Origin: Filomicrobium sp.
GTDB lineage: Bacteria > Pseudomonadota > Alphaproteobacteria > Rhizobiales > Hyphomicrobiaceae
Assembly (NCBI GenBank): GCA_017792465.1
Contig: CP051234.1
Coordinates: 124,001 to 188,000, forward strand
DNA: 64,000 nt
Reading direction: 5' to 3'
In this document: piece by piece, positions 1 to 64,000 of the stretch
How the letters are laid out: each line of letters starts with the position of its first letter
How positions within the stretch are numbered: the first letter of the stretch is position 1
The notes under the pieces: model-generated
The model's input: only the letters and a program-made list of their open reading frames with translations
Databases searched by the model: none
Told to the model about the DNA's origin: nothing
Made by a program: the position numbers and the translations under genes

Positions 1-2
1 GC

Positions 3-3000
3 GTGCCAGCGCGTTTGAAGCGGGTCGAAGAAAACAGTGTTCCGTCGTGGCTGTGGCGCTCGGTGGCCGATGAACGGGCACTCTCTGAACTGCCGAAAGC
101 TGAGCGGATCATCGGCGAGACGGATGCCAAGCAGGTTTTCGATCGTCTGGCAGGCACCTGGACCTACTGGGGCTGGCAGGGCGGCTATTTCTCCAGCGAA
201 GAAGATGCGCGCGCTTTCTTCGACGAGCATCGCTATATGCTCGCCATGCAGATGGCTGCGCCGAACTCGCCGCAGTGGTTCAACACCGGCCTGCATTGGG
301 CTTACGGTATCGATGGGCCGGGCCAGGGACATTATTATGCCGACCATCAGACCGGCGAAATTCGCCAGTCGACTTCGGCTTATGAGCGCCCGCAGCCGCA
401 CGCCTGCTTCATCCAGTCGGTCGCTGACGATCTCGTCAACGAAAACGGCATCATGGATCTGTGGGTGCGTGAAGCGCGCCTCTTCAAATACGGTTCGGGT
501 ACGGGCACCAACTTCTCCAGCCTGCGCGGCGCCGGCGAAAAGCTTTCCGGCGGTGGCAAGTCTTCGGGTCTGATGAGCTTCCTCAAAATTGGCGACCGCG
601 CAGCCGGTGCGATCAAGTCGGGCGGTACGACCCGGCGTGCAGCCAAGATGGTGGTCGTCGATGTCGATCACCCCGATATCGAGGAATACATCAACTGGAA
701 GGTGCGCGAAGAGCAGAAGGTTGCTGCCCTCGTGACCGGTTCGAAGATCTGCGAAAAGCGCCTCAACGCAATCCTGAAAGCCTGCATCAATTGCGAAGCC
801 GACGGTGATGATTGCTTCGTTCCGGCCAAAAATCCGGCCTTGAAGCGCGCCGTCAAAGATGCCCGTCGCGATCAGGTGCCGGATAACTATATCCGCCGTG
901 TCATCCAGTTCGCTCAGCAGGGCTATACGGACCTTAAGTTTGCGACCTACAACACGGATTGGGATTCGGACGCCTACCTGACGGTTTCGGGTCAGAACTC
1001 GAACAACTCTGTGCGCGTGACCGATGACTTCCTGAACGCTGTCGAAACCGATGGCGAGTGGCAGTTGACGCATCGTACGGGTGATAAGGTCGCCAAGACG
1101 ATCAAGGCGCGCGATCTGTGGGATCAGATTGGTCATGCGGCTTGGGCCTCTGCCGACCCGGGCATCCAGTTCCACTCGACGATCAACGACTGGCACACCT
1201 GCCCTCAGTCGGGTGAGATCCGCGCGTCGAACCCGTGCTCGGAATACATGTTCCTCGACGACACGGCCTGCAACCTTGCGTCGCTCAACCTGATGCGGTT
1301 CCGCCGGGAGGATGCGAGCTTCGACACCGATGCTTTCGCGCATGCTTGCGGACTGTGGACGATCGTTCTGGAAATCTCGGTGCTGATGGCGCAGTTCCCA
1401 TCGCACCGGATTGCCGAGCTTTCGTATCGCTATCGCACGCTGGGTCTGGGCTTCGCCAACATCGGCGGTTTGCTGATGGCGTCGGGCATCTCGTACGACT
1501 CGCCGGAAGGCCGCGCGATTTGCGGCGCCATCTCGGCCATCATGACGGGTGTGTCGTATGCGACGAGCGCGCAGATGGCGGGCGAGCTTGGCACCTTCCC
1601 GGGCTATGACGAAAACGCCGACGACATGCTGCGCGTGATCCGCAACCACCGCCGGGCTGCTTATGGCGAGTGCTGCGGGTACGAGGACTTGGCGACGGCT
1701 CCGGTTCCGCTTGACCATGCGTCCTGCAAGGATGAGCGTCTGGTGACGGCTGCGAAAGAGGCTTGGGATCAGGCCTATCTTCTCGGTCAGCAGCACGGCT
1801 ATCGTAACGCGCAGGCCTCTGTGATTGCGCCGACGGGCACGATCGGTCTCGTTATGGATTGCGATACGACCGGCATCGAACCGGACTTCGCGCTGGTGAA
1901 GTTCAAGAAGCTCGCTGGCGGCGGCTACTTCAAGATTATCAACCAGGCGGTTCCGGAGGCTCTGACGACGCTCGGCTATACCGAAAAGCAAATCCGCGAC
2001 ATCGAGGATTATGCGGTCGGTCACGGTACGCTTGCCGGCGCGCCTTCCGTCAACCACGTCACGCTTGCCGCCAAAGGGTTCGATGAGGAAGCCATCTCGC
2101 GCATCGAAGGAGGCCTTGATAGCGCGTTCGACATCAAGTTCGTCTTCAATAAGTGGACGCTGGGTGAAGACTTCCTGACGACCAAGCTGGGTGTGCCGGC
2201 TGAGAAGCTTGTCGACCCGTCGTTCGATCTCTTGATCCATCTCGGCTTCAAGAAGGACGAGATCGATGCTGCAAACACCTTCGTTTGCGGGGCGATGACG
2301 CTCGAAGGCGCGCCGCATCTGCGCAAAGAGCACCTGCCGGTGTTTGATTGCGCCAACCCATGCGGCCGCAAGGGCAAGCGTTATCTGTCGGTCAACAGCC
2401 ACATCGACATGATGGCGTCAGCGCAGCCGTTCATCTCGGGGGCGATTTCCAAGACGATCAACATGCCCAACGATGCGACCGTCGAGGATTGCGCCGAAGC
2501 CTACATGCGCTCGTGGAAGCTGGCGCTGAAAGCCAACGCTCTTTATCGCGATGGTTCGAAGCTATCCCAGCCGCTCAACTCGCAGCTTCTCGGCGAGGAC
2601 GAAGACGAGCAGGATGCGGCGCTCGACAAAATGGCGAGCGACAAGCCGCAGGTGGCGCGCGCAGCGGTTGCTGCCGAAAAGATCACCGAGCGGATTATCG
2701 AGCGTCTGGTGCCGCAGGGTCGCGAAAAGCTTCCCGGCCGCCGGAAAGGCTACACGCAGAAGGCTGTCGTCGGCGGGCACAAGGTCTACCTGTCGACGGG
2801 CGAATACGAAGACGGACGCCTCGGCGAGATCTTCATCGACATGCACAAGGAAGGCGCTGCGTTCCGCTCGTTGATGAACAACTTCGCCATCGCGATTTCG
2901 CTGGGTCTGCAGTACGGCGTGCCGCTTGACGAATACGTCGACGCGTTCACGTTCACCCGCTTCGAGCCGGCCGGCCTCGTCACCGGTAACGAGACGATCC

Positions 3001-3512
3001 GTAACGCGACCAGCGTTCTCGACTATCTGTTCCGCGAATTGGCCGTCTCGTATCTGGGCCGCAACGATCTGGCCCATGTCGAGCCGGGTGAGATGTCGGC
3101 AACGGCACTGAGCGGCGGCGAGGAAGAGGCGCCCGATAAGGCTCCGGCTCTGCCTGCAGCGCATGTCGTCAGCCACGGCTTCACCCGCGGGGCGCTCGCT
3201 GGCCGGATTGGTCCGGCACCGAGCAACGACAGCGGTGTGGCAGCCATCCAGCGCGATGTTGCGACGGCGTTCTCGAGCACCACGCCATCGGGCGAGACGC
3301 GGATGCTGGCACAGCAGACCACGGAGACCATGGTTGTCGCCACCGAAGGCAACCTCGCTCTCAAGCCCGATCTTGTCAGCGACCGGATCGCGGAAGCCAA
3401 GATCAAGGGCTACGAAGGCGAAGCCTGCGGATCGTGCGGCAACTTCACGCTCGTTCGCAACGGAACCTGCCTCAAGTGCAACACCTGCGGCGGTACCAGT
3501 GGCTGCAGCTGA
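3..3512 (+). CDS. nrdJ: Vitamin B12-dependent (class II) ribonucleotide reductase, 5' end outside window
   Basis: Reduces ribonucleotides to deoxyribonucleotides with adenosylcobalamin as radical source, without needing oxygen. The frame is open to the window edge. The GTG at base 3 reads as an internal valine of a Gly-Val-Pro-Ala-Arg-Leu-Lys stretch, so I infer that roughly 60 N-terminal residues lie upstream. Visible family signatures are [11 protein letters not shown] near residue 86, the [11 protein letters not shown] active-site region in the middle, PTGTIGL, and a cysteine-rich C-terminus (CGSCGN...CLKCNTCGG...CS) of the type that re-reduces the active site. About 1170 residues are visible, matching the long alphaproteobacterial NrdJ form. 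A hairpin follows at once. Product confidence is high; the start is not visible. Confidence 0.96.
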
Positions 3513-3532
3513 TCTAGCCAATGGCCGTCTTC

Positions 3533-3565
3533 GAGGGGCGGAGTAATTCATTTGTTCCGCCCCTC
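3533..3565 (+). terminator. Hairpin after nrdJ
   Basis: A perfect 10-bp stem (GAGGGGCGGA / TCCGCCCCTC) with a 13-base loop lies 20 bases after the nrdJ stop. The following bases (ATATC) do not form a strong T tract, so it may be a weak terminator or an mRNA-stabilising hairpin. It separates nrdJ from the kinase gene. Confidence 0.5.
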
Positions 3566-3593
3566 ATATCAGGACGATTGGAGTGCATAAGTA

Positions 3594-4520
3594 ATGCTTG
3601 AAAACACACTCAGCATCGGTTCGATGGCTTGGCTGCCAAGTTCGTTCCAGCAGACAGACCTGGATAAGCGCTCAATTCGAAGCCTTGTGACTGACAACGT
3701 TTTTTTTATAGGAAGTTTGATCGGCGCAGGAGCGTTTGGAGTTGTGTATGAGTGTACCGATGTCTGGGACAATAAACTGGCGATCAAAGTCCTTCGGCCC
3801 ATTCAGAAGCAAGTTCAGGCTGAGCGTGCCGTGCGCGAGGCGATCACTCAGCGTTTATCAGGGCATCCGAATATCGTTCACGTGCACGAATGCCTTATAA
3901 TTGAAAATTGCTATTGCTTAATCTCCGAGTTTTGCGACACGACGCTTTACGACCTGAACCAAGTTCCTGATTTCATCCCTGCTCTGTTTTTTCGATCGCT
4001 AAGTAAGTGTTTGCTGCAAGGCATACACGTCATTCACAACCAAGGACTAGTCCATTGCGACATCCACGCCGGCAATGTTTTTTTGCATGTTCGTCAAGAT
4101 GAACTGATGCCAAAAGAGCTGCAGGCTGCTACATTTAAGCTAGGCGACTTTGGGCTAGCTAGACCTATTGGTGAGGTATGTCCCGAAAGTACATTTCTTG
4201 ACTGCATTCGTCCGCCGGAGACCATTCATCCAGAGGAATTTGGATGTTCCGGTAGGGGAGTAGATGTATATCAAGTTGGCCTTCTTTTGTTGGATCTCAT
4301 GCACGGCTTCGAGCTCCGGCTTGGTCAGGAAGATTTGTTGTCGGGCCGTCCTCAACAAATCGCGCTGACATACAATGATCCTGTGTTTGACGTTGTCGCA
4401 AAAATGCTAAGGCGCCACGTCGAATATCGTTATCAATCAGCAATGGAGGCATGGAACGACCTTCGGACTGCCCTTGATTGCGACCCCAATTGGGTAAGTC
4501 GACATTCCAATATAATTTAG
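3594..4520 (+). CDS. Serine/threonine protein kinase domain protein
   Basis: A 308-residue stand-alone eukaryotic-like kinase with no membrane segment and no sensor domain. Motifs in order: glycine loop GAGAFGVVYE (44-53), ATP-binding Lys65 in LAIKVL, probable helix-C Glu82, catalytic loop HCDIHAGN with Asp156 and Asn161, and DFG at 185-187. The catalytic loop has His-Cys-Asp instead of His-Arg-Asp and His158 in place of the usual Lys. Asp and Asn are kept, so activity is plausible but not certain. A GGAG lies just upstream of the ATG. The gene is visibly richer in A+T than its neighbours (runs such as TTTTTTTATAGG), which suggests later acquisition. Targets are unknown. Confidence 0.88.
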   Translation: MLENTLSIGSMAWLPSSFQQTDLDKRSIRSLVTDNVFFIGSLIGAGAFGVVYECTDVWDNKLAIKVLRPIQKQVQAERAVREAITQRLSGHPNIVHVHECLIIENCYCLISEFCDTTLYDLNQVPDFIPALFFRSLSKCLLQGIHVIHNQGLVHCDIHAGNVFLHVRQDELMPKELQAATFKLGDFGLARPIGEVCPESTFLDCIRPPETIHPEEFGCSGRGVDVYQVGLLLLDLMHGFELRLGQEDLLSGRPQQIALTYNDPVFDVVAKMLRRHVEYRYQSAMEAWNDLRTALDCDPNWVSRHSNII

Positions 4521-4612
4521 TGAGCAAATTTGGCGCGGCTGGTAATGGTTTCGGTCTCGCGTCGCGAATCAGCCCATAATGTTTGCTAGCGAGATGTCGG
4601 AGAGATTTCGGG

Positions 4613-4990
4613 ATGAGCGAATTCGATCCTGAGGAGAAGACGCGCCGGGTGCGGCCGCAGTATATGCCTGAGGACGTCGCCACCCGGCGGCTCAATCGGC
4701 TGCAGACTGTTCGGCCGTTGCGACGGAATGCGGAAATCCATCGCTTTCCCGATGTTCTGCATCTGGCTGAATTGGTGCCAATCGTTCGTGAGCGTCTTGG
4801 GGTTCCTGAAGAATTTGGCGATGACGCGATCCTGGCCAGCCTGAAGATGGTTGCGGCGCGCTCATCGGATCGGGATCGCTGGCGAGCTGCGTTCGACTGC
4901 AATCTGGCGCGCTTCCTATCGATCAAGGGGCGCGACATGGGGCGGGTCTTACAGGACCTGATCGGGCTGTTGCCCTCGCCGCGCAGTTGA
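4613..4990 (+). CDS. Hypothetical protein, 125 aa
   Basis: Soluble and highly charged, with an Arg-rich N-terminal third and no signal peptide or membrane segment. I do not recognise a domain. The ATG at 4613 is preferred over the TTG at 4583 because GGAGAG lies about 9 bases upstream. G+C-rich codon use like the rest of the chromosome, and unlike the kinase just before it, supports a native coding gene. The middle (about 45-100) looks helical. It follows the kinase on the same strand with a gap of about 90 bases; I cannot say whether they are co-transcribed. Confidence 0.6.
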   Translation: MSEFDPEEKTRRVRPQYMPEDVATRRLNRLQTVRPLRRNAEIHRFPDVLHLAELVPIVRERLGVPEEFGDDAILASLKMVAARSSDRDRWRAAFDCNLARFLSIKGRDMGRVLQDLIGLLPSPRS

Positions 4991-5142
4991 GCGGCAGAGA
5001 TTTTTCGAAGAGGCCAGCCGGCGTTTGGTTTGCGGCTGGGTCCTGAGTAACAATCCTGAATTTGTGTCCAAAAGGGTTGTGACCCTTTTTTGCGACTTTT
5101 CGAACTGAGTTCTGCGTGTTCGGTTTTGTTTTGGAGACCGGT

Positions 5143-5760
5143 ATGCTTGAGAGCTGTAAGTCAATTCCGCCGTGCGTTTATCCGATCGCCGACAACCTCG
5201 ATGCGGCATTGGCAGCGGGCGAAGACCTTGTCGCTTCGGCGGCGAACTGGGCCAAGGGCGATTGCTCCGATCCGGCGGTTGCGGGTGCGCAGCGCTGGAC
5301 GGTTTCGCGTTTCAAGGCGCATGAATTGAACCTGGTGGCGCGCATCGTTCAGGCCCGGCAGCATGTCAACGCGCTCGGCCAGGAGGCGCCGCGTTTCCGT
5401 CCGCTGGCGCAGCTTTTCGTTTCGGCGACCGGCGATCTGGCTGAGGCGTTCAGCGAGCTCAACGAGCAGGTTGAGAGTGGATTTGAGACTGGTGGTGATT
5501 CGACGGCTTACCTGCGATCGCGCGGGCTGGTCGATGAAGAGGCTGCATCGCTCGAAGAGGCTGAAGCGCCTCAGGTGAGTGATGAGTTCCTGGTTGCCGG
5601 CAAGGTTCCGCTGGGCATTTGTCTTGATCTTGTCGCCGAATTCCTCGACGCGCTCGACCTGACGTTTGACCTCTATCCCGAAGAGGATCGCGACGAGGTC
5701 AACGCCATTGCGCCTCCCACCGATGCGAAGGTCGGCGAGAGTGCCGGCAGCACCGTTTGA
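5143..5760 (+). CDS. Hypothetical protein, 205 aa
   Basis: A soluble acidic protein of no recognised family. The start at 5143 (MLESCKSIPPCVYP) has a GGAG 7 bases upstream; the frame runs further back to 5116 but without a ribosome-binding site. There are Cys residues near the N-terminus (5, 10) and long helical stretches with many Ala, Glu and Leu. No signal peptide or membrane segment is visible. The neighbour downstream is convergent (RlpA-like, minus strand). The function cannot be inferred. Confidence 0.65.
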   Translation: MLESCKSIPPCVYPIADNLDAALAAGEDLVASAANWAKGDCSDPAVAGAQRWTVSRFKAHELNLVARIVQARQHVNALGQEAPRFRPLAQLFVSATGDLAEAFSELNEQVESGFETGGDSTAYLRSRGLVDEEAASLEEAEAPQVSDEFLVAGKVPLGICLDLVAEFLDALDLTFDLYPEEDRDEVNAIAPPTDAKVGESAGSTV

Positions 5761-5837
5761 TTTTTTGAAAATCTGATTGAGCTGAAGTTCCGAGCGCGCG
5801 CAGAGCAAGACCGCCCTGCGCGCGTTCTTTCGTCGGT

Positions 5838-7013
5838 TTAGCCAGTCATGCCCTGACGCAGCCCAGTGGGGATCACCGGGGTATATTTGACCGGTGTGCG
5901 ATCAGGCAGCGGCGCATGTGGAAGTCTGCGACCCGCCGAGTAATGGTCGTAGCCAATCAGCGATTCCAGACCCAAACGCGGACGCAGCAGTTCCTGCCAG
6001 GAATCCTTGTCCTGTGCACCGACTTCGGCGGTCTTGATCATTTTGACGGCCGTCTTCGTCACGCGTTCTTCCAGAAACCCGGGATCTTGCATCGCGACGT
6101 CGGCCAGCTGGCGGGCCGGGCTTATTTCCTTATCGCCAAAGACGCGCGTCGGGGCCGCTTTGACGCGTGCCGTTTCTGCCTTCATCTGCCTGGCGGGCGT
6201 TACATCGAGGCTGGCGATCATGCGCATGGTCTTGATGATCGGTTCAAGTTTCTCGCGCGTGCGGATGCGCTTGGTGCGCTGGGTTTTGCTTTCGCGGCGG
6301 GCGGCGATGGCGAGGGCTGCGCCGCTCGACTGGGCAAGCACGCTGGCTGCGGTGGCGTCGAGCACCATCATGGCGACGGCGGTGCGTTCAGCTTTCTCAA
6401 GGTTCTCATAGCGGCCGATGAAGCCCGGCAAGGGGCGATACTCGCGGCGTTTGACGTACCTCGATTCGGCGTTGTTGGGTGCCTGCAGAATTCGGGTTTC
6501 GAGCTTGGCGACGCCTCTGCCGACGAAGCCGAGTTTCTGGGCGGTGGCGTAGGAGACGTCGAGCTTGCGATTTCCCCAGTAGGGTCCGGCATTGTTGATG
6601 CGCAGGACGACGGCGGCTTTGGTGGCCGGGTTACGCACCAAGAGGACGGTTCCGTCTGGGTAGATTGGGCTGGCGGCGTTGTCGGGGCGGTCAGGATGGA
6701 AGCGCTCGCCGGACGAGGTCAGGCCGCAGGGATTGTAGCGATCCTTTTTGCAGTCGCTGTAGTGTGACGCCATCAGGTGAATTGTTTTGCCGACCAGCTT
6801 TTCGGTTTCAGAGATGCTCTTCACGCGGTGGCATTTGCCAACGAAGCAGTAGGTCGAGCCCGGACGCTTGGCTTCGGCTTCAGGCGCGACGGCCGTCAGC
6901 GAGACAACGGCAGCAAGGCCGGCGATCAGTGCTGCAGTTAATTTTGATTTTTTGAATTGCGAATTGAGATGGCGCGCGAAAAACCCGCGCGTGAAATTGC
7001 GACTACCAAACAT
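5838..7013 (-). CDS. RlpA-like double-psi beta-barrel protein with altered active-site motifs
   Basis: A 391-residue exported protein: basic N-terminus, hydrophobic segment about 25-45 ending in an Ala-rich cleavage region, a DPBB domain about 75-175, then a long helical, basic C-terminal region with no SPOR domain visible. RlpA enzymes cut peptidoglycan lacking stem peptides. Here the usual TAAH...LPFGT block reads NAASPIYPDGT, and the INDRGP block reads INNAGP, so both the conserved His and the conserved Asp are missing. A structural or binding role is therefore more likely than lytic activity. Four Cys (CFVGKC and DC...PC) may form disulfides in the periplasm. Compare the canonical RlpA at 37458-38081. 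Confidence 0.8.
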   Translation of the reverse strand: MFGSRNFTRGFFARHLNSQFKKSKLTAALIAGLAAVVSLTAVAPEAEAKRPGSTYCFVGKCHRVKSISETEKLVGKTIHLMASHYSDCKKDRYNPCGLTSSGERFHPDRPDNAASPIYPDGTVLLVRNPATKAAVVLRINNAGPYWGNRKLDVSYATAQKLGFVGRGVAKLETRILQAPNNAESRYVKRREYRPLPGFIGRYENLEKAERTAVAMMVLDATAASVLAQSSGAALAIAARRESKTQRTKRIRTREKLEPIIKTMRMIASLDVTPARQMKAETARVKAAPTRVFGDKEISPARQLADVAMQDPGFLEERVTKTAVKMIKTAEVGAQDKDSWQELLRPRLGLESLIGYDHYSAGRRLPHAPLPDRTPVKYTPVIPTGLRQGMTG

Positions 7014-7335
7014 GTCCTAACTACTCCCCGTTGACCCCGGTCGGACCGGCCCTGCACTTCCTCTACGCAAGGCGCCCAAGCGGGCGGTTTGTCATCTGCC
7101 TCGCGCCCGATCTGCGATGGGCGGAGGTTTCGACCGCAGCTCTGGTCGGGCCTTGCGGATTTCTCGGTGCGTCGCACCATCCAAGGACCGAGCCTGAGAA
7201 GGGTCGAAATGCAGACGTCCCAGTGTCCGGCGACGGAATAGCCAGCGGACGTCGATGGGAGCGAGTGAATGTTAAGAAATAGGGTTAACGCAAACTGGCG
7301 ATGCGACGCAGCGGCAGGCTGACGCACATGGTTAA
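7014..7335. other. Intergenic region upstream of the RlpA-like gene
   Basis: 322 bases between two minus-strand genes. It should hold the promoter and leader of the RlpA-like gene. The frames present (for example 7031-7282 plus) have no ribosome-binding site or family resemblance. No repeat or terminator stands out. Confidence 0.4.
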
Positions 7336-8127
7336 TTAAGCGGTTGAAACCGTGTGGGGAATCCCACTTTTTTCGAGTTTTTGCTGCAGCGCCGAAAGGG
7401 CTGTCGTTAACTTTTGTGCGTCAATCGACCGCAGAACGAGCTCGCAGCGCATTTTCCCGTCGGCGAATGAGGGGTAGCTGCCCATCGAAACGCCGGGATG
7501 TTCGCCGGCATGTTCCGTGAACAAATCGGCGATGTCTCCCTCAGGCGCCGCGACCTTGATGGTCTCGCTCAAGACCTTTTGGCCGGTGCGCAAATGCGGG
7601 AGCACGGCATCGAACATGACCTGCATGATCGAGGGCACGCCAGCCAGGACAAAGACATTCTGTAGGCGGAAACCCGGGGCGGCTGTAATTCGGTTCTGGA
7701 TCAGTTCAGCGCCATGCGGAATGCGGGCCATGCGCAGGCGCGACGGAGTGAGTTCGATGCCGCGCGATTCATAATAGGGGCGCATCAGGTCGAGGGCGCG
7801 TTGATCGACGTCGATGCCGACGCCGAAAGCGGTGGCAATGCTTTCGGCGGTGATGTCATCATGGGTCGGGCCGATGCCGCCGGTCGTGAAGACATATGTG
7901 TAACGGCTGCGCAGCGCGTTCAGGGCATCGACGATTTCTTGCTCATCGTCGCCGACGACGCGGACCTCGCGCAGGCGGATGCCGGAGGCGGTCAGGATTT
8001 CGGCAATGTAGCCGGCGTTGGCTTCCTTGGTGCGGCCAGACAGGATCTCATCGCCGATGACAAGCACGGCGGCAGTGACTTCGGCCTCCGGTGCCGGTGG
8101 CTGGGACGGCTGTTGTTGATCGGTCAT
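7336..8127 (-). CDS. CinA N-terminal / MoCF-type domain protein (competence/damage-inducible protein A family)
   Basis: 263 residues. The molybdopterin-binding-like fold covers about 18-185, with GDEILSGRTKEANAGYIAE at the N-terminus and the TTGGIGPTHDD loop near 83-93. In CinA proteins this domain carries nucleotide (ADP-ribose) pyrophosphatase-type activity linked to pyridine-nucleotide recycling; the amidase (PncC) C-terminal domain of full CinA is absent. The length matches the short alphaproteobacterial form usually annotated as a molybdopterin-binding protein. The ATG is preceded by GGGGAG. The substrate is not determined by sequence. Confidence 0.88.
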   Translation of the reverse strand: MTDQQQPSQPPAPEAEVTAAVLVIGDEILSGRTKEANAGYIAEILTASGIRLREVRVVGDDEQEIVDALNALRSRYTYVFTTGGIGPTHDDITAESIATAFGVGIDVDQRALDLMRPYYESRGIELTPSRLRMARIPHGAELIQNRITAAPGFRLQNVFVLAGVPSIMQVMFDAVLPHLRTGQKVLSETIKVAAPEGDIADLFTEHAGEHPGVSMGSYPSFADGKMRCELVLRSIDAQKLTTALSALQQKLEKSGIPHTVSTA

Positions 8128-8399
8128 GCGTGCTCCCCGCAGATATCTCGCAGAGCTTGTAGCACAACTGGCGCCGCGGCAACTGCGGCGAGGGGCGTCG
8201 GGAATGGGGAACGGGTGATCGTCAGCCGGCGATCAATGCGAAGAGCCGGCGCAAAGGCCGACTGGAAGGCTATTTTTGCGGGCATAGTCTACCGGGTGCG
8301 CTGGAACATGGCTTCGCGCCACGTTACTCGTTGGAGATTGACGCCGCGTTGAAAGTCTCAGCGGGCAACCAGACGGAACAATAGAGGGATGCGGGATCC

Positions 8400-9116
8400 A
8401 TGAAGTTTGCTTCGCCGCTGAAACGTGGCCGCCTGATCAAGCGATACAAGCGCTTTCTGGCCGATATCGAGCTTGATGGTGGGGAGATGATCACCGCGAG
8501 CTGTCCCAATACCGGCTCGATGATGGGATTGTGCGATCCGGGGTCGGCCGTTTGGGTTTCGGAAAGCGACAGCCCGACGCGCAAGTACCGGCACACCTGG
8601 GAACTTATCGAAAACGATCTTGGCGCCGGGGTTTCGCTTGTCGGGATCAACACGGGGCATCCCAACAAGATCGTGTCTGAGGCCATCGAGGAAAAGCGCA
8701 TTGCCAAGCTGAAAGGCTATGCCTCGCTGAAGCGTGAACAGAAGTACGGCAAGGCGAGCCGGATCGATATCCTTCTCGAAGATGACGCGAAGGGCCGAGC
8801 CTATGTTGAGGTGAAAAACGTGCATTTGATGCGCGACCATGGACTGGCCGAGTTTCCCGATTCCGTGACCGCGCGTGGCGTGAAGCATCTCGAAGAGCTG
8901 GGCGACATGGTCGAACAAGGTCACCGGGGGGTGATGATGTTTTTGATCCAGCGTCCGGATGCCACCAGATTTCGCCCCGCTAGCGATATTGACCCGGCGT
9001 ATGCTGCCGCTCTTGAAAGGGCGTTGGATCGCGGTGTGGAGGCGCTGGCATATCGCTGTGACATCACACCTGAAGAGGTGCGGCTAGCGAAATCGGTGCC
9101 GATCAAGCTTGGCTGA
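8400..9116 (+). CDS. sfsA: DNA/RNA nuclease SfsA
   Basis: 238 residues, the usual SfsA length. N-terminal OB-like part (about 1-85) with the signature CPNTGSM near 38-44, followed by a PD-(D/E)XK-type nuclease core where DILLEDD and the YVEVKNVHL stretch (about 135-145) supply the metal-binding Asp/Glu/Lys. Named in E. coli for stimulating sugar fermentation genes, and described as a sugar-fermentation/nuclease-fold protein. The start at 8400 has the typical MKF(A/P)..L.RG.L..RYKRF opening. Monocistronic. Its 3' end overlaps a possible small minus-strand gene. Confidence 0.93.
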
Positions 9117-9261
9117 AGCGGATCGTCTTGCGGGTCGATTCCGCTAGATCGCGCGTTCCCACAGGGATGTGATTGGGTTTGAGCTGACAGCGGCCGTCAA
9201 AATCATCACATTTAGCACATATCGGATAAACGAACTGGCCGGCATTTATTTGCTGGCTCAT
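9103..9261 (-). CDS. Possible small Cys-rich protein, 52 aa
   Basis: An open frame of 52 codons with the compact motif [11 protein letters not shown] at residues 15-25 and several charged residues; no signal peptide. AGAGG lies about 8 bases before the ATG. The three Cys spaced 2 and 6 apart suggest a metal-binding knuckle. The stop lies 14 bases inside the 3' end of sfsA (convergent), and the start faces the divergent msrB gene. I recognise no family. Coding status rests on the ribosome-binding site, the intact frame and the Cys pattern only. Confidence 0.42.
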
Positions 9262-9292
9262 GTTCGTTGCCTCTAGGGAGCGTTAGACTAAC

Positions 9293-9817
9293 ATGAATAT
9301 TGATAGGCGGACTTTTGCGTTTGGCACGGTTATCGCCGGTTTGGGATTTTCAGCCGGCAGGCTTGCGGCAGGTGAGAGTGAAAGCATGACATACGAAGTA
9401 ACAAAGACGCCGGACGAATGGCGCAAGCTTTTGACGCCCGAGCAGTTCTATGTGCTGCGCAAGCACGGGACGGAGCGGTCCCATACCAGCCCGCTCGACA
9501 AGATTTATTCGGCCGGCGTTTATAAGTGTGCGGGTTGCGGCCAGGAGGTCTTCTCGTCGGAGACAAAGTTCAATAGCGGCACGGGCTGGCCGAGCTTCTA
9601 TGCGCCGATTGAGGGGAACGTCGGGACATCGACTGACCGGTCGTTTTTCATGGTTCGCACCGAGGTGCATTGCAGCCGCTGCGGAGGTCACCTGGGTCAT
9701 GTGTTCAACGACGGACCCAAGCCGACAGGTTTGCGCTATTGCATCAACGGCGTCGCTATGAATTTCGATCCGGCGGAAGCTCAAACTGAGCCGAACAAAG
9801 AGGGTTCGCAGAGCTAA
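9293..9817 (+). CDS. msrB: Peptide-methionine (R)-S-oxide reductase, exported
   Basis: Reduces methionine-R-sulfoxide in proteins. 174 residues: a Tat-like leader with twin Arg (DRRTFAFG, 4-11) and a hydrophobic run to about 26, then the MsrB domain. Zinc-binding CxxC pairs are at CAGC and CSRC. The NSGTGWPSF motif and the catalytic Cys in LRYCINGVAM are present. The leader suggests action on periplasmic proteins. It is followed 64 bases later by exported msrA, giving both stereospecific activities in one probable operon. Confidence 0.95.
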   Translation: MNIDRRTFAFGTVIAGLGFSAGRLAAGESESMTYEVTKTPDEWRKLLTPEQFYVLRKHGTERSHTSPLDKIYSAGVYKCAGCGQEVFSSETKFNSGTGWPSFYAPIEGNVGTSTDRSFFMVRTEVHCSRCGGHLGHVFNDGPKPTGLRYCINGVAMNFDPAEAQTEPNKEGSQS

Positions 9818-9881
9818 GCGCCTGCTCGACGTTTGGACGTCTTTTTCGCTCGTCCCCACTTCAGTTTGAAGGATAGGTTTG

Positions 9882-10556
9882 ATGTCTAGAAACGCCTTCG
9901 CATTGGGCGCGGCGGCATTGCTGGTGCTAGCGCTATTTGTTGCGACGAGATTTCCCGGAAGCAGTTCGGCGCAAATGGAAGCTGTGGCGGCCGAAAAGGA
10001 AGCTGCTGTTTCAACCGAAGGGCTCGAAACCGCAACATTCGGGTCGGGATGTTTCTGGTGCGCTGAATCGAATTTCGACAAGTTGCCGGGAGTCGTCGCG
10101 ACGATCTCCGGATACATGGGCGGAAGAACGAAAAACCCGACCTATAAGGAAGTTTCGACCGGCAAGACCGGCCACGTCGAAGTGCTGCAGGTGAAGTTCG
10201 ATCCCAAGAAGGTCAGCTACAAAAAGGTGCTCGATTATTTCTGGATGACGACCGATGTGCTCGACGGTGGTGGGCAGTTCTGCGACCGGGGCAATCAGTA
10301 TCGGCCGGTGGTCTTCGCGCATACGCCGGAGCAAAGGAAGATCGCAGAAGAGAGCAAAGCTGCGCTCGATGCGAGTGGGCGTTTCGACAAGCCGATTGCG
10401 GTTGAGATTCTCGATGCCAGCGCGTTTACGCCAGCCGAGGACTACCACCAGAATTACTATCAGAAAAACCCGCTGCGCTATCGAACTTACCGCTGGGGTT
10501 GCGGTCGCGACCGGCGCATCATGGAACTCTGGGGCGATAACGCGGCGACGCATTGA
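9882..10556 (+). CDS. msrA: Peptide-methionine (S)-S-oxide reductase, exported
   Basis: Reduces methionine-S-sulfoxide. 224 residues: an N-terminal hydrophobic segment (about 5-24, signal peptide or anchor), a short linker, then MsrA with the catalytic GCFWCAE motif, GYMGG, YGG-like substrate-binding features, HVEVLQV and YHQNYY. A C-terminal Cys in YRWGCGRD can act as resolving Cys. ATG 9882 is chosen over the TTG three bases earlier because GGATAGG sits at a proper distance. Pairs with msrB upstream; a strong terminator follows. Confidence 0.95.
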   Translation: MSRNAFALGAAALLVLALFVATRFPGSSSAQMEAVAAEKEAAVSTEGLETATFGSGCFWCAESNFDKLPGVVATISGYMGGRTKNPTYKEVSTGKTGHVEVLQVKFDPKKVSYKKVLDYFWMTTDVLDGGGQFCDRGNQYRPVVFAHTPEQRKIAEESKAALDASGRFDKPIAVEILDASAFTPAEDYHQNYYQKNPLRYRTYRWGCGRDRRIMELWGDNAATH

Positions 10557-10611
10557 TGGTTGTCGCGGCCTGACCTTTGGCCGTGTTTATTAGAGCCCTT
10601 CGTGCCTAATG

Positions 10612-10652
10612 AAAAAGCGGACCCCAATCGTGGGCTCCGCTTTTTTTGTTTT
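10612..10652 (+). terminator. Rho-independent terminator after msrA
   Basis: The stem AGCGGACCC / GGGCTCCGCT (one bulged base), loop AATCGT, is followed by seven T residues; the A-run on the left also makes it usable from the other strand. It lies between convergent msrA and the cytochrome b561 gene, so it may serve both. Confidence 0.85.
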
Positions 10653-10720
10653 TCGACCAACGCACTTTTGATTGCGCCGGCAGATCCCAGTTCATTCGCC
10701 GGTGGCGTACACGTCGTCGG

Positions 10721-11317
10721 CTATTCTTTGCGCAAGGCGTGCGGCAGCATCCGTCCGAGGACGTTGTCCTTGCGGAAGATGTAATGGTGCATCGCTGCGC
10801 CGAAATGCATGGCGATGAGCGCGATCAGCGCATAGGCGGCGAGTTCGTGATACTCGAACATCTCTTTAGACATGGCTTTGTCCGGTGCTGCTATTGCGGG
10901 CAGCTTGAATGCGCCAAAAATGTCGAGCGCCGGGAACATGGATACACCGAGATAGCCGAGGATCGGTACGGCGAACAGCAGGACATAGATGCCCCAATGG
11001 GTGAGTTCGCTGACGATCCGCTGCCATGGCTCGAGTGTCGGTTCAGGTGCAGGTGCGCCTTTGATCAGGCGGTAGGCTAAGCGCAGGGCGACAAGCGCCA
11101 GGATGATCACACCGATCAGCTTGTGGCTGGAATAGAGGTTGTTGGTGACAGAATCCCAGATGTTCAAATCGCCACCGCGATAGGCCATGTAGAAGCCGAT
11201 CGGGATCTGGATGGCGATGAGGAGAACAACGATCCAGTGGAAAGCGCGGGCGGTTGGCGAGTAGATCTCGATCAACCCGGACGTCGTTTGGGCTGTGTTC
11301 TTGCTCGTCTTAGGCAT
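10721..11317 (-). CDS. Cytochrome b561 family protein
   Basis: A 198-residue inner-membrane dihaem b-type cytochrome with four predicted membrane helices. Candidate haem-ligand His residues are in FHWIV (helix 1), YSSHKLIG (helix 2), EYHELAAYA and ALIAMHFGAAMHHY (helix 4). Members move electrons from ubiquinol or, in some cases, oxidise superoxide. The second ATG (11317) is preferred because GAGG stands six bases before it and abuts the first ATG. Convergent with the exported Msr genes, which fits envelope redox but proves no link. Confidence 0.9.
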   Translation of the reverse strand: MPKTSKNTAQTTSGLIEIYSPTARAFHWIVVLLIAIQIPIGFYMAYRGGDLNIWDSVTNNLYSSHKLIGVIILALVALRLAYRLIKGAPAPEPTLEPWQRIVSELTHWGIYVLLFAVPILGYLGVSMFPALDIFGAFKLPAIAAPDKAMSKEMFEYHELAAYALIALIAMHFGAAMHHYIFRKDNVLGRMLPHALRKE

Positions 11318-11353
11318 TGGCATCCTCGCTTACATTGTGGCGACAGGCGACCG

Positions 11354-12061
<708 letters not shown>

Positions 12062-12158
12062 GATTGCGGGTCTCCGTGCTGGCGAGAACAGAAACGCCCT
12101 GTAGCCTTTGCGCTCGGCATGGGCAAGTTCGTCAAACCGAATTAGCGCGAATTCGCAA

Positions 12159-12728
12159 TTATTGCTGGAGAATGAGGCGACCTTGCTTAATCTCGACGCG
12201 TTTCAGGCGGCTGAGGAAGGACATGCCAAGCAGGGTTCCGTCGAGTTTGCCGGGTTCGGCAACCACGCCGCGCACGTTGCGGATAAGGATGTCGCCGATG
12301 CGGACGCGCTCCAGGCTGACGGGGGCCACCTTTGCGACGCCATTGGCGGTGCGGACGCGACCTGTGTAATCGCTGCTGCCAATGAAAAGGCCGGAGCGGC
12401 GTGCATCTTCATAGCTCAAGGCCACGACGCTGGCGCCGGTGTCGACCATGGCTTCGATCGCGCGGCCGTTGATTTCGATGGCGCTGTTGTAATGGCCACG
12501 CCCGTCCGAGTCGAGTTCGACGTAGCCGATGGGGCGGATACTGCCGGGCTCGCCAGCTGCGCCGGATTGGGCCTCTTCAGCGCGCATGACGCGTTCGGAG
12601 GGCAAGAATTTTTCGAGGCCCAGTTCTTGTTTGACGGTCTCGAAATTGGCGATGATCCAGACCGATGCAATGGCGATTGCCGCCACCATCAGGACTTCGT
12701 TCATCAAGCTGCGGGTGCCACTCGACAT
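12159..12728 (-). CDS. Retropepsin-like aspartic protease (TIGR02281-type), copy 1
   Basis: 189 residues: one N-terminal membrane anchor (about 8-27), then a single-lobe aspartic protease fold about 75-189 with catalytic VDTGASVVALS. Such proteins would work as dimers on the periplasmic side. The C-terminal GTLLGMSFLSRL is typical of this family. A second, longer homologue lies 58 bases upstream on the same strand, so the pair is probably a duplication in one operon. The substrate is unknown. Confidence 0.9.
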   Translation of the reverse strand: MSSGTRSLMNEVLMVAAIAIASVWIIANFETVKQELGLEKFLPSERVMRAEEAQSGAAGEPGSIRPIGYVELDSDGRGHYNSAIEINGRAIEAMVDTGASVVALSYEDARRSGLFIGSSDYTGRVRTANGVAKVAPVSLERVRIGDILIRNVRGVVAEPGKLDGTLLGMSFLSRLKRVEIKQGRLILQQ

Positions 12729-12786
12729 GCGACGCGCTCACTCTTTTTCATGCGTTCCAACGCGTCGGCGGAAGGCACGTGATGGC

Positions 12787-13491
12787 TCACCCGCGAAGCG
12801 TCAAAAAATCTCCGGAAAATTCATAAGAGCGCAGACGTCTTAAGAAACTCATACCCAGCAAGCTTTCGTTAAGATTCCCCGGCTTGGCGACAAGGCCCTG
12901 GATGTCGTCGATCACGATGCCGCCGATCGTAATGGAGCGGATGCGGATGGGGGCTGCGAAAGTCGTTCCATTCGCGGTATTCACGGGCGTTGTGTAGGAA
13001 AGGCCCGAGACATCGATGCCGGCGCGGTCGGCGTCGGCGGGCCGCAAAACGACGGTCGACGCTCCGGTGTCAACGAGCATCGTGACCCTGGCGCCGTTAA
13101 CTTCTCCATTGGCGACGAAGTGGCCGTTGGGTCGTTTGCGCAACCGGACGGCGATCTCGCCTTTGGGGCTGGCGACCGCGATGCCATCGCCGGGCGGGGT
13201 CAGTTCGCTCATCATGCGGTTGCCGAGTTCGGTAAATTCGCCGCGATAGCTGTAACCCGCGATCAGTACGAGTACGATGCCGGCCCAGATCAGGAGATGT
13301 TTGAGCGAGGTCGAGAGCTTGCTGCCGCTGCCGGCCGTCAGCAGGATTGCATAGAGCGCCATGATTGCGGCCGAGCCGACGAAGAGCCAGCGCTCGATGC
13401 CGCCAAGATGGCTGACGGCGCTGTTCTCACCGGTCAGGAAGTAGAACGCGGCGATTAGGATTGCCAGGACAATGGAGAGCCAGCCGAGCAT
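12787..13491 (-). CDS. Retropepsin-like aspartic protease (TIGR02281-type), copy 2
   Basis: 234 residues from ATG 13491; the frame extends to another ATG at 13539, but MLGWLSIVLAILIAAF is a natural membrane-start. Three hydrophobic segments (about 1-17, 30-50, 58-76) precede the protease domain, which carries VDTGASTVVLR and the closing LLGMSFLRRL. It differs from copy 1 mainly by the extra membrane segments. Tandem arrangement suggests related roles, perhaps different localisation of the same activity. Confidence 0.88.
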   Translation of the reverse strand: MLGWLSIVLAILIAAFYFLTGENSAVSHLGGIERWLFVGSAAIMALYAILLTAGSGSKLSTSLKHLLIWAGIVLVLIAGYSYRGEFTELGNRMMSELTPPGDGIAVASPKGEIAVRLRKRPNGHFVANGEVNGARVTMLVDTGASTVVLRPADADRAGIDVSGLSYTTPVNTANGTTFAAPIRIRSITIGGIVIDDIQGLVAKPGNLNESLLGMSFLRRLRSYEFSGDFLTLRG

Positions 13492-13645
13492 AGTTTTCTC
13501 TATCGTGCTTTTCGTTTCACAGGTTGGTGTCGTGCCCATCCGATATAGGGTTAACGGGTCTGCGATACCAGAAAAGCAGCGCTTTGCAGCATTTTATGGG
13601 TGGCGCCGCTTATACTCTTCTCCGACACGAACTGACTGCGCGGCC

Positions 13646-15271
13646 TCACGCGCCTGCGTAGTGCTGTGGCCGGCGTTGCGCATCGCGAGGATGGGAGACC
13701 ATGCGCGGCTGGCGCGTCGACGTTGAGCCGCGGTGGCGTTCGGCCCCGAAGGGCTGGAGTGGGCCGACAGACTGGAGCACGCGGGCAGGCGGCATGTAGA
13801 TCGTCGCTTCGGTGCCTTTGCGCAGTTCGGAGCGCAGCTCGAAGTGTCCGCCGTGCAGTTCCATCAGGTTTTTGACGATTGGGAGGCCGAGACCGGTTCC
13901 ACCTTCGGCCGTCTGGTGGGCCAAAGATCCCTGACCGAAAGCCTGCATGACCTTGGGGATTTCATCCTTGGGGATGCCTGGGCCGGTGTCGCGGACGGAT
14001 AGCTTCTGGCCGCCATCGGGCGTTTGCTCGATGGAAATGATGATCTGACCGCCGCGCGGGGTGAATTTCAGGGCGTTTGACATCAGGTTGAGGCAGATTT
14101 GGCGCATGGCGCGCGGATCGGCCCAGACATGGGAGAGGTCATCGCCGAAATTCTCGATGAACTCCAAACCTTTATTCTGGGCGCGAAGGGCCAGCAGTCG
14201 ATGGCAGTCGTCGGCGATGTCGGTGATCCGCACGGCCTCCTCGTGCAGTTCGTATCTGCCAGCCTCGATGCGGGACAGGTCGAGGATCTCGTTAATGAGG
14301 TTGAGGAGGTGGCTGCCGCTGGAGTGAATGTTGTCAGCGTATTCGATATAGGTTTTGTTCTCGATGGGGCCGAGCAATTCGGCTTTCATCACTTCCGAAA
14401 AGCCCATGATGGCGTTGAGTGGCGTGCGCAACTCATGACTCATGGTGGCAAGGAAGCGCGATTTTGCCTTGTTGGCGGCTTCCGCGCGCCGTCGGGCTTC
14501 GTCTGAGATTGCCTTTTCTTCTTCCAGTTCGGAAATCAGCAGGTCTTTTTGCGAGCGGAACTCCAGCATGGCGAGCGCCGTCGAGTGCAGTCCTGCGGCC
14601 AGGAAGACGAAGTAAAGGTGGACGCCGGCGGCCATCGAGGCCAGTGCATAATAAAGCGGGTCGTCGACGAGGATGCCAACGGCGATCAGGCGGCCGACGA
14701 CGGCAAACGTCATCGGAATCGTTCCAGCATGCATGATCGGCATGATGGTCGAGGCAAATGTCATGCGGATCGCCAGAATGACGATCAGCATCGCGAAGAT
14801 AAAGACGTGCGAAGAAAACAGCAGCGAATCCGAGGCTGTCGCATAGTTGGATATGCCAACCAAAGCGAATCCCGCCCAGGTCATGCCATTAAGAAGTTCA
14901 GCGAGGATGAATTTGCGACGCCAGGAGCGGATGTCGACGTCGGCCTGGTTGAGCGCTAAAAAACGCCTGCAGAGTTCGAGCAGGAAGACTTTCGCTGTAA
15001 TGACCAGAACGAGCCAAAGAGCCGCCTCCAATGGCGTGGCCCAAAGCATCGAGGCAATCGACAGGATGATCGACAGGGCCGGCATGGTTGCAGCTGCCGA
15101 CATTTCGTTGCGGACGAACATCGAGAGGAGTTCGTATTCGAACTCCGGTTTAATGGAGGTTCCGGCGGCGAGTTGGGTGCGAATTGTGCGCAGTTGCTCG
15201 CTGGAGCGCCGTTGTGCCTCGCGGCGACCCCTGCGTTGCGCGATTTCTTCCGATTTCGCCGACGTTTCCAT
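13646..15271 (-). CDS. Membrane sensor histidine kinase
   Basis: 541 residues. Cytoplasmic N-terminus, about six membrane helices between 60 and 235 forming the sensor, a coiled coil about 238-270, the HisKA domain with the phospho-acceptor His near 279 in MSHELRTPLN, and an HATPase domain with N box NLMSNALKFT, G1 DTGPGIP and G2 GTGLGLPIV. The C-terminal 60 residues are basic and disordered. The layout recalls the alphaproteobacterial PleC/DivJ-type kinases. No response regulator is adjacent, so the partner is elsewhere. The frame opens at TTG 15283; ATG 15271 is preferred, though the ribosome-binding site (TTAGGA) is equally awkward for both. Confidence 0.92.
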   Translation of the reverse strand: METSAKSEEIAQRRGRREAQRRSSEQLRTIRTQLAAGTSIKPEFEYELLSMFVRNEMSAAATMPALSIILSIASMLWATPLEAALWLVLVITAKVFLLELCRRFLALNQADVDIRSWRRKFILAELLNGMTWAGFALVGISNYATASDSLLFSSHVFIFAMLIVILAIRMTFASTIMPIMHAGTIPMTFAVVGRLIAVGILVDDPLYYALASMAAGVHLYFVFLAAGLHSTALAMLEFRSQKDLLISELEEEKAISDEARRRAEAANKAKSRFLATMSHELRTPLNAIMGFSEVMKAELLGPIENKTYIEYADNIHSSGSHLLNLINEILDLSRIEAGRYELHEEAVRITDIADDCHRLLALRAQNKGLEFIENFGDDLSHVWADPRAMRQICLNLMSNALKFTPRGGQIIISIEQTPDGGQKLSVRDTGPGIPKDEIPKVMQAFGQGSLAHQTAEGGTGLGLPIVKNLMELHGGHFELRSELRKGTEATIYMPPARVLQSVGPLQPFGAERHRGSTSTRQPRMVSHPRDAQRRPQHYAGA

Positions 15272-15406
15272 ACGGGCGGACAATCCTAATATGGCTTCTG
15301 CAACTTCCAGAAATCAGTTGCAGGTGGCAACTTTGAGTCGGGAGTACACACTTTGTTAGCCGTTAATTTCTCTCGAATTCACTAACTTATCGTTTATCAG
15401 ATCGGT

Positions 15407-15946
15407 ATGAGGAAAGATTTGGTGGCGATGTTTGATCATTTCTCCAGAATTAATAAGCGTTCCATAATGAAATTTGTGGGCTTAGGAGTTTTGGTCATGG
15501 CGATTATTTTCAAGGTTTTTGTTCCGCCTGCTGGGGTTTCGGACGTTAAAGGAAAAGCGCGCATTATCGATGGAGATAGCCTTTATGTCGGCGGGCGCGA
15601 AGTGCGCTTGCAGGGTATCGATGCGCCCGAGGGGCGCCAGACGTGCCGCCGGGATGGGCGCGAATGGGCCTGCGGCAAGGGTGCGAGAAACGAACTTGTG
15701 AAGATGATCCAAGGCCGTGAGGTCTCGTGTCACGGTCTTGATATTGATAAGCACGACAGGTTGTTGGCGGTTTGTCGTGCAAATGGACGTGAACTTAATC
15801 GCGAGATGGTCGCACGTGGGTTTGCTGTCGCTTATGGTAGGCATCAACGGGAAGAGGCTGAGGCTCGCCGCGCGCGGCTCGGCTTGTGGGCGGGAGAGTT
15901 CGATCGGCCACGAGATTGGCGGCGACAACGTAACATTGGACGATAA
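15407..15946 (+). CDS. Thermonuclease (SNase-like) family protein, membrane-anchored or secreted
   Basis: 179 residues: an N-terminal hydrophobic segment about 20-40, then an SNase-like OB fold with ARIIDGDSLYV, VRLQGIDAPE, DKHDRLLAVC and a C-terminal GLWAGEFDRPRDWRR. The Asp, Arg and Glu positions needed for staphylococcal-nuclease-type catalysis appear to be kept. Three Cys pairs suggest disulfides. Likely a periplasmic or secreted nuclease. The start is uncertain: ATG 15407, 15428 or 15467 are in frame, none with a strong ribosome-binding site. Divergent from the histidine kinase. Confidence 0.85.
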   Translation: MRKDLVAMFDHFSRINKRSIMKFVGLGVLVMAIIFKVFVPPAGVSDVKGKARIIDGDSLYVGGREVRLQGIDAPEGRQTCRRDGREWACGKGARNELVKMIQGREVSCHGLDIDKHDRLLAVCRANGRELNREMVARGFAVAYGRHQREEAEARRARLGLWAGEFDRPRDWRRQRNIGR

Positions 15947-16028
15947 AGGCCTTGGAACAGAATTGTTTTGAGACCATGCCTATCCATAGAACCAAGAAAT
16001 ACCATCTTGGCGGCGAGGAGTTCGACAC

Positions 16029-16640
16029 ATGAAAATAATAGAAACACACGCTGCGCCTAATCCGAGGCGCGTGCGGATTTTCTTGGCCGAAAAGGGCATC
16101 GAGGTTCCATTCGAGGAATTCGAATTGAAAGTCGAGAATATCCAATCTGACGAGATGTTTTCGCTTAATCCGATGCGGCAGGTCCCTATTTTGCAGCTCG
16201 ATGATGGAGAGTGCATTTCGGAATCGATTGCAATCTGCCGTTATTTCGAAGCCTTGCGTCCCGAGCCGTGCCTTTTCGGGCAAGAGCCATTGGAGATTGC
16301 CCGCATTGAGATGTGGAACAGGCGCGTCGAGTTGGGATTGTTTTATGCCTTGATGCATGCGTTCCGACACTTGCATCCGCGCATGGGTGCACGTGAAGTT
16401 CCGCAAGTTCCCGACTGGGGCGAAGCCAACAAAGACAAGGCCCTAAATCATCTCGGCTTGCTCGACAAGCAGCTACAGGACAATCAATACGTTGCCGGTG
16501 AGGCTTATTCGGTGGCCGATATTACCGCGTTGGTGGCCGTCGACTTTATGGCGGCTGCGCGTATCGAGAGGCCGGCAGACCTTACTCATCTTTCGCGCTG
16601 GTATGAGGACGTGTCCAAGCGGCCGAGTGCATCGGCTTGA
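16029..16640 (+). CDS. Glutathione S-transferase family protein
   Basis: 203 residues. Thioredoxin-like N-terminal domain (1-80) with the AAPNPRRVRIFLAEKGI opening, the cis-Pro region RQVPIL and the glutathione-binding ISESIAICRYFE; an all-helical C-terminal domain follows, with YVAGEAYSVADITAL (N-capping box). A GAGGAG ribosome-binding site stands about 8 bases before the ATG. The class and substrate cannot be read from the sequence; detoxification or a redox role is usual. Confidence 0.92.
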   Translation: MKIIETHAAPNPRRVRIFLAEKGIEVPFEEFELKVENIQSDEMFSLNPMRQVPILQLDDGECISESIAICRYFEALRPEPCLFGQEPLEIARIEMWNRRVELGLFYALMHAFRHLHPRMGAREVPQVPDWGEANKDKALNHLGLLDKQLQDNQYVAGEAYSVADITALVAVDFMAAARIERPADLTHLSRWYEDVSKRPSASA

Positions 16641-16809
16641 GGATTTTGCATTGTCGGTGTGATCGCGTATAGGCTGGCGCGGTTGGGTCGGCGCGCTGGG
16701 CTTCTCAAGAGACTGGATTGGCGTCGTTTTTCGGAGTGTTCCCCAGGGAACAGCTTGCTGATGGATTGCGGTTGAAGATCGCAAATTAGGGTTGGACAGG
16801 ATAATAAAA

Positions 16810-17553
16810 ATGAAGCTGACAGTGGTCGGCTCGGGCGACGCATTTGGTTCGGGTGGACGTCTACAGACCTGTTTTCACGTTGCCAATTCCGAGCGGTCGT
16901 TCCTTGTCGATTGCGGGGCGACAGCTTTGATCGGCATGGAGCGTGCCGGTCTCGATCCGGCCGGCGTCGATGCGATCTTCATTTCACATTTGCACGGGGA
17001 TCACTTCTCAGGACTCGTTTGGTGGATGCTGCACGCCCAGCATGTCGTCAAGCGGGAGAAACCTTTGCTTGTCGTCGGACCGCGCGGGATCGAGGCGCGC
17101 TACAGAACGGCGGCTGAAGCATTGTTTCCTGGCAGCACCGAGAAAAGTCTGCGATTTGATCTGAAGTTTGAGGAGCATTCGACAGACCGGCCTTACGAGT
17201 GGCAGGATCTTGTTTGCTCGGCGGTTGAAGTCAGTCACCCTTCGGGTGCGCCGGCGCATGGGTTGCGATTTGACCTGCCGGGTCGTTCGTTCAGTTTTTC
17301 CGGCGATACGGAATGGGTTGACGGCTTGATTGGCCTTGCCGATGGTGTCGACCTGCACATCAACGAGTGCTTTGCCTTTGACACCATCCCGAATTTTCAT
17401 ACGGCTTGGTCTGTTCTGAAAGAAAAGCTGCCACGGCTCAATGCGAAGCGGATTTTGCTGACGCATATGGGGCGGGATATGCTCGCAAATACCGATGCGG
17501 TCGATGATCCAAGGGTGCTCGTCTCCGAAGATGGGATGGGTCTGGAGTTTTGA
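16810..17553 (+). CDS. MBL-fold metallo-hydrolase
   Basis: 247 residues of a metallo-beta-lactamase fold close to RNase Z / phosphodiesterase-like members. The metal-binding motif ISHLHGDHFSG is near 57-67; further ligands are the Asp in FSGDTEW and the His in LLTHMG. Cytoplasmic, with no signal. ATG 16810 is preferred over TTG 16792 because AGGA lies 9 bases upstream. The substrate is not identifiable from sequence. Confidence 0.9.
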   Translation: MKLTVVGSGDAFGSGGRLQTCFHVANSERSFLVDCGATALIGMERAGLDPAGVDAIFISHLHGDHFSGLVWWMLHAQHVVKREKPLLVVGPRGIEARYRTAAEALFPGSTEKSLRFDLKFEEHSTDRPYEWQDLVCSAVEVSHPSGAPAHGLRFDLPGRSFSFSGDTEWVDGLIGLADGVDLHINECFAFDTIPNFHTAWSVLKEKLPRLNAKRILLTHMGRDMLANTDAVDDPRVLVSEDGMGLEF

Positions 17554-17664
17554 CCTCCAAGTCTTCCGTGCGGTAGAATCTGCAACTCTAAGACACAATC
17601 TTCGACCTGCTAATTGCGCGCCATTCTTCGACGGCGATCATCAGGATAACGACGGGCGAGCGCC

Positions 17665-18333
17665 TTGAGGGCAAAGCGCAATAAGAACGCGGGCTGCGGC
17701 ACCAAAGACTTCGAGGCGCTGCTGGCGGAGGTGCGTGGCTGCCGGATTTGCCGGGATTGTCCGGATGGCAAGCCGCTTGCGCATGAACCGCGACCGGTCT
17801 TCCAAATCTCAAAGCAGGCCCGGCTTGGCGTCTTCGGGCAGGCTCCGGGGCTGAGGGCGCATGAAGCGGGAAAGCCGTTCAGCGATCCATCGGGCGTGCG
17901 TCTGCGAGACTGGATGGGCATCTCGGAGCAAGACTTTTATGACATTGAGAAGACAGCCATCCTGCCGATGGGGTTTTGTTTTCCAGGCTACAACGACAAA
18001 GGCGGGGATCTACCGCCCCGGCGCGAGTGTGCGCGGACCTGGCGGAGCCGAATTCTAGATGAATTGCCTAATTTGGAACTGGCTTTGCTGGTCGGAAGCT
18101 ATGCTCAAAACTGGCATCTTGGGCGGAAGTCTATCGAAGGACGAGCGCGGACGCTGACAGCGACCGTTGCAGATTGGCGCAACGTGCTCGGCGAAGACCG
18201 GCAGCCACGATTTCTACCGCTCCCGCATCCCTCCTGGAGGAACAATGCATGGATATCAAGCAATCGCTGGTTTGAAGATGAGCTGCTGCCGGTTTTGAAG
18301 GAAAGGGTCGCTCAATTATTGGGCGAGACTTGA
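17665..18333 (+). CDS. Uracil-DNA glycosylase family protein
   Basis: 222 residues. An N-terminal CRICRDC may bind a metal or iron-sulfur cluster, as in family 4/5 UDGs. Then GQAPGLRAHEAGKPFSDPSG, the UDG motif A region, with WMG just after, and the C-terminal LPHPSWRNN, matching the motif B HPS(G/W)RN. Predicted to excise uracil or a related base from DNA. The frame opens at a TTG (17665) after GGGCGAG; no better start is seen, so the N-terminus is uncertain. A gap of about 110 bases follows the MBL gene on the same strand. Confidence 0.87.
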   Translation: MRAKRNKNAGCGTKDFEALLAEVRGCRICRDCPDGKPLAHEPRPVFQISKQARLGVFGQAPGLRAHEAGKPFSDPSGVRLRDWMGISEQDFYDIEKTAILPMGFCFPGYNDKGGDLPPRRECARTWRSRILDELPNLELALLVGSYAQNWHLGRKSIEGRARTLTATVADWRNVLGEDRQPRFLPLPHPSWRNNAWISSNRWFEDELLPVLKERVAQLLGET

Positions 18334-18550
18334 GCTGCCGAAGTGGGTAAGGTGCGGAGTTTTTATAAATCCAATGTTGCGTCCTGCCGCGAAATCTCCG
18401 ACCGTACAGATTGGTATTTTAGGCTGACAGCAGTATTGTTGTTGGAAACATGTTTAGTGACGATTTTTGCGGTGGTGAGCTTCAGCAACATAATTTGACG
18501 TGGACGGCGGCGCGAATGCGGGTGTGCCGCCCGTTCGGAGGGAAGGCGTG

Positions 18551-19048
18551 ATGCTTGACGAAATGGACATTAAGATCCTGCGCGTTCTGCAGCAGGATGC
18601 AACGCGGGCGGTTGCGGATGTCGGTAAGGAGGTCGGGTTATCGACGACGCCATGCTGGAGACGGATACAGCGACTGGAAGAAGCCGGCGTCATCAAGCGC
18701 AAGGTTGCGATTCTCGATCCGGAGCGCGTCAATGCTGGCGTGACGGTGTTTGTGCAGATCAAGACCGACAAGCATAGCAACGACTGGCTGCAAAAGTTCC
18801 ACGATGCTGTTGTCGATTTTCCCGAGGTCGTCGAGTTCTACCGGATGTCGGGTGAAATCGATTATCTCCTGCGGGTCGTTGTGCCCGACATTGCTGCCTA
18901 CGACAGGTTCTACAAGAAACTGATCGAGAAGATCGCGATCGCGAAAGTCTCTTCGGCCTTCGCGATCGAGCAGATCAAGTACACGACGGCTCTGCCGCTG
19001 CACTTTGCCCTGGCTACGACCAAGAGCGCTCAGAGCAACAAACGCTGA
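18551..19048 (+). CDS. Lrp/AsnC family transcriptional regulator
   Basis: 165 residues. AsnC-type winged helix at 1-60 (LDEMDIKILRVLQQDATRA, LSTTPCWRRIQRLEEAGVI) and the RAM ligand-binding domain at about 70-150 with the typical GEIDYLLRVVVPD. It usually senses amino acids and controls adjacent transport or catabolism genes. ATG 18551 is chosen because a GGAGGGAAGG stretch directly precedes it and the family always starts with LD..D.+IL. Its last 19 bases overlap the convergent MAPEG gene. The target is unclear. Confidence 0.94.
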   Translation: MLDEMDIKILRVLQQDATRAVADVGKEVGLSTTPCWRRIQRLEEAGVIKRKVAILDPERVNAGVTVFVQIKTDKHSNDWLQKFHDAVVDFPEVVEFYRMSGEIDYLLRVVVPDIAAYDRFYKKLIEKIAIAKVSSAFAIEQIKYTTALPLHFALATTKSAQSNKR

Positions 19049-19428
19049 GCTACAACAATAAGGAAGGCGTAGAGGCTTCCCAAAAAAATGGACAGGATCG
19101 TCAGCACCATCCCGGACACGCGCAATGACAAGATCTGCGGCGTCTGCGACATTCCATAAGCATGCAGGGCCCGGCCGATGACGAGCGATAAGCCAATGGC
19201 GTGCAAGGCGAAGACGGACGCGTTGATGCTCTCTGCCAATCCCAGAACGATAAGCCCGATCGGCGTATACTCCGCGCAGTTGGAATGAACCCGCATTCGC
19301 TTCAGCAAGGCCTTGTCGCCGGTGTCACCCAAACTGATTCGATTGTCGCGGCGATAGCGGATCGTGCGGTAGGTCAGAATGAGAAAGATCAGCGCTAAGG
19401 GGAATGCGTAAAGCGTTGTGATCGGCAT
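19030..19428 (-). CDS. MAPEG family membrane protein
   Basis: 132 residues with four hydrophobic helices (about 3-20, 55-75, 78-98, 105-128). The loop RRDNRISLGDTGDKALLKRMRVHSNCAEY is the MAPEG signature region (ERxxxAHxNxxEx-like). Eukaryotic members conjugate glutathione; bacterial members are mostly uncharacterised. GAGGAA lies 8 bases before the start. Overlaps the 3' end of the Lrp gene tail to tail. Confidence 0.9.
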   Translation of the reverse strand: MPITTLYAFPLALIFLILTYRTIRYRRDNRISLGDTGDKALLKRMRVHSNCAEYTPIGLIVLGLAESINASVFALHAIGLSLVIGRALHAYGMSQTPQILSLRVSGMVLTILSIFLGSLYAFLIVVAQRLLL

Positions 19429-19538
19429 TGGGATTCCTCAATGGGTTGAACATCATTCGTTGGGCAGCGTGTGGAGCTGCCGTGCCGCGTGCGGTTACTG
19501 GCTGACTTGGCCGGCTAGCATTTTCTTCGATCCTTTAT

Positions 19539-19973
19539 TCAAGGGTTTGGCAGGCGCTCAAGCATCTTGGCGAGCAGTTTGTGGAGTTTGCGGAGATCAG
19601 CTTCGCCCATTTCGGTGCGGACATTGTTTTGGGCTTGCTGCCAATCGGTCCGGGCGCGCTTGAGAAGCTTCTTGCCTTTGTCGGTTACGATGACGGATCG
19701 GGTGCGTTTGTTGTCGCCTTCGCCAACTGCAACAAGGCCGGACGCGATCAGCGGCTTCAAGTTGCGTGTCAGCGTTGTGCGTTCCATGTCGAGTGCGTCG
19801 GCGATATCGCTGATCGATGTGCGCTCGGCATGCGCGATCGTCTGCATGATGCCGTATTGGGCGATGCCGATCCCGAGGTCGGCGAAGTGACGGTCGTAGA
19901 GGCGGGTGGCTTTGCGCGTTGCGCGGCGCAATCGCATGACCGTGCAGATGTTGTCGTTGGCGCTGCCTGACAT
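19539..19973 (-). CDS. MarR family transcriptional regulator
   Basis: 144 residues. Helices 1-2 form the dimer region, followed by a winged helix at about 50-105 with DIADALDMERTTLTRNLKPL as recognition helix and the wing EGDNKRTRSVIVTDKG. Members respond to phenolic or oxidative ligands and often repress themselves. An imperfect palindrome about 90 bases upstream (20064-20089) is a plausible operator. The ribosome-binding site is weak. Confidence 0.93.
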   Translation of the reverse strand: MSGSANDNICTVMRLRRATRKATRLYDRHFADLGIGIAQYGIMQTIAHAERTSISDIADALDMERTTLTRNLKPLIASGLVAVGEGDNKRTRSVIVTDKGKKLLKRARTDWQQAQNNVRTEMGEADLRKLHKLLAKMLERLPNP

Positions 19974-20063
19974 GACTTTGATGTGTGTGTCGGCGTTTGG
20001 GTCCGTTGAGCACCGGTTTCAGCGGGCCTCAGTCGGTATCGTATCGCTCAGCAAATTCGTACC

Positions 20064-20089
20064 GTGCAATTACACGCATGTAAATACAC
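20064..20089. promoter_or_regulatory. Inverted repeat upstream of marR, possible operator
   Basis: Two 11-base arms, GTGCAATTACA and TGTAAATACAC, are complementary at 9 of 11 positions around a CGCA spacer; the core TTACA-CGCA-TGTAA is perfect. The size and the 90-base distance to the marR start suit a MarR operator, but this is inferred from symmetry alone. Confidence 0.4.
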
Positions 20090-20199
20090 GAATGCAAGGC
20101 TTGAGCGCAGTTGTTGCACAGATGGGCTGTCATCCGGAGCGGCCAGGATGGCGTCGACGCTATCTGGTTCTTGCAGCCGGATACTGTGGGGCCTTGTGA

Positions 20200-20643
20200 T
20201 CAGCTCGGCAGTGGGCCGCCGAGAATGCGCATGCGGCCGTGCAGCAAAGCGACGGCAACATCGGGTTCGCTTTCAAGAAACAACATCACTTCGTAAAAGC
20301 CGTTGCGGCCGCTGATCGTCGTTTCGCGCACATCGGCGACGAGGCGATCACCAAGCGGGACGGGTCGCAGGAAATCCATCTCAGCTGTTGCCGTGACGGA
20401 TTTCTCGCCGCGTGCATTGGAAGTGAAGCCCATCGCCAGATCGGCAAAGGCGAAGATGATGCCGCCGTGGCAGACGCCAAACGTATTGGCGTGCTGCTCT
20501 TTGACGACCATGGCGAACCGGCTTTCTTTGGTGCCGGCCCGGATCAACTCGATGCCGAGCCATTGGTACATCGGGTTGATGGCGGCCATCTGTTCCTTGA
20601 TGGCGCGCACTTCGGAATCGTCGACCGGATTGTCGTTCGTCAT
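20200..20643 (-). CDS. PaaI family hotdog thioesterase
   Basis: 147 residues of a hotdog fold. NTFGVCHGGIIFAFADLAMGF is the family motif, with a Gly-Gly pair and a downstream Asp for acyl-CoA thioester hydrolysis, here at about 53-73. PaaI-type enzymes release CoA from aryl or acyl thioesters. GAGGAG precedes the ATG. The downstream minus-strand gene is marR (gap about 230 bases); the upstream neighbour on the same strand is a beta-hydroxyacid dehydrogenase. The acyl group is unknown. Confidence 0.9.
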   Translation of the reverse strand: MTNDNPVDDSEVRAIKEQMAAINPMYQWLGIELIRAGTKESRFAMVVKEQHANTFGVCHGGIIFAFADLAMGFTSNARGEKSVTATAEMDFLRPVPLGDRLVADVRETTISGRNGFYEVMLFLESEPDVAVALLHGRMRILGGPLPS

Positions 20644-20689
20644 TGAGGCTCCTCATTCCGGTCGACCGGCTTTGGAAAAGTTTCCAGTG

Positions 20690-21580
20690 TCAGCCGAGTT
20701 TTCTGTCGGCAGCGTTCAAGCGGGCAATGAGGCTTGAGGTGTCCCAGCGGCTGCCGCCCATTTTCTGCACTTCCGAATAGAACTGATCGACGAGTGCGGT
20801 GACAGGCAGGCTTGCGCCATTGCGGCGGGCTTCATCAAGGCAGCCGCCAAGGTCTTTGCGCATCCAGTCGACGGCGAAGCCATAATCGAATTTGCCGTTC
20901 ATCATGGTTTCCCAACGGTTGTCCATCTGCCAGGACTGGGCGGCGCCTTTGGAGATGGTGTCCATCACCTTGGGGATTTCCAGATCCGCCTTCTGGGCAA
21001 AGTGCAGGGCTTCGGACAGACCTTGGACGAGGCCGGCGATGGCGATCTGGTTGACCATCTTGCAGAGCTGGCCCGCACCTGAAGGGCCGATCAGATTGAC
21101 CATCTTGGCATAGCTGTCGATGACTGCCTTTACTCTGTCGAAGGGGGCTTGATCTCCGCCGCACATGACGGTCAAGACGCCGTTCTCAGCTCCGGCCTGT
21201 CCGCCTGAGACTGGTGCATCGATGAAATGAAAGCCCTTGTCCTTGGCGACAGCATAAAGCTCGCGGGCAACGTTGGCGGTTGCGGTGGTGTTGTCGACGA
21301 ATACGGTATTGGCGCCCATTTTTTCGAAAGCGCCGTCCTTGCCGGTCGTGACGGCACGCAAGTCGTCGTCGTTGCCGACGCAGGCAAAAACGATTTCGGC
21401 GCCGTCGGCGGCTTCGGCCGGGGTCTTGGCGGCGCGGCCTGCGCCATATTCCGAGACCCACTTCTCGGCCTTGGCAAAGGTGCGGTTATAGACGGTCAGC
21501 TCATGGCCGCCCTTCTTGAGGAGATGCCCCGCCATCGGGTATCCCATCACTCCGAGGCCGATGAATGCAACTTTTGCCAT
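20690..21580 (-). CDS. NAD(P)-dependent beta-hydroxyacid dehydrogenase
   Basis: 296 residues, the usual size of the 3-hydroxyisobutyrate / tartronate-semialdehyde reductase family. Rossmann motif GLGVMGYPMAGHLL (8-21), substrate-binding DAPVSGGQAGAENG near 122-135, and catalytic Lys in GAGQLCKMVNQ near 175. The specific acid cannot be told from sequence. GGGAGAAG precedes the ATG. It lies 46 bases upstream of the PaaI-type gene on the same strand, so the two may form an operon. Divergent from threonine ammonia-lyase. Confidence 0.92.
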   Translation of the reverse strand: MAKVAFIGLGVMGYPMAGHLLKKGGHELTVYNRTFAKAEKWVSEYGAGRAAKTPAEAADGAEIVFACVGNDDDLRAVTTGKDGAFEKMGANTVFVDNTTATANVARELYAVAKDKGFHFIDAPVSGGQAGAENGVLTVMCGGDQAPFDRVKAVIDSYAKMVNLIGPSGAGQLCKMVNQIAIAGLVQGLSEALHFAQKADLEIPKVMDTISKGAAQSWQMDNRWETMMNGKFDYGFAVDWMRKDLGGCLDEARRNGASLPVTALVDQFYSEVQKMGGSRWDTSSLIARLNAADRKLG

Positions 21581-21670
21581 GCTCTTCTCCCTGTCGTTTG
21601 GATGCGCGACAACGCACGCTTGTGGTTCTTAGGGTTTGTAGCCAGTGTGGTGCGGTGTCGGCAAAGAAAA

Positions 21671-21684
21671 TCTTGCATACAAGA
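21671..21684. promoter_or_regulatory. Palindrome in a divergent promoter region
   Basis: TCTTG-CATA-CAAGA is a perfect 5-base inverted repeat between the dehydrogenase (minus) and threonine ammonia-lyase (plus). A possible TATAAG -10 box lies about 20 bases further on, before the ammonia-lyase. Small palindromes arise by chance, so this is only a candidate operator. Confidence 0.25.
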
Positions 21685-21732
21685 AGACACACAATTTCGT
21701 TATAAGATCAAACTTTGCGACAGGAGAGCTGC

Positions 21733-22983
21733 GTGACAGAGGGCGAGGCTGGGCAGTCGGAAAGCGGATTAGCGGTGACGCTGGCTGACGTCGAGGCTGC
21801 ACGCGCGCGCATAAGCGATGCGATCACGCAAACCGATTGCGATCTCAGTCGGACGCTATCTGAAATCTTCGGCGCCAAGATCTGGCTGAAGCGCGAGAAC
21901 CTGCAATTTACCGGCTCTTTCAAAGAGCGCGGGGCTTTGAACAGGCTGCTGCAGCTCAGCGAGGACGAGCGAAAGCGCGGTGTGATCGCCATGTCTGCGG
22001 GCAATCACGCGCAAGGGGTTGCCTTCCATGCGCAGCGGCTCGGTATTCCTGCCTTTATCGTGATGCCGGAGCCGACGCCGACGGTGAAGGTGGAAAATAC
22101 GCGCGGACATGGCGCGACCGTCATCTTGAAGGGATCGCAGCTTGAAGAAGCCGCCGCCTTTGCGCAGGCGTACGGTGAGGGGCACGGGCTGACGTTCGTG
22201 CACCCTTATGACGATCCGCTCGTCATCGCGGGGCAAGGCACGCTTGCGCTGGAGATGCTCGAAGCCGTTCGCGATCTGGAATTTCTGGTCGTGCCAATCG
22301 GCGGCGGCGGTCTGATCGCTGGTGTTGCGGTCGCGGCCAAAGCGTTGAAGCCGGACATCAAGATTATCGGCGTGCAGGCGCGGCTTTATCCGTCGATGTA
22401 TAATGCGGTGCGTGGTGGAGATCTGCCGATGCGTGGGGATACGCTGGCTGAAGGCATCGCGGTCAAGTCGCCGGGCACGGTCACTGCGCCGCTGTGCGAA
22501 AGGCTGGTGGATGACATCGTGCTGGTCAGCGAGGCGCAGCTTGAGCGGGCGGTGAGCCTTTTCATTGGCATTGAGAAGACTGTTGTCGAAGGAGCCGGTG
22601 CGGCGGGGCTGGCTGCTATCATTGCGGAGCCTGAACGCTTCAAGGGCCGCAAGGTCGGGCTCATCCTTTGCGGTGGCAATATCGATACGCGTTTGCTGGC
22701 GAGCGTACTGACGCGGGAACTTGCGCGGCAGGGTTGCCTGACACAGCTGACGATCGACATCCCCGACCGGCCCGGACAACTGGCGACGGTCTCAAGCATC
22801 CTCGGGGAAGCGGAGGCGAACGTCGTCGAGGTCTATCACCAGCGCGTCTTTACCGACTTGCCCGCCAAGGGGGCCGAGCTCCACGTCGTGATCGAGACGC
22901 GGGATCGGGGCCACCTGGAGCGGGTGGTCGATGCGCTTGTCAAACGCGGGTATGAGGTCGAAGCCAAGGGCGCGCCGGAGTGA
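21733..22983 (+). CDS. Threonine ammonia-lyase with C-terminal ACT domain
   Basis: 416 residues. PLP-dependent deamination of threonine (or serine) to 2-oxobutyrate and ammonia. PLP lysine in FTGSFKERGA near 56-65, phosphate-binding loop GGGGLIAG near 187-194, and SAGNHAQG. A single ACT domain about 335-410 (TIDIPDRPGQLATVSSIL) indicates amino-acid feedback. GTG 21733 is chosen: AGGAGAG stands 6 bases upstream, whereas the TTG at 21715 has none. The size and single ACT match the catabolic-type enzymes of alphaproteobacteria rather than the two-ACT IlvA. Confidence 0.94.
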   Translation: MTEGEAGQSESGLAVTLADVEAARARISDAITQTDCDLSRTLSEIFGAKIWLKRENLQFTGSFKERGALNRLLQLSEDERKRGVIAMSAGNHAQGVAFHAQRLGIPAFIVMPEPTPTVKVENTRGHGATVILKGSQLEEAAAFAQAYGEGHGLTFVHPYDDPLVIAGQGTLALEMLEAVRDLEFLVVPIGGGGLIAGVAVAAKALKPDIKIIGVQARLYPSMYNAVRGGDLPMRGDTLAEGIAVKSPGTVTAPLCERLVDDIVLVSEAQLERAVSLFIGIEKTVVEGAGAAGLAAIIAEPERFKGRKVGLILCGGNIDTRLLASVLTRELARQGCLTQLTIDIPDRPGQLATVSSILGEAEANVVEVYHQRVFTDLPAKGAELHVVIETRDRGHLERVVDALVKRGYEVEAKGAPE

Positions 22984-23028
22984 TTTTCGCCGGCGCGTTT
23001 TTCGCTTGTTGGCGTGGGACCAGTTGGA

Positions 23029-23691
23029 TCAGACGCTGATCGGAGTGTCCGAATAGGGCAGCTGTTCGCGCGCGCGCCAGTCGTTGGTGACGTAGTTGAT
23101 GATGACCGACTTGCGGATGCCGTTGATCTTGCGCGGCTCGAAGCCGTGATACGTCACGTCGGACGGGATGAAGACCATGGCGCCGTTTGATTGGAACGGT
23201 GAGCGGCCAACGTGGGCCTTGTCGGCATCGTAGATGTCGGTGCCCAGATCCGAATGGCTTTCGTCCGTGGAGATGTAGAGCAGCATCGTGAACATCTTGA
23301 CGCCGAGGTCGGTGTGCGGTTCCAGCCAAAAGCCGTCGATGTCCTGGGCGTATTCCACGCGTAAGAAGCTGCCGTTCAAGTCTGTTTTGAAATGATCGGA
23401 AATGGCTTTCGTCAGCTCTTTGGACTGGAAGGCTTCGTTGAGCGCTTTGCAAACTGGATAGCGCTGCATGTTTTCGACGTCGAAGTAGGTCCGCGTCTTG
23501 TTATGCAGTTCGCGCTTGCCGGAAACGCCTTCCAGGGCCGGAGCTTCGAAGGGCAGTGAGACCATGGCGTCTCTTGCATCATCAGGAACGCAGTTGCTCA
23601 GAAACCAGTGGGGATAAGGCTTGGTGCTGTAGTCTGCTGCGTTCATGCTGGCGATCATGCTTTCCGTGATCGCCTCGGCTGTGATGGCCAT
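23029..23691 (-). CDS. 2OG-Fe(II) dioxygenase family protein
   Basis: 220 residues from ATG 23691. The jelly-roll core has EPHTDLGVKMFTMLLYIS (HxD iron ligands) and YHGFEPRKINGIRKSVIINYV (distal His and 2-oxoglutarate-binding Arg). Such proteins hydroxylate small molecules, lipids or proteins. The frame runs back to 23811, but the extension has no ribosome-binding site and reads as non-coding; even for 23691 the site (GGGATA) is distant. No partner gene is adjacent. Confidence 0.87.
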   Translation of the reverse strand: MAITAEAITESMIASMNAADYSTKPYPHWFLSNCVPDDARDAMVSLPFEAPALEGVSGKRELHNKTRTYFDVENMQRYPVCKALNEAFQSKELTKAISDHFKTDLNGSFLRVEYAQDIDGFWLEPHTDLGVKMFTMLLYISTDESHSDLGTDIYDADKAHVGRSPFQSNGAMVFIPSDVTYHGFEPRKINGIRKSVIINYVTNDWRAREQLPYSDTPISV

Positions 23692-24865
23692 GTTGTGTAT
23701 ATCCCGTTGTTTCGTCTCGACGACGATTGCTGCTTGGTTTGACCGCTTGACGGCCACAAGCACGATTGCCGATCGCCCGATGATTGCAGGCGCTTTCATC
23801 GCGCTGGGCAATCACAAGCTTCCCCCATCCAAGGCTTTTGCCATGCCCGGACGACTGTCTGTCAAGCCAGAAGTCCTAATTGTGCGCTCAAGTTTTTGCA
23901 ATCGGGATACGGTCTAGTTGGCTGGTCCTGTGGCATGGATTTGGCCCCTGATGTGCGGCCTTGAGCGCACCGATGGCCGATATTCCGGCAGTTTCTATAC
24001 CATTATTCTCAAGTTTTGCGTTTGCTGCGGCTTATTGGGCGGGGGGGGGGGCGGACTGGGATCGGGAGGTTTTGGTCGGCGGCAGCCCCGGTTGGCGATT
24101 TGCGGGGACTGGTAGATTGTTTTGCCTCCAGCCACCTGCCTCCAGCCTACGCTCGACTGACGTCTCCCGCGCATATCGCATTTCGAAGCTGTGGGCGTGA
24201 ACATTGCTCACGCTTGGGAAGTTGTGTGTTGAGAAGAATGGGGCTGTTCGGGGAGCTGGGTGCTCTGGGTGGCGGAGCCGGGCAGCCGGCTCGGGAGAAT
24301 CGGGAGCCGGTTGGGGCAGCTGAGCGGAGCTGCGCTTGGGGGCAGGTCGCGGCACGGATCTCGATCGTTCGCCTTGGGGCCGCTTAAACAGATCAGAATC
24401 GGCCAGGTGAAGATGCAACTTTTTTGCGAGTTGCGGGGAAAGCCGGGATCTCATTCGAAAATTTTGCTGTTCAAGAAATAATTCCGGCGTTTCTGACGCC
24501 CCTGTCTGTCGATTGTGTGAACTTGGTTCACGTATGGAGTGGAGATAGGTGGTTGGGTGAGAGATTGGCGGCGCAGTTTGGTAAGTTGTTGTTGTTGTTG
24601 TTTTATTTTCGGTACGTGGCGCGGTGAAGCGCGCATCCGAGCGCAGGCCTGCGGCTTCTAAGAGTTCGGCCCGGATCGGAACGTTCATCGTCGGTTGCAG
24701 ATGCTCTTCTTGAGGAAAAGCACCTGCGGTTTCCTGAGTAACAGCGGGCTTTAGTGGGCTTGGGCATAGTCATCTCAACAAACGGGGCGGCCGATGAAGC
24801 CAACCTTAGAAAAATCGCCTCCGGGCGGGCTCACACAAACAGCATTCGCGAGAAGGACCAACGTC
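23692..24865. other. Long intergenic region without a convincing gene
   Basis: About 1.17 kb before the first repeat-protein gene. Open frames here (for example 24032-24688 minus) are rich in Arg, Ser and Pro, lack ribosome-binding sites and resemble nothing I know. It holds an 11-base G run at 24041-24051, a small hairpin GCGTGA/TCACGC near 24200, and a TTG triplet run near 24585-24600. It should include the promoter of the 24866 gene. A structured RNA or decayed gene is possible but unsupported. Confidence 0.5.
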
Positions 24866-25462
24866 ATGAAAAAGATCGCTCTCATCCTTGCAGCCATCAT
24901 CTCCGCTGCCACTTTCTTCAAGGTCGACTCTGCAGAAGCAGGCGGCCGTCGCATGAACTTCGGCTACCCGCTGGGTTCGTTCCACGCTTCCAACCATTCG
25001 GGTGGCCATCACTCGAGCCACAACAGCTACCGTGCTCGCAAGGCCGCTCAGCGCCGCGCAGCAGCTCGTAAGGCCGCCGCTCGCCGGGCCGCAGCACGTA
25101 AGGCCGCCGCTCGCCGCAAGATCGCAGCTCGTAAGGCTGCCGCAGCCAAGGCTCAGAAGCTCGCTGAAATCCGCAAGGCAAAAGCTGAGAAGGCTCAGCA
25201 GGCGGCCAAGGTCGAGAAATCGAACGAAGATCATGAATGGCATGCTCCGGTTCGCGCTTCGGCAATCGCTGGCACCAACACACTGAACTTCCGCAAGAAA
25301 ACGTCTGCTCCTGCAGAAGTTGAGCTGGACCTGAAAGACACGACGCCGGAATTCAAGCTCGGTGATGACGACAAGGCTGATGATCTTGCGGTCGCTGAAC
25401 TGGCCTGCAAGCGCTACATCCCAAGCGCAGGACTGACGGTCACCGTTCCCTGCGGCGAGTAA
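24866..25462 (+). CDS. Exported Lys/Arg/Ala-repeat protein, paralogue 1 of 3
   Basis: 198 residues. Sec signal peptide (1-25, MKKIALILAA...SAEA), then the conserved block MNFGYPLGSF (30-39), a His/Ser-rich patch (HSGGHHSSH), a basic repeat about 53-110 built from Arg/Lys-Arg/Lys-Ala-Ala-Ala units, the conserved ASAIAGTNTLNF near 132-143, an acidic linker, and the C-terminal CKRYIPSAGLTVTVPC (181-196) whose two Cys could form a disulfide. The repeat resembles histone-H1-like tails, but the signal peptide places it outside the cytoplasm. AAGGA precedes the ATG. A strong terminator follows, so it is probably its own transcript. Family and function not recognised. Confidence 0.85.
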   Translation: MKKIALILAAIISAATFFKVDSAEAGGRRMNFGYPLGSFHASNHSGGHHSSHNSYRARKAAQRRAAARKAAARRAAARKAAARRKIAARKAAAAKAQKLAEIRKAKAEKAQQAAKVEKSNEDHEWHAPVRASAIAGTNTLNFRKKTSAPAEVELDLKDTTPEFKLGDDDKADDLAVAELACKRYIPSAGLTVTVPCGE

Positions 25463-25491
25463 AACTCAAAGCCAACCTTCTCGCGAAGGAA

Positions 25492-25528
25492 GCGGCGCCA
25501 GCCTTAACCAAGGCCGGCGCCGTTTTTG
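25492..25528 (+). terminator. Rho-independent terminator after paralogue 1
   Basis: GC-rich stem CGGCGCC-A-GCCTT / AAGGC-C-GGCGCCG, loop AACC, followed by TTTTTG. It lies 30 bases after the stop and separates paralogue 1 from paralogue 2. Confidence 0.85.
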
Positions 25529-25573
25529 TTTGTGCTGTGGCCTCGTGCTAGCTTTAAAAGGTGAGTTCTATGC

Positions 25574-25579
25574 TATACT
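25574..25579 (+). promoter_or_regulatory. Possible -10 box for paralogue 2
   Basis: TATACT, 44 bases before the ATG and just after the terminator of paralogue 1. A TTTAAA lies 15 bases upstream as a weak -35 candidate. The placement fits an independent promoter; the evidence is only the hexamer match. Confidence 0.25.
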
Positions 25580-25622
25580 TTCTCCTCGGGGGCCCTTCTG
25601 GGCGATTCAGCAAGGATTTTCG

Positions 25623-26252
25623 ATGACGCGCTTGGCAGTCTTGATCGTCGCTCTCGTGTTTTCCGTGTCGGCATTGATTGCTGGCGCCGCGGTGGCTGGA
25701 GATAAGAAACTCAATTTCGGGTATCCGCTCGGATCGTTCACGGCCAAGTCGCACTCCGACAGCGGGCACAACGGCTATTCTTCGAAAGCAAAACGCCGTG
25801 CTGCCGCGAAACGCAGGGCAGCAAAAAGGGCGGCCGCCCGCAAAGCCGCAGCGCGTAGGGCTGCGGCGCGGCGAGCGGCGGCCCGTAAGGCCGCGGCCCG
25901 CAAACAGGCTTTGCAGCGATCGAAGACGAAAAAAGCCGCTGTGGCACGTGACGACAAGAACCGCGATGATTCAGCGGAGAAGCAAACGGCCAAAAACAGC
26001 GAAGAGGATGATGATAACGGGGGCAGAACAGCTCCGGTTCGGGCGTCATCGATTGCCGGCACCAATACGCTGAACCTTCGTGACAAAGACGATGAGCCCA
26101 AGGCTGATTCTGCTTCGAGCGGGACGTCCAATGCATCGCGCGAGCCGGTCGACGTTGTTTCCGCTTCAGATACCGAAAAGCCTGCCGACGATGGCAAGAC
26201 CTGCAAGAAATACGTCCCAAGTGCAGGTCTGACGGTCAACGTGCCCTGCTGA
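25623..26252 (+). CDS. Exported Lys/Arg/Ala-repeat protein, paralogue 2 of 3
   Basis: 209 residues with the same plan as its neighbours: signal peptide (1-25), LNFGYPLGSF, a basic Arg/Lys-Ala repeat about 50-105, ASSIAGTNTLNL, a Ser/Asp/Glu-rich acidic linker, and C-terminal CKKYVPSAGLTVNVPC ending at the last residue. The acidic linker is longer than in the other two. ATG 25623 follows AAGGA; the in-frame extension to 25530 reads through the region of the terminator and promoter and is rejected. Function unknown. Confidence 0.84.
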   Translation: MTRLAVLIVALVFSVSALIAGAAVAGDKKLNFGYPLGSFTAKSHSDSGHNGYSSKAKRRAAAKRRAAKRAAARKAAARRAAARRAAARKAAARKQALQRSKTKKAAVARDDKNRDDSAEKQTAKNSEEDDDNGGRTAPVRASSIAGTNTLNLRDKDDEPKADSASSGTSNASREPVDVVSASDTEKPADDGKTCKKYVPSAGLTVNVPC

Positions 26253-26572
26253 TAGCGTCTTCTGCGAACCAGGGCAGGAGTTTTGTTGGCTTGGGCGCTT
26301 GGTCGTGCCCATTTCCGATCAACCCTAATACCTTAGAGATCTCGGTTTCTTACCGAGTTTAATTTCGGTTCGTCCCGGCCGGACTGCGATTTTGCACGAG
26401 TTTTTTTGGGGGCTTGTTTATTAGGTTTTTTCGAATTTGAGCCGAGAGTCCCCCCGGTGACAGCGGCAAAACCCCAGCTGCTGCAATCTCCTTTTCAACG
26501 ACGCGGCCGGACCTCTAGACAAACGCCCGGCCCGGACAACCACAAACAAAAGATTTGAAAAGGACGAGGGCA
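26253..26572. other. Intergenic region between paralogues 2 and 3
   Basis: 320 bases. A short hairpin CTCGGT/ACCGAG (26341-26357) followed by TTTAATTT may end paralogue 2. The A+T-rich stretch 26400-26440 could hold the promoter of paralogue 3. No open frame of interest. Confidence 0.35.
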
Positions 26573-27241
26573 ATGAAGATCACAGCAAACATTCTCACCG
26601 CAATTGCAGCCGCCACGGTTGCTTTCTGCGCGACGGTTCCGGCCCAGGCTGGTGGAAAGCGCCTGAACTTCGGTTATCCGCTCGGCTCTTTCGTTGCAAA
26701 GGACCACTCGGGTGGTTCGTCACGTTCCGGCTACAGCAATCATTCGTCCCGCAAGGCCGCCGCACGCCGCGCTGCCGCTCGCAAGGCTGCTGCACGCAAA
26801 GCCGCGGCTCGGAAGGCTGCTGCCCGTAAGGCCGCCGCTCGGAAGCATGCTGCCCAGAAGGCCGCTGCCCGCAAAATCGCGGCCCGCAAGGCTGCTGCCA
26901 AGAAGCAAGCTGCTGCAGTCGCCCGTCAGCGCGCGGCTCAAAAGAAGCTGGCCGAACGCAAAAAGACTGCGAAGAAGCCGCTGCCTAAGCAAATCGCTTC
27001 GAAAGAGACTGAAAAGAGCGAAACGGAAACAACGGTTTCCAGGAACGCTCCGGTTAAGGCTTCCGCGATTGCCGGCACCAATACGCTGAATTTTGAAGAC
27101 AAGACTGAAGTTGCAGCCAAATCGGACGTCGAAGACGAGATCGTTTCTGATGAAGGCAAGGTCAGCAATAACGGCCAGTTGACCTGCAAGAAGTTCATCC
27201 CGAGTGCAGGCCTGACGATCACAGTGCCTTGCGGTTCGTAA
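26573..27241 (+). CDS. Exported Lys/Arg/Ala-repeat protein, paralogue 3 of 3
   Basis: 222 residues, the longest and most regular member. Signal peptide (1-26), LNFGYPLGSF, HSGGSSRSGYSNHSS, then a nearly continuous five-residue repeat (Arg-Lys-Ala-Ala-Ala and variants) about 60-115, reflected in DNA as a 15-base period, followed by a Lys/Gln helix. Then ASAIAGTNTLNF, an acidic linker, and CKKFIPSAGLTITVPC (205-220). GGACGAGGG precedes ATG 26573. Ends before a perfect terminator and is followed by the ABC-exporter genes. Family not recognised. Confidence 0.85.
   Translation: MKITANILTAIAAATVAFCATVPAQAGGKRLNFGYPLGSFVAKDHSGGSSRSGYSNHSSRKAAARRAAARKAAARKAAARKAAARKAAARKHAAQKAAARKIAARKAAAKKQAAAVARQRAAQKKLAERKKTAKKPLPKQIASKETEKSETETTVSRNAPVKASAIAGTNTLNFEDKTEVAAKSDVEDEIVSDEGKVSNNGQLTCKKFIPSAGLTITVPCGS
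26757..26910 (+). repeat. 15-base coding repeat (Arg-Lys-Ala-Ala-Ala) in paralogue 3
   Basis: Roughly ten consecutive degenerate 15-base units of the kind CGCAAGGCTGCTGCC. Codons vary (CGC/CGT/CGG, AAG/AAA, GCC/GCT/GCG) while the residues stay fixed, which indicates selection on the protein rather than recent slippage. Similar shorter arrays lie in the two upstream paralogues. Confidence 0.75.
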
Positions 27242-27267
27242 CTTAAAACGTGAGCAAAAGCAGAAAG

Positions 27268-27306
27268 CCGCGCCAATCTTGTTATGATTGGCGCGGTGGT
27301 TTTTTC
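27268..27306 (+). terminator. Rho-independent terminator after paralogue 3
   Basis: Perfect 11-bp stem CCGCGCCAATC / GATTGGCGCGG with a 7-base loop and a run of T residues three bases later. It separates the repeat-protein array from the exporter operon. Confidence 0.9.
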
Positions 27307-27403
27307 AACCGTCATGCCTGGATGGCATAGACGCTCAGCTGCCAGATATGTTCATTAGGGGCATTGAAGCGGCTCGTGAGATCCACGAAGAGGTGAATTG
27401 ACT

Positions 27404-28603
27404 ATGCAAGCCAGCAGCGCAGCAATGGACGGGGCCGAGGCGGCCGCAGCCGGAAAAGGGACGCGTCGCCTGCGGATGGCGCCAAAACTGGCCTATCGCA
27501 ACCTATTTCATGACCGTATCAGTTTGTTTGTGACGCTGATCGGTATCGTGTTTTCGGTTGTTCTTTTGTCTTTCCAGTCGGGCATCTATCTGGGGATCGA
27601 ACGGACAATCGCTGCCGTGATCGACCAGACGAAGGGTGAACTATGGGTTTTGCCGATCGGCACCAAGAGCGTCGATGACCCCTCGCTGCTGCCTGGCCGC
27701 GAAAAATATTCGGTGCTTTCCGTCCCTGGCGTGAAGAACGTTGAAACGCTGGCCATGGGCTTCTCGCGCTGGCGCAAGCAGCACGGCGGGGCGACGACGG
27801 TCCTGGTTGTCGGCTCTGACTGGAACTCTGGCGGGTTGAAGCCGTGGAACGTCATCGAGGGTAGCGTTGATGAGCTGGCCGCGCCGAAAGCGGTTGCGGT
27901 CGATAAGACCTACTTCAAGGATCTCGACGTCGAAGGCCTTGGGGCGCCGGCGGAAGTCAACGGTATGACGGTGACAGTCGGGGCGGTGACCAACAAGATC
28001 CGCTCGTTCACGACGATGCCTTACGTCTTCACGACCCTGCAGAGGGCGCAGATCATGCTTGGCGCCAATAAGGAGCAGGGGTCCTACAATCTCGTGACGG
28101 TTGAAGACGGTGCCGACGTCGACAAGGTGCAAGAAGACATCCAGGCGCGCTTGCCGGATGCGGAAGTGCTTAAACGCGACACGTTCCGCAGCCGCAGCAT
28201 CAACTACTGGTTGTTCCATACCGCCGCAGGGTCGGGTCTGATTGCAGGCACCGCACTTGCGATCATTGTCGGGATCGTGATTGTCGCGCAAACCCTCTAT
28301 GCAAGTACCAAAGACCACTTGAACGAATTTGCGACATTGCGCGCGCTTGGGGCTTCGGCCGGCTACATCATTCAGGTCATTTTGTTGCAGGCCTTGTTCA
28401 GCGCGATTGTCGGATATGGGCTCGGGATGGCTTTGACGCTGGCCATCTTCAAGGCGGCGGAGAATACGACACTCAACGTTGTGATGACACCGGGACTGGC
28501 CGGTGTGTTGTTCCTGCTGACGATCGCCATGTGCATGCTGGCCGCAATTTCGGCGATCTTCAAAGTCATCCGGATCGATCCGGCGGGCGTCTTCAGCAGG
28601 TAA
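27404..28603 (+). CDS. ABC exporter permease, DevC/MacB-like (FtsX fold)
   Basis: 399 residues. N-terminal helix about 40-62, a large periplasmic domain about 63-270, then three C-terminal helices (about 275-300, 325-350, 360-385), the FtsX/MacB topology. The sequence (LAYRNLFHDRISLFVTLIGI, TLRALGAS) is of the DevC type known from cyanobacterial DevBCA. It should work with the ATPase and membrane-fusion genes just downstream. ATG 27404 has AGAGGTG upstream; the TTG six bases earlier is in frame but less likely. The substrate is unknown. Confidence 0.88.
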   Translation: MQASSAAMDGAEAAAAGKGTRRLRMAPKLAYRNLFHDRISLFVTLIGIVFSVVLLSFQSGIYLGIERTIAAVIDQTKGELWVLPIGTKSVDDPSLLPGREKYSVLSVPGVKNVETLAMGFSRWRKQHGGATTVLVVGSDWNSGGLKPWNVIEGSVDELAAPKAVAVDKTYFKDLDVEGLGAPAEVNGMTVTVGAVTNKIRSFTTMPYVFTTLQRAQIMLGANKEQGSYNLVTVEDGADVDKVQEDIQARLPDAEVLKRDTFRSRSINYWLFHTAAGSGLIAGTALAIIVGIVIVAQTLYASTKDHLNEFATLRALGASAGYIIQVILLQALFSAIVGYGLGMALTLAIFKAAENTTLNVVMTPGLAGVLFLLTIAMCMLAAISAIFKVIRIDPAGVFSR

Positions 28604-28614
28604 TTGGAAAAAAT

Positions 28615-28642
28615 GGGGCAAGTTCTTGCGAAGACTTGCCCC
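28615..28642 (+). other. Intercistronic hairpin between permease and ATPase genes
   Basis: GGGGCAAGT / ACTTGCCCC, 9-bp perfect stem with a 10-base loop, 12 bases after the permease stop and about 95 bases before the ATPase start. No T tract, so it may modulate mRNA stability rather than terminate. Confidence 0.45.
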
Positions 28643-28737
28643 CGAGATGTTCTGCCGGGAACTGCCGGCGATTGGGTATTCATCTAGGATGCACAACGAC
28701 TTAACGGGCATTCTGGAAAATATGAAGGAAGGACGAC

Positions 28738-29511
28738 ATGAGCCAATCCAAAGGGGCCAAAAGCAGCGCTGAGCCGCTGCTTGTCGCCAAGAATATTATC
28801 AAGGTGTTTGGGACGGGCGCTGGTGAAGTGCAGGTTCTCAAAGGGGTGGACCTGGATTTGAAGCCGGGAGAATTGACGCTTCTGATGGGGCCGTCGGGCA
28901 GCGGCAAGACAACGCTGTTGTCGATCCTGGGCTGCATCTTGCGCGAGACGTCGGGGACGCTTGAAGTTGCAGGCTACAAGACGTCAGGCATGAGTGCGGA
29001 AGCGATGGCGAACCTGCGCCGGCACCACGTCGGATTTGTCTTCCAGTCCTACAACCTGTTTCCGACGCTGACAGCGGTTGAAAACGTCATGCTGGCGCTC
29101 GATGTGCGCGGACGTATGCCAGCAGATGCGCCGCTCAAAGCGACAAAAGCGCTTGAATCGGTCGGCCTGTCGCATCGTATCAACACGTATCCTTCCAAGC
29201 TTTCAGGCGGTGAGAAGCAGCGTGTCGCCATCGCGCGCGCCCTTGCAGGATCGCCGTCGGTGATGCTGGCGGACGAACCGACCGCCGCGCTCGACAGTGA
29301 AAACGGCCAGGCCGTGATGCAGCTGATGTCGGATGTTTCCAAAGACAACAGCCGCGCGGTTCTTGCGGTGACGCACGACCACAGAATTCTGAAATACGCT
29401 GATCGCATCATTCGCATTGAGGATGGCGTGATCTCGACCGATGAGCGGCCAAAGGCAGCTCAGGAACGCGCTGCGAAGGCGGCTAAGCTCGCCGAAACCG
29501 CGGCCGAATAA
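28738..29511 (+). CDS. ABC exporter ATP-binding protein, DevA/MacB/LolD-like
   Basis: 257 residues. Walker A GPSGSGKTTL near 51-60, Q loop in FVFQSYNLFPTL, signature [15 protein letters not shown], Walker B VMLADEPTAALD, and a His in VTHDHRI. The MacB/LolD branch of ABC ATPases that drive tripartite or FtsX-type exporters. C-terminal 20 residues Ala/Lys-rich. GAAGGA precedes the ATG. Middle gene of a permease-ATPase-adaptor operon. Confidence 0.93.
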   Translation: MSQSKGAKSSAEPLLVAKNIIKVFGTGAGEVQVLKGVDLDLKPGELTLLMGPSGSGKTTLLSILGCILRETSGTLEVAGYKTSGMSAEAMANLRRHHVGFVFQSYNLFPTLTAVENVMLALDVRGRMPADAPLKATKALESVGLSHRINTYPSKLSGGEKQRVAIARALAGSPSVMLADEPTAALDSENGQAVMQLMSDVSKDNSRAVLAVTHDHRILKYADRIIRIEDGVISTDERPKAAQERAAKAAKLAETAAE

Positions 29512-29539
29512 CCGATTGAGATATCTGGAGCACTCTAGA

Positions 29540-30556
29540 ATGAAACGTATGCTTTCTTTAGTTCTGGCGCTTGGCCTTGTCGGCGGTAGCGCGATTTTGC
29601 CAAATGCTTTCGGCACTTCGGCCCCGGCAATGGCTGCCGAAGAAGGCCCCGACTGGGTTGTCGCGGCGCCTGGGCGTGTCGAGCCGAAGAATGGCATGGT
29701 CAATATCGGCACGGCGATCATCGGCCGGGTGGCCGAAGTCTACGTCGCGCTCAACGATGAAGTCGAAGAAAACGAGCTTTTGTTGAAGCTGGACGATGCC
29801 GAAGCGCGGGCACGCCTGGCTGCGGCTGAGACGCAGGCCGACGTTCGCGAAAAGGCGCGCGATGACGGCAAGCTCAGCTCCGACCGCAAGGAAGTGCGCG
29901 ATGCCGAAGACGAGGTTTACCGCGCCGAACGTGCGGCGACGGGGGCTCGTATCGAACTCGACTATGCGCTTTCTGGCCGTCGCGCTGGCACGGTGACGGA
30001 ACGCACCCTGCGCAACTCGCGCCGCCGCCTTGAGCAGGCAAACGAGCGTGTGCAGAATGCGCGCGTTAAAGTTGCTCGTGCTCAGGCGGATCCAAACCTG
30101 CCGGCTCCGACACCGGCTGAAGCTGCTGTCAGTGAAGCGCGTGCGCAGGTGGCGATTGCCGAAGCACTCCTCGACAAGACGCGTGTTCGTGCTCCCGGAG
30201 CTGGCCGTGTTCTCATTTTGCGTGCGAAGTCGGGCGAGATGGTTGCGCCGTCTCCGATGCAGCCGCTGGTCGTGATCGGCGATATGAGCGGCCTACAGGT
30301 GACGGCCGAAGTCGATGAAGTCGATGTTGCCAAGGTGGAAGTCGGGCAGAAGGCTTACGTCAAGTCGATCAGCTATCCCGACAAGCAGTTCGAAGGCAAA
30401 GTCGCGAAGGTCGCCCCGGCGCTGGCGCGCCCTGAAATTACCCAGCGTGGGGCTCGCCGTCCGACCGACGTCGAGATCCTGGAAGTCACGATTGAGCTTG
30501 AAGGGGATGTTCCGCTGTTGCCGGGCATGCGGATAGACGCCTTTTTTCGTAAATGA
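29540..30556 (+). CDS. HlyD-family periplasmic adaptor, DevB-like
   Basis: 338 residues. Signal peptide or anchor (1-33), a split biotinyl-lipoyl domain (WVVAAPGRVEPKNG... and ...KTRVRAPGAGRVLILRAKSGEMV), a long alpha-helical hairpin about 95-220 rich in Ala, Arg and Glu, and a C-terminal beta-barrel. It would bridge the permease to an outer-membrane channel; no TolC gene is in the window. ATG 29540 begins a natural signal peptide. Terminator downstream. Confidence 0.9.
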   Translation: MKRMLSLVLALGLVGGSAILPNAFGTSAPAMAAEEGPDWVVAAPGRVEPKNGMVNIGTAIIGRVAEVYVALNDEVEENELLLKLDDAEARARLAAAETQADVREKARDDGKLSSDRKEVRDAEDEVYRAERAATGARIELDYALSGRRAGTVTERTLRNSRRRLEQANERVQNARVKVARAQADPNLPAPTPAEAAVSEARAQVAIAEALLDKTRVRAPGAGRVLILRAKSGEMVAPSPMQPLVVIGDMSGLQVTAEVDEVDVAKVEVGQKAYVKSISYPDKQFEGKVAKVAPALARPEITQRGARRPTDVEILEVTIELEGDVPLLPGMRIDAFFRK

Positions 30557-30945
30557 TCCGGGGCCGGCCCGACCGGTCAACGATCCAGAGCCGCAGCCAG
30601 TCCAGAGGATCATTCGCACGAAGATCGCGACCTTGGGACCCAAGCCGACTTGATACTCAAACAAAGCCTTCCGGTTCGCTCCGGGAGGCTTTTTCGTTTT
30701 TTGGGGGGCAAGGCCCTTGTTTTTGTCGGTGGGGATATCTGCGCTCGGCGCTTCATTGCGGTTAGCGTCTTTTGAGCCACCCAACAATCTCCCGTTAACT
30801 TCAATCTCTTGAACGGTTTTTTGAATTTTCAAGGTGTCGCGTGCGGAACAGCGCGTCGCAGCAGATTCGCGCACTCTCATCATCAGAAGAAACGCAAAAT
30901 CCCGAAGGCGAACGAACGCCGGGCCTGCCGATATGGAGAGTGTCA
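30557..30945. other. Intergenic region with terminator and leader of the 30946 gene
   Basis: 389 bases: the exporter-operon terminator at 30663-30698, followed by about 250 bases that should include the promoter and leader of the small OB-fold-like gene. An in-frame extension of that gene back to 30841 has no ribosome-binding site. Nothing else stands out. Confidence 0.4.
30663..30698 (+). terminator. Rho-independent terminator after the DevB-like gene
   Basis: AAAGCCTTCCGG, TTCG loop region, then CTCCGGGAGGCTTTTT; one G-T wobble in the stem, then T residues. Ends the three-gene exporter operon. Confidence 0.8.
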
Positions 30946-31203
30946 ATGCACGGACGCATCATCAAATTCGACGAAACGCTGAAAGTTGGTGTCATCAAAA
31001 CGCCTGATGGTCAGAAGTACCGCTTTGCGCGCGATCAGGTCGTCAATCCGAATGGCCGCTTTGTCGGTTACGAGGTCGACTTCCTAAAGCCTGTTGCAGG
31101 TGCTCCGGCCGGTGACGTCATTCTGATGACCGGTTCGATTTTTTCGGTTTTCGGTCGCGAAGAAGCAACTGGCAAAGCTGACAGCGCCGGGAGGACTTCG
31201 TGA
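30946..31203 (+). CDS. Small OB-fold / cold-shock-like protein
   Basis: 85 residues. The opening HGRIIKFDETLKVGVIKTPDGQKYRF mimics the first beta strands of a cold-shock domain (G.IK.F....G.I..), but the aromatic RNP residues are only partly kept, so nucleic-acid binding is uncertain. GGAG stands 8 bases before the ATG. Its stop codon overlaps the start of the next gene by one base (TGATG), indicating translational coupling. Confidence 0.72.
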   Translation: MHGRIIKFDETLKVGVIKTPDGQKYRFARDQVVNPNGRFVGYEVDFLKPVAGAPAGDVILMTGSIFSVFGREEATGKADSAGRTS

Positions 31204-31652
31204 TGCAGGCGGTTCTCGATCCCAAAGACGTTGCTCTTTCCGGTGCTCCTGAAATGCGCCTTGCATTGCAGGCTGTCATCCAGGCCGGTCGCTCGGGCGT
31301 TTTTATGCGCGGTGCGCAAGAGCGCGATCGTGTGATCGTTGAAGAGCAGTTTTGGAAAACCTACGAAGGCCGCAAGGATCGCGGTGGGATTGCTCTCATC
31401 CGTCTGTGGTATCTGGTTGAAGCGATGCAGGCGCGCCGTCTTCAGGATCTGTTTCTGGGTGAAGGCTATGCGTTCCTGGAGACTGCTGTGATGGCGGCAG
31501 CAACTTTACGGCTCAACATGGATTGGGGTTTTGCACCTCAGCGTCTGATCTGGTCGATCGACAGGGTCAAGGCAGCACGTGCGGTCACCCGTCTGGGTCG
31601 TACTCAGCGTCTTAGCCGCCCGGTGGCGATGGCGCAAACGGTTGCAGCTTAA
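31203..31652 (+). CDS. Hypothetical protein coupled to the OB-fold-like gene, 149 aa
   Basis: A soluble, mostly helical protein rich in Arg, Ala and Leu, with no recognised domain. The TGATG overlap with the preceding gene implies that the two products are made in fixed ratio and may act together. Conserved-looking stretches include EEQFWKTYEG and MDWGFAPQRLIWSIDR. No signal peptide or membrane segment. Confidence 0.65.
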   Translation: MQAVLDPKDVALSGAPEMRLALQAVIQAGRSGVFMRGAQERDRVIVEEQFWKTYEGRKDRGGIALIRLWYLVEAMQARRLQDLFLGEGYAFLETAVMAAATLRLNMDWGFAPQRLIWSIDRVKAARAVTRLGRTQRLSRPVAMAQTVAA

Positions 31653-31799
31653 GGTCGGCTGCAAAAGCGGTTGTGATCGGCGGCCCATCCGCCCTGATCA
31701 AGCGCGGTGACTTGTTCGTGTCACTGCGCCGTGTGAAAGTCCGTTGCGACGACGATTGTCATGCGCACGGACGGCTGATTTCGTGAAGGGGAGACGAGA

Positions 31800-33104
31800 T
31801 TGAGCGACCAATCAGGTCAGGGACCCGAACATTCCGACAGCGGTCAGGCCCCTAATGGAATGGCTCCGCGCCGCAAAGGATCAAGCTTAAGCAAATTTTT
31901 ATTCTGGCTCGTCGCCTTGCTCGCTGTTGCGGGTGGGGCGCTCTTGTTCATGGTCGAAAACGGCATGATCGAGATCGCCAAGGCGCCGGGCGAAACCGAA
32001 GAGGCCGAGGCGGAAAAAGCGCCAAAGCTCAACACGTCGGCGCGAGACTTTTTCAATAGCGGATCAAAGAGCGATGTCCTGCCGGGTGTGGCGTCGGTTG
32101 CTCCGCAAACGCCGTGGCTCAAAGTCAAATCCGATCAGGTTCTGACCCGCATTGGCATCGGGTCGTGTTTGTCTCAAAGACATCCGCAACCGATCTGGGA
32201 TGGGATCTTGCGCGTCGAACCGCGTCCGCAGCTTTTCTTGATGGCCGGCGACAACGTCTACGGTGACATTCGCAGTCCGGATGCGAAGGAACTGGTGCAG
32301 GCTTATCGCGATCAGGCGGATCGTCCGGAACTGGCGCGAGCAAGGCAGGCGATGCCGTTCCTGGCGACGTGGGATGATCACGATTACGGCGGCAACGACA
32401 AGGGTGGAACATTCGCCCAGAAGAAGACGTCTGCGAAGCTCTTTTACGATTTCTGGCAGATGAAGCCGGAGCGCGAATTCAACAAGGGCATCTATTACGC
32501 GCGCACCTATGGTCCGGAAGGAAAACGCGTACAGATCATCATGCTCGATACGCGATCGTTCCGCTCGAACCTGAAAGAGAAGCCGAGGAAGCTCATCCAT
32601 TGGGGGCCTTATGAGCCCGATGACGACGAAGAAAAGACTGTGTTGGGTCGTGCCCAATGGGCGTGGCTGGAAGAGAAATTCAGCGAGCCAGCGGACGTTC
32701 GCCTCGTGGTGTCGTCGTATCAATTTCTGGCAGAAAGCCACGGGTTTGAGCGCTGGGGTCTCATCCCGCACGAGCGTCAACGCTTCATGGACCTGATCTA
32801 CGATACCGGCGCGCATGGTGTGATCCTGTTGTCGGGCGACCGCCATTTCGGGGCGTTCTACCAAACGGTGCTGAAAGGCGATCAGCGCTTGCCGGAGATG
32901 ACGGCGAGTTCGCTTAATCGTTCTTATGGCCCGTCACAGGATGGACCATCGCGCGTGCGAATGAGTGAGATGTATAATCAGGAAAACTTCGGTCTCATCG
33001 ATATCGACTGGCGGTTGCGCAAAGTTGATCTGATCTTGAAGGACATGGACGGGGAAACGCTCGACAGTCTGACGGTGAAGTTCGATGATCTAAAAATTGA
33101 CTGA
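31800..33104 (+). CDS. PhoD-like metallophosphatase (alkaline phosphatase D family)
   Basis: 434 residues. N-terminal cytoplasmic tail, one membrane anchor about 30-52, then a calcineurin-like fold: FLMAGDNVYGD (Asp/Asn ligands), ATWDDHDYGGND and LLSGDRHFGAF. This matches the PhoD-like phosphatase family acting on phosphate di- or monoesters in the periplasm. TTG 31800 is supported by GGGGAG 7 bases upstream. The Fe/Ca-binding Cys of Bacillus PhoD is not evident. The following DUF302 gene starts 19 bases later. Confidence 0.88.
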   Translation: MSDQSGQGPEHSDSGQAPNGMAPRRKGSSLSKFLFWLVALLAVAGGALLFMVENGMIEIAKAPGETEEAEAEKAPKLNTSARDFFNSGSKSDVLPGVASVAPQTPWLKVKSDQVLTRIGIGSCLSQRHPQPIWDGILRVEPRPQLFLMAGDNVYGDIRSPDAKELVQAYRDQADRPELARARQAMPFLATWDDHDYGGNDKGGTFAQKKTSAKLFYDFWQMKPEREFNKGIYYARTYGPEGKRVQIIMLDTRSFRSNLKEKPRKLIHWGPYEPDDDEEKTVLGRAQWAWLEEKFSEPADVRLVVSSYQFLAESHGFERWGLIPHERQRFMDLIYDTGAHGVILLSGDRHFGAFYQTVLKGDQRLPEMTASSLNRSYGPSQDGPSRVRMSEMYNQENFGLIDIDWRLRKVDLILKDMDGETLDSLTVKFDDLKID

Positions 33105-33123
33105 GGCGAGGAGAGGAAACGTC

Positions 33124-33588
33124 ATGCGTATAATTGCGATTTTCGTCAGTTTTATCATGCTGACGACGGCAGCCGTTGCAACGGATGTGAAGAGCTATAC
33201 CGTCTCGGGCGGTTTCGATGATGTGGTCTTTGATGTTGAGACTGCGATTGTCGGTGCCGGCTTGAAGATCGATACCAAAGGTGATGTTGCGGGCATGCTG
33301 AAACGGACCGCGCAGGACGTCGGCGCATCGAAGGATCTCTACAAAGGCGCCACGTATTTTTCGTTCTGTTCGGCGGTGCATTCGCGAACGATGATGGAAG
33401 CCGATGCCGCCAATGTCGGCTATTGCCCTTACGTCGTTTTCGTCTACGAGACCCAGGCTGAGCCGGGCACAGTCGTTATCGGCTATCGGCGTTTGGCTGG
33501 CGGCGGAAGTAGCGATGCGGGTAAGGCTGCGCTCAATGACGTCGACGCGTGGCTTGATGGCATTGTCCGTAAGGCGATCGGGAAATAG
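33124..33588 (+). CDS. DUF302 family protein, exported
   Basis: 154 residues: signal peptide (1-20) followed by a DUF302-type alpha/beta domain with the recurrent FDDVVFDVETAIVGAGLKI opening. Two Cys (FCSAV and GYCPYV) may pair in the periplasm. GGAGAGGA precedes ATG 33124. Probably co-transcribed with the PhoD-like gene. Family function unknown. Confidence 0.82.
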   Translation: MRIIAIFVSFIMLTTAAVATDVKSYTVSGGFDDVVFDVETAIVGAGLKIDTKGDVAGMLKRTAQDVGASKDLYKGATYFSFCSAVHSRTMMEADAANVGYCPYVVFVYETQAEPGTVVIGYRRLAGGGSSDAGKAALNDVDAWLDGIVRKAIGK

Positions 33589-33603
33589 CTTCGAGCCAGG
33601 CTT

Positions 33604-34491
33604 CTATGAGGTGGCCTTCAGCAAGAGGCCTGTCGCGTCATCGGAACGTTTGATGCGCGGATGTTTTAAACATTCCGCATCGGCCATTTCCAGTTCGCGA
33701 ACTTCATTTAGTAGCTGTTCGATGCCTTTAGTGATTGCGGCATCGAGTAGGTCTTGTGGCGTGTAACGGCCAAAGATTTCGACAAGTCGCATGAGGCCGT
33801 CGGTTGCAAGAAGCGCGTGACCTGCGTCTGCGATTTCGATCTGGCCGCTGGCAACCATATCCTGCGGCGGAGGCGTAATTGACAATACCGGATATCCGCC
33901 AGGAGCGTTCAGTCGCTCGCCACGCTTTTCGCGCAAGTCCGGCCACATGCGTTCTTTGCGTTCCTGATCGCTGGTCATGCGTTTTTCGGCATTAAACCGC
34001 GTCAGGTCGTCGACGATGAAGCGGTCACCTGCATCCGGTCCGCCGACGCCGATGCACTTTAGACCCTGCGGCGTTTCCGCAATCATCGCGCAGTCGCCGA
34101 GGCTGACCCATTCGAGTTTTCTGTCGCCAAATCTGACGATCAGTGCTGCGGCAGATGGATGCTCCCAACGATGTGCCGGTTCGCGGCGGCATGCGTCGCG
34201 GAATTTCTGTGCCAGTCTTTCGTTCAGCTGTTGAGGAAGGTGCGGCAGAGGCGCCCATGCCGCTTTGCCGTCAATTTCGCACAGCAGGTTCTGGGCTTCT
34301 TCGGCTAGCCAGTCCGCGTCGCTTGCGTTGCCAACAAGAGGTTCCGTCACCAAGTCTGTTGCACCATCGATGACCCAGGCGTGGGTCGCAGAATTGCCGA
34401 CTCTATCTTCGTTTTGATAGTCGGACGCACGGCTTGAGAATTCGACGATTTCAAATGGCTTATGTTCAAATGACATGTGATCGGTAGACAT
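33604..34491 (-). CDS. PP2C-type protein phosphatase
   Basis: 295 residues from ATG 34491 (the frame runs to TTG 34551 without a ribosome-binding site). Metal-binding motifs: NEDRVG near 28, VIDGATDL (Asp-Gly), LLATDGLMRL (Asp-Gly) and SDDATGL near the C-terminus. The four Asp of the Mg/Mn site appear intact, so it should dephosphorylate Ser/Thr residues. No kinase is adjacent; the only one in the window is 30 kb away. Its tail meets the DUF302 gene (convergent). Confidence 0.85.
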   Translation of the reverse strand: MSTDHMSFEHKPFEIVEFSSRASDYQNEDRVGNSATHAWVIDGATDLVTEPLVGNASDADWLAEEAQNLLCEIDGKAAWAPLPHLPQQLNERLAQKFRDACRREPAHRWEHPSAAALIVRFGDRKLEWVSLGDCAMIAETPQGLKCIGVGGPDAGDRFIVDDLTRFNAEKRMTSDQERKERMWPDLREKRGERLNAPGGYPVLSITPPPQDMVASGQIEIADAGHALLATDGLMRLVEIFGRYTPQDLLDAAITKGIEQLLNEVRELEMADAECLKHPRIKRSDDATGLLLKATS

Positions 34492-34792
34492 GGGAGCGCG
34501 GCCTTGTCGCAGTCGGGAGCTGATATTCGCGTTTGTGATCGCTTGTGGCAAAGATCATGAGGTAAACTCTTGCTGGCTGTATGACAGCGGAGCTCTTTGA
34601 TCGCGAGACAATTTGAGTGCGTCGTTCGGCGGCTCATAAGCATTTAAGTTCATGCGCGGCGTCGAATTTGCGGTTTAGACTATGTTGGCCGCGCAATCGC
34701 GGCAGGCTGTAGAATAGGCATTCGAGGCGTGGGTGGCGTAAGCGTCGTTTGCACGCAGATGCAGTCGCAAAATAACGGGGTGAGAGCAGGCA
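34492..34792. other. Divergent intergenic region, PP2C / patatin
   Basis: 301 bases between two divergent genes; both promoters must lie here. I see no clear -35/-10 pair, operator or hairpin. Confidence 0.35.
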
Positions 34793-35908
34793 TTGGGGCT
34801 TTTCAACAGGCGCATTCGTCTCAATCTGGCATTGCAAGGTGGTGGTGCTCACGGCGCATTCACCTGGGGCGTGCTTGATCGTCTTCTCGACGAAGAGCGC
34901 ATTGAATTCGGCTGGGTCAGCGGAACGAGTGCTGGGGCTGTCAATGCGGTCGTGCTTGCGGCTGGTCTGTCGGAAGGCGGGCGGCAGACCGCGCGCGACA
35001 TGCTGGGTGCGATTTGGCACAGCGTTCACAAGGCGGGCGTGCCGGATCTGATGCGGCTCAATCCGTTTTTATATTCGCTCTCGCGATTGCCAGCGTTGGC
35101 GCAGATGGCGAGCCTCGTATCGCCTTACGAATTCAACCCGCTCGGGTTCGATCCGCTGCGACGCATCCTGACAGAGCACATCAATTTCGAGCGCTTGCGT
35201 GAAACGGCGCCGGTCGAGTTGTTGATTTCCGCGACCGATATTTCAACCGGTCGCCCACGCCATTTTCGACGGCATGAATTGGCCGTCGAGTGCGTTCTTG
35301 CTTCGGCATGCCTGCCGACCATCCACCATGCCGTTGAGATCAATGGGCGGGCGTATTGGGATGGCGGCTTTTCGTCGAACCCGGATCTTGTGACGATGGC
35401 GCAGGAAAGCCCGGTCGATGATACGCTGCTGGTGCAGATTAATCCGATCGTGTCGGCGTCGGTGCCGACCGGCGTTCGCGAAATCAGCGACCGTGCCAAC
35501 AACCTGACGTTCAATGCGCCGCTGTTGCGGGATATAGAAGTTATCGAAACCGCGCGCAGCATGGATAGCGGTTGGCCTCTTGGTCGTGGGACTGCGATGC
35601 AGCGGGTCGCACGGCATCGCTATCACCTCGTCGAGGCCGGCAGATACACGAGCGTGCTGAAGCCCGATACCAAAGCGCAGCCGGATTGGGGGATGCTGAC
35701 TTACCTCCACGGTGCCGGGCGCGCTGAAGCGGGCAAGTGGATCGAGAAGCACTTGAAGGATGTCGGCCGGCGCTCGAGTGTCGATTTGCGGCGGCGCTAT
35801 CTCACCGCGGAAGTTCAGGGTGACCCGACGTCGCCTGAGCGAGAGTCCTCAGAAATCCCAAGCGAAGATGCGTTAGGTGGCGCGATGGCGCTGCGGCCCG
35901 GCGCCTGA
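34793..35908 (+). CDS. Patatin-like phospholipase
   Basis: 371 residues. Oxyanion-hole GGGAHGAF near 16-23, nucleophile Ser in GTSAG near 45, and catalytic Asp in DGGFSSNP near 188, giving the Ser-Asp dyad. Soluble, with no signal peptide. A RpoD-independent role in poly-hydroxybutyrate or lipid turnover is sometimes described for such bacterial patatins, but the substrate here is unknown. Start TTG 34793 with GAGAGCAGG upstream. The C-terminal 60 residues are acidic and disordered. Confidence 0.9.
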   Translation: MGLFNRRIRLNLALQGGGAHGAFTWGVLDRLLDEERIEFGWVSGTSAGAVNAVVLAAGLSEGGRQTARDMLGAIWHSVHKAGVPDLMRLNPFLYSLSRLPALAQMASLVSPYEFNPLGFDPLRRILTEHINFERLRETAPVELLISATDISTGRPRHFRRHELAVECVLASACLPTIHHAVEINGRAYWDGGFSSNPDLVTMAQESPVDDTLLVQINPIVSASVPTGVREISDRANNLTFNAPLLRDIEVIETARSMDSGWPLGRGTAMQRVARHRYHLVEAGRYTSVLKPDTKAQPDWGMLTYLHGAGRAEAGKWIEKHLKDVGRRSSVDLRRRYLTAEVQGDPTSPERESSEIPSEDALGGAMALRPGA

Positions 35909-35936
35909 TTTACCTAGTGTGGCGGTTCGCGGGGAA

Positions 35937-36707
35937 TTACCCGACGAGCTTGGCGTAGCCGTCGCGTTCGGCTTCTTCGATGATCGTTTTATATTTTTCA
36001 AAACAGGCGTGCGTCTTTCCAATCTCGCCAAGTTCGCTTGAGGGGATCTCGGCTTTTTTCGCGTAGACGATTGGGGCTGCGACGGGGACGAGCATCGCGC
36101 CTTGCTTGTTGAGTGTCGTGATGAGCCCGCGCATGTGGTCGGTCTGGTCGAGTTGTGAGACCATCACCATGCGCATGGCGCCTTTGGTCAGCGAGACCAG
36201 GTGCAGGAACATTGAGGAGGCGGGGACGTAGATACGTCCGCGATGTTGGAAGGCGACGTCGGGCCGTTCGCTTTCTTCAAACAATAAGCTCGGCCATTCC
36301 GGATCCCAGACGATGTCGGTGCGATAGGCGATATAGGTTTCGGGCTTGGAAAAGGCCGGCCGGATTGTCAGGTAAGCGCCGATATAGTGATCGACGGCGG
36401 CCTTGGTGTAGGCCCCCATGTAGACCGGGGCGGCGAGCCCGCCCTCGCCCTTGAGTTCCATCGGTCCGCTGACGCTGGCGCCGCTCCAGGCCTGTTTGAT
36501 GACTTCGAAATTCAAGTCGAGCACGGTGCAGACGTCAAACAGCGTCTGATCGCGGACCTGCCGTCCGGACACCAGGTTCTGCACGGTCTTCTCGTGGCAG
36601 CATGCGGCGTCGGCGAGTTCGGCTTGCGTCATCTTCTTTTCAATGAGCGCGGTGCGGATCTTCTGGATGGCGGCGACGCGGTCGTTGGGAGGGTTGTGCT
36701 CAGGCAT
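35937..36707 (-). CDS. Helix-turn-helix transcriptional regulator with C-terminal sensor-like domain
   Basis: 256 residues from ATG 36707. XRE-type HTH about 13-65 (KKMTQAELADAACCHEKTVQNLVSG) and a C-terminal alpha/beta domain about 85-250 with YMGAYTKAAVDHYIGAYLTIRP, of unrecognised type. The frame extends to about 36806 through duplicated DNA, so the start is uncertain. The C-terminal domain may bind a ligand. The upstream region has two sets of direct repeats that may be its binding sites. Confidence 0.78.
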   Translation of the reverse strand: MPEHNPPNDRVAAIQKIRTALIEKKMTQAELADAACCHEKTVQNLVSGRQVRDQTLFDVCTVLDLNFEVIKQAWSGASVSGPMELKGEGGLAAPVYMGAYTKAAVDHYIGAYLTIRPAFSKPETYIAYRTDIVWDPEWPSLLFEESERPDVAFQHRGRIYVPASSMFLHLVSLTKGAMRMVMVSQLDQTDHMRGLITTLNKQGAMLVPVAAPIVYAKKAEIPSSELGEIGKTHACFEKYKTIIEEAERDGYAKLVG

Positions 36708-36752
36708 GCGGGCTCGCGGGGTCTTAAGGGCGGTGCCGGTTGCGGGATGGGA

Positions 36753-36799
36753 CGTCGTAGACATGAACATATCGAAGGCAGGGGGCCGTCGTAGACATG
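36753..36799. repeat. Direct repeats upstream of the HTH gene
   Basis: The 13-mer CGTCGTAGACATG occurs at 36753 and 36787 (period 34) with partly matching flanks. A second pair, CCGGAAATTA, is tandem at 36833 and 36843 (period 10, one helical turn). Either could be regulator sites or a small duplication. Confidence 0.6.
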
Positions 36800-37337
36800 G
36801 GCACATCGAGGACGTGGGGTTACCGGCTGTTGCCGGAAATTACCGGAAATTAGCCCTCAGGTGCAATCGGCAATGAGCGGAGTTTTTGCGGTGCTGAAAG
36901 CTTCTTAGGTCTGCGGGGTGTTGGCGATGTCATTCCAGCTCGGATGCCCGATCTTTCGCTGCAGGAGATTTGCGGACGAGGAAGGACGGAAGAGGCGGTG
37001 TGGTGTGGGTCATTCAGTCGGACGAAGACGGTCTGTTTTGGCGCGCCGCCTCGTTCAGTTGAGATCCCGCTTTCATCACCAAAGCCTTTTCAAGTCGACC
37101 CCGTATGGACGTGCTGTGGATGCCTTGCACCTGACATCCAGGCTCGTCCAACGATTGCAATCGGGACTTGCTGGTCCGTCGGACAGGCCGGCAGGATGAG
37201 GGTGTCAGCTGGTTTTGAGACCGCCAGCTGGCACCCGATTCATTTGAGTTTAGAGGTGCCGACTGATCTTGGTGGTGCCGAAGATGCTGGAATTGCTTGG
37301 CCGGCTCGCGTTTGGTTTTGCTTACGGGCTCGGGCGC

Positions 37338-37378
37338 AAAAAAGGCTTCCAAGTTCCCCACTTGGAAGCCTTTTCTTC
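37338..37378. terminator. Strong bidirectional terminator
   Basis: Perfect 15-bp stem AAAAGGCTTCCAAGT / ACTTGGAAGCCTTTT around a TCCCC loop, with A residues before and T residues after, so it works on both strands. It lies downstream of rlpA (minus) and of a gene-less stretch (plus). Confidence 0.9.
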
Positions 37379-37457
37379 TAGCTCGTGATCAAGCTCAAAA
37401 GCGCATTTGATCTTTTGCGCCGACGATCATCGGCCGCTTCGGCTTGAGCTGATGCGA

Positions 37458-38081
37458 TCAGCTGCGGCCGAGAACGGTGACGGTGACCGGAACGACGCCG
37501 GCGTTCTGCATGCCGATTTTGTAGGCGGCTGCCTTCGACAAGTCGATGATGCGACCTTTAATGTAAGGACCACGGTCGTTGATGCGAACGACAACCGATC
37601 GGCCGTTGTGTTTGTTGGTGACGCGGACGCGGGTGCCGAATGGCAACGATTTGTGCGCGGCAGTCATCGCGTTCGGGTTGAACCAACCGCCCGAAGCGAC
37701 ACGCTGAGGCTGCCAGTAGTAGGACGCTTTACCGTAGAGCGTGCCGCCACCGGAGTAGCGCTTCTTGCCATACGACTTCTTGGCGTACTTGCGCGTTTTT
37801 TTGCCGTAGCTCTTCTTGGTGTAGCGCTTCTTGTATTTCTTCTTCGAAGAGCCGTAGTACTTCTGCTTTGCGTAACGGTTCTTCTTGTAGGCCTTTTTGC
37901 CCGAAGAGCGCGCTGCGCGGTAAGCGCGCTTCTTGTATTTGCGAGCCGATTTGGCCGAGTGATAGACGTTGCCGTTGCAGGCGTAGCTTGGGCCGTTGCA
38001 CTTCCATTTAGCGGAAGCGGGTGCAGCCGAAATTACCCCGAACGTCAGTAGTGCGATGAGTGCAACAAAGATCTTGCGCAT
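37458..38081 (-). CDS. rlpA: Septal ring lytic transglycosylase RlpA with Lys/Tyr-rich linker
   Basis: 207 residues. Signal peptide (1-23), a short Cys-containing segment ([10 protein letters not shown]), a very basic Lys/Tyr-rich linker about 40-110, and a C-terminal DPBB domain with [22 protein letters not shown] and [18 protein letters not shown], keeping the conserved His and Asp. It should cleave glycan strands lacking stem peptides. No SPOR domain; the cationic linker may bind the negatively charged wall instead. AGGGAG precedes ATG 38081; the upstream extension of the frame is rejected. Confidence 0.9.
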
Positions 38082-38372
38082 GTAAAACTCCCTGCGTTGG
38101 CGACAGTGTTGCGGCGCAGCAATTCTCTCGTCCGGAAGAGCGGTGCTCTGCCGACTGAAGGATTTTGCGAACTCAGTGTTAATCCCACTCGTTTTGTGAG
38201 TTTGTGAGTTATAGTGCCACCGCAACGTAACGCCAGAAACCTATCTGTCGTCATGCTAATCGGGAGTGCCGGCCGCATCGCGCAGGGCCTTCCCGTCTGG
38301 CGGCGGGGAAGCAACAACGACTGGGCGCTATCGTCAAGGTTTCTATTTGTGATTTTTGTTTCAGTTAGGTCT

Positions 38373-38410
38373 GCTGTGCATTGAAATTAAATGGAATTTC
38401 GAAATGCAGC
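38373..38410. promoter_or_regulatory. Long imperfect palindrome upstream of chrA
   Basis: Arms GCTG-GCATT-GAAATT and AATTTC-GAAATGC-AGC around AAATGG, with a two-base bulge. Possible operator or RNA hairpin. Confidence 0.4.
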
Positions 38411-38456
38411 GTGAGCTGACCGTGACCGCAAGTCGCACATCCACAACTTTTTCTGG

Positions 38457-38498
38457 TAACCAAACGATAAGATGGCGCTGCGGCGCAGCATTTGGTTA
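38457..38498. promoter_or_regulatory. Nested inverted repeat upstream of chrA
   Basis: Outer arms TAACCAAA / TTTGGTTA (perfect 8 bp) enclose an inner hairpin GCTGC-GGC-GCAGC. About 110 bases before chrA. Could be an operator or structured leader. Confidence 0.4.
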
Positions 38499-38609
38499 GC
38501 TGTGTTCAATCCACGCACCAGTGGTTGGGGTGTTTGATATCGTCTGATCGGGCCTGCGCGATGGCAGCGCGTTGCTCGTCAATCTCATGGGCATGGCGGG
38601 AGGTGTCGG

Positions 38610-39944
38610 ATGGGGGGGAATCGGGATGAAGACGACGTTGCGGCGGTCAGTTTCAACGATGCTTTAGGGGCCTGGCTCAAGATTGGGTTCTTGTCGTTTG
38701 GCGGGCCGGCCGCACAAATCGCGGTCATGCACAAGGTGCTCGTCGAAGAGCGCGGTTGGCTCAAGGAAAACCAATTTCTCAATGCTTTGAACTTCTGCAT
38801 GCTGTTGCCCGGCCCCGAAGCCATGCAGCTGGCGACGTATGCCGGCTGGCGCATGCACGGCATTGCGGGTGGCTTGGCGGCGGGGCTGTCGTTCGTCTTG
38901 CCCGGCGCGCTTTTAATGCTGGGGCTTGCCTCGATCTATGGGTATTTTGGTCAGTTGCCTGCGATGGAGACGCTGTTTCTTGGCATCAAGGCTGCGGTTC
39001 TCGCGATCGTTTTGCAGGCGCTTTTCAAGGTTGCGCGAAAGGCTTTGAAGCAGCCGGTTCACTGGGTGATTGCAGCGGCTGCTTTTGCGGCTTTGTTCTT
39101 TTTCAACGTGCCGTTTCCGTTTGTCGTGATTGCCGCGGCCTGTGCCGGTGCAGTCTCCGGATCGTTCGGTGGTACGGGCGCATCGGCCTCGCCTGAAGGT
39201 GATGCGCCAGCAGCCCCTCTCGCCGATGGGACAATGTTCAGCCGAACAATACGGACCGCTGTTATCTGGTTGGCGATCTGGTTGCTGCCGTTGGGCCTGT
39301 TATGGCTTGTGCTGGGCGGCGATCATGTTCTGGTGCAGATCGGCTTCTTCTTTTCCAAACTGGCGGTGGTGACGTTCGGCGGGGCTTATGCCGTCCTTGC
39401 CTACATGGCTCAGGAAGTCGTGCAGGGCTATCACTGGCTCACCGCCCACGAGATGGTCGATGGCCTGGGCCTTGCGGAGACGACCCTTGGGCCGCTTATC
39501 CTGGTGACCGAATTCGTCGGGTTTCTCGCGGCGTTGCGCGACGGCGGCGGGATGTCGTTTGCGATGGGGCTTGCCGGCGCTGTGGTGACGCTGTGGGCGA
39601 CGTTTGCACCCTGCTTTTTGTGGATTTTCACCGGCGCTCCTTATGTCGAGCGGCTGCAACACGCAAAACGGTTGCGCTCGGCATTGGCAGGCGTTACGGC
39701 GGCTGTCGTCGGCGTGATCTTGAACTTGAGCATCTGGTTTGCCTTGAAGGTTCTGTTTCACGCGTTTTGGCTGGTTGAAGCGGGACCGGTGAGGTTCGAG
39801 TTGCCGCAATTGGCGTCGCTCGACTGGCAGGCTGCGGTGTTGTCGGTGTTGGCGGCGGTTGCCTTGTTCCAGATGAAAACTGGTGTCATGTTGACGCTCG
39901 CAACATGTGCGATTGCGGCTTATGCCTTGGCCTTCGTCGTTTAG
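38610..39944 (+). CDS. chrA: Chromate efflux transporter, CHR family
   Basis: 444 residues with about ten to twelve hydrophobic helices in two homologous CHR halves. Each half has the FGGPAAQIAVMH / FGGAYAVLAYMAQ motif (about 30 and 255) followed by LGLAETTLGPL or LLPGPEAMQLATY. The long bidomain form exports chromate (and perhaps sulfate) in exchange for protons. GGGAGG stands before ATG 38610. No ChrB regulator is adjacent. Confidence 0.93.
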   Translation: MGGNRDEDDVAAVSFNDALGAWLKIGFLSFGGPAAQIAVMHKVLVEERGWLKENQFLNALNFCMLLPGPEAMQLATYAGWRMHGIAGGLAAGLSFVLPGALLMLGLASIYGYFGQLPAMETLFLGIKAAVLAIVLQALFKVARKALKQPVHWVIAAAAFAALFFFNVPFPFVVIAAACAGAVSGSFGGTGASASPEGDAPAAPLADGTMFSRTIRTAVIWLAIWLLPLGLLWLVLGGDHVLVQIGFFFSKLAVVTFGGAYAVLAYMAQEVVQGYHWLTAHEMVDGLGLAETTLGPLILVTEFVGFLAALRDGGGMSFAMGLAGAVVTLWATFAPCFLWIFTGAPYVERLQHAKRLRSALAGVTAAVVGVILNLSIWFALKVLFHAFWLVEAGPVRFELPQLASLDWQAAVLSVLAAVALFQMKTGVMLTLATCAIAAYALAFVV

Positions 39945-39994
39945 GCTGGTTAGAGCGCCGCAGAAGACGCATGCAATTTTGGGAGGTCGGTGTG

Positions 39995-40312
39995 ATGCAG
40001 CCAACGGCTCGTTTGTTTGGAAAAGGCGTCCTCATCGCGTGCGTTGCAGCTATGTTTGGAAACGTGGCAGTGCCTGCGTCGGCGCGGCCGGTTTGCCGTG
40101 ATGGCTTCCAGATTGTCGATGGCCGCAAATTGGCGACGCCATACTGCTCGGATCTGTATCTTGCTCAGGTGGCTCGGGAGTTTGGGTCCAAGGTTTCGGC
40201 ACGCGAAATTCGCAACAACCCGTCGACCAAGCGGGAAGTCTGCGAATTTGTCGGTCAGGACATTCGCGTCAAGCCGATCTGCGACATGGTTCTGCCCCGG
40301 CGCGGCTTCTAG
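39995..40312 (+). CDS. Small exported Cys-containing protein, 105 aa
   Basis: Signal peptide (1-30, ...VAVPASARP) then a 75-residue basic domain with four Cys (PVCRDGF, TPYCSD, REVCEF, KPICDM), likely two disulfides. I do not recognise the family. GGGAGG lies 8 bases before ATG 39995; in-frame extensions upstream overlap chrA and are rejected. Confidence 0.75.
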   Translation: MQPTARLFGKGVLIACVAAMFGNVAVPASARPVCRDGFQIVDGRKLATPYCSDLYLAQVAREFGSKVSAREIRNNPSTKREVCEFVGQDIRVKPICDMVLPRRGF

Positions 40313-40422
40313 ACTGTCTGAGACCACGCGCTTGAACGCGCGGGTCGGACGCGTCGAGTGTCGCGAGATGGCGTCGCGCGCGCTTCGGCCCTGGCCGCCG
40401 TCTTCTTCCAGTCCGAGATGAA

Positions 40423-40455
40423 AGAAAAATGGCCAGCGGGAATTCTCCGCCAGCC
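40423..40455 (-). terminator. Probable terminator after bactofilin
   Basis: Read on the minus strand: GGCTGGCGG, loop AGAATTC, CCGCTGGCC, then ATTTTTCTTTC. Stem with a two-base internal mismatch. It stands about 30 bases beyond the bactofilin stop. Confidence 0.5.
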
Positions 40456-40486
40456 GCCGATTGCGTTCGGTTCTTTCGTCGCCCGA

Positions 40487-40981
40487 TCAGGCGCCTTGGC
40501 CGGCCAGCGAATTGACGTCGAGATTGGGTGTGATTTCGGTGCTGTCTTTGGCGCGGCGCACGCTGCCATCGAACTGAGCGCCTTCAGAAATCGCCAGTTT
40601 CTGGTGACAGATGTCACCTTCGACGCGGGCGGTCGGCATCAAGGTCACGGAGGCTGCTCTGAGAGCGCCGCTGACGTTGCCTTCGACTTTGATATCGTTG
40701 GCGATGACGGTGCCTTGAACCTGGCCCTGCGGACCAATGACGACTTCCTGGCCGCTGATGTCGCCCTGGATCATGCCGTTCACGCGCACGCGGCTCTGCG
40801 TCACGATGGTGATCTTGTCGCCCAGGATGGCCAAATCGTCGCCGATGACGGATTCTGTAACAGGTGCGGCTGGGGGCTGGGCGACAGCGACGGGTGGGGC
40901 CGCCGGTGGAACCGGGGTCAGATTGGCTGGATGCACTGGCTGACTTGGAATCTTCTGGTCTTGATTGGTACGCCCGAACAC
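40487..40981 (-). CDS. Bactofilin (polymer-forming cytoskeletal protein), copy 1
   Basis: 164 residues. Pro/Ala-rich N-terminal tail about 1-45, then a right-handed beta-helix domain about 50-140 with repeated hydrophobic, Gly-rich coils (VNGMIQGDISGQEVVIG, VQGTVIANDIKVEGNV). Self-assembles into filaments that guide wall growth or cell shape. GTG 40981 is chosen because GAGGGAG lies 6 bases upstream and gives the typical MFGR...Q opening; the frame to 41134 has no such site. Confidence 0.87.
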   Translation of the reverse strand: MFGRTNQDQKIPSQPVHPANLTPVPPAAPPVAVAQPPAAPVTESVIGDDLAILGDKITIVTQSRVRVNGMIQGDISGQEVVIGPQGQVQGTVIANDIKVEGNVSGALRAASVTLMPTARVEGDICHQKLAISEGAQFDGSVRRAKDSTEITPNLDVNSLAGQGA

Positions 40982-41194
40982 GTTTTTACTCCCTCGACAA
41001 TAAGCACCCGCTAAGGCTGACCATGCCTTTTTGGGCTGGGATTGTCGAGCGGACTGAGACGGGCTTGACGTAGTCGGGTCAGCAATCGTGCTTTTCGCGC
41101 GACGCCAGCCCCGCGAATTCTGACTTTGACCCAATTTGGCTTGAGGTGTGCTCAGTTGCGGGCGTTGTTTCCGGCGAGGGCTGACGCCCGTTCA

Positions 41195-41710
41195 TCACGA
41201 TTGGGACGTGGCGTGGAAAGACGATTGCAGCGGGGTGGCGTTGACGATCGTTTGGTAGACCACGCAATAGCGCTCGGTCAGTTTAGCCAAGGTCGCTTTT
41301 TGTTCCTCGCTAATGGGGCCGTTTAATTCGAAGCTGAGCCGGACCGACTTGAAGCCGACTGGGGCTTCGCGGTCGACGCCGAGCGTGCCTTTGAAATCGA
41401 GGTCGCCTTCGGCTTTAACGGTGCCGCCTTCGAGCGGCAGATCGAGTGCGGTCGCGACGGCTTTGGCGGTCACGCCAGCACAGGCGACGAGGGCTTCAAG
41501 TAGCATATCGCCCGAACAGGCTTGCAGACCATCGCCGCCGGTTGCGGGGTGGAGGCCTGCTTCGACAAGTGCCTTGTGGGTCTGCAGCGAGCAGCTCACA
41601 CCCTCGCCAAGCTGGCCTTCGGCTTTAAGCGTGATGACGGCCTTCTCTGGAGTTTCGCGGTACTGGTCTTTCAAGGGGGCCTGAAGAGACTTCAACTTTT
41701 CAGAATCCAT
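41195..41710 (-). CDS. OsmC family protein
   Basis: 171 residues with the OsmC/Ohr fold. A Cys in LQACSGDMLLEALVACAGV (two Cys, at about 65 and 77) and a C-terminal RYCVVYQTIV Cys. OsmC members reduce organic hydroperoxides through two Cys; this one has the YhfA/DUF-type pattern, so function is less certain. Starts with MDSEKLKSL. Confidence 0.86.
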   Translation of the reverse strand: MDSEKLKSLQAPLKDQYRETPEKAVITLKAEGQLGEGVSCSLQTHKALVEAGLHPATGGDGLQACSGDMLLEALVACAGVTAKAVATALDLPLEGGTVKAEGDLDFKGTLGVDREAPVGFKSVRLSFELNGPISEEQKATLAKLTERYCVVYQTIVNATPLQSSFHATSQS

Positions 41711-41784
41711 GCCGTTCAGGGCCTCCCTTGAATCTTCTTTGTTTTATTGGCGGGCTTATCCCGCCTTTCGTCCGGCACTGTGCG

Positions 41785-42141
41785 TTAGCGCGGAATGTAG
41801 AGATCGACGAATGGCGCCCGGACGTGAACGCCGCCGCGGTGTCGGTTGACATATGCGAAGGGCGCGTCGACTTCGACGTCACCACGATAGCCGTCAACGT
41901 AGGTGTATGGGGCGTCGACGCAGCAGTCGCGGCGATAGCGGCGCGCGTAGCGCTTGCGCTTATAATGACGATGCCCGTAGCGCTTCCTGTAGCGCTCGGA
42001 GACTTTGACGACGAGTTCATCTTTTGCACTCGCGGTCGCACCGGTTGGGATCATTGGGCCGGCGAGGGCCGTTGCTGCGCTGCCGACAATGACAACTGCG
42101 CTCATGAGGCTCGCAGCAATGATGTTGGATTTCAGTGACAT
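41785..42141 (-). CDS. Exported basic protein with RAPFVD-type repeats, 118 aa
   Basis: Signal peptide (1-27), then a basic Arg/Lys/Tyr/His stretch (YRKRYGHRHYKRKRYARRYRR, about 51-70, here shortened), a Cys pair, and three related beta-like units, DAPYTYVDG, DAPFAYVNR and RAPFVDLYI, each following a Gly-Asp/Gly-Val element. The repeats suggest a small beta-structure. No known function. Confidence 0.72.
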   Translation of the reverse strand: MSLKSNIIAASLMSAVVIVGSAATALAGPMIPTGATASAKDELVVKVSERYRKRYGHRHYKRKRYARRYRRDCCVDAPYTYVDGYRGDVEVDAPFAYVNRHRGGVHVRAPFVDLYIPR

Positions 42142-42217
42142 AGCACCTCCAAACTTACTATTTTGTCGCGTCTCTCGCGACTTCAGCCGCGCAGTCTTAT
42201 CCAGCTCTAGAGATGCG

Positions 42218-42640
42218 TCAACCTTCGGTGGGGGCCCGCATCAGGGCGCCGCGAATGACGATCCAAGTGGTTGCGATGGCTAGGACAATAGCGCCGGGGA
42301 GGAGGAATGGTTCCAGGTGAGGCATCACATTGGCGCGAGCAGCGGCCAATAGAAGCGATTCATCGCCAAGGTTGAAAAAGGCGATCCAAAAGCCAGCCTG
42401 AACGATTGCCGCGATCACAATGCTCAAAAACAGCAAAATGGCAGGCCAAGTGCGGATTTTCAGCGTGCGGTAACGTTTGAAGACGAGCCAACCGAAGATC
42501 ACTGCAGCTAAAAGGGCGAGGCTTGCCCAGCCGTAGAAGCTGAACCAGCGTGCGCCGAGTGTGGCTCGCAAGATCAGGCCCAGTAAACCGAGGCCCGCGG
42601 CCGATAAGGCCAGCCGTCTGATGTATGTGGTTGCTGTCAT
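42218..42640 (-). CDS. Hypothetical membrane protein, 140 aa
   Basis: Four hydrophobic segments (about 8-24, 30-48, 61-84, 108-130) with a cationic cytoplasmic loop FKRYRTLKIRT. No recognised family. It lies 76 bases upstream of the exported basic protein on the same strand. Confidence 0.65.
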   Translation of the reverse strand: MTATTYIRRLALSAAGLGLLGLILRATLGARWFSFYGWASLALLAAVIFGWLVFKRYRTLKIRTWPAILLFLSIVIAAIVQAGFWIAFFNLGDESLLLAAARANVMPHLEPFLLPGAIVLAIATTWIVIRGALMRAPTEG

Positions 42641-42887
42641 ATGCTGAGGCGATTGATCGTTGTTTTTTGCGGGTTGGTCGGGTGCGAAGGCTCTTTGCGT
42701 TAGGTGGGGTTACGAGATCCGATTGGCTCTGCGGCTAATTGCGCTTGCAACCGTGCCGGGCCGGCAACAGGCGCAGATTGATTCGTACCCGAAACCGGCT
42801 TTCGCGGCGACCTGCGGGCTAATCAAGCTTGTCAGGACGGGCTCAACGCGCTTCGTTACCGCGCGACCGAGAGAACAGGGGCTTACC

Positions 42888-44102
42888 ATGTCGGCTGGTG
42901 CACGTGCGTTCGTGGCGATCAATTTTATCATCCTGGGTTTGTCGTTTATCGCGACGACCGGGGTGCTTTTCTATGAGTTCGGCGTGCAGGCGAATACCGA
43001 TTGGTCTGCGCTTGCGACCTACTATTCGCACCTGTTCTTGTTCTTCCCGACCTTTGGACTGCTGGCTCTTATCGCGTTCTTCGTCCCGGCCAGCATTCTG
43101 GTCGATATGTACTGGACTTACGTTCCTAATGGGAAGGTCCGGTTCCTTGCCGGATATTTCGTGGCGATTCTTTTGGCCTTGATCGGCGGCAGCATCCTGG
43201 GTGGCGGCGGCGGGCTGAAATCGATGTTCGAGATAAAGCCGGAAGTTATGCAAGCCGATCAGGGCGAGCCAGCAGGGTGCGCGCGCGCCGAGAACCAAAG
43301 CTGCATGAGGGTGCCGCCGCTTGACGCATTGGCGGCCGTGCGCCGTGAAGCCAAGAAGCGCGCCGGGATGTCGAAGTTCGTGCGCGATTGTGCGCCCGAT
43401 CCGCTGATCGGCGATCATCCGGAACGCGCCACGCGCCGGTATTGCTTCGCTTCACTCAGCCTGCTTGACGCGGAAAGCTGCTGCAAGGCGCAGCGGGCAT
43501 TCGGCACAGCTTTGTCGGATATGCATCTCAACGAAGACAATCGGGCGCTGACCGGAAAGGTGCATCAGATTCTGCTGCCGCTGAAGGTGTTCTTCCTGCT
43601 CGTCGTCTTCACAATCGCGATCCTGCTGGTTGTGCGTCACAAGCTGCTTGAAGAGCATTATGGACCGTACTTGAGCAAGCTGCAGCGCGGCGTGCTGATC
43701 GGTGCGGCGGCGATGGTTGTGTGGCCGTTGATGAACCTGGCGTTCCTGCAATCTTCGGGTCTGCTTTATGGTACGGGCTATGAGAGCGTCTACCGTGATG
43801 TCTCGCCGCTAATCCTGGCCGCCTACGTCCTGTGGGCGCTGCTGCTCATTTTCTTCTTTTTCAAATCCTACGACCGCGCCGACAAGGACATGGAGAACAT
43901 GGGGCGCATGGCCGGTGTCGTCGGTTCGATTATCGCAGCGGCCAACATCCAGACGATCATCGACTACGCCGTGCGCTTTGCCGGTTCAGGGGCGACGCTC
44001 TGGAGCCTCGGCGGTTTGTTTTTGATCGTTGCCATCGCGTTCATCGCGATCGTCTTGCAACCGCGCAAGTCGTCGACGGGAAGTCTTCACTTCGACAAGT
44101 GA
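42888..44102 (+). CDS. Hypothetical polytopic membrane protein with Cys-rich loop, 404 aa
   Basis: About seven helices: two or three near the N-terminus (8-33, 45-70, 83-105), then a hydrophilic domain about 110-225 with six Cys (GCARAENQSC, RDCAPD, RYCFAS, SCCKAQ), and four or more C-terminal helices. The hydrophilic domain is probably periplasmic with disulfides. The GGG-rich GGSILGGGGG precedes it. The frame runs back to 42660 but the extension lacks a ribosome-binding site and has atypical residues; ATG 42888 follows AACAGGGG. Function unknown. Confidence 0.72.
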   Translation: MSAGARAFVAINFIILGLSFIATTGVLFYEFGVQANTDWSALATYYSHLFLFFPTFGLLALIAFFVPASILVDMYWTYVPNGKVRFLAGYFVAILLALIGGSILGGGGGLKSMFEIKPEVMQADQGEPAGCARAENQSCMRVPPLDALAAVRREAKKRAGMSKFVRDCAPDPLIGDHPERATRRYCFASLSLLDAESCCKAQRAFGTALSDMHLNEDNRALTGKVHQILLPLKVFFLLVVFTIAILLVVRHKLLEEHYGPYLSKLQRGVLIGAAAMVVWPLMNLAFLQSSGLLYGTGYESVYRDVSPLILAAYVLWALLLIFFFFKSYDRADKDMENMGRMAGVVGSIIAAANIQTIIDYAVRFAGSGATLWSLGGLFLIVAIAFIAIVLQPRKSSTGSLHFDK

Positions 44103-44129
44103 TCCGACAGACTGTTTCGGATGCGCGGC

Positions 44130-45746
44130 TTATGCGGCTTCGGCAGCGAGGCTTGCTGCGTCGATCCAGGTTTTGAGTTTTTCGATATCAGGGGGCTCGC
44201 CGCTGCGCAGCATGCGTTGTCCGGATTGTGTGGCAGCGAAGGCGAGGATTGCCGCTGACAATTCTTCCGGTTTGGCTTCGGCGATGTCCTCGGTGTAGCG
44301 ATAGCCAGCGCCGACGAGGAGCTGCGATTGCGTGACGCGCAGGCCGGGGATCGTCAGCATCAGGCGGGCTTCATCCTGCCAGCGCGACACCGTCGGCTCT
44401 GTGATGCGGCTGTCGCCTAGGCCGTTTGCGACCGTTGCCGGATCGGCAGCGAGGAGGTCGGAGACCTTCAAGAGGCCGAGCTTGGCCAGCCGCTCAGCTG
44501 TTTTCGGGCCGATGGACGGAGCGGCTTCAAGGTCGTCGGTGGTTGCCAGATACATGCGCTGGGATGTTGACCTTGGCTGGTAGCTCGCGAGCTGCCGGTC
44601 TGATGTTTTCTTGCTCGCGGTGTCTTGTTGCGGTGTCCCAGTCTTTGCGGTGGCTGGAGCTGCTTCAGTTTGTTTGGGAAGTTCGTTTGCCGGACGTGCA
44701 CTAGTGGGCTCGGGTGAAGCTGTCTGGTTCGTTGCGGCCCGGGCGACGGGCGTGATTTTTTGCAGCGTGCCGCGTTCTGATCTGTCTTTGCCGCTTGCAA
44801 TTCTTTTCGCGCGTTCGGCCGACTGGCGTGCCTGGCGCGGTGCCAGGACTTCCTTGGCGTGTAGATCGCGGATGGCCCGGTCGTCTGCGGGCAGGTTCTT
44901 GTCGACGGTGCCGGTCTCCATCAACTCATCGTAGATTGCCTGGACCTGCTTACGGGTGGCCGAATCTTCGATTTTGTTGAGCACCCAGCGGGCCGGAATC
45001 GTCAATGTCGCGATGATCGATTGGGCGGTCAGATTGGTTTTGGGCGGGGCGACTTCCGCCTCCTTGATGGCGCGGGCCAAAAGGCAAGCAAAGCCCGTGC
45101 GGGCGTAGATCAGCAAGTCACCGATCAGCTGTTGCGCGATTGGGTCGAGGCCCTTTTCAGGCTCTACAACTCCGACGTTGATGTCGTAATGGGCAATCAG
45201 GCGTTCGTATTGCTCGTGGCTGGTTTCGGCTGCCAGGCAGACGTATTCTGGGAGCCAGTTTTCGGCTTTGCCTGCGGCCGGTGCGAAGGGCGCTTTGCGC
45301 TCCTTGGCGTCTTTGACAAGGGCGTCGTAGCTCTTGGAGATCGACCACTCGGTGGCGCGGTGAATGGAGCTTTCGGCTTCGGATTGCGCCGTGTGGAACG
45401 GCATCACCGGGTCGGTGAAGTAGTGCGATAGAATGCCGGCGCACCAGGCCGCTTCGCTCCACTGCTTGTCCTTCAGGGCTGTGACGAGATGAGCGTACCA
45501 GTTGCGGGCTTTTTCAGGCGCGCCGCCCCAGTAATCGTCGCCCGGGTGCAGGACGTGGTTCTTGAAATCCTTGAATTCCTTATCGGGCGCTTTGGAGCCT
45601 TCGAGGTAGAGTTTGGCGTGTGATAAAAACAGGCGCTGCCAATCCTCGGACCCGGGGCCTTGCAGGTCGAGCAAGGCGTCGAGTGCGAGCTTGTGATGCG
45701 TTCCCGAGGCATGGGCTGCGCGCAGAATGTGAAAGGCCAAAGTCAT
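44130..45746 (-). CDS. Zinc-dependent phospholipase C-like domain fused to a DUF4332-like helix-hairpin-helix region
   Basis: 538 residues. N-terminal about 1-240: phospholipase-C/S1-P1-like helical fold with His-rich sites (HHKLALDALL, LSHYFTDPVMPFHT, HEQYERLIAHYD). Middle 290-390: Ala/Pro/Thr/Lys disordered linker. C-terminal about 395-530: DUF4332-like region, with AAPSIGPKTAERLAKLG typical of helix-hairpin-helix repeats. No signal peptide. Located downstream of the MoxR/DUF58 cluster on the same strand, after a gap of about 140 bases. The combination is unusual; the function is unclear. Confidence 0.78.
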   Translation of the reverse strand: MTLAFHILRAAHASGTHHKLALDALLDLQGPGSEDWQRLFLSHAKLYLEGSKAPDKEFKDFKNHVLHPGDDYWGGAPEKARNWYAHLVTALKDKQWSEAAWCAGILSHYFTDPVMPFHTAQSEAESSIHRATEWSISKSYDALVKDAKERKAPFAPAAGKAENWLPEYVCLAAETSHEQYERLIAHYDINVGVVEPEKGLDPIAQQLIGDLLIYARTGFACLLARAIKEAEVAPPKTNLTAQSIIATLTIPARWVLNKIEDSATRKQVQAIYDELMETGTVDKNLPADDRAIRDLHAKEVLAPRQARQSAERAKRIASGKDRSERGTLQKITPVARAATNQTASPEPTSARPANELPKQTEAAPATAKTGTPQQDTASKKTSDRQLASYQPRSTSQRMYLATTDDLEAAPSIGPKTAERLAKLGLLKVSDLLAADPATVANGLGDSRITEPTVSRWQDEARLMLTIPGLRVTQSQLLVGAGYRYTEDIAEAKPEELSAAILAFAATQSGQRMLRSGEPPDIEKLKTWIDAASLAAEAA

Positions 45747-45888
45747 GCGTCATGTTTCCGCTGCAAGGATTGGTTGCAGGGAAGGTAAGCCGAGTCGGGC
45801 GATTCGTGGAATTCGCGCGGCGGCGTAAGCTGTGGTTCAAGAACTGCTAGGCTGTGGTGGCGCCGGTGCTGGCCAGTTTAGCCGCTGC

Positions 45889-48027
45889 TTAGCGGCCTTC
45901 GCGCCACCATGCCAATGACAGCAACGCGAGCAATGCCGCGAGGGCTGCAAAGCCGTTGAACATTGGGGTCAGCTTGACGCCGCGGGTCGTATAAGCCTCG
46001 CGGTCCTTCAGTGCGATCCAGCCAGAGCCGGCCAGGATGCGCGCGCCTTTCAGCATTGAAATACGCGGCATGGAGATCGACTTGGGATCCGAGCTTGAGA
46101 GTAGGCCGCCTGTCTTGGTCCAGACAGCGCCGCCGCCGGTTGCGGAGATGATCGGGTCGAGCTTTTTGTCCGTTGCTGTGACTTCGCTCATCTCGACGGT
46201 GTCTTCAGTGCCGGCGTAGGCGACGGCGGACAGCTTCTGCACTGGAACGGCTGTTTCGGTTTCGACCTTATAGAGGCCCGGCAGATCGACTTTGACGGTG
46301 CCGCGCCAGATGCCGGGTTCGGAGACTTGCAGTTCGACGGGGAATTCCTTGCCGCCTGGCGTGAGGACGCGGACCGGGTCCACCTTGTCGGCCATCGAAT
46401 GGCGTTCGATCGACAGGTTGAGCCCTTTGGCGTCGGCGAGCAGGCGCTCTTCTTCGAGGTCGGGTTCTTTCATGAGCCAGTGCGAGAGGCGGCGCAGCAG
46501 ATCGGAGTGCGGACCGCCGCCTTCGAAGCCGCGTGCCCAAAGCCAGGCGTGATCGGAGGTCAGCAAGGCGATGCGGCCCTTGCCGCGGCGATTGAGAACG
46601 AGTAGCGGCTTGTTATCGGCGCCGTTCATCAGGATTTCGCCGGCGTTCGGATTGACGTTGACGTCAACCTGGCGGAACCAGTGGCCCCAGGACGGATCGC
46701 CGTCGACTTCTTTATTTGCGCCGGGCAGGCTGCGGGTCACGGGATGGCGTTCACCGTCGTCGGACAGCTTGGGCTTGAACGGCTCGGTGATGATGCGTCC
46801 GGTTGGCGTTCCGGGGATGACCGGCGACAGCGGCGTGCGAAACAGGCTGAAGCGGCCCGCGAAGTCTTCACCGGCTGCGATCAGAACCGCGCCGCCGTGC
46901 TCATTCACGTAGCGTGCGATATTGTCGTAATAGCCAAGCCGCAGGATGCCGCGGTGCTTGTAGCGGTCGAAGATGATGAGATCGAAGTCGTTGATCTTGT
47001 CGGAGAACAATTCGCGCGTCGGGAAGGCGATCAGTGACAACTGGTTGATCGGGGTACCGTCCTGCTTTTCGGGTGGGCGCAAAATCGTGAAGTGAACGAG
47101 ATCGACGGAGGCATCCGATTTCAAGAGGTTGCGCCAGGTGCGTTCGCCGGCATGCGGTTCGCCGGAGACGAGGAGGACGCGGAGGTTCTCGCGTACGCCT
47201 TGCGCGGCGACGACAATGCGGTTGTTGGCGGGTGTCAATTCACCGGCGGCTGTTTCGAGTTCGACTTCGAGAATGTTGGTGCCGGCGTGCGGGAACGGCA
47301 GCTTGATTGTTTCCTTGCGGCCGATGGTCGTGACGCGCGTTTCATCGGGCTGACCTTCGCGGCGGATCTTAAGCCGGACGTTGGGCGATGCGCTGCCGGT
47401 CTTGCCGGTTTCAACGACGCGTAGTTCGATGTCGCGCGACTGTCCGACGATGCCGTAACGCGGTGCTGTGATGAGTTCGATGCGGCGGTCGAATTCGTCG
47501 GGGTGGCCTGACAGCAATGCGTGGACGGGTGCATTGAAGCCAAGCGCGTCGACCTTCTCAGGCACGTCATGGACCTGGCCGTCTGTGATCAGGATCGCGC
47601 CGGCGATACGGTCGGGCGGGGTGTTGGCCAGGGCCTTGTCGAGCGCCTTGAAGAGTTGCGTGCCGGTGGCGTGGCCGTCCGTTCCAGACGTTGCCGTGAC
47701 CCACTTTACCTCGAGGTTTTTGATGTTGCCGAGGCGGGTCTCAAGCTGGGTGCGGATGGCTTTGGTCTGATCGGGTCGTCCGGCCAGTGCCTGGCTTGTC
47801 GATTCATCGACGACGACGATGGCGATGTTGGAAAGATAATCGCGTTCTTCTTCGCGCAGGGTCGGGTTGGCGAGCGCGAGGAACATGGCGGCGACGGCGA
47901 GCATGCGCAGCGGCGCGCCGCGCGTCCGGCGCAGGAACATCAAGGCGATGAGCAGCCCAGCGACAACCGCGGCCGCCCAAAAGAGCGGTTCGGGGATCAG
48001 CGGGGCAAAGTCTATCGACCAGTTCAT
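45889..48027 (-). CDS. Membrane protein with von Willebrand A-like and GATase1-like domains
   Basis: 712 residues. Two N-terminal helices (about 12-32, 40-55), a VWA-like domain about 65-185 whose metal site DESTS fits DxSxS and which has LITDGQ, Ig-like regions 190-280, a class-I-amidotransferase-like domain about 285-520 (AVLIAAGEDFAGR), and a final helix near the C-terminus. Such proteins sit in MoxR/Bat clusters and are thought to form an envelope complex. The start is 40 bases after the upstream DUF4159 gene, so it is in the same operon. Confidence 0.82.
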   Translation of the reverse strand: MNWSIDFAPLIPEPLFWAAAVVAGLLIALMFLRRTRGAPLRMLAVAAMFLALANPTLREEERDYLSNIAIVVVDESTSQALAGRPDQTKAIRTQLETRLGNIKNLEVKWVTATSGTDGHATGTQLFKALDKALANTPPDRIAGAILITDGQVHDVPEKVDALGFNAPVHALLSGHPDEFDRRIELITAPRYGIVGQSRDIELRVVETGKTGSASPNVRLKIRREGQPDETRVTTIGRKETIKLPFPHAGTNILEVELETAAGELTPANNRIVVAAQGVRENLRVLLVSGEPHAGERTWRNLLKSDASVDLVHFTILRPPEKQDGTPINQLSLIAFPTRELFSDKINDFDLIIFDRYKHRGILRLGYYDNIARYVNEHGGAVLIAAGEDFAGRFSLFRTPLSPVIPGTPTGRIITEPFKPKLSDDGERHPVTRSLPGANKEVDGDPSWGHWFRQVDVNVNPNAGEILMNGADNKPLLVLNRRGKGRIALLTSDHAWLWARGFEGGGPHSDLLRRLSHWLMKEPDLEEERLLADAKGLNLSIERHSMADKVDPVRVLTPGGKEFPVELQVSEPGIWRGTVKVDLPGLYKVETETAVPVQKLSAVAYAGTEDTVEMSEVTATDKKLDPIISATGGGAVWTKTGGLLSSSDPKSISMPRISMLKGARILAGSGWIALKDREAYTTRGVKLTPMFNGFAALAALLALLSLAWWREGR

Positions 48028-48067
48028 GCGTGTTTGATCTCTTTAATCGTTTGAATTTTTCTGATCG

Positions 48068-50959
48068 CTATTGGCCCAGGCGTTCCAACAATGCGGGAAC
48101 GTGAACCTGGTCGGCTTTGTAGTTGCCGGTCAGCGCGTGCATGACGATGTTGATCCCGGTGCGGAAAGCCATTTCTCGCTGGATCTCGCCGCCGGGGACT
48201 GTCGGGTAGAGCGGACGGCCGCGGGGATCGAGCGCCCAGGCGGATGCGAAGTCGTTCGAGGTGATAAGGATCGAGGTGACGCCGTCGGCGCGGCGTGCTT
48301 CGCGCGGTGCGGTGGCATCGGGCACGCCGCCGGCTTCGACCCACAGTTCGCCACCGTCCCAGCGGCCGGGGAACTGGTGGAGGATATAGAACGACTTGGT
48401 GAGCACGTGGCCCTCAGGCACAGGTTCGAGCCGCGGGATGTCGAGTTTGCCCAAGATGCTTTGCAGCGGCGTTTCGTTCTTGCCGGATGTCGGCAACCCG
48501 GAGGGCATACCAGTGCCTTGATCGCGGGTGTCGAAAATGATCATCCCGCCCTGTTTCATGTAGGCGTCGATTTTGGCGAGCGTCTTTTCCGGCAACGATT
48601 TGGAGTCCGGTTCGATCGGCCAATAAAGCACGGGGAAGAACGAGATTTCATCAGCGACGATGTCGACCGGCATGGGGTCACCGGGGATGACGGCGGTGCG
48701 CAGTTTCAAAACGCGCGACAGGCCGGCAAGACCGATGCGACTCGTTTCGTCGATTTGGGAATTGCCGGTCGTCACGTAGCCGAAGGTGACATCGCCGGTC
48801 GCCTTCATGGCTCGCGCGGAGAGGTTGCTTGGAGCCTGTGCGAATACGGGTGACGGGCTGAGCACCACAGTTGTCGTCAGCGCGATCAATAGGCCAAGGA
48901 ATGCGATTGATGCCGTCGTCGATTTGGCGCTGCGCGATCTGCTGCCAGGGAAGAGCCGCGCGCCACCTTGCATCAAGAGTACGGCGAGAATGTCGGTCAG
49001 GATGAGGGCGACGGCGATCGCCAGTAGCGTCGGCTTCAACGGTTTGGCTTCTTCGCTGGCGTAAGCCATCAGCGACGCGTTGGATGGAAGGGCAGACAGC
49101 GGCTTCAATGTGCTTTCCGGCGTCAAGACGTTGAGCGCGCGGGGATTGCCGGGTGAACCGTAATAGCCTGGCGGAGTCGTTGCGGCAGCGGTGACATTAT
49201 CGAATTCGGCAACCGGTACGGCGCGTGCGGTTGGCGGCGGAGGGCCTAGGCGGCCGAAGCCGTCGAGGTTTTCAAACGGGCTGAGTGTCCCGGCCGTCGA
49301 AGTGGATTCGGTGGCGGACGATCCAGCGCCAGAGGTGATCTTTTTGGTTGGCGTGCCACCCAGGCGGCCGAGGCTGACGATACGGTTCAGCATATCGACG
49401 AACAAGCCTGAGATCGGAACGTTGGACCAATCGGTATTGGCGGTGATGTGGAACAGAACGACGAGACCGTCGCCGCGCTTTGCCGAAGTGACGAGCGGCG
49501 TGCCATCGGCCAAGCGCGCCCAGACGTGGACGGTGTTGTCGATCCGCGCCGGATCGGCGAGGACCTGGCGGTTGACGGTGACTTCGTCGGGAATCTGCAG
49601 TCCGGCGAACAAGCTGTCATCGGCAAACGGGCTCAACTTCTGCGGGGTCGACCAGGAGAGCGCGCCGCCGAGCGTGCGGCCGCCAATGCGTAATGGGACA
49701 GGCAGAAGATCGTCGCCGCCTTTCTCGAGGCGTGGGCCTGCGAAGCGGACGAGGAGCCCGCCATTTTCGATCCAGTTGCTGACGTCTTCACGCGACTGGT
49801 CGTTCAAGGTGCCGATGTCGGCGAGGACGAGAATGCTGACGTTCTGATCGAGCGCTGTGCTGATGGCCGCGGTGAGGTTTTTGTCCTTTGGCTTGACGAC
49901 CTCGGCGGTGGGGCCGAGCGCTTTCTCGATATAGTAGAAGGGGGCGAGCAGCGGTTGGGCTTGCTCGCGCGATTCGCCTGAGATCAGCCCGACGCGCTGG
50001 CGGCGGGCGCGGGCATCGAGCAGGCTGACGGCACCGGCCGATTGCTGCCCGGCAATTGAGATGCGGGTGACCTGGTTACGCAGCTCTAATGGCAAGTCGA
50101 ACTTTGCGGTCACTTCGGTCTGGTCGGGGCTGAGCGCGAAGTCGGACACGCCGAGTAATTCGCTGCGCGCCGAGTAGGCGTTGAGGCGGCCGGCATAGGC
50201 TGCACCGGAGGCGCGAATGACGCGAGCTTCCAATCCGCCATCTGCGGCGACCTTCGCGTCGAGGCCGAGCGGTTCGGTGCCGGTGGTATTGCGGACGATG
50301 GCGAACGTGCCCGACTCGGAGCGTTTGGAGAGCACATCGGCGAAGTCGTTGGCGCCGTTGTCGTGATCGATGCCGTCGGTGAGCCAAACGGTGCTGACGC
50401 CGCCGTTGCTGTCGTTCTCGTTCAGAACTTTTTCAAGCGTTGTCGCAGCTTCGGCGCGGTTGGGCGGATAGGGTTGAGGCTCAAGAGCGCGTGCCGTCGT
50501 GCGCGCGGCGTTCGGGGCTTCGATCTTCGGCGGTGTCTGGTCGAGGCCCGCGGTCGGCAGTAGCAGCACCGGGCGCGATTGGATTTCCGCGGTCGTGATC
50601 AAGCGCTCGATCATCGCTTTGCGCTCGGGCCAGTTGGACGCCGCCGACCAGCCGTTGTCGACAGCGATGACGAGCGGGCCGTTGCCAGCCAATGTCGTTT
50701 GCTTATCCGGGTTCAGAATCGGATCGGCGAGCGCCAGGATAACGAGGGCGGCAGCGGCTAGGCGGATCAGCAGCAGCCACCAGGGCGTTTTCGATGGCGT
50801 CTTCTCGCGGTTTTCGATTTCGGCGAGGATGCGCGTGGCCGGGAAGGTCTGCTGCCTGGGCCGTGGCGGCGTCGTGCGCAGCAGCCAGTAGATCAGCGGA
50901 AGCGTGGCGAGGCCGGCGAGCAGCCACGGGCTCATGAATGCGAGGGCGCCGAATGTCAT
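48068..50959 (-). CDS. BatA-like / DUF4159 membrane protein
   Basis: 963 residues. N-terminal BatA-type segment with two helices (about 7-27, 62-82), a VWA-like domain about 95-200 with a degenerate metal site (VDNGWSAAS) but an intact TDG loop, a helix near 650, then another near 690 and a C-terminal DUF4159 domain about 725-960 (FGYVTTGNSQIDE, GGMIIFDTRDQG, WALDPRGRPLYPTVPGG). ATG 50959 overlaps the DUF58 stop (ATGA), showing translational coupling; the longer frame to 51610 is a shadow of the DUF58 gene. Confidence 0.88.
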   Translation of the reverse strand: MTFGALAFMSPWLLAGLATLPLIYWLLRTTPPRPRQQTFPATRILAEIENREKTPSKTPWWLLLIRLAAAALVILALADPILNPDKQTTLAGNGPLVIAVDNGWSAASNWPERKAMIERLITTAEIQSRPVLLLPTAGLDQTPPKIEAPNAARTTARALEPQPYPPNRAEAATTLEKVLNENDSNGGVSTVWLTDGIDHDNGANDFADVLSKRSESGTFAIVRNTTGTEPLGLDAKVAADGGLEARVIRASGAAYAGRLNAYSARSELLGVSDFALSPDQTEVTAKFDLPLELRNQVTRISIAGQQSAGAVSLLDARARRQRVGLISGESREQAQPLLAPFYYIEKALGPTAEVVKPKDKNLTAAISTALDQNVSILVLADIGTLNDQSREDVSNWIENGGLLVRFAGPRLEKGGDDLLPVPLRIGGRTLGGALSWSTPQKLSPFADDSLFAGLQIPDEVTVNRQVLADPARIDNTVHVWARLADGTPLVTSAKRGDGLVVLFHITANTDWSNVPISGLFVDMLNRIVSLGRLGGTPTKKITSGAGSSATESTSTAGTLSPFENLDGFGRLGPPPPTARAVPVAEFDNVTAAATTPPGYYGSPGNPRALNVLTPESTLKPLSALPSNASLMAYASEEAKPLKPTLLAIAVALILTDILAVLLMQGGARLFPGSRSRSAKSTTASIAFLGLLIALTTTVVLSPSPVFAQAPSNLSARAMKATGDVTFGYVTTGNSQIDETSRIGLAGLSRVLKLRTAVIPGDPMPVDIVADEISFFPVLYWPIEPDSKSLPEKTLAKIDAYMKQGGMIIFDTRDQGTGMPSGLPTSGKNETPLQSILGKLDIPRLEPVPEGHVLTKSFYILHQFPGRWDGGELWVEAGGVPDATAPREARRADGVTSILITSNDFASAWALDPRGRPLYPTVPGGEIQREMAFRTGINIVMHALTGNYKADQVHVPALLERLGQ

Positions 50960-51885
50960 GCCGGGCGCCTCCCGTTGCTCTCCTGCATGCGGGCGATCAG
51001 GCTCAGCATCGGTTCGGTCGCCGGCCGGTCGGTGTGGTGGACCATGAAAGACCAGCCGATACGATTGGCGATTTCGCGCAGGCCGCGGCGATGCGCTTCG
51101 AGCTTTTCGCGATAGGCTTCGCGCAGGTTTTCGACCCGGTCGCCGATCCAGCGTTCGCCGTGCTCGGGTTCGATGAATTCCATGCGGCCCTCGAAGGACA
51201 GCGATTCTTCGATCGGGTCGAGGACCTGAACGAGATGGCCGGAAATCTGATCGCCGGCGAGGCGCTTGATGGCTTCGCCGATCTTGTCGAGCGGATCGAG
51301 AAAGTCGCTGATGAGGACGGTGCCGGAAAAGCGCGAGATGCGTGCCTGAGGCGGCAGACCGGTTGTGAGGACTTCTGAATCCTCGTGCGCTATCAGCGTT
51401 TCGGCAAGGCGGGCCGTGGCGCGGCGACTGGCGGTCGGGTTGGTGAGACCCAGAAGGCCGACGCGTTCGCCGCCGCGGACAAGCAATTCCGATAGAGCCA
51501 GCATCAAGACGAGCGCGCGATCCCGCTTTGATGTCGGCGAGAGTGTGCTCTGGAAATCCATCGACGGCGACAAGTCGGGCCACAGCCAGACGGTGTGGGC
51601 GGCTTCCCATTCGCGCTCGCGGACATAGACATGATGGGCCGATGCCGTCCGGCGCCAGTCGATCAGCGTGGCGGAGTCGTTTTGTTCGTACTGGCGGAAT
51701 TGCCAGAAGGTCTCGCCGGGGCCGGCGCGGCGGCGGCCATGCACGCCGTGCGTCACGGTGTGGGAGATGCGGGCCGCTTCCAGCATCAGTTCAGGCATGC
51801 GTTCGGCAAGCCCATGGGCTGCCTGCTCAATCCTGGCGACTTGCCTGACTTTGCTTTGGGACGTGTTCGCGCTGTTAGCGACCAT
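50956..51885 (-). CDS. DUF58 domain protein
   Basis: 309 residues. VWA-like DUF58 fold with LWPDLSPSMDF (metal-site DxSxS) near 104-114 and LIDWRRTASAHHVYVRERE just before, the family hallmark. No membrane segment. Lies 7 bases after the MoxR ATPase gene and overlaps the next gene by 4 bases, so it is part of a coupled operon. MoxR with DUF58 is thought to act as a chaperone pair for maturation of envelope or metal proteins. Confidence 0.92.
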   Translation of the reverse strand: MVANSANTSQSKVRQVARIEQAAHGLAERMPELMLEAARISHTVTHGVHGRRRAGPGETFWQFRQYEQNDSATLIDWRRTASAHHVYVREREWEAAHTVWLWPDLSPSMDFQSTLSPTSKRDRALVLMLALSELLVRGGERVGLLGLTNPTASRRATARLAETLIAHEDSEVLTTGLPPQARISRFSGTVLISDFLDPLDKIGEAIKRLAGDQISGHLVQVLDPIEESLSFEGRMEFIEPEHGERWIGDRVENLREAYREKLEAHRRGLREIANRIGWSFMVHHTDRPATEPMLSLIARMQESNGRRPA

Positions 51886-51892
51886 TCGCGGG

Positions 51893-52891
51893 TTACCCTA
51901 CAGACTCTGCGAGCCGGCCGATGATTTCGGTGAGGTCCTGGCCCTCGGCACGCGCCGTGAAGTTCAGCGCCATGCGGTGTTTCAGGACCGGGCCAGCAAG
52001 AGCGACGACATCGTCGACCGAAGGGGCGAGCCGACCATCAAGGAGAGCCTTGGCGCGGACGGCCATCATCAGCGCCTGGCTGGCACGTGGGCCGGGCCCC
52101 CAGGCGACAAAGCGGTCGGTTTGATCGTTGGCGGCCTGTCCGGGACGGGCTGAGCGCACGAGTTGTAGGATGGCGTCGACGATGCGGTCGGGGACCGGCA
52201 TTTGGCGGACGAGTTGCTGGATGCTCATCAGTTCCTGGGCCGAAAGAACGCTCGACAGCTTGGTTTCTTCCGTACCGGTCGTTGCCTGCAGCATGCGGCG
52301 TTCGGCGGCGAGATCGGGGTAGCTGACATCGATCTGCAAAAGGAAACGGTCAAGCTGCGCTTCCGGCAGTGGATAGGTGCCTTCTTGTTCCAGCGGGTTC
52401 TGCGTTGCCAGAACGTGAAAGGGTTCGGGGATGTCATGGCGGACGCCCGCCACCGACACATGATGTTCCTGCATGGCCTGCAGGAGCGCCGACTGGGTTT
52501 TGGGAGACGCGCGGTTGATTTCGTCAGCCATCAAAAGCTGGGTGAAGACCGGGCCTTTGATGAAGCGGAACGAGCGCTGCTGTCCTGGGACTTCGTCGAG
52601 GACTTCGGAACCGATGATGTCGGAGGGCATTAGGTCCGGTGTGAACTGAACGCGTTTGGCATCGAGTCCTAAGACCGTGCCGAGTGTTTCGACGAGCAGC
52701 GTCTTGGCAAGGCCGGGAACACCTATCAACAATGCGTGACCGCCAGACAGGATGGTGATCAGTGCGCGTTCAATTACTTCGTCTTGGCCGAAAATCACTG
52801 TTGCAGCACTTTTGTGGGCTGCTCTGACGCGTTCGGATGCGGCCTCAAGGCGCGGGACTATGGTTTCGTCGGTTTCCATGATCATGCTCAT
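51893..52891 (-). CDS. MoxR-type AAA+ ATPase
   Basis: 332 residues from ATG 52891. Walker A GVPGLAKT near 57-64, Walker B LLMADEINRA, sensor ATQNPLEQEGTYPLPEAQLDRF, and a C-terminal lid. It forms a hexamer and is predicted to remodel client proteins with the DUF58 partner. In-frame TTG 52903 and ATG 52885/52879 are alternatives. First gene of the MoxR/DUF58/BatA-DUF4159/VWA operon. Divergent from DUF1285. Confidence 0.93.
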   Translation of the reverse strand: MSMIMETDETIVPRLEAASERVRAAHKSAATVIFGQDEVIERALITILSGGHALLIGVPGLAKTLLVETLGTVLGLDAKRVQFTPDLMPSDIIGSEVLDEVPGQQRSFRFIKGPVFTQLLMADEINRASPKTQSALLQAMQEHHVSVAGVRHDIPEPFHVLATQNPLEQEGTYPLPEAQLDRFLLQIDVSYPDLAAERRMLQATTGTEETKLSSVLSAQELMSIQQLVRQMPVPDRIVDAILQLVRSARPGQAANDQTDRFVAWGPGPRASQALMMAVRAKALLDGRLAPSVDDVVALAGPVLKHRMALNFTARAEGQDLTEIIGRLAESVG

Positions 52892-53044
52892 GCGCTGGGC
52901 CAATTCCTCATGTGATAGGTAAAGCGGCAGTTCTTTTGCCGATTATTCGAAGAAATCGGGCGTACGATCAAATGCCGGCAAGCCGGGGTCAAGTGAATGT
53001 TCGTTAAGGGCCGGTGACAAAGGCCCCGCGGGAAAGTAGTTGCG

Positions 53045-53617
53045 ATGGTGATGCAAGACAAGAACGCTGTAGGAACGGGGCGGCTCGAAGGGCTCGAAGC
53101 CTTGCTCAAATCCTGTGAGGAACGCGGTGAGGCGCCTATCGAAAAATGGTCGCCTCCTTACTGCGGCGATATCGGTCTTTCTATCTCTGCCGACGGGCAA
53201 TGGCATTATCGAGGCAGCCCGATTGGCCGCAAGCGCCTTGTGAAGCTTTTTTCGCGGGTCTTATGGCGGGAACCGGACGGCAAACATTACCTCGTGACGC
53301 CTGCTGAGAAAGTCGACATCGCTGTTGCCGACGCGCCGTTTCTTGCCGTCGAGATGGACGTTCAAGGGGAGGGGCAAGAGCGGGCCATTATCTTCCGAAC
53401 CAACGTCGACGATGCGGTTGCCGTGGGCCCTGAGCATCCCATGCGATTTGCGACCGAGCCGGAAAGCGGCGGGGTGAAGCCTTATGTTCTCGTCCGCGGT
53501 CGGCTTGAGGCGCTCGTCGTCAGGTCGTTGACGTATGATCTCCTGGAGCTTGTCGAGCAGGACAACGAAGGCCGGACAGGGCTTTATGCAGGTGGGGTGT
53601 TTTTCCCGATCGACTGA
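53045..53617 (+). CDS. DUF1285 family protein
   Basis: 190 residues. The DUF1285 fold comprises most of the protein: PPYCGDIGLSISADGQWHYRGSPIGRKRLVKLFSRVLWRE near 37-75 (cited in part) and YDLLELV at the end. Cytoplasmic and acidic. Typically adjacent to the MoxR cluster in alphaproteobacteria, here divergent. Function unknown. Confidence 0.87.
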   Translation: MVMQDKNAVGTGRLEGLEALLKSCEERGEAPIEKWSPPYCGDIGLSISADGQWHYRGSPIGRKRLVKLFSRVLWREPDGKHYLVTPAEKVDIAVADAPFLAVEMDVQGEGQERAIIFRTNVDDAVAVGPEHPMRFATEPESGGVKPYVLVRGRLEALVVRSLTYDLLELVEQDNEGRTGLYAGGVFFPID

Positions 53618-53749
53618 TCTGCCATCGACCGGTTCAGGCGGCGCGAACGAGGGTGTGCACCGGATCAATTCCGTAGGCGGTCGCCGACAGTCCCGCGCGC
53701 CGCGGCGGCAATCGTTCGCGTTATTCGGCAGAAAACCTAATCGATGTAA

Positions 53750-54019
53750 TCAGTTGATATGGTACTGGCCGTCGAGCATCCGGACTTCGGCAGGCGAAAC
53801 GAGCTGCTGATGATTGACGGTGACCTTGTACAAAGGGCCGTCGAGGTTGGCTTCCCAGAAATCCAGGAAACTGCGCAATTTAGGGAAACGGGGATGGATA
53901 TCGAAATCCTGCCAAACAAAGGTTTGGAGCAGCGACTGGTGGTCGGGCATACGGTAGAGGATTTCAGCGGTGGTGAGAGAATAGCCTTGCAGGGTCTTGG
54001 CGAAGTCTGATTCTACCAT
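53750..54019 (-). CDS. usg: Usg-like protein
   Basis: 89 residues of the Usg family of alphaproteobacteria, named for its position in some tryptophan operons. LTTAEILYRMPDHQ and FVWQDFDIHPRFPKL are family-like. ATG 54019 has a perfect AAGGAG; the longer frame to 54115 is rejected. No trp gene is adjacent. Function unknown. Confidence 0.88.
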   Translation of the reverse strand: MVESDFAKTLQGYSLTTAEILYRMPDHQSLLQTFVWQDFDIHPRFPKLRSFLDFWEANLDGPLYKVTVNHQQLVSPAEVRMLDGQYHIN

Positions 54020-54202
54020 TGAGGACTCCTTTGTCGTTGGCACGTATTGCTCGTGATCAGGTCCTATCTTTTGTCGTGGTTGCGACTCGTTCGCCGCGGC
54101 TTTCATTTTAGGCACGGAAAAGTTTCTGCGTCACAGGAAAATTGTTTATAAACAATGCTTTGGCAGCTCTATTGGGCGAGTGCTAACAAGAAGATCGGGT
54201 GA

Positions 54203-54853
54203 ATGGACTTCTTCAATACGATGCTGGCGAGCTTCACCGCTTTTTTCGCAACCGTCGGACCGGTTGAGGCGGCGGTTCTTTTTGCTTCCTTCACGACAGG
54301 CATGGAGCGCGCGGAGCGGCGCAAGGTTGCGATTACGGCAGTTGTCATCGCGAGCGGCATCCTGCTGTTCTTTACGCTGGCAGGGCATTTCGTGCTGGAG
54401 CAGCTTGGCGTCTCGATCGCGGCTTTCAAAACCGCCGGGGGCGCCATCCTTGGCCTGATCGGGCTGGACATGATTTTTTCGCGGCCAGATCAGGGTTCGA
54501 AGCTGAGCCCGAAAGAGGGACAAGAGGCGCTCGTTAAAGACGATTTGGCGGTTTTTCCGATGGCGACGCCGTTGCTTGCCGGGCCGGGTGCCATGAGTGC
54601 CTGCATCTTGCTAGCGGTTCGGGCGCACGGAGATTTTGTTGGGCTGAGCGGCGTGTTGGCGGGGCTTGCGCTGGTGATGGCAATGACGCTCGTCTTGCTG
54701 CTGGTCGCGCAGGAATTGTCGCGCATTCTTGGTGTGACGGCGCAGCGGGTGTTGGCGCGGATCTTCGGGATCCTTTTAGCGGCGATTGCCGTGCAGGCGA
54801 TATTCGATGGATTGAAGGAAAGCGGGCTCATCGCGAAGGCGGTGACAGGTTAG
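54203..54853 (+). CDS. MarC family membrane protein
   Basis: 216 residues with six helices, typical of MarC/UPF0056. Opening MDFFNTMLASFTAFFATVGPVEAAVLF and a conserved AVFPMATPLLAGPGAMSAC near 113-131. Once linked to antibiotic resistance, but the role remains uncertain. A hairpin without a T tract follows. Confidence 0.9.
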   Translation: MDFFNTMLASFTAFFATVGPVEAAVLFASFTTGMERAERRKVAITAVVIASGILLFFTLAGHFVLEQLGVSIAAFKTAGGAILGLIGLDMIFSRPDQGSKLSPKEGQEALVKDDLAVFPMATPLLAGPGAMSACILLAVRAHGDFVGLSGVLAGLALVMAMTLVLLLVAQELSRILGVTAQRVLARIFGILLAAIAVQAIFDGLKESGLIAKAVTG

Positions 54854-54866
54854 ACGTGCGAAGGTA

Positions 54867-54888
54867 CCGGAGGGGTCTCCCCCTCCGG
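54867..54888. terminator. Hairpin between convergent genes
   Basis: Perfect 9-bp stem CCGGAGGGG / CCCCTCCGG, TCTC loop, between marC-type and the small exported protein. No T tract on either side, so termination is uncertain. Confidence 0.4.
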
Positions 54889-54956
54889 CATAGGATGTGG
54901 CTCAGGGACTGATTTTGGTCTCTCGATCGCGAGATGCTTGCGAGGTGACCGGGTCG

Positions 54957-55130
54957 TTATTCGCCAGCCTGTTCGAAGACGTCGAAGGGATTGACGATCT
55001 GCTCGGTCTGGCTGGTGTTTTCACCGTAGAGCTGCTGCTGGTCGAAGAATTTCTGGGCGTCCAATGCATTTGCAGAAGAGACAGTTGCAAGCAGAGTTGC
55101 GGCGGCGATTGCGCTCATGATCGTTTTCAT
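54957..55130 (-). CDS. Small exported protein, 57 aa
   Basis: A short gene with a clear AGGAG ribosome-binding site before the ATG. Residues 1-22 (MKTIMSAIAAATLLATVSSANA) are a typical signal peptide; the mature 35 residues are acidic and Gln-rich (LDAQKFFDQQQLYGENTSQ) and end in NPFDVFEQAGE. No known family. The mature part is too short for an enzyme. Confidence 0.65.
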   Translation of the reverse strand: MKTIMSAIAAATLLATVSSANALDAQKFFDQQQLYGENTSQTEQIVNPFDVFEQAGE

Positions 55131-55747
55131 TTGTTTTCTCCTGTGAGGTTTTGTCTATTTGGATTTATTTGGCTCATGATCGTTATGGATCGAACGATTG
55201 TTTTTTTGCTGCCGTCCGATGAGTTGGAATGTAGGCCTGAAAAATCAGAATAGAAACTCACAACGCAGTCCGGTCGTCTCACTTGGCTGCGATGGCTGGC
55301 TGGCACTTTATGACGAGACTGTGATGGTCGCGTCATGTCTTGGGCGTGTCATGTATTATTGTTTTTAATCAATATGTTGATAGGCGGCCGTGGGGAGCGG
55401 TTTATCTCGGCTCTATGGTGTTGTCACTGTTGTTCGGGCGTAAATCGGATTTTGACAGGCGCTACTTGTTGGGTTGTTGCCGTTGAAACGGACTTTCGGC
55501 TCCCGCGTTTCTGAAAAGCGTTTCACGGCGGCGTGAATTTGCAGTGTTTTATATTGGCGGGTGCGTGAATAATCGGAATGGTGAAAATGCCGATTATTCA
55601 AGGAAAGGCATATTAAGTCTGATTTAAAGAGCCGGGCCTTCGGTCAGGGCGGGTGTGCCGCTATGGGGCGGCGGTTAGGGCCTTGTTAATAGCCGGCATG
55701 GTTTGATGCCCTGCGTAGTATTTTGTGTCCATGTAGGAGCGTTGGTT
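55131..55747. other. Intergenic region with palindrome
   Basis: About 617 bases without a supported gene. Contains an A+T-rich island near 55345-55385 and a palindrome at 55566-55600. The 5' 100 bases should hold the promoter of the small exported protein; the 3' end that of the lipoprotein. Confidence 0.45.
55566..55600. promoter_or_regulatory. 11-bp inverted repeat
   Basis: Arms TGAATAATCGG / CCGATTATTCA are perfectly complementary around a 13-base loop. No T tract on either strand, so an operator is more likely than a terminator. About 150 bases before the lipoprotein gene. Confidence 0.5.
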
Positions 55748-56137
55748 GTGTTCGGTTGTCTATTCGACTGCTGGCGTCTGGCTTGTCAGCAGACGCGGGG
55801 ACTGGCTGTTTTGTCGGTTGCCGCGATGTGTCTTTCGGTTGCCGGTTGTGCGTCGAAGACAACTCCACCGCCGCAGGCGCGCATTTATCAGCCGCCGGTG
55901 AAAGTTGCGGGAAATAACCAACGGCTTCGTATCGAAGACGATGGGATCGAAGAGCAGCTGCCACCTCTGCGCCGACGCCAGCCGGTCAAAGACGATCCGA
56001 CCGAGCCGTTTTCACCCAATTATGGTCGGGTCCGCCCGATGCAGAGCACCGACGCTGGCGGGCTTCCAGGTATAACGCGCCAGCCATTGCCGGCTTTGGC
56101 GGATCAGGAACTCGCGAAGCCCGCCTCCAGGTCGTAG
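55748..56137 (+). CDS. Hypothetical lipoprotein
   Basis: 129 residues. Hydrophobic leader ending in the lipobox SVAGC (Cys near 34), then a Pro-rich linker (PPPQARIYQPP) and an Arg/Asp-rich tail, apparently unstructured. GTG 55748 is chosen because AGGAG is 8 bases upstream; the frame to 55703 lacks a site. Probably anchored in the outer membrane. No recognised family. Confidence 0.65.
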   Translation: MFGCLFDCWRLACQQTRGLAVLSVAAMCLSVAGCASKTTPPPQARIYQPPVKVAGNNQRLRIEDDGIEEQLPPLRRRQPVKDDPTEPFSPNYGRVRPMQSTDAGGLPGITRQPLPALADQELAKPASRS

Positions 56138-56165
56138 ACTTTTCGCAAAAGCTCGTGCATTTGCG

Positions 56166-56774
56166 ATGTCGTGTGCTGGCGTAAAGGCGAGGAGACCGGC
56201 CCTGGCTGACAAAAGCGACGTTCAAATCTGCCGACTCTCGTCCATGGACGTTGATCCAGAAATCATTGGGCAGATTGACGAGATCTTTTTTACCTCAAGC
56301 GCGACGCAGGAGTTCTCCAGCCCGGCGGTTCGGGAGGCTTTTCGCGAACGCTGGCTCGGACGCTATCTCACGCACGACCCAGACTGGTTCTATGTGGCGA
56401 TGAGCCGGAACCGGGGTGTTGGATACTTGGCCGGTGCGATCGATGACCCGGCGCTGACTCCGCGGTTTGCCGATATTGGGTATTTCAAGGTCTGGGCCAG
56501 CGAAACGGCGACTTATCCTGCTCACCTGCATGTCAACGTGCTGGCGACGGCCCGCGAACACGGCATCGGATCGATGCTGATCGCCCGATTTGTCGACGAT
56601 CTGGAAACTGCGGGCATCAAGGGGGTGCATCTCGTCACAGGGCGCAATTCGCGGAATGTTGCTTTTTATCAGCGCAATGGCTTCAAGCCGGTCGTTTGGA
56701 TGAATTGGAACGGTTCTGAAGTCTTGATGCTCGGCCGGCGGCTTACCACCTCACCGACACAATCGTCCTCGTAG
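56166..56774 (+). CDS. GNAT family N-acetyltransferase
   Basis: 202 residues. GNAT fold about 80-195: [20 protein letters not shown] with the acetyl-CoA loop (REHGIG) and [10 protein letters not shown] at the end. Substrate unknown. ATG 56166 has a weak ribosome-binding site; a shorter start near 56244 is possible. Confidence 0.86.
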
Positions 56775-56892
56775 AAGATGGGCCCCGTCTCCCGCGTCGC
56801 GGGGTTGGCCTATTGTGGCCTGCTGCGTTAGTCTCGCGCAGCCAAGTCCCTCCGAGTGCTGTCTAACTCTCCAGAAAGGCTTCTTTCTCCCC

Positions 56893-57684
56893 ATGGTTCG
56901 ATCGCCCGTTCAATCAGATGCCGACGCCTCCGGCAGTGATCGCTTCGGTGTGCCGGCGATTGAAATGATCGATGTCAACAAGTGGTATGGAACCTTTCAT
57001 GTCCTGAAATCGATTAATCTAGAAGTGCAACGCCGCGAGCGCATCGTCATCTGCGGTCCGTCGGGATCGGGGAAGTCGACGCTGATCCGTTGCATCAACC
57101 GGCTGGAAGCGCATCAGCAAGGGCGCATTGTTGTCGATGGGAATGAGTTGACCGAAGATCTGCGGCAGATCGATGCGATCCGTTCGGAGGTCGGGATGGT
57201 TTTTCAGAGCTTCAATCTGTTCCCGCACCTGAGTGTGCTCGACAACTTGTGTCTGGCTCCGCAGTGGGTCCGCAAAATGCCGCGTGCGGAAGCTGAACAA
57301 GTGGCGATGGAATATCTGGAGAGGGTCAAGATCCCTGAGCAAGCGATGAAGTATCCTGGGCAGCTCTCGGGCGGGCAGCAGCAACGCGTGGCGATCGCGC
57401 GGGCCTTGTGCATGTCGCCCAAGATCATGCTGTTCGACGAGCCGACTTCGGCGCTCGATCCGGAGATGGTCAAAGAGGTGCTCGATGTCATGATCGAGTT
57501 AGCCGATCAGGGTATGACGATGCTGTGTGTGACGCATGAGATGGGCTTTGCCAAAGCGGTTGCGGATCGCGTGATCTTCATGGATGACGGTGAAATCGTA
57601 GAAATCGCTCCACCATCGGAGTTCTTCACAATGCCCAGATCGCAGCGCACCAAAGATTTTCTTGGCCAAATTCTCGCTCATTAG
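56893..57684 (+). CDS. aapP: Amino-acid ABC transporter ATP-binding protein
   Basis: 263 residues. Walker [12 protein letters not shown] near 56-66, [10 protein letters not shown], signature [15 protein letters not shown], Walker [15 protein letters not shown]. This is the AapP/GlnQ branch that powers general L-amino-acid uptake. Unlike the usual aapJQMP order it comes first, 195 bases before aapJ. The N-terminal extension to 56815 is rejected. Confidence 0.93.
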
Positions 57685-57879
57685 ATTTGGTTGACGAACA
57701 TGTCGCGGCCTAACTGGCCGGCGTTCATGATAGACGGACTAAGTTTGCGTCAAGGCTTTGCCAGCTGATAGAGAAGCCTTGGTTTCAAACGGAAAAGTGC
57801 GTTAGTTCAAAGAGGAATGCCGGGCCATGTCGCGCGGCCGTCCAAACGAAGTATGACCCTTATAGGGAGGAGACATCGC

Positions 57880-58905
57880 ATGAGATATTGGCTCGCTGCA
57901 GGGCTCGCGTTGCTTGCAGGTTTTGGCCCGGGCACCGGACCTGCCGCCGCCCAGTCCAGTACTCTGGATGCGGTTAAAGCACGCGGTCAGTTACAGTGCG
58001 GGGTCAATACGGGACTGGCAGGGTTCAGCGCTCCTGGCGAAGGCGGGATCTGGAAGGGTCTGGACGTCGATATTTGCCGAGGAGTGTCGGCGGCGATTTT
58101 TAAGTCGGCCGATAAGGTGAAATACGTTCCGCTGACGGCGAAGGAGCGCTTCACGGCGCTGCAGTCCGGCGAGATCGATGTTCTCTCGCGCAACACGACG
58201 TGGACCATGAGCCGCGATACGAGCGCGGGCCTCAACTTCGCAGGCATCAATTATTACGACGGTCAGGGCTTCATGGTGAAGAAGTCGCTCGATGTCGTTT
58301 CCGCCAAGGAACTAAGCGGCGCCAGCATCTGCGTGCAGACCGGCACGACGACCGAGTTGAACCTCGCTGACTATTTCCGTTCCAATAAGATCGAATACAA
58401 CCCGGTCGTGTTCGAGAAGCTTCCTGAAGTTCTGGCGGCTTATAACTCCGGGCGCTGCGATGCCTTCACGACCGATGTTTCGCAGCTTTATTCGATCAGG
58501 CTGACGCTGGGCAATCCCAAAGAGCACATCGTTTTGCCTGAGATCATTTCCAAGGAGCCGCTTGGGCCAGCCGTCCGCCAGGGCGATCCGCAATGGGCCA
58601 ATATCGTGCGCTGGGTTCTGTTTGCGATGATCAATGCCGAAGAGCTTGAGATCACGCAGGGCAATGTCGAGGAGATGAAGAACTCGAAGAACCCTGAAGT
58701 GCGCCGCCTTCTTGGTGTCGAAGGTGAGTTTGGTGCGGGCATCGGTCTTGATAACGACTGGGCCTACCAGATCATCAAGCTGGTCGGGAACTATGGGGAA
58801 TCCTTTGATCGCAATGTCGGCGCGGGTTCGGCGCTCGGGATTGCACGCGGTCAAAACGCGCTTTGGAAAAACGGCGGCCTGCAGTACGCTCCTCCAATCC
58901 GCTAA
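57880..58905 (+). CDS. aapJ: General L-amino-acid ABC transporter, substrate-binding protein
   Basis: 341 residues. Signal peptide (1-24), then a periplasmic-binding fold: LDAVKARGQLQCGVNTGLAGFS (near 27), GLDVDICRGVSAAIF, SRNTTWTMSRDT, and CVQTGTTTELNLADYF. Matches AapJ/BztA. GGAGG precedes ATG 57880. A gap of 102 bases follows before aapQ. Confidence 0.95.
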   Translation: MRYWLAAGLALLAGFGPGTGPAAAQSSTLDAVKARGQLQCGVNTGLAGFSAPGEGGIWKGLDVDICRGVSAAIFKSADKVKYVPLTAKERFTALQSGEIDVLSRNTTWTMSRDTSAGLNFAGINYYDGQGFMVKKSLDVVSAKELSGASICVQTGTTTELNLADYFRSNKIEYNPVVFEKLPEVLAAYNSGRCDAFTTDVSQLYSIRLTLGNPKEHIVLPEIISKEPLGPAVRQGDPQWANIVRWVLFAMINAEELEITQGNVEEMKNSKNPEVRRLLGVEGEFGAGIGLDNDWAYQIIKLVGNYGESFDRNVGAGSALGIARGQNALWKNGGLQYAPPIR

Positions 58906-59007
58906 GGCAGCTAAGGCATAAGGGTGATGCCCTTTGGGGCGAGAAGACTGCGCGAACTAAGACGAGAGCGGATTGCGCGTTCAGGAGACTAGCCTGCACC
59001 GGAGGGT

Positions 59008-60216
59008 ATGCCGATGACGGGAGCTTCGAAACCGCAATTCGCGCGGCGACGGCCGCGCAGTCTGTCCGACTATTTCTACGATCCCAAGACGCGTGGAGTG
59101 GTGCTGCAAATTCTTGTGGCGCTGCTGCTCGTTTATTTCATCTCCGAGATCGTTTCCAACACCATCCGGAACCTTGAAGAACAAGGGATCGCGTCGGGGT
59201 TCGGTTTTTTGGACCGGACGGCCGGGTTCGATATCTCGCAGTCGCTGATCCCTTATGCCAACACCATGACGTACGCCCGGGCATTTCTTGTCGGGCTGTT
59301 GAACACGCTGCTGGTAGCCGTGCTTGGGATTATACTGGCGACGCTGATTGGCTTCGTCATTGGTGTCGCGCGGTTGTCGAAGAACTGGCTGATCGCGACG
59401 CTGGCCGGCGTCTATATCGAGACGCTGCGCAACATCCCGCCGCTGTTGATGCTGTTTGCGGTCTACTTCGGCGTGTTGAAGAATTTGCCGGCGCCGCGAA
59501 AGAGCCTGGAGCTGCCGTTTTCCAGTTTCCTCAACGTGCGCGGGCTATACGTCCCCGCTCCGCAATGGGAAGCTGGGATGTCAGTTGTTCTGGCGGCTAT
59601 TGCGGCGGCCATATTGGGCATTGTTTTTTTGAATTGGCGCGCGCGCCGAATTCGAATTCAAACTGGCGCGCTGAAGCCCGTAGTGCTGCCTTCGCTTTTG
59701 CTGTTGATCGGCTTGCCTTCGGCGGCATTCCTCGCGACCGGCATGCCGGTGACGTTCGATGTTCCAGAGCTTGGCCGTTTCAATCTGAAAGGCGGGATGG
59801 TTGTTCTACCGGAGTTCATCGCGCTCGTTGCTGGGTTGACGCTTTATACGGCGGCCTTCATCGCGGAGATCGTGCGCAGCGGCATTCTCTCGGTTCCCAA
59901 AGGCCAAAGCGAAGCGGCTGCAGCGCTGGGCTTGAAGGAGAGCCATGCGATGCGGTTGGTGATCATTCCGCAGGCGTTGCGGGTGATCATTCCGCCGCTC
60001 ACCAACCAGTATTTGAACCTCACGAAAAACTCGTCGCTGGCCGTGGCGATCGGATACCCAGATCTGGTGTCCGTCTTCGCAGGCACGGTTCTCAACCAAA
60101 CCAATCAGGCGGTTGAAGTCATCCTCATCACGATGGGCGTCTATCTGACGATCAGTCTTCTCACGTCGGTTTTGATGAACTGGTTTAACGCGCGCATGGC
60201 GCTGGTGGAAAGATGA
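59008..60216 (+). CDS. aapQ: General L-amino-acid ABC transporter, permease AapQ
   Basis: 402 residues with about eight helices. The ABC-permease EAA loop lies in QSEAAAALGLKESHAMRLVIIPQALRVIIPP near 310-340. Its stop overlaps the aapM start (ATGA), so the two are translationally coupled and form a heterodimer. ATG 59008 has GGAGGG upstream. Confidence 0.95.
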   Translation: MPMTGASKPQFARRRPRSLSDYFYDPKTRGVVLQILVALLLVYFISEIVSNTIRNLEEQGIASGFGFLDRTAGFDISQSLIPYANTMTYARAFLVGLLNTLLVAVLGIILATLIGFVIGVARLSKNWLIATLAGVYIETLRNIPPLLMLFAVYFGVLKNLPAPRKSLELPFSSFLNVRGLYVPAPQWEAGMSVVLAAIAAAILGIVFLNWRARRIRIQTGALKPVVLPSLLLLIGLPSAAFLATGMPVTFDVPELGRFNLKGGMVVLPEFIALVAGLTLYTAAFIAEIVRSGILSVPKGQSEAAAALGLKESHAMRLVIIPQALRVIIPPLTNQYLNLTKNSSLAVAIGYPDLVSVFAGTVLNQTNQAVEVILITMGVYLTISLLTSVLMNWFNARMALVER

Positions 60217-61334
60217 GGCAACCGATGCATCGTCAGCCGCCAAATCATGCTTCGGCGTTCAGCGCGAATTCTGCCTTCAATTGGGTGCGCGCGAACCTTT
60301 TTTCGTCGTGGAGTAACACGCTTCTGACGCTGCTCGGCCTTTGGGTCAGCTATTTTGTGATCTGGTCGGCGTTGGAATGGGCCGTTTTCACCGCGGTGTT
60401 TACCGGCGAGGATGGGGCCGCCTGCCGCGTTCCAGGAGCCGGAGCTTGCTGGCCGTTTGTCGTCGCCAAATTCAAGGTGTTCATGTACGGGCGCTACCCG
60501 GTTGCCGAGTTGTGGCGGGTGAACCTGACCTACATTCTGGCGATTGCCGGTCTTGTTCCGCTGATGTGGCCGGGCGTGAAGGGGAAGCTTTGGATTGCGG
60601 TCTATTGCTTTGTCGTGTTTCCGATCCTCGCCTATTTCCTTTTGACCGGAGCGGAATGGCTCGGACTGCGCAACGTTCCGACATCGCGCTGGGGCGGGTT
60701 GCTGGTCACGCTTGTTGTCGCCTGTGTCGGGATCGCAGCTTCGTTTCCTATCGGTGTGATCCTGGCGCTGGCGCGGCGCTCGGATCTGCCGCTGATCAAG
60801 TGGTCTGCGATTTTCTTTATCGAGTTCGTCCGCGGCGTGCCGCTTGTTACGGTTCTGTTTTTTGCTTCCGTGATGCTGCCGCTGTTTCTGCCGGAGAACG
60901 TGACATTCGATAAGCTGTTGCGCGCGCTGATTGGCGTCGCGCTATTTTCGGCGGCCTATCTGGCGGAGGTGGTGCGCGGCGGACTGCAGGCGATCCCGCG
61001 CGGGCAGTTCGAAGCTGCCGATGCGCTGGGCCTTAATTACTTTCAGAAGATGGGGCTCATCGTGTTGCCTCAGGCCTTGAAGCTGGTCATTCCCGGGATT
61101 GTCAATTCGTTTATCGCGCTCTTCAAAGATACGAGCCTTGTTCTCATTATCGGCTTGTTCGATTTGCTCGGGATCGTTCAGCAGGCCGTGTCATCGGATG
61201 CGAAGTGGTTCTCGCCACAAACGGCTGCCACTGGATACGTCTTTGCGGCCTTCGTCTTCTGGATTTTCTGTTTTGGGATGAGCCGATATTCGGCATGGCT
61301 TGAGCGGCGGCTGCATACCGGTCACCGCAGCTAG
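60213..61334 (+). CDS. aapM: General L-amino-acid ABC transporter, permease AapM
   Basis: 373 residues with about seven to nine helices and the EAA loop GQFEAADALGLNYFQKMGLIVLPQALKLVIPG near 265-295 (cited in part). Extra N-terminal helices are typical of AapM. Last gene of aapP-J-Q-M. Confidence 0.95.
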   Translation: MRQPMHRQPPNHASAFSANSAFNWVRANLFSSWSNTLLTLLGLWVSYFVIWSALEWAVFTAVFTGEDGAACRVPGAGACWPFVVAKFKVFMYGRYPVAELWRVNLTYILAIAGLVPLMWPGVKGKLWIAVYCFVVFPILAYFLLTGAEWLGLRNVPTSRWGGLLVTLVVACVGIAASFPIGVILALARRSDLPLIKWSAIFFIEFVRGVPLVTVLFFASVMLPLFLPENVTFDKLLRALIGVALFSAAYLAEVVRGGLQAIPRGQFEAADALGLNYFQKMGLIVLPQALKLVIPGIVNSFIALFKDTSLVLIIGLFDLLGIVQQAVSSDAKWFSPQTAATGYVFAAFVFWIFCFGMSRYSAWLERRLHTGHRS

Positions 61335-61378
61335 ACGATTAGCGTCTTGGTAGGCTGGCCGTCGAGCTCCGGCGCAGG

Positions 61379-62530
61379 TCAGCTTGGTTTGCCGACGAGG
61401 TTTGCGACATGCTCGGCGATGGCTGGTGACGACGTCAGGCCCGGGCTTTCAATTCCATATAGCGCGATGAGATTTTCGATCCCGTGGGTTTCGGGGCCGT
61501 GGATTGCAAAGTCCGCGGCCGGTTCGCCTTGAGCATAGATCTTGGGTCTGATGCCTGTGTAACCGGGATCGAGTTTGTCGGCTGGCAGGTCGGGCCAGTA
61601 TCGGCGCACTTCGCGGATGAAAGTCTCTTTGCGCTTCCCGTCGGGATCATCGATGCTGTAATCGATTGTGTCGATCCATTGCAGGTCGGGTCCGAACTTG
61701 GCTTGTCCGGCGATGTCGAGGGTCAGGTGGATGCCGAGCCAGGCACCGCTTGGAGCCGGGTAGATCAAATGGCTGAAGGGTGCGCGCTGGGAGAGCGTGA
61801 AGTAATGGCCCTTGGCGGGATAGACTTGCGGTGGCGCGTAGCCTTCGCGCCAAGATGCATTGATCCGTTTTGCGAGCTGGGTCGCGCCAAGGCCTGCTGA
61901 GAGAATCAGATTGCGGCAGCTGATAGTTGTTTCTTCGCTGTCTGCGTCATCCCCCGAGGTTGAGCGCGTGGCGAGAGAAAACAAACCGTCCGGCCGAACG
62001 TCGATGGCGGTCACGTTGGTCGACAGGATGATCTCACCGCCAAGGGAAGTCAGGTGGCCGTCGAGGGCGGTCATCAGTTCGTGGGTGTCGATGACGCCTG
62101 TCGATGGCGAAAGCAAAGCCGCGATGCAGTCGAGTTCGGGTTCAAGCGCCTTGGCGGCTTGTCCGTCGAGTTGTTCGAGATCGTTGACGCCGTTGGCGCG
62201 TGCGCGTTCGAGGATGGTCTGCAGCTGCGGGACATCTTCGGGCACGGTGGCGACAATCAGCTTACCAAGCCGATTGACGTTGACGCCGTTCTCGGCCGCG
62301 AACGCGTAGAGCATGTCGCGGCCTTTAACGCACATTTTTGCCCGCACGCTGCCGGGCGGATAGTAGATGCCGGCGTGGATGACTTCGGAGTTGCGCGAAG
62401 AGGTTTCCGCGCCGATGCGTTCGTTGCGTTCGATGAGCAATGTCTGATGACCGCGCATCGCCATTTCGCGGGCGATGGCTAGGCCGACAACGCCGGCACC
62501 GACGACGATCGTTTCAATGTCCGGGCTCAA
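61379..62530 (-). CDS. FAD-dependent oxidoreductase, L-2-hydroxyglutarate oxidase / glycine-oxidase type
   Basis: 383 residues. Dinucleotide-binding VVGAGVVGLAIAREMA near 9-24, FAD contacts SSRNSEVIHAGIYYPPGS, and a C-terminal GIRPKI and GIESPGLTSSPAIAEHVA stretch, typical of the LhgO-like branch of DAO-type enzymes. Substrate inferred, not proven. No ATG is near; TTG 62530 (after GGAAA) is preferred over TTG 62614. Convergent with aapM. Confidence 0.85.
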   Translation of the reverse strand: MSPDIETIVVGAGVVGLAIAREMAMRGHQTLLIERNERIGAETSSRNSEVIHAGIYYPPGSVRAKMCVKGRDMLYAFAAENGVNVNRLGKLIVATVPEDVPQLQTILERARANGVNDLEQLDGQAAKALEPELDCIAALLSPSTGVIDTHELMTALDGHLTSLGGEIILSTNVTAIDVRPDGLFSLATRSTSGDDADSEETTISCRNLILSAGLGATQLAKRINASWREGYAPPQVYPAKGHYFTLSQRAPFSHLIYPAPSGAWLGIHLTLDIAGQAKFGPDLQWIDTIDYSIDDPDGKRKETFIREVRRYWPDLPADKLDPGYTGIRPKIYAQGEPAADFAIHGPETHGIENLIALYGIESPGLTSSPAIAEHVANLVGKPS

Positions 62531-62730
62531 CTGTGCGTTTCCGTTTGTGGGGTTGGGACGGGATTTTTCAATTGCGGAAATATAGGTTGAGCACGCAGGG
62601 ACGAAGCGTTGCAAGGGGCGTTAAGGTTAGGGTCTCGGATGCGATGCAGGTTCCCCGGGCGTCGGCAACAAAAAACGGCCCGATTGCTCGAGCCGTTGAT
62701 CGTGACTGATGATGTCCGCAAGGGAACGCG

Positions 62731-63252
62731 TCAGGAAGCGAGGCCCGGCGTTGGAGAGTCCGGCAATGGTGCGGCGGCCATCGGTGGCTTTTCGACCGGT
62801 GCTGGGCTCGCCAGTGGATCGTCGCTGCGGCGCGATTTGCCTTCGAAGAATGCACCCTGCTCGATCGCCAGAGCCTTATGATAGATATCGCCTTCGACGT
62901 GGCTTTGGGCCTGCAGCATGACGCGCTTGCCGCGGATCGATCCTTCAACATGGCCGCGCACGACTACTTCCTCGCCGATGATGCCACCGGTGATGTGGGC
63001 GCGCTCGCCGACGATGATATGGGTGCCGCGAATATCGCCTTCGACCTTGCCGTCGATCTGGACCTGGCCTTGCGAAGAGAGGTTGCCGTGGATCGTCAAA
63101 TCCGGGCCGATCACTGATGGCGGCATGCGCTCAGCGGGGCGTGCGGTTGCACTCGGCGATGAAACGGAAGGTTGCGCAGGAGCCGGATTTGCGGCTGGCG
63201 GGGCAGGTGGCTTGGGGGCTTCAGACTCGTTCTTTTTGAAATTTGGCAGCAT
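62731..63252 (-). CDS. Bactofilin, copy 2
   Basis: 173 residues. Pro/Ala-rich N-terminal tail about 1-50, beta-helix about 50-140 with Gly-Val-Asp repeats (VQIDGKVEGDIRGTHIIVG, VVVRGHVEGSIRGKRVML), and a Pro-rich C-terminal tail. A second bactofilin 22 kb away indicates two paralogues with possibly different roles. A GGAGG lies 12 bases before the ATG. Confidence 0.9.
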   Translation of the reverse strand: MLPNFKKNESEAPKPPAPPAANPAPAQPSVSSPSATARPAERMPPSVIGPDLTIHGNLSSQGQVQIDGKVEGDIRGTHIIVGERAHITGGIIGEEVVVRGHVEGSIRGKRVMLQAQSHVEGDIYHKALAIEQGAFFEGKSRRSDDPLASPAPVEKPPMAAAPLPDSPTPGLAS

Positions 63253-63523
63253 AACTCGACACGACCTCCTACAAATAGCCTGACGGCCAATTACACCAAC
63301 GCCCTATCTGGATCGAAAAGGTCCCGCGCGACCGATCGATCTATTGAGCGGCAACTAGCATATTTGAGTTCACTGGTCACCTTTACTCAAACAGGAAAGT
63401 GGCGACGACTTGGTGAATGCGCATTTGAGCAACATTTTCATGTACATCGCTGCAATATTCACAGGCAATTGGTGGCTTTAATGCTCAGATAATGAACTTT
63501 GCCGCTTACGTACCTCACACGCC

Positions 63524-63991
63524 TTACGCGCCAAGCTCCTTGACGGCTGCCAATACTTCCTCGGCATGTCCGGGAACTTTGACCTTGCGCCAGGCACGGG
63601 CGACCTTGCCGGCTTTGTCGATGAGGAACGTCGAGCGCTCAATCCCCATGTATTTGCGGCCATACATCGATTTTTCGACCCAGACGCCGTAGGCCTCGGC
63701 CGCGGCCTTCTCGGTGTCGGCGAGGAGGCGGACGTCGAGGCTGTGCTTATCGACGAACTTTCGGTGGCTTTTCTCGTCGTTGGGAGAAATTCCCAGGACA
63801 ATCGCGCCGGTTTTGGCAAATTGTTTGCTCAAGGCGGTGAAGTCCAAGGCTTCCTTGGTGCAGCCCGATGTGTCGTCTTTGGGATAGAAATACACAACGA
63901 CCGGGGTTCCCTTGAGTTTTGAGAGCTGTACCGTCTCACCGTCGGTGTCTGGAAGCTTGAAATTCGGTGCCTTTTTACCCTCTTCGACCAT
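63524..63991 (-). CDS. bcp: Peroxiredoxin, BCP/PrxQ type
   Basis: 155 residues. Thioredoxin-dependent thiol peroxidase; peroxidatic Cys44 in DDTSGCTKEA. It is the only Cys in the protein: the usual second Cys five residues later is replaced by Leu, so it belongs to the one-Cys type and needs an outside thiol for recycling. Cytoplasmic. Complete at the window end. Confidence 0.94.
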   Translation of the reverse strand: MVEEGKKAPNFKLPDTDGETVQLSKLKGTPVVVYFYPKDDTSGCTKEALDFTALSKQFAKTGAIVLGISPNDEKSHRKFVDKHSLDVRLLADTEKAAAEAYGVWVEKSMYGRKYMGIERSTFLIDKAGKVARAWRKVKVPGHAEEVLAAVKELGA

Positions 63992-64000
63992 CTTTTTTCT

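What the first reader, a model, noticed from the sequence alone, without database searches (positions are those of the whole stretch)
24866..27241. Tandem array of three exported Lys/Arg/Ala-repeat proteins of no known family
Three paralogues in a row share a signal peptide, an (M/L)NFGYPLGSF block, a basic Arg/Lys-Ala repeat, an A(I/S)IAGTNTLN(F/L) block, an acidic linker and a Cys-flanked C-terminus. The basic section looks like histone-H1-type tails but is exported. I know of no described family with this plan. A cationic rod outside the cytoplasm could bind LPS, peptidoglycan, polyphosphate or extracellular DNA; this is inference.
Basis: partly seen in the sequence, partly recalled or inferred. 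Interest (0 to 1): 0.85.

Follow-up and report, generated by a model that had tools for sequence, protein, structure and literature searches.

The report
Hairpin-tagged exported proteins with ABC pump
Three neighbouring genes in a budding bacterium encode exported, positively charged rod proteins that all end in the same 16-residue two-cysteine tag, and across their bacterial family proteins with this tag sit directly beside one particular membrane pump, which suggests an undescribed route for putting proteins on or outside the cell surface.

Summary
Observation confirmed: three paralogous ORFs (24866-25462, 25623-26252, 26573-27241) with all the blocks described. Pfam and NCBIfam hits are compositional matches to the rod; none covers the conserved blocks. 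The genus is Filomicrobium (Hyphomicrobiaceae).

The conserved part is the last 16 residues (C-K-[KR]-[YF]-[IV]-P-S-A-G-L-T-[VI]-x-V-P-C in the window), not the basic rod. In relatives it also ends TPR, YARHG, glycine-rich and acidic proteins; 70 of 70 distinct motif ORFs stop 0-4 residues after the second Cys. A broadened profile finds it in 82 of 103 family genomes, with only weak, chance-like hits outside. AlphaFold makes it a beta-hairpin and the rod one helix.

Downstream lies a DevC/DevA/DevB (MacB-type) exporter. 72 of 74 examinable loci of this devC clade have a tagged ORF directly upstream; 0 of 74 listed loci of the sister clade do. MacB-type pumps can expel Sec-exported, disulfide-bonded proteins from the periplasm.

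Best model: two-step secretion, Sec then DevBCA/TolC, the hairpin being the recognised tag (inferred, about 0.5).

The parts
24866..25462 (+). tagged exported protein 1 (P0001, 198 aa)
25623..26252 (+). tagged exported protein 2 (P0002, 209 aa)
26573..27241 (+). tagged exported protein 3 (P0003, 222 aa)
24866..24940 (+). signal peptide of protein 1, predicted cleavage AEA|GG
   Evidence: sequence; read by eye and simple script, no SignalP
25623..25697 (+). signal peptide of protein 2, predicted cleavage AVA|GD
   Evidence: sequence; by eye
26573..26650 (+). signal peptide of protein 3, predicted cleavage AQA|GG
   Evidence: sequence; by eye
26738..26971 (+). basic RKAAA rod of protein 3, one predicted helix (residues 56-133)
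   Evidence: AlphaFold, pLDDT 95-98 in the blocks 61-130; period-5 basic residues
25406..25453 (+). C-terminal Cys hairpin tag of protein 1 (CKRYIPSAGLTVTVPC)
26202..26249 (+). C-terminal Cys hairpin tag of protein 2 (CKKYVPSAGLTVNVPC)
27185..27232 (+). C-terminal Cys hairpin tag of protein 3 (CKKFIPSAGLTITVPC); predicted strands 204-209 and 214-219
25488..25527 (+). intrinsic-terminator-like hairpin after protein 1
   Evidence: fold -27.9 kcal/mol, z -4.3; not in the list of the pattern scan
27267..27297 (+). intrinsic-terminator-like hairpin after protein 3, before devC
   Evidence: z -4.7
27404..28603 (+). DevC/MacB-type ABC permease (devC-1 clade)
   Evidence: TIGR01185 146 bits (below cut-off 290), Pfam MacB_PCD and FtsX above cut-off; clade
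28738..29511 (+). DevA-type ABC ATPase
   Evidence: TIGR02982 241 bits (cut-off 296), Pfam ABC_tran above cut-off
29540..30556 (+). DevB/HlyD-type periplasmic adaptor (start codon chosen by eye)
   Evidence: TIGR02971 102 bits (cut-off 129), Pfam HlyD_D23 and HlyD_3 above cut-off
31200..31652 (+). 150-aa protein of unknown family that recurs near devB in some relatives; link to the system uncertain
   Evidence: no Pfam family

Best explanation
The three genes encode Sec-exported cell-envelope proteins that end in a disulfide-closed beta-hairpin tag. In the periplasm the signal peptide is removed (AxA|G), the two Cys of the tag join, and the neighbouring DevBCA/MacAB-type tripartite pump recognises the hairpin and drives the protein through a TolC-type channel to the cell surface or medium, where the helical rod does its work. 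Shown here by computation: exported-looking precursors, a strictly C-terminal tag on varied bodies, a hairpin in the model, restriction to one bacterial family in the samples searched, tight neighbourhood with one devC clade. Inferred: disulfide formation, recognition of the tag by the pump, passage across the outer membrane, and the job of the rod outside.
For: Tag at the very C-terminus in 70 of 70 distinct motif ORFs, with basic-rod, Gly-rich, TPR, YARHG and acidic bodies. 53 of 70 have exactly two Cys outside the crudely guessed signal peptide. AlphaFold: hairpin 204-209/214-219, pLDDT 75 and 85 in the two blocks. A tagged gene upstream on the same strand of 45 of 76 devC-1 loci by the first profile, nearest gap 52-716 bp, and of 0 of 74 listed devC-2 loci; 27 of the 29 others that could be examined have an ORF with a variant tag there, so 72 of 74. 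One such ORF (L163) has a quite different body but keeps tag and place. Co-occurrence in 103 genomes: both 74, devC-1 only 1, tag only 8, neither 20. MacB pumps expel Sec-exported, DsbA-oxidised STII (passages of PMC5985334 and PMC8277102), and the MacAB-like Aat system secretes Sec-exported Aap/CexE (passages of PMC7943197).
Against: No experiment. 68 of 142 first-profile tag hits do not lie within 6 kb upstream of a devC-1, and 8 genomes have a tag without devC-1. A terminator-like hairpin separates protein 3 from devC, so they need not be co-transcribed. Conserved order within one family may be partly shared descent; the Fisher tests ignore phylogeny, and the wider profile was partly built from tags seen beside devC-1 (the unbiased first profile gives both 49, tag only 5, devC-1 only 26, neither 23). 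The described DevBCA exports glycolipids, not proteins (PMC8277102 passages). Positions that differ between devC-1 and devC-2 do not cluster in the periplasmic domain (5 positions, 2 of them there). No TolC gene was seen in the cluster; it was not searched for genome-wide.
Confidence: 0.5

Rival explanations
1. Periplasmic or envelope structural proteins: the helical rod spans or fills the periplasm like a TolA-type stalk and the hairpin docks on a fixed envelope partner; DevBCA exports an envelope lipid needed at the same place and is not their exporter.
For: Known DevBCA exports heterocyst glycolipid (PMC8277102 passages); an alpha/beta hydrolase gene stands upstream of the tagged genes in 19 of 31 fetched relative loci, which would suit lipid work; terminator-like hairpin between protein 3 and devC; 68 of 142 first-profile tag hits lie elsewhere.
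Against: The bodies change (no basic rod in some, TPR in others) while tag and pump neighbourhood stay, so a rod function cannot be the common theme.
Confidence: 0.27
2. Cationic polymer binders: the rod binds extracellular DNA, LPS or polyphosphate, and tag and pump are incidental.
For: Net charge of the mature part +17, +18 and +29 in the window proteins; histone HC2-like composition. As a job for the exported Filomicrobium proteins it is compatible with the best model.
Against: Net charge near zero or slightly negative in several members of other genera with the same tag; the match to HC2 is confined to the low-complexity rod.
Confidence: 0.1
3. Sensors or regulators of the pump: the tagged proteins bind DevC in the periplasm and gate it or are worked by it, as partners of FtsEX are, with the hairpin as docking element.
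For: Linkage with the devC-1 clade only; FtsEX is proposed to regulate extracytoplasmic amidases (passages of PMC5985334).
Against: One to four tagged genes per cluster and many more elsewhere, with unrelated bodies; a gate would be expected to be a single conserved protein.
Confidence: 0.1

Closest known systems
Aat/Cex system with Aap (dispersin) and CexE (Enterobacterales), PMC7943197
   Same: Sec-exported precursor cleaved before Gly-Gly (CexE), substrate gene sometimes within 1 kb of the MacAB/Lol-like pump genes, two-step secretion
   Different: There the N-terminal glycine is acylated by AatD, an Lnt homologue; here one LNT_N gene was found in the own genome, and the shared mark is a C-terminal Cys hairpin, not mentioned for Aap/CexE in the passages read
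MacAB-TolC with enterotoxin STII, PMC5985334 and PMC8277102
   Same: Sec export, disulfides made in the periplasm, expulsion by an FtsX/MacB-fold pump
   Different: Cargo there is a small peptide and no shared C-terminal tag is mentioned in the passages read; here cargo would be roughly 125-310 aa with varied bodies
DevBCA-HgdD glycolipid exporter of Anabaena, PMC8277102
   Same: The DevC, DevA and DevB models are the best-scoring NCBIfam models for permease, ATPase and adaptor
   Different: All three score below the curated cut-offs; gene order is C-A-B, not B-C-A; tagged proteins stand upstream; no glycolipid evidence
C-terminal sorting tags: MYXO-CTERM/myxosortase (PMC11980579), GlyGly-CTERM, PEP-CTERM
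   Same: Short C-terminal tag shared by otherwise different exported proteins in one lineage
   Different: MYXO-CTERM has a transmembrane helix and an Arg-rich end (abstract of PMC11980579; the same for the others is recalled); here the protein ends just after the second Cys of the tag and no membrane helix follows
Histone H1-like proteins HC2 / Burkholderia H1-like
   Same: Lys/Arg/Ala repeat
   Different: Those are cytoplasmic DNA binders (recalled); here there are signal peptides and a hairpin, and similarity is confined to the low-complexity rod

Membership tests
Histone H1-like HC2 (PF07382) | score above the curated cut-off | tested here: inconclusive
   P0003 46.0 bits against 40; P0001 22.7, P0002 28.9, fourth paralogue 20.3, all below; match lies over the rod
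Histone H1-like HC2 (PF07382) | cytoplasmic nucleoid protein without signal peptide (recalled) | tested here: not met
   signal-peptide-like N-termini with AxA|G sites in the three window proteins; [AV]xA|G in 50 of 66 complete tagged proteins; export itself not shown
DevBCA exporter | DevC, DevA and DevB curated model scores | tested here: not met
   146/290, 241/296, 102/129 bits; best-scoring NCBIfam model in each case, but below cut-off
MacB/FtsX-type (type VII) ABC exporters | MacB periplasmic core domain and FtsX permease domain, ATPase, HlyD-type adaptor | tested here: met
   PF12704 56.2 bits (27), PF02687 49.8 (25.5), PF00005 116.5 (25), PF16576 56.8 (30)
MacB/FtsX-type (type VII) ABC exporters | partner outer-membrane channel (TolC type) | not tested
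   none seen in the cluster; not searched genome-wide
Aat/CexE glycine-acylated proteins | Gly-Gly at the mature N-terminus | tested here: met
   window proteins 1 and 3 AxA|GG, protein 2 AxA|GD; cleavage by eye, base rate in this genome not measured
Aat/CexE glycine-acylated proteins | dedicated second Lnt-like acyltransferase (AatD) | tested here: not met
   one LNT_N match in the own genome; an AatD without a recognisable LNT_N domain would be missed
Aat/CexE glycine-acylated proteins | acylation of the N-terminal glycine | not testable with these tools
   needs mass spectrometry
CTERM sorting tags (PEP-, GlyGly-, MYXO-CTERM) | transmembrane helix plus basic cluster after the signature | tested here: not met
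   the protein stops 0-4 residues after the second Cys in 70 of 70, 9 in one later case

The most novel reading that the evidence does not exclude
A dedicated two-step secretion pathway of Hyphomicrobiaceae in which a C-terminal 16-residue disulfide-closed hairpin is a portable export tag that a devC-1-type MacB/DevBCA pump reads in the periplasm, so that proteins of any body (rods, TPR, YARHG) are sent out by one pump.
Probability: 0.4. Interest if true: 0.82.

Novelty: new variant of a known kind. Interest (0 to 1): 0.66.

Why it matters
MacB-type pumps are widespread, yet how they pick protein cargo is unclear. Here one devC clade keeps company with proteins that share little but a 16-residue C-terminal hairpin; if the hairpin is the address label, this gives a simple, transplantable system in which cargo recognition by such pumps can be tested, and it names a likely part of the surface proteome of a family of budding bacteria.

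Tried and rejected
Histone-like DNA-binding protein as family: rejected, matches only the rod, and signal peptides are present. Array as a local oddity: rejected, the same order recurs in other genera. Structural relatives: in the PDB by sequence profile only two weak low-complexity hits; by Foldseek with the model none; phmmer with DevC gave none at E <= 0.001. Specificity residues in the DevC periplasmic domain: no signal. Glycine acylation as in Aat: left as a lead, only one Lnt-type gene; a base rate for Gly at +1 in exported proteins of this genome was not measured. Rfam and tRNA scans of the window: nothing. The first genome-contig scan, with P0003, found nothing; the second, with DevC, named the genus. 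Ten literature searches listed no paper that by title or abstract start describes this tag or these proteins; that holds for this open-access library and these terms only. Papers seen: PMC4424283, the first of two parts of the text (to reference 19); PMC8277102, PMC5985334 and PMC7943197, passages only; PMC11980579, abstract and outline; all others in search listings only.
Full report
What is there. Three ORFs in tandem on the + strand, 24866-25462, 25623-26252 and 26573-27241, encode proteins of 198, 209 and 222 aa that align over their whole length. Each has a signal peptide ending AxA|G, a (K/R)(K/R)(M/L)NFGYPLGSF block, a Lys/Arg-Ala rod with basic residues at period 5, an APV(R/K)AS(A/S)IAGTNTLN block, an acidic linker and a last block CK(K/R)(Y/F)(I/V)PSAGLT(V/I)xVPC. 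Pfam and NCBIfam give compositional hits to the rod, histone-like models first. A fourth paralogue with a glycine-rich N-terminal part is at genome position C1:272985-273563, and two exported-looking TPR proteins at C1:3857360 and C1:3852172 end in the same kind of block.

The conserved element is the C-terminal tag. A profile of 22 such ends (A3) finds hits at E <= 0.001 in 54 of 103 genomes of the window's family, in 18 of 25 genera. In a class sample of 385 genomes only the own genome hits, but the table shows no other member of its family in that sample. In an order sample of 297 genomes 9 hit at E <= 0.02: seven are in the family, out of the 13 family genomes that the table lists; two outside (0.006 and 0.016) are partial matches in frames of 28 and 98 aa. 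A broader profile with variant tags (A6, 26 ends) finds 82 of 103 genomes of the family at E <= 0.001 and, in an order sample of 397 genomes at E <= 0.005, 20 genomes: 18 of the 21 family genomes listed and two outside with partial hits in 37- and 69-aa frames. Among the loci in hand, 70 distinct ORFs of at least 80 aa match a regular expression for the tag, and in all 70 the stop codon comes 0-4 residues after the second Cys; these loci were fetched because they hold the tag or the proteins, but its place in the protein was not selected for. A later case has a tail of 9. The bodies differ: NFGYPLGSF plus rod, glycine-rich plus rod, TPR, YARHG, WCDEDC-type acidic, and others. Net charge of the mature part runs from +47 to -6 in complete proteins (the cleavage site there is a crude guess), so the strongly cationic rod belongs to some genera and not to the family. 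50 of 66 complete proteins (four fragments dropped) show [AV]xA|G near the end of the signal peptide; at least three of the 16 misses come from a late start codon chosen by my script.

Structure. AlphaFold2 on an alignment of 14 Filomicrobium-group sequences gives one helix at residues 56-133 and a beta-hairpin with strands 204-209 and 214-219, Cys205 and Cys220 at its ends; mean pLDDT 71, pTM 0.35, most of the linker below 50. Low-complexity helices often get high confidence (recalled), so the rod should be read with care. No PDB relative was found.

Neighbourhood. Downstream stand a DevC-type permease with MacB core and FtsX domains, a DevA-type ATPase and a DevB/HlyD-type adaptor. The order [alpha/beta hydrolase, in 19 of 31 loci] - tagged gene(s) - devC - devA - devB recurs in relatives; the 31 loci shown there were mostly chosen because they hold tagged genes, and in some a contig ends or a part was not detected. 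To test the link without that choice I searched the 103 genomes of the family with DevC: 99 hit at E <= 1e-60, 73 of them with two or more loci. I call devC-1 the 76 loci with 447 bits or more (75 genomes) and devC-2 the 74 further loci listed (the listing is cut). In a FastTree of 34 devC-1 and 15 devC-2-like sequences, eight of the latter from outside the family, the two groups split cleanly; no support value was obtained. A tagged gene by profile A3 lies within 6 kb upstream on the same strand at 45 of 76 devC-1 loci (nearest gap 52-716 bp; 28 loci with one, 7 with two, 8 with three, 2 with four) and at 0 of 74 devC-2 loci. Of the other 31 devC-1 loci two are at contig edges (G004, G735) and were not read. 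The 29 others were read directly: 27 have in that place an ORF ending in a two-Cys tag, with variants such as CRRYSAAIAGLVDVPC in genus g11 (in G034 only the end of the ORF is on the contig); two do not (G022 contig 61; G048, where part of the stretch reads N). So 72 of 74. The 13 devC-2 stretches read in the same way hold no such tag, only three chance C-x14-C ends, and seven family devC-2 loci and eight devC-like loci of other families read on both strands hold none but one chance antisense ORF. Co-occurrence by A3: both 49, tag only 5, devC-1 only 26, neither 23, Fisher p 1.8e-5; by A6: 74, 8, 1, 20, p 6e-14. Neither test corrects for shared descent, and A6 includes tags that I had found beside devC-1. 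Against a simple operon: a terminator-like hairpin lies between protein 3 and devC and another after protein 1.

Organism. Filomicrobium is in Hyphomicrobiaceae. The published Ca. F. marinum genomes are 3.97 Mb (PMC4424283), the window's genome 4.47 Mb, so it is probably another member of the genus.

How it most likely works. MacB-type pumps do not carry cargo across the inner membrane; they take it from the periplasm. STII enters by Sec, is oxidised by DsbA and leaves through MacAB-TolC (PMC5985334, PMC8277102, passages). Aap/CexE enter by Sec; CexE is cut before Gly-Gly, and it leaves by the MacAB-like Aat system after glycine acylation (PMC7943197, passages). The tagged proteins match this plan: Sec-type signal, a Cys pair, adjacent MacB/DevC-type pump. 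Because bodies change while tag and pump stay together, the tag is the best candidate for what the pump sees. The steps from disulfide to secretion are inferred. The main rival is that the proteins stay in the envelope and DevBCA handles a lipid.

Compared with what is known. It works like Aat/CexE and MacAB/STII, but the shared mark is at the C-terminus and no second Lnt-type enzyme was found in the own genome. It resembles CTERM sorting tags in being short, C-terminal and portable, but lacks a membrane helix. I file it as a new variant of a known kind, with the portable-tag secretion pathway as the bolder reading.

Noticed in passing
window 37458-38225 (-): An exported-looking RlpA-type DPBB protein (PF03330, 97 bits) carries a long Lys/Arg/Tyr-rich stretch between signal peptide and domain, another basic exported segment in the same window.
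   Followed up: partly
L009 3355-4356 (-) and L016 523-1560 (+); genome C1:3857360 (-) and C1:3852172 (+): Two exported-looking TPR proteins with the same kind of C-terminal tag about 5 kb apart, near genes that look like a Ser/Thr kinase and an adenylate cyclase (by eye).
   Followed up: partly
genome C1:3445116-3446252 (+): A second devC paralogue (devC-2), found in most family genomes and, as similar sequences, in 8 genomes of other families in an order sample of 199, without tagged neighbours; cargo unknown.
   Followed up: partly
L163 (G033 contig 20, 1-1400): A tagged protein directly upstream of devC-1 with a wholly different, His-rich and Trp-containing body, a natural body swap.
   Followed up: no
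L056 7641-8492 (+) and equivalents: An alpha/beta hydrolase (Hydrolase_4) is a recurrent upstream neighbour of the tagged genes (19 of 31 loci), mostly outside Filomicrobium.
   Followed up: partly
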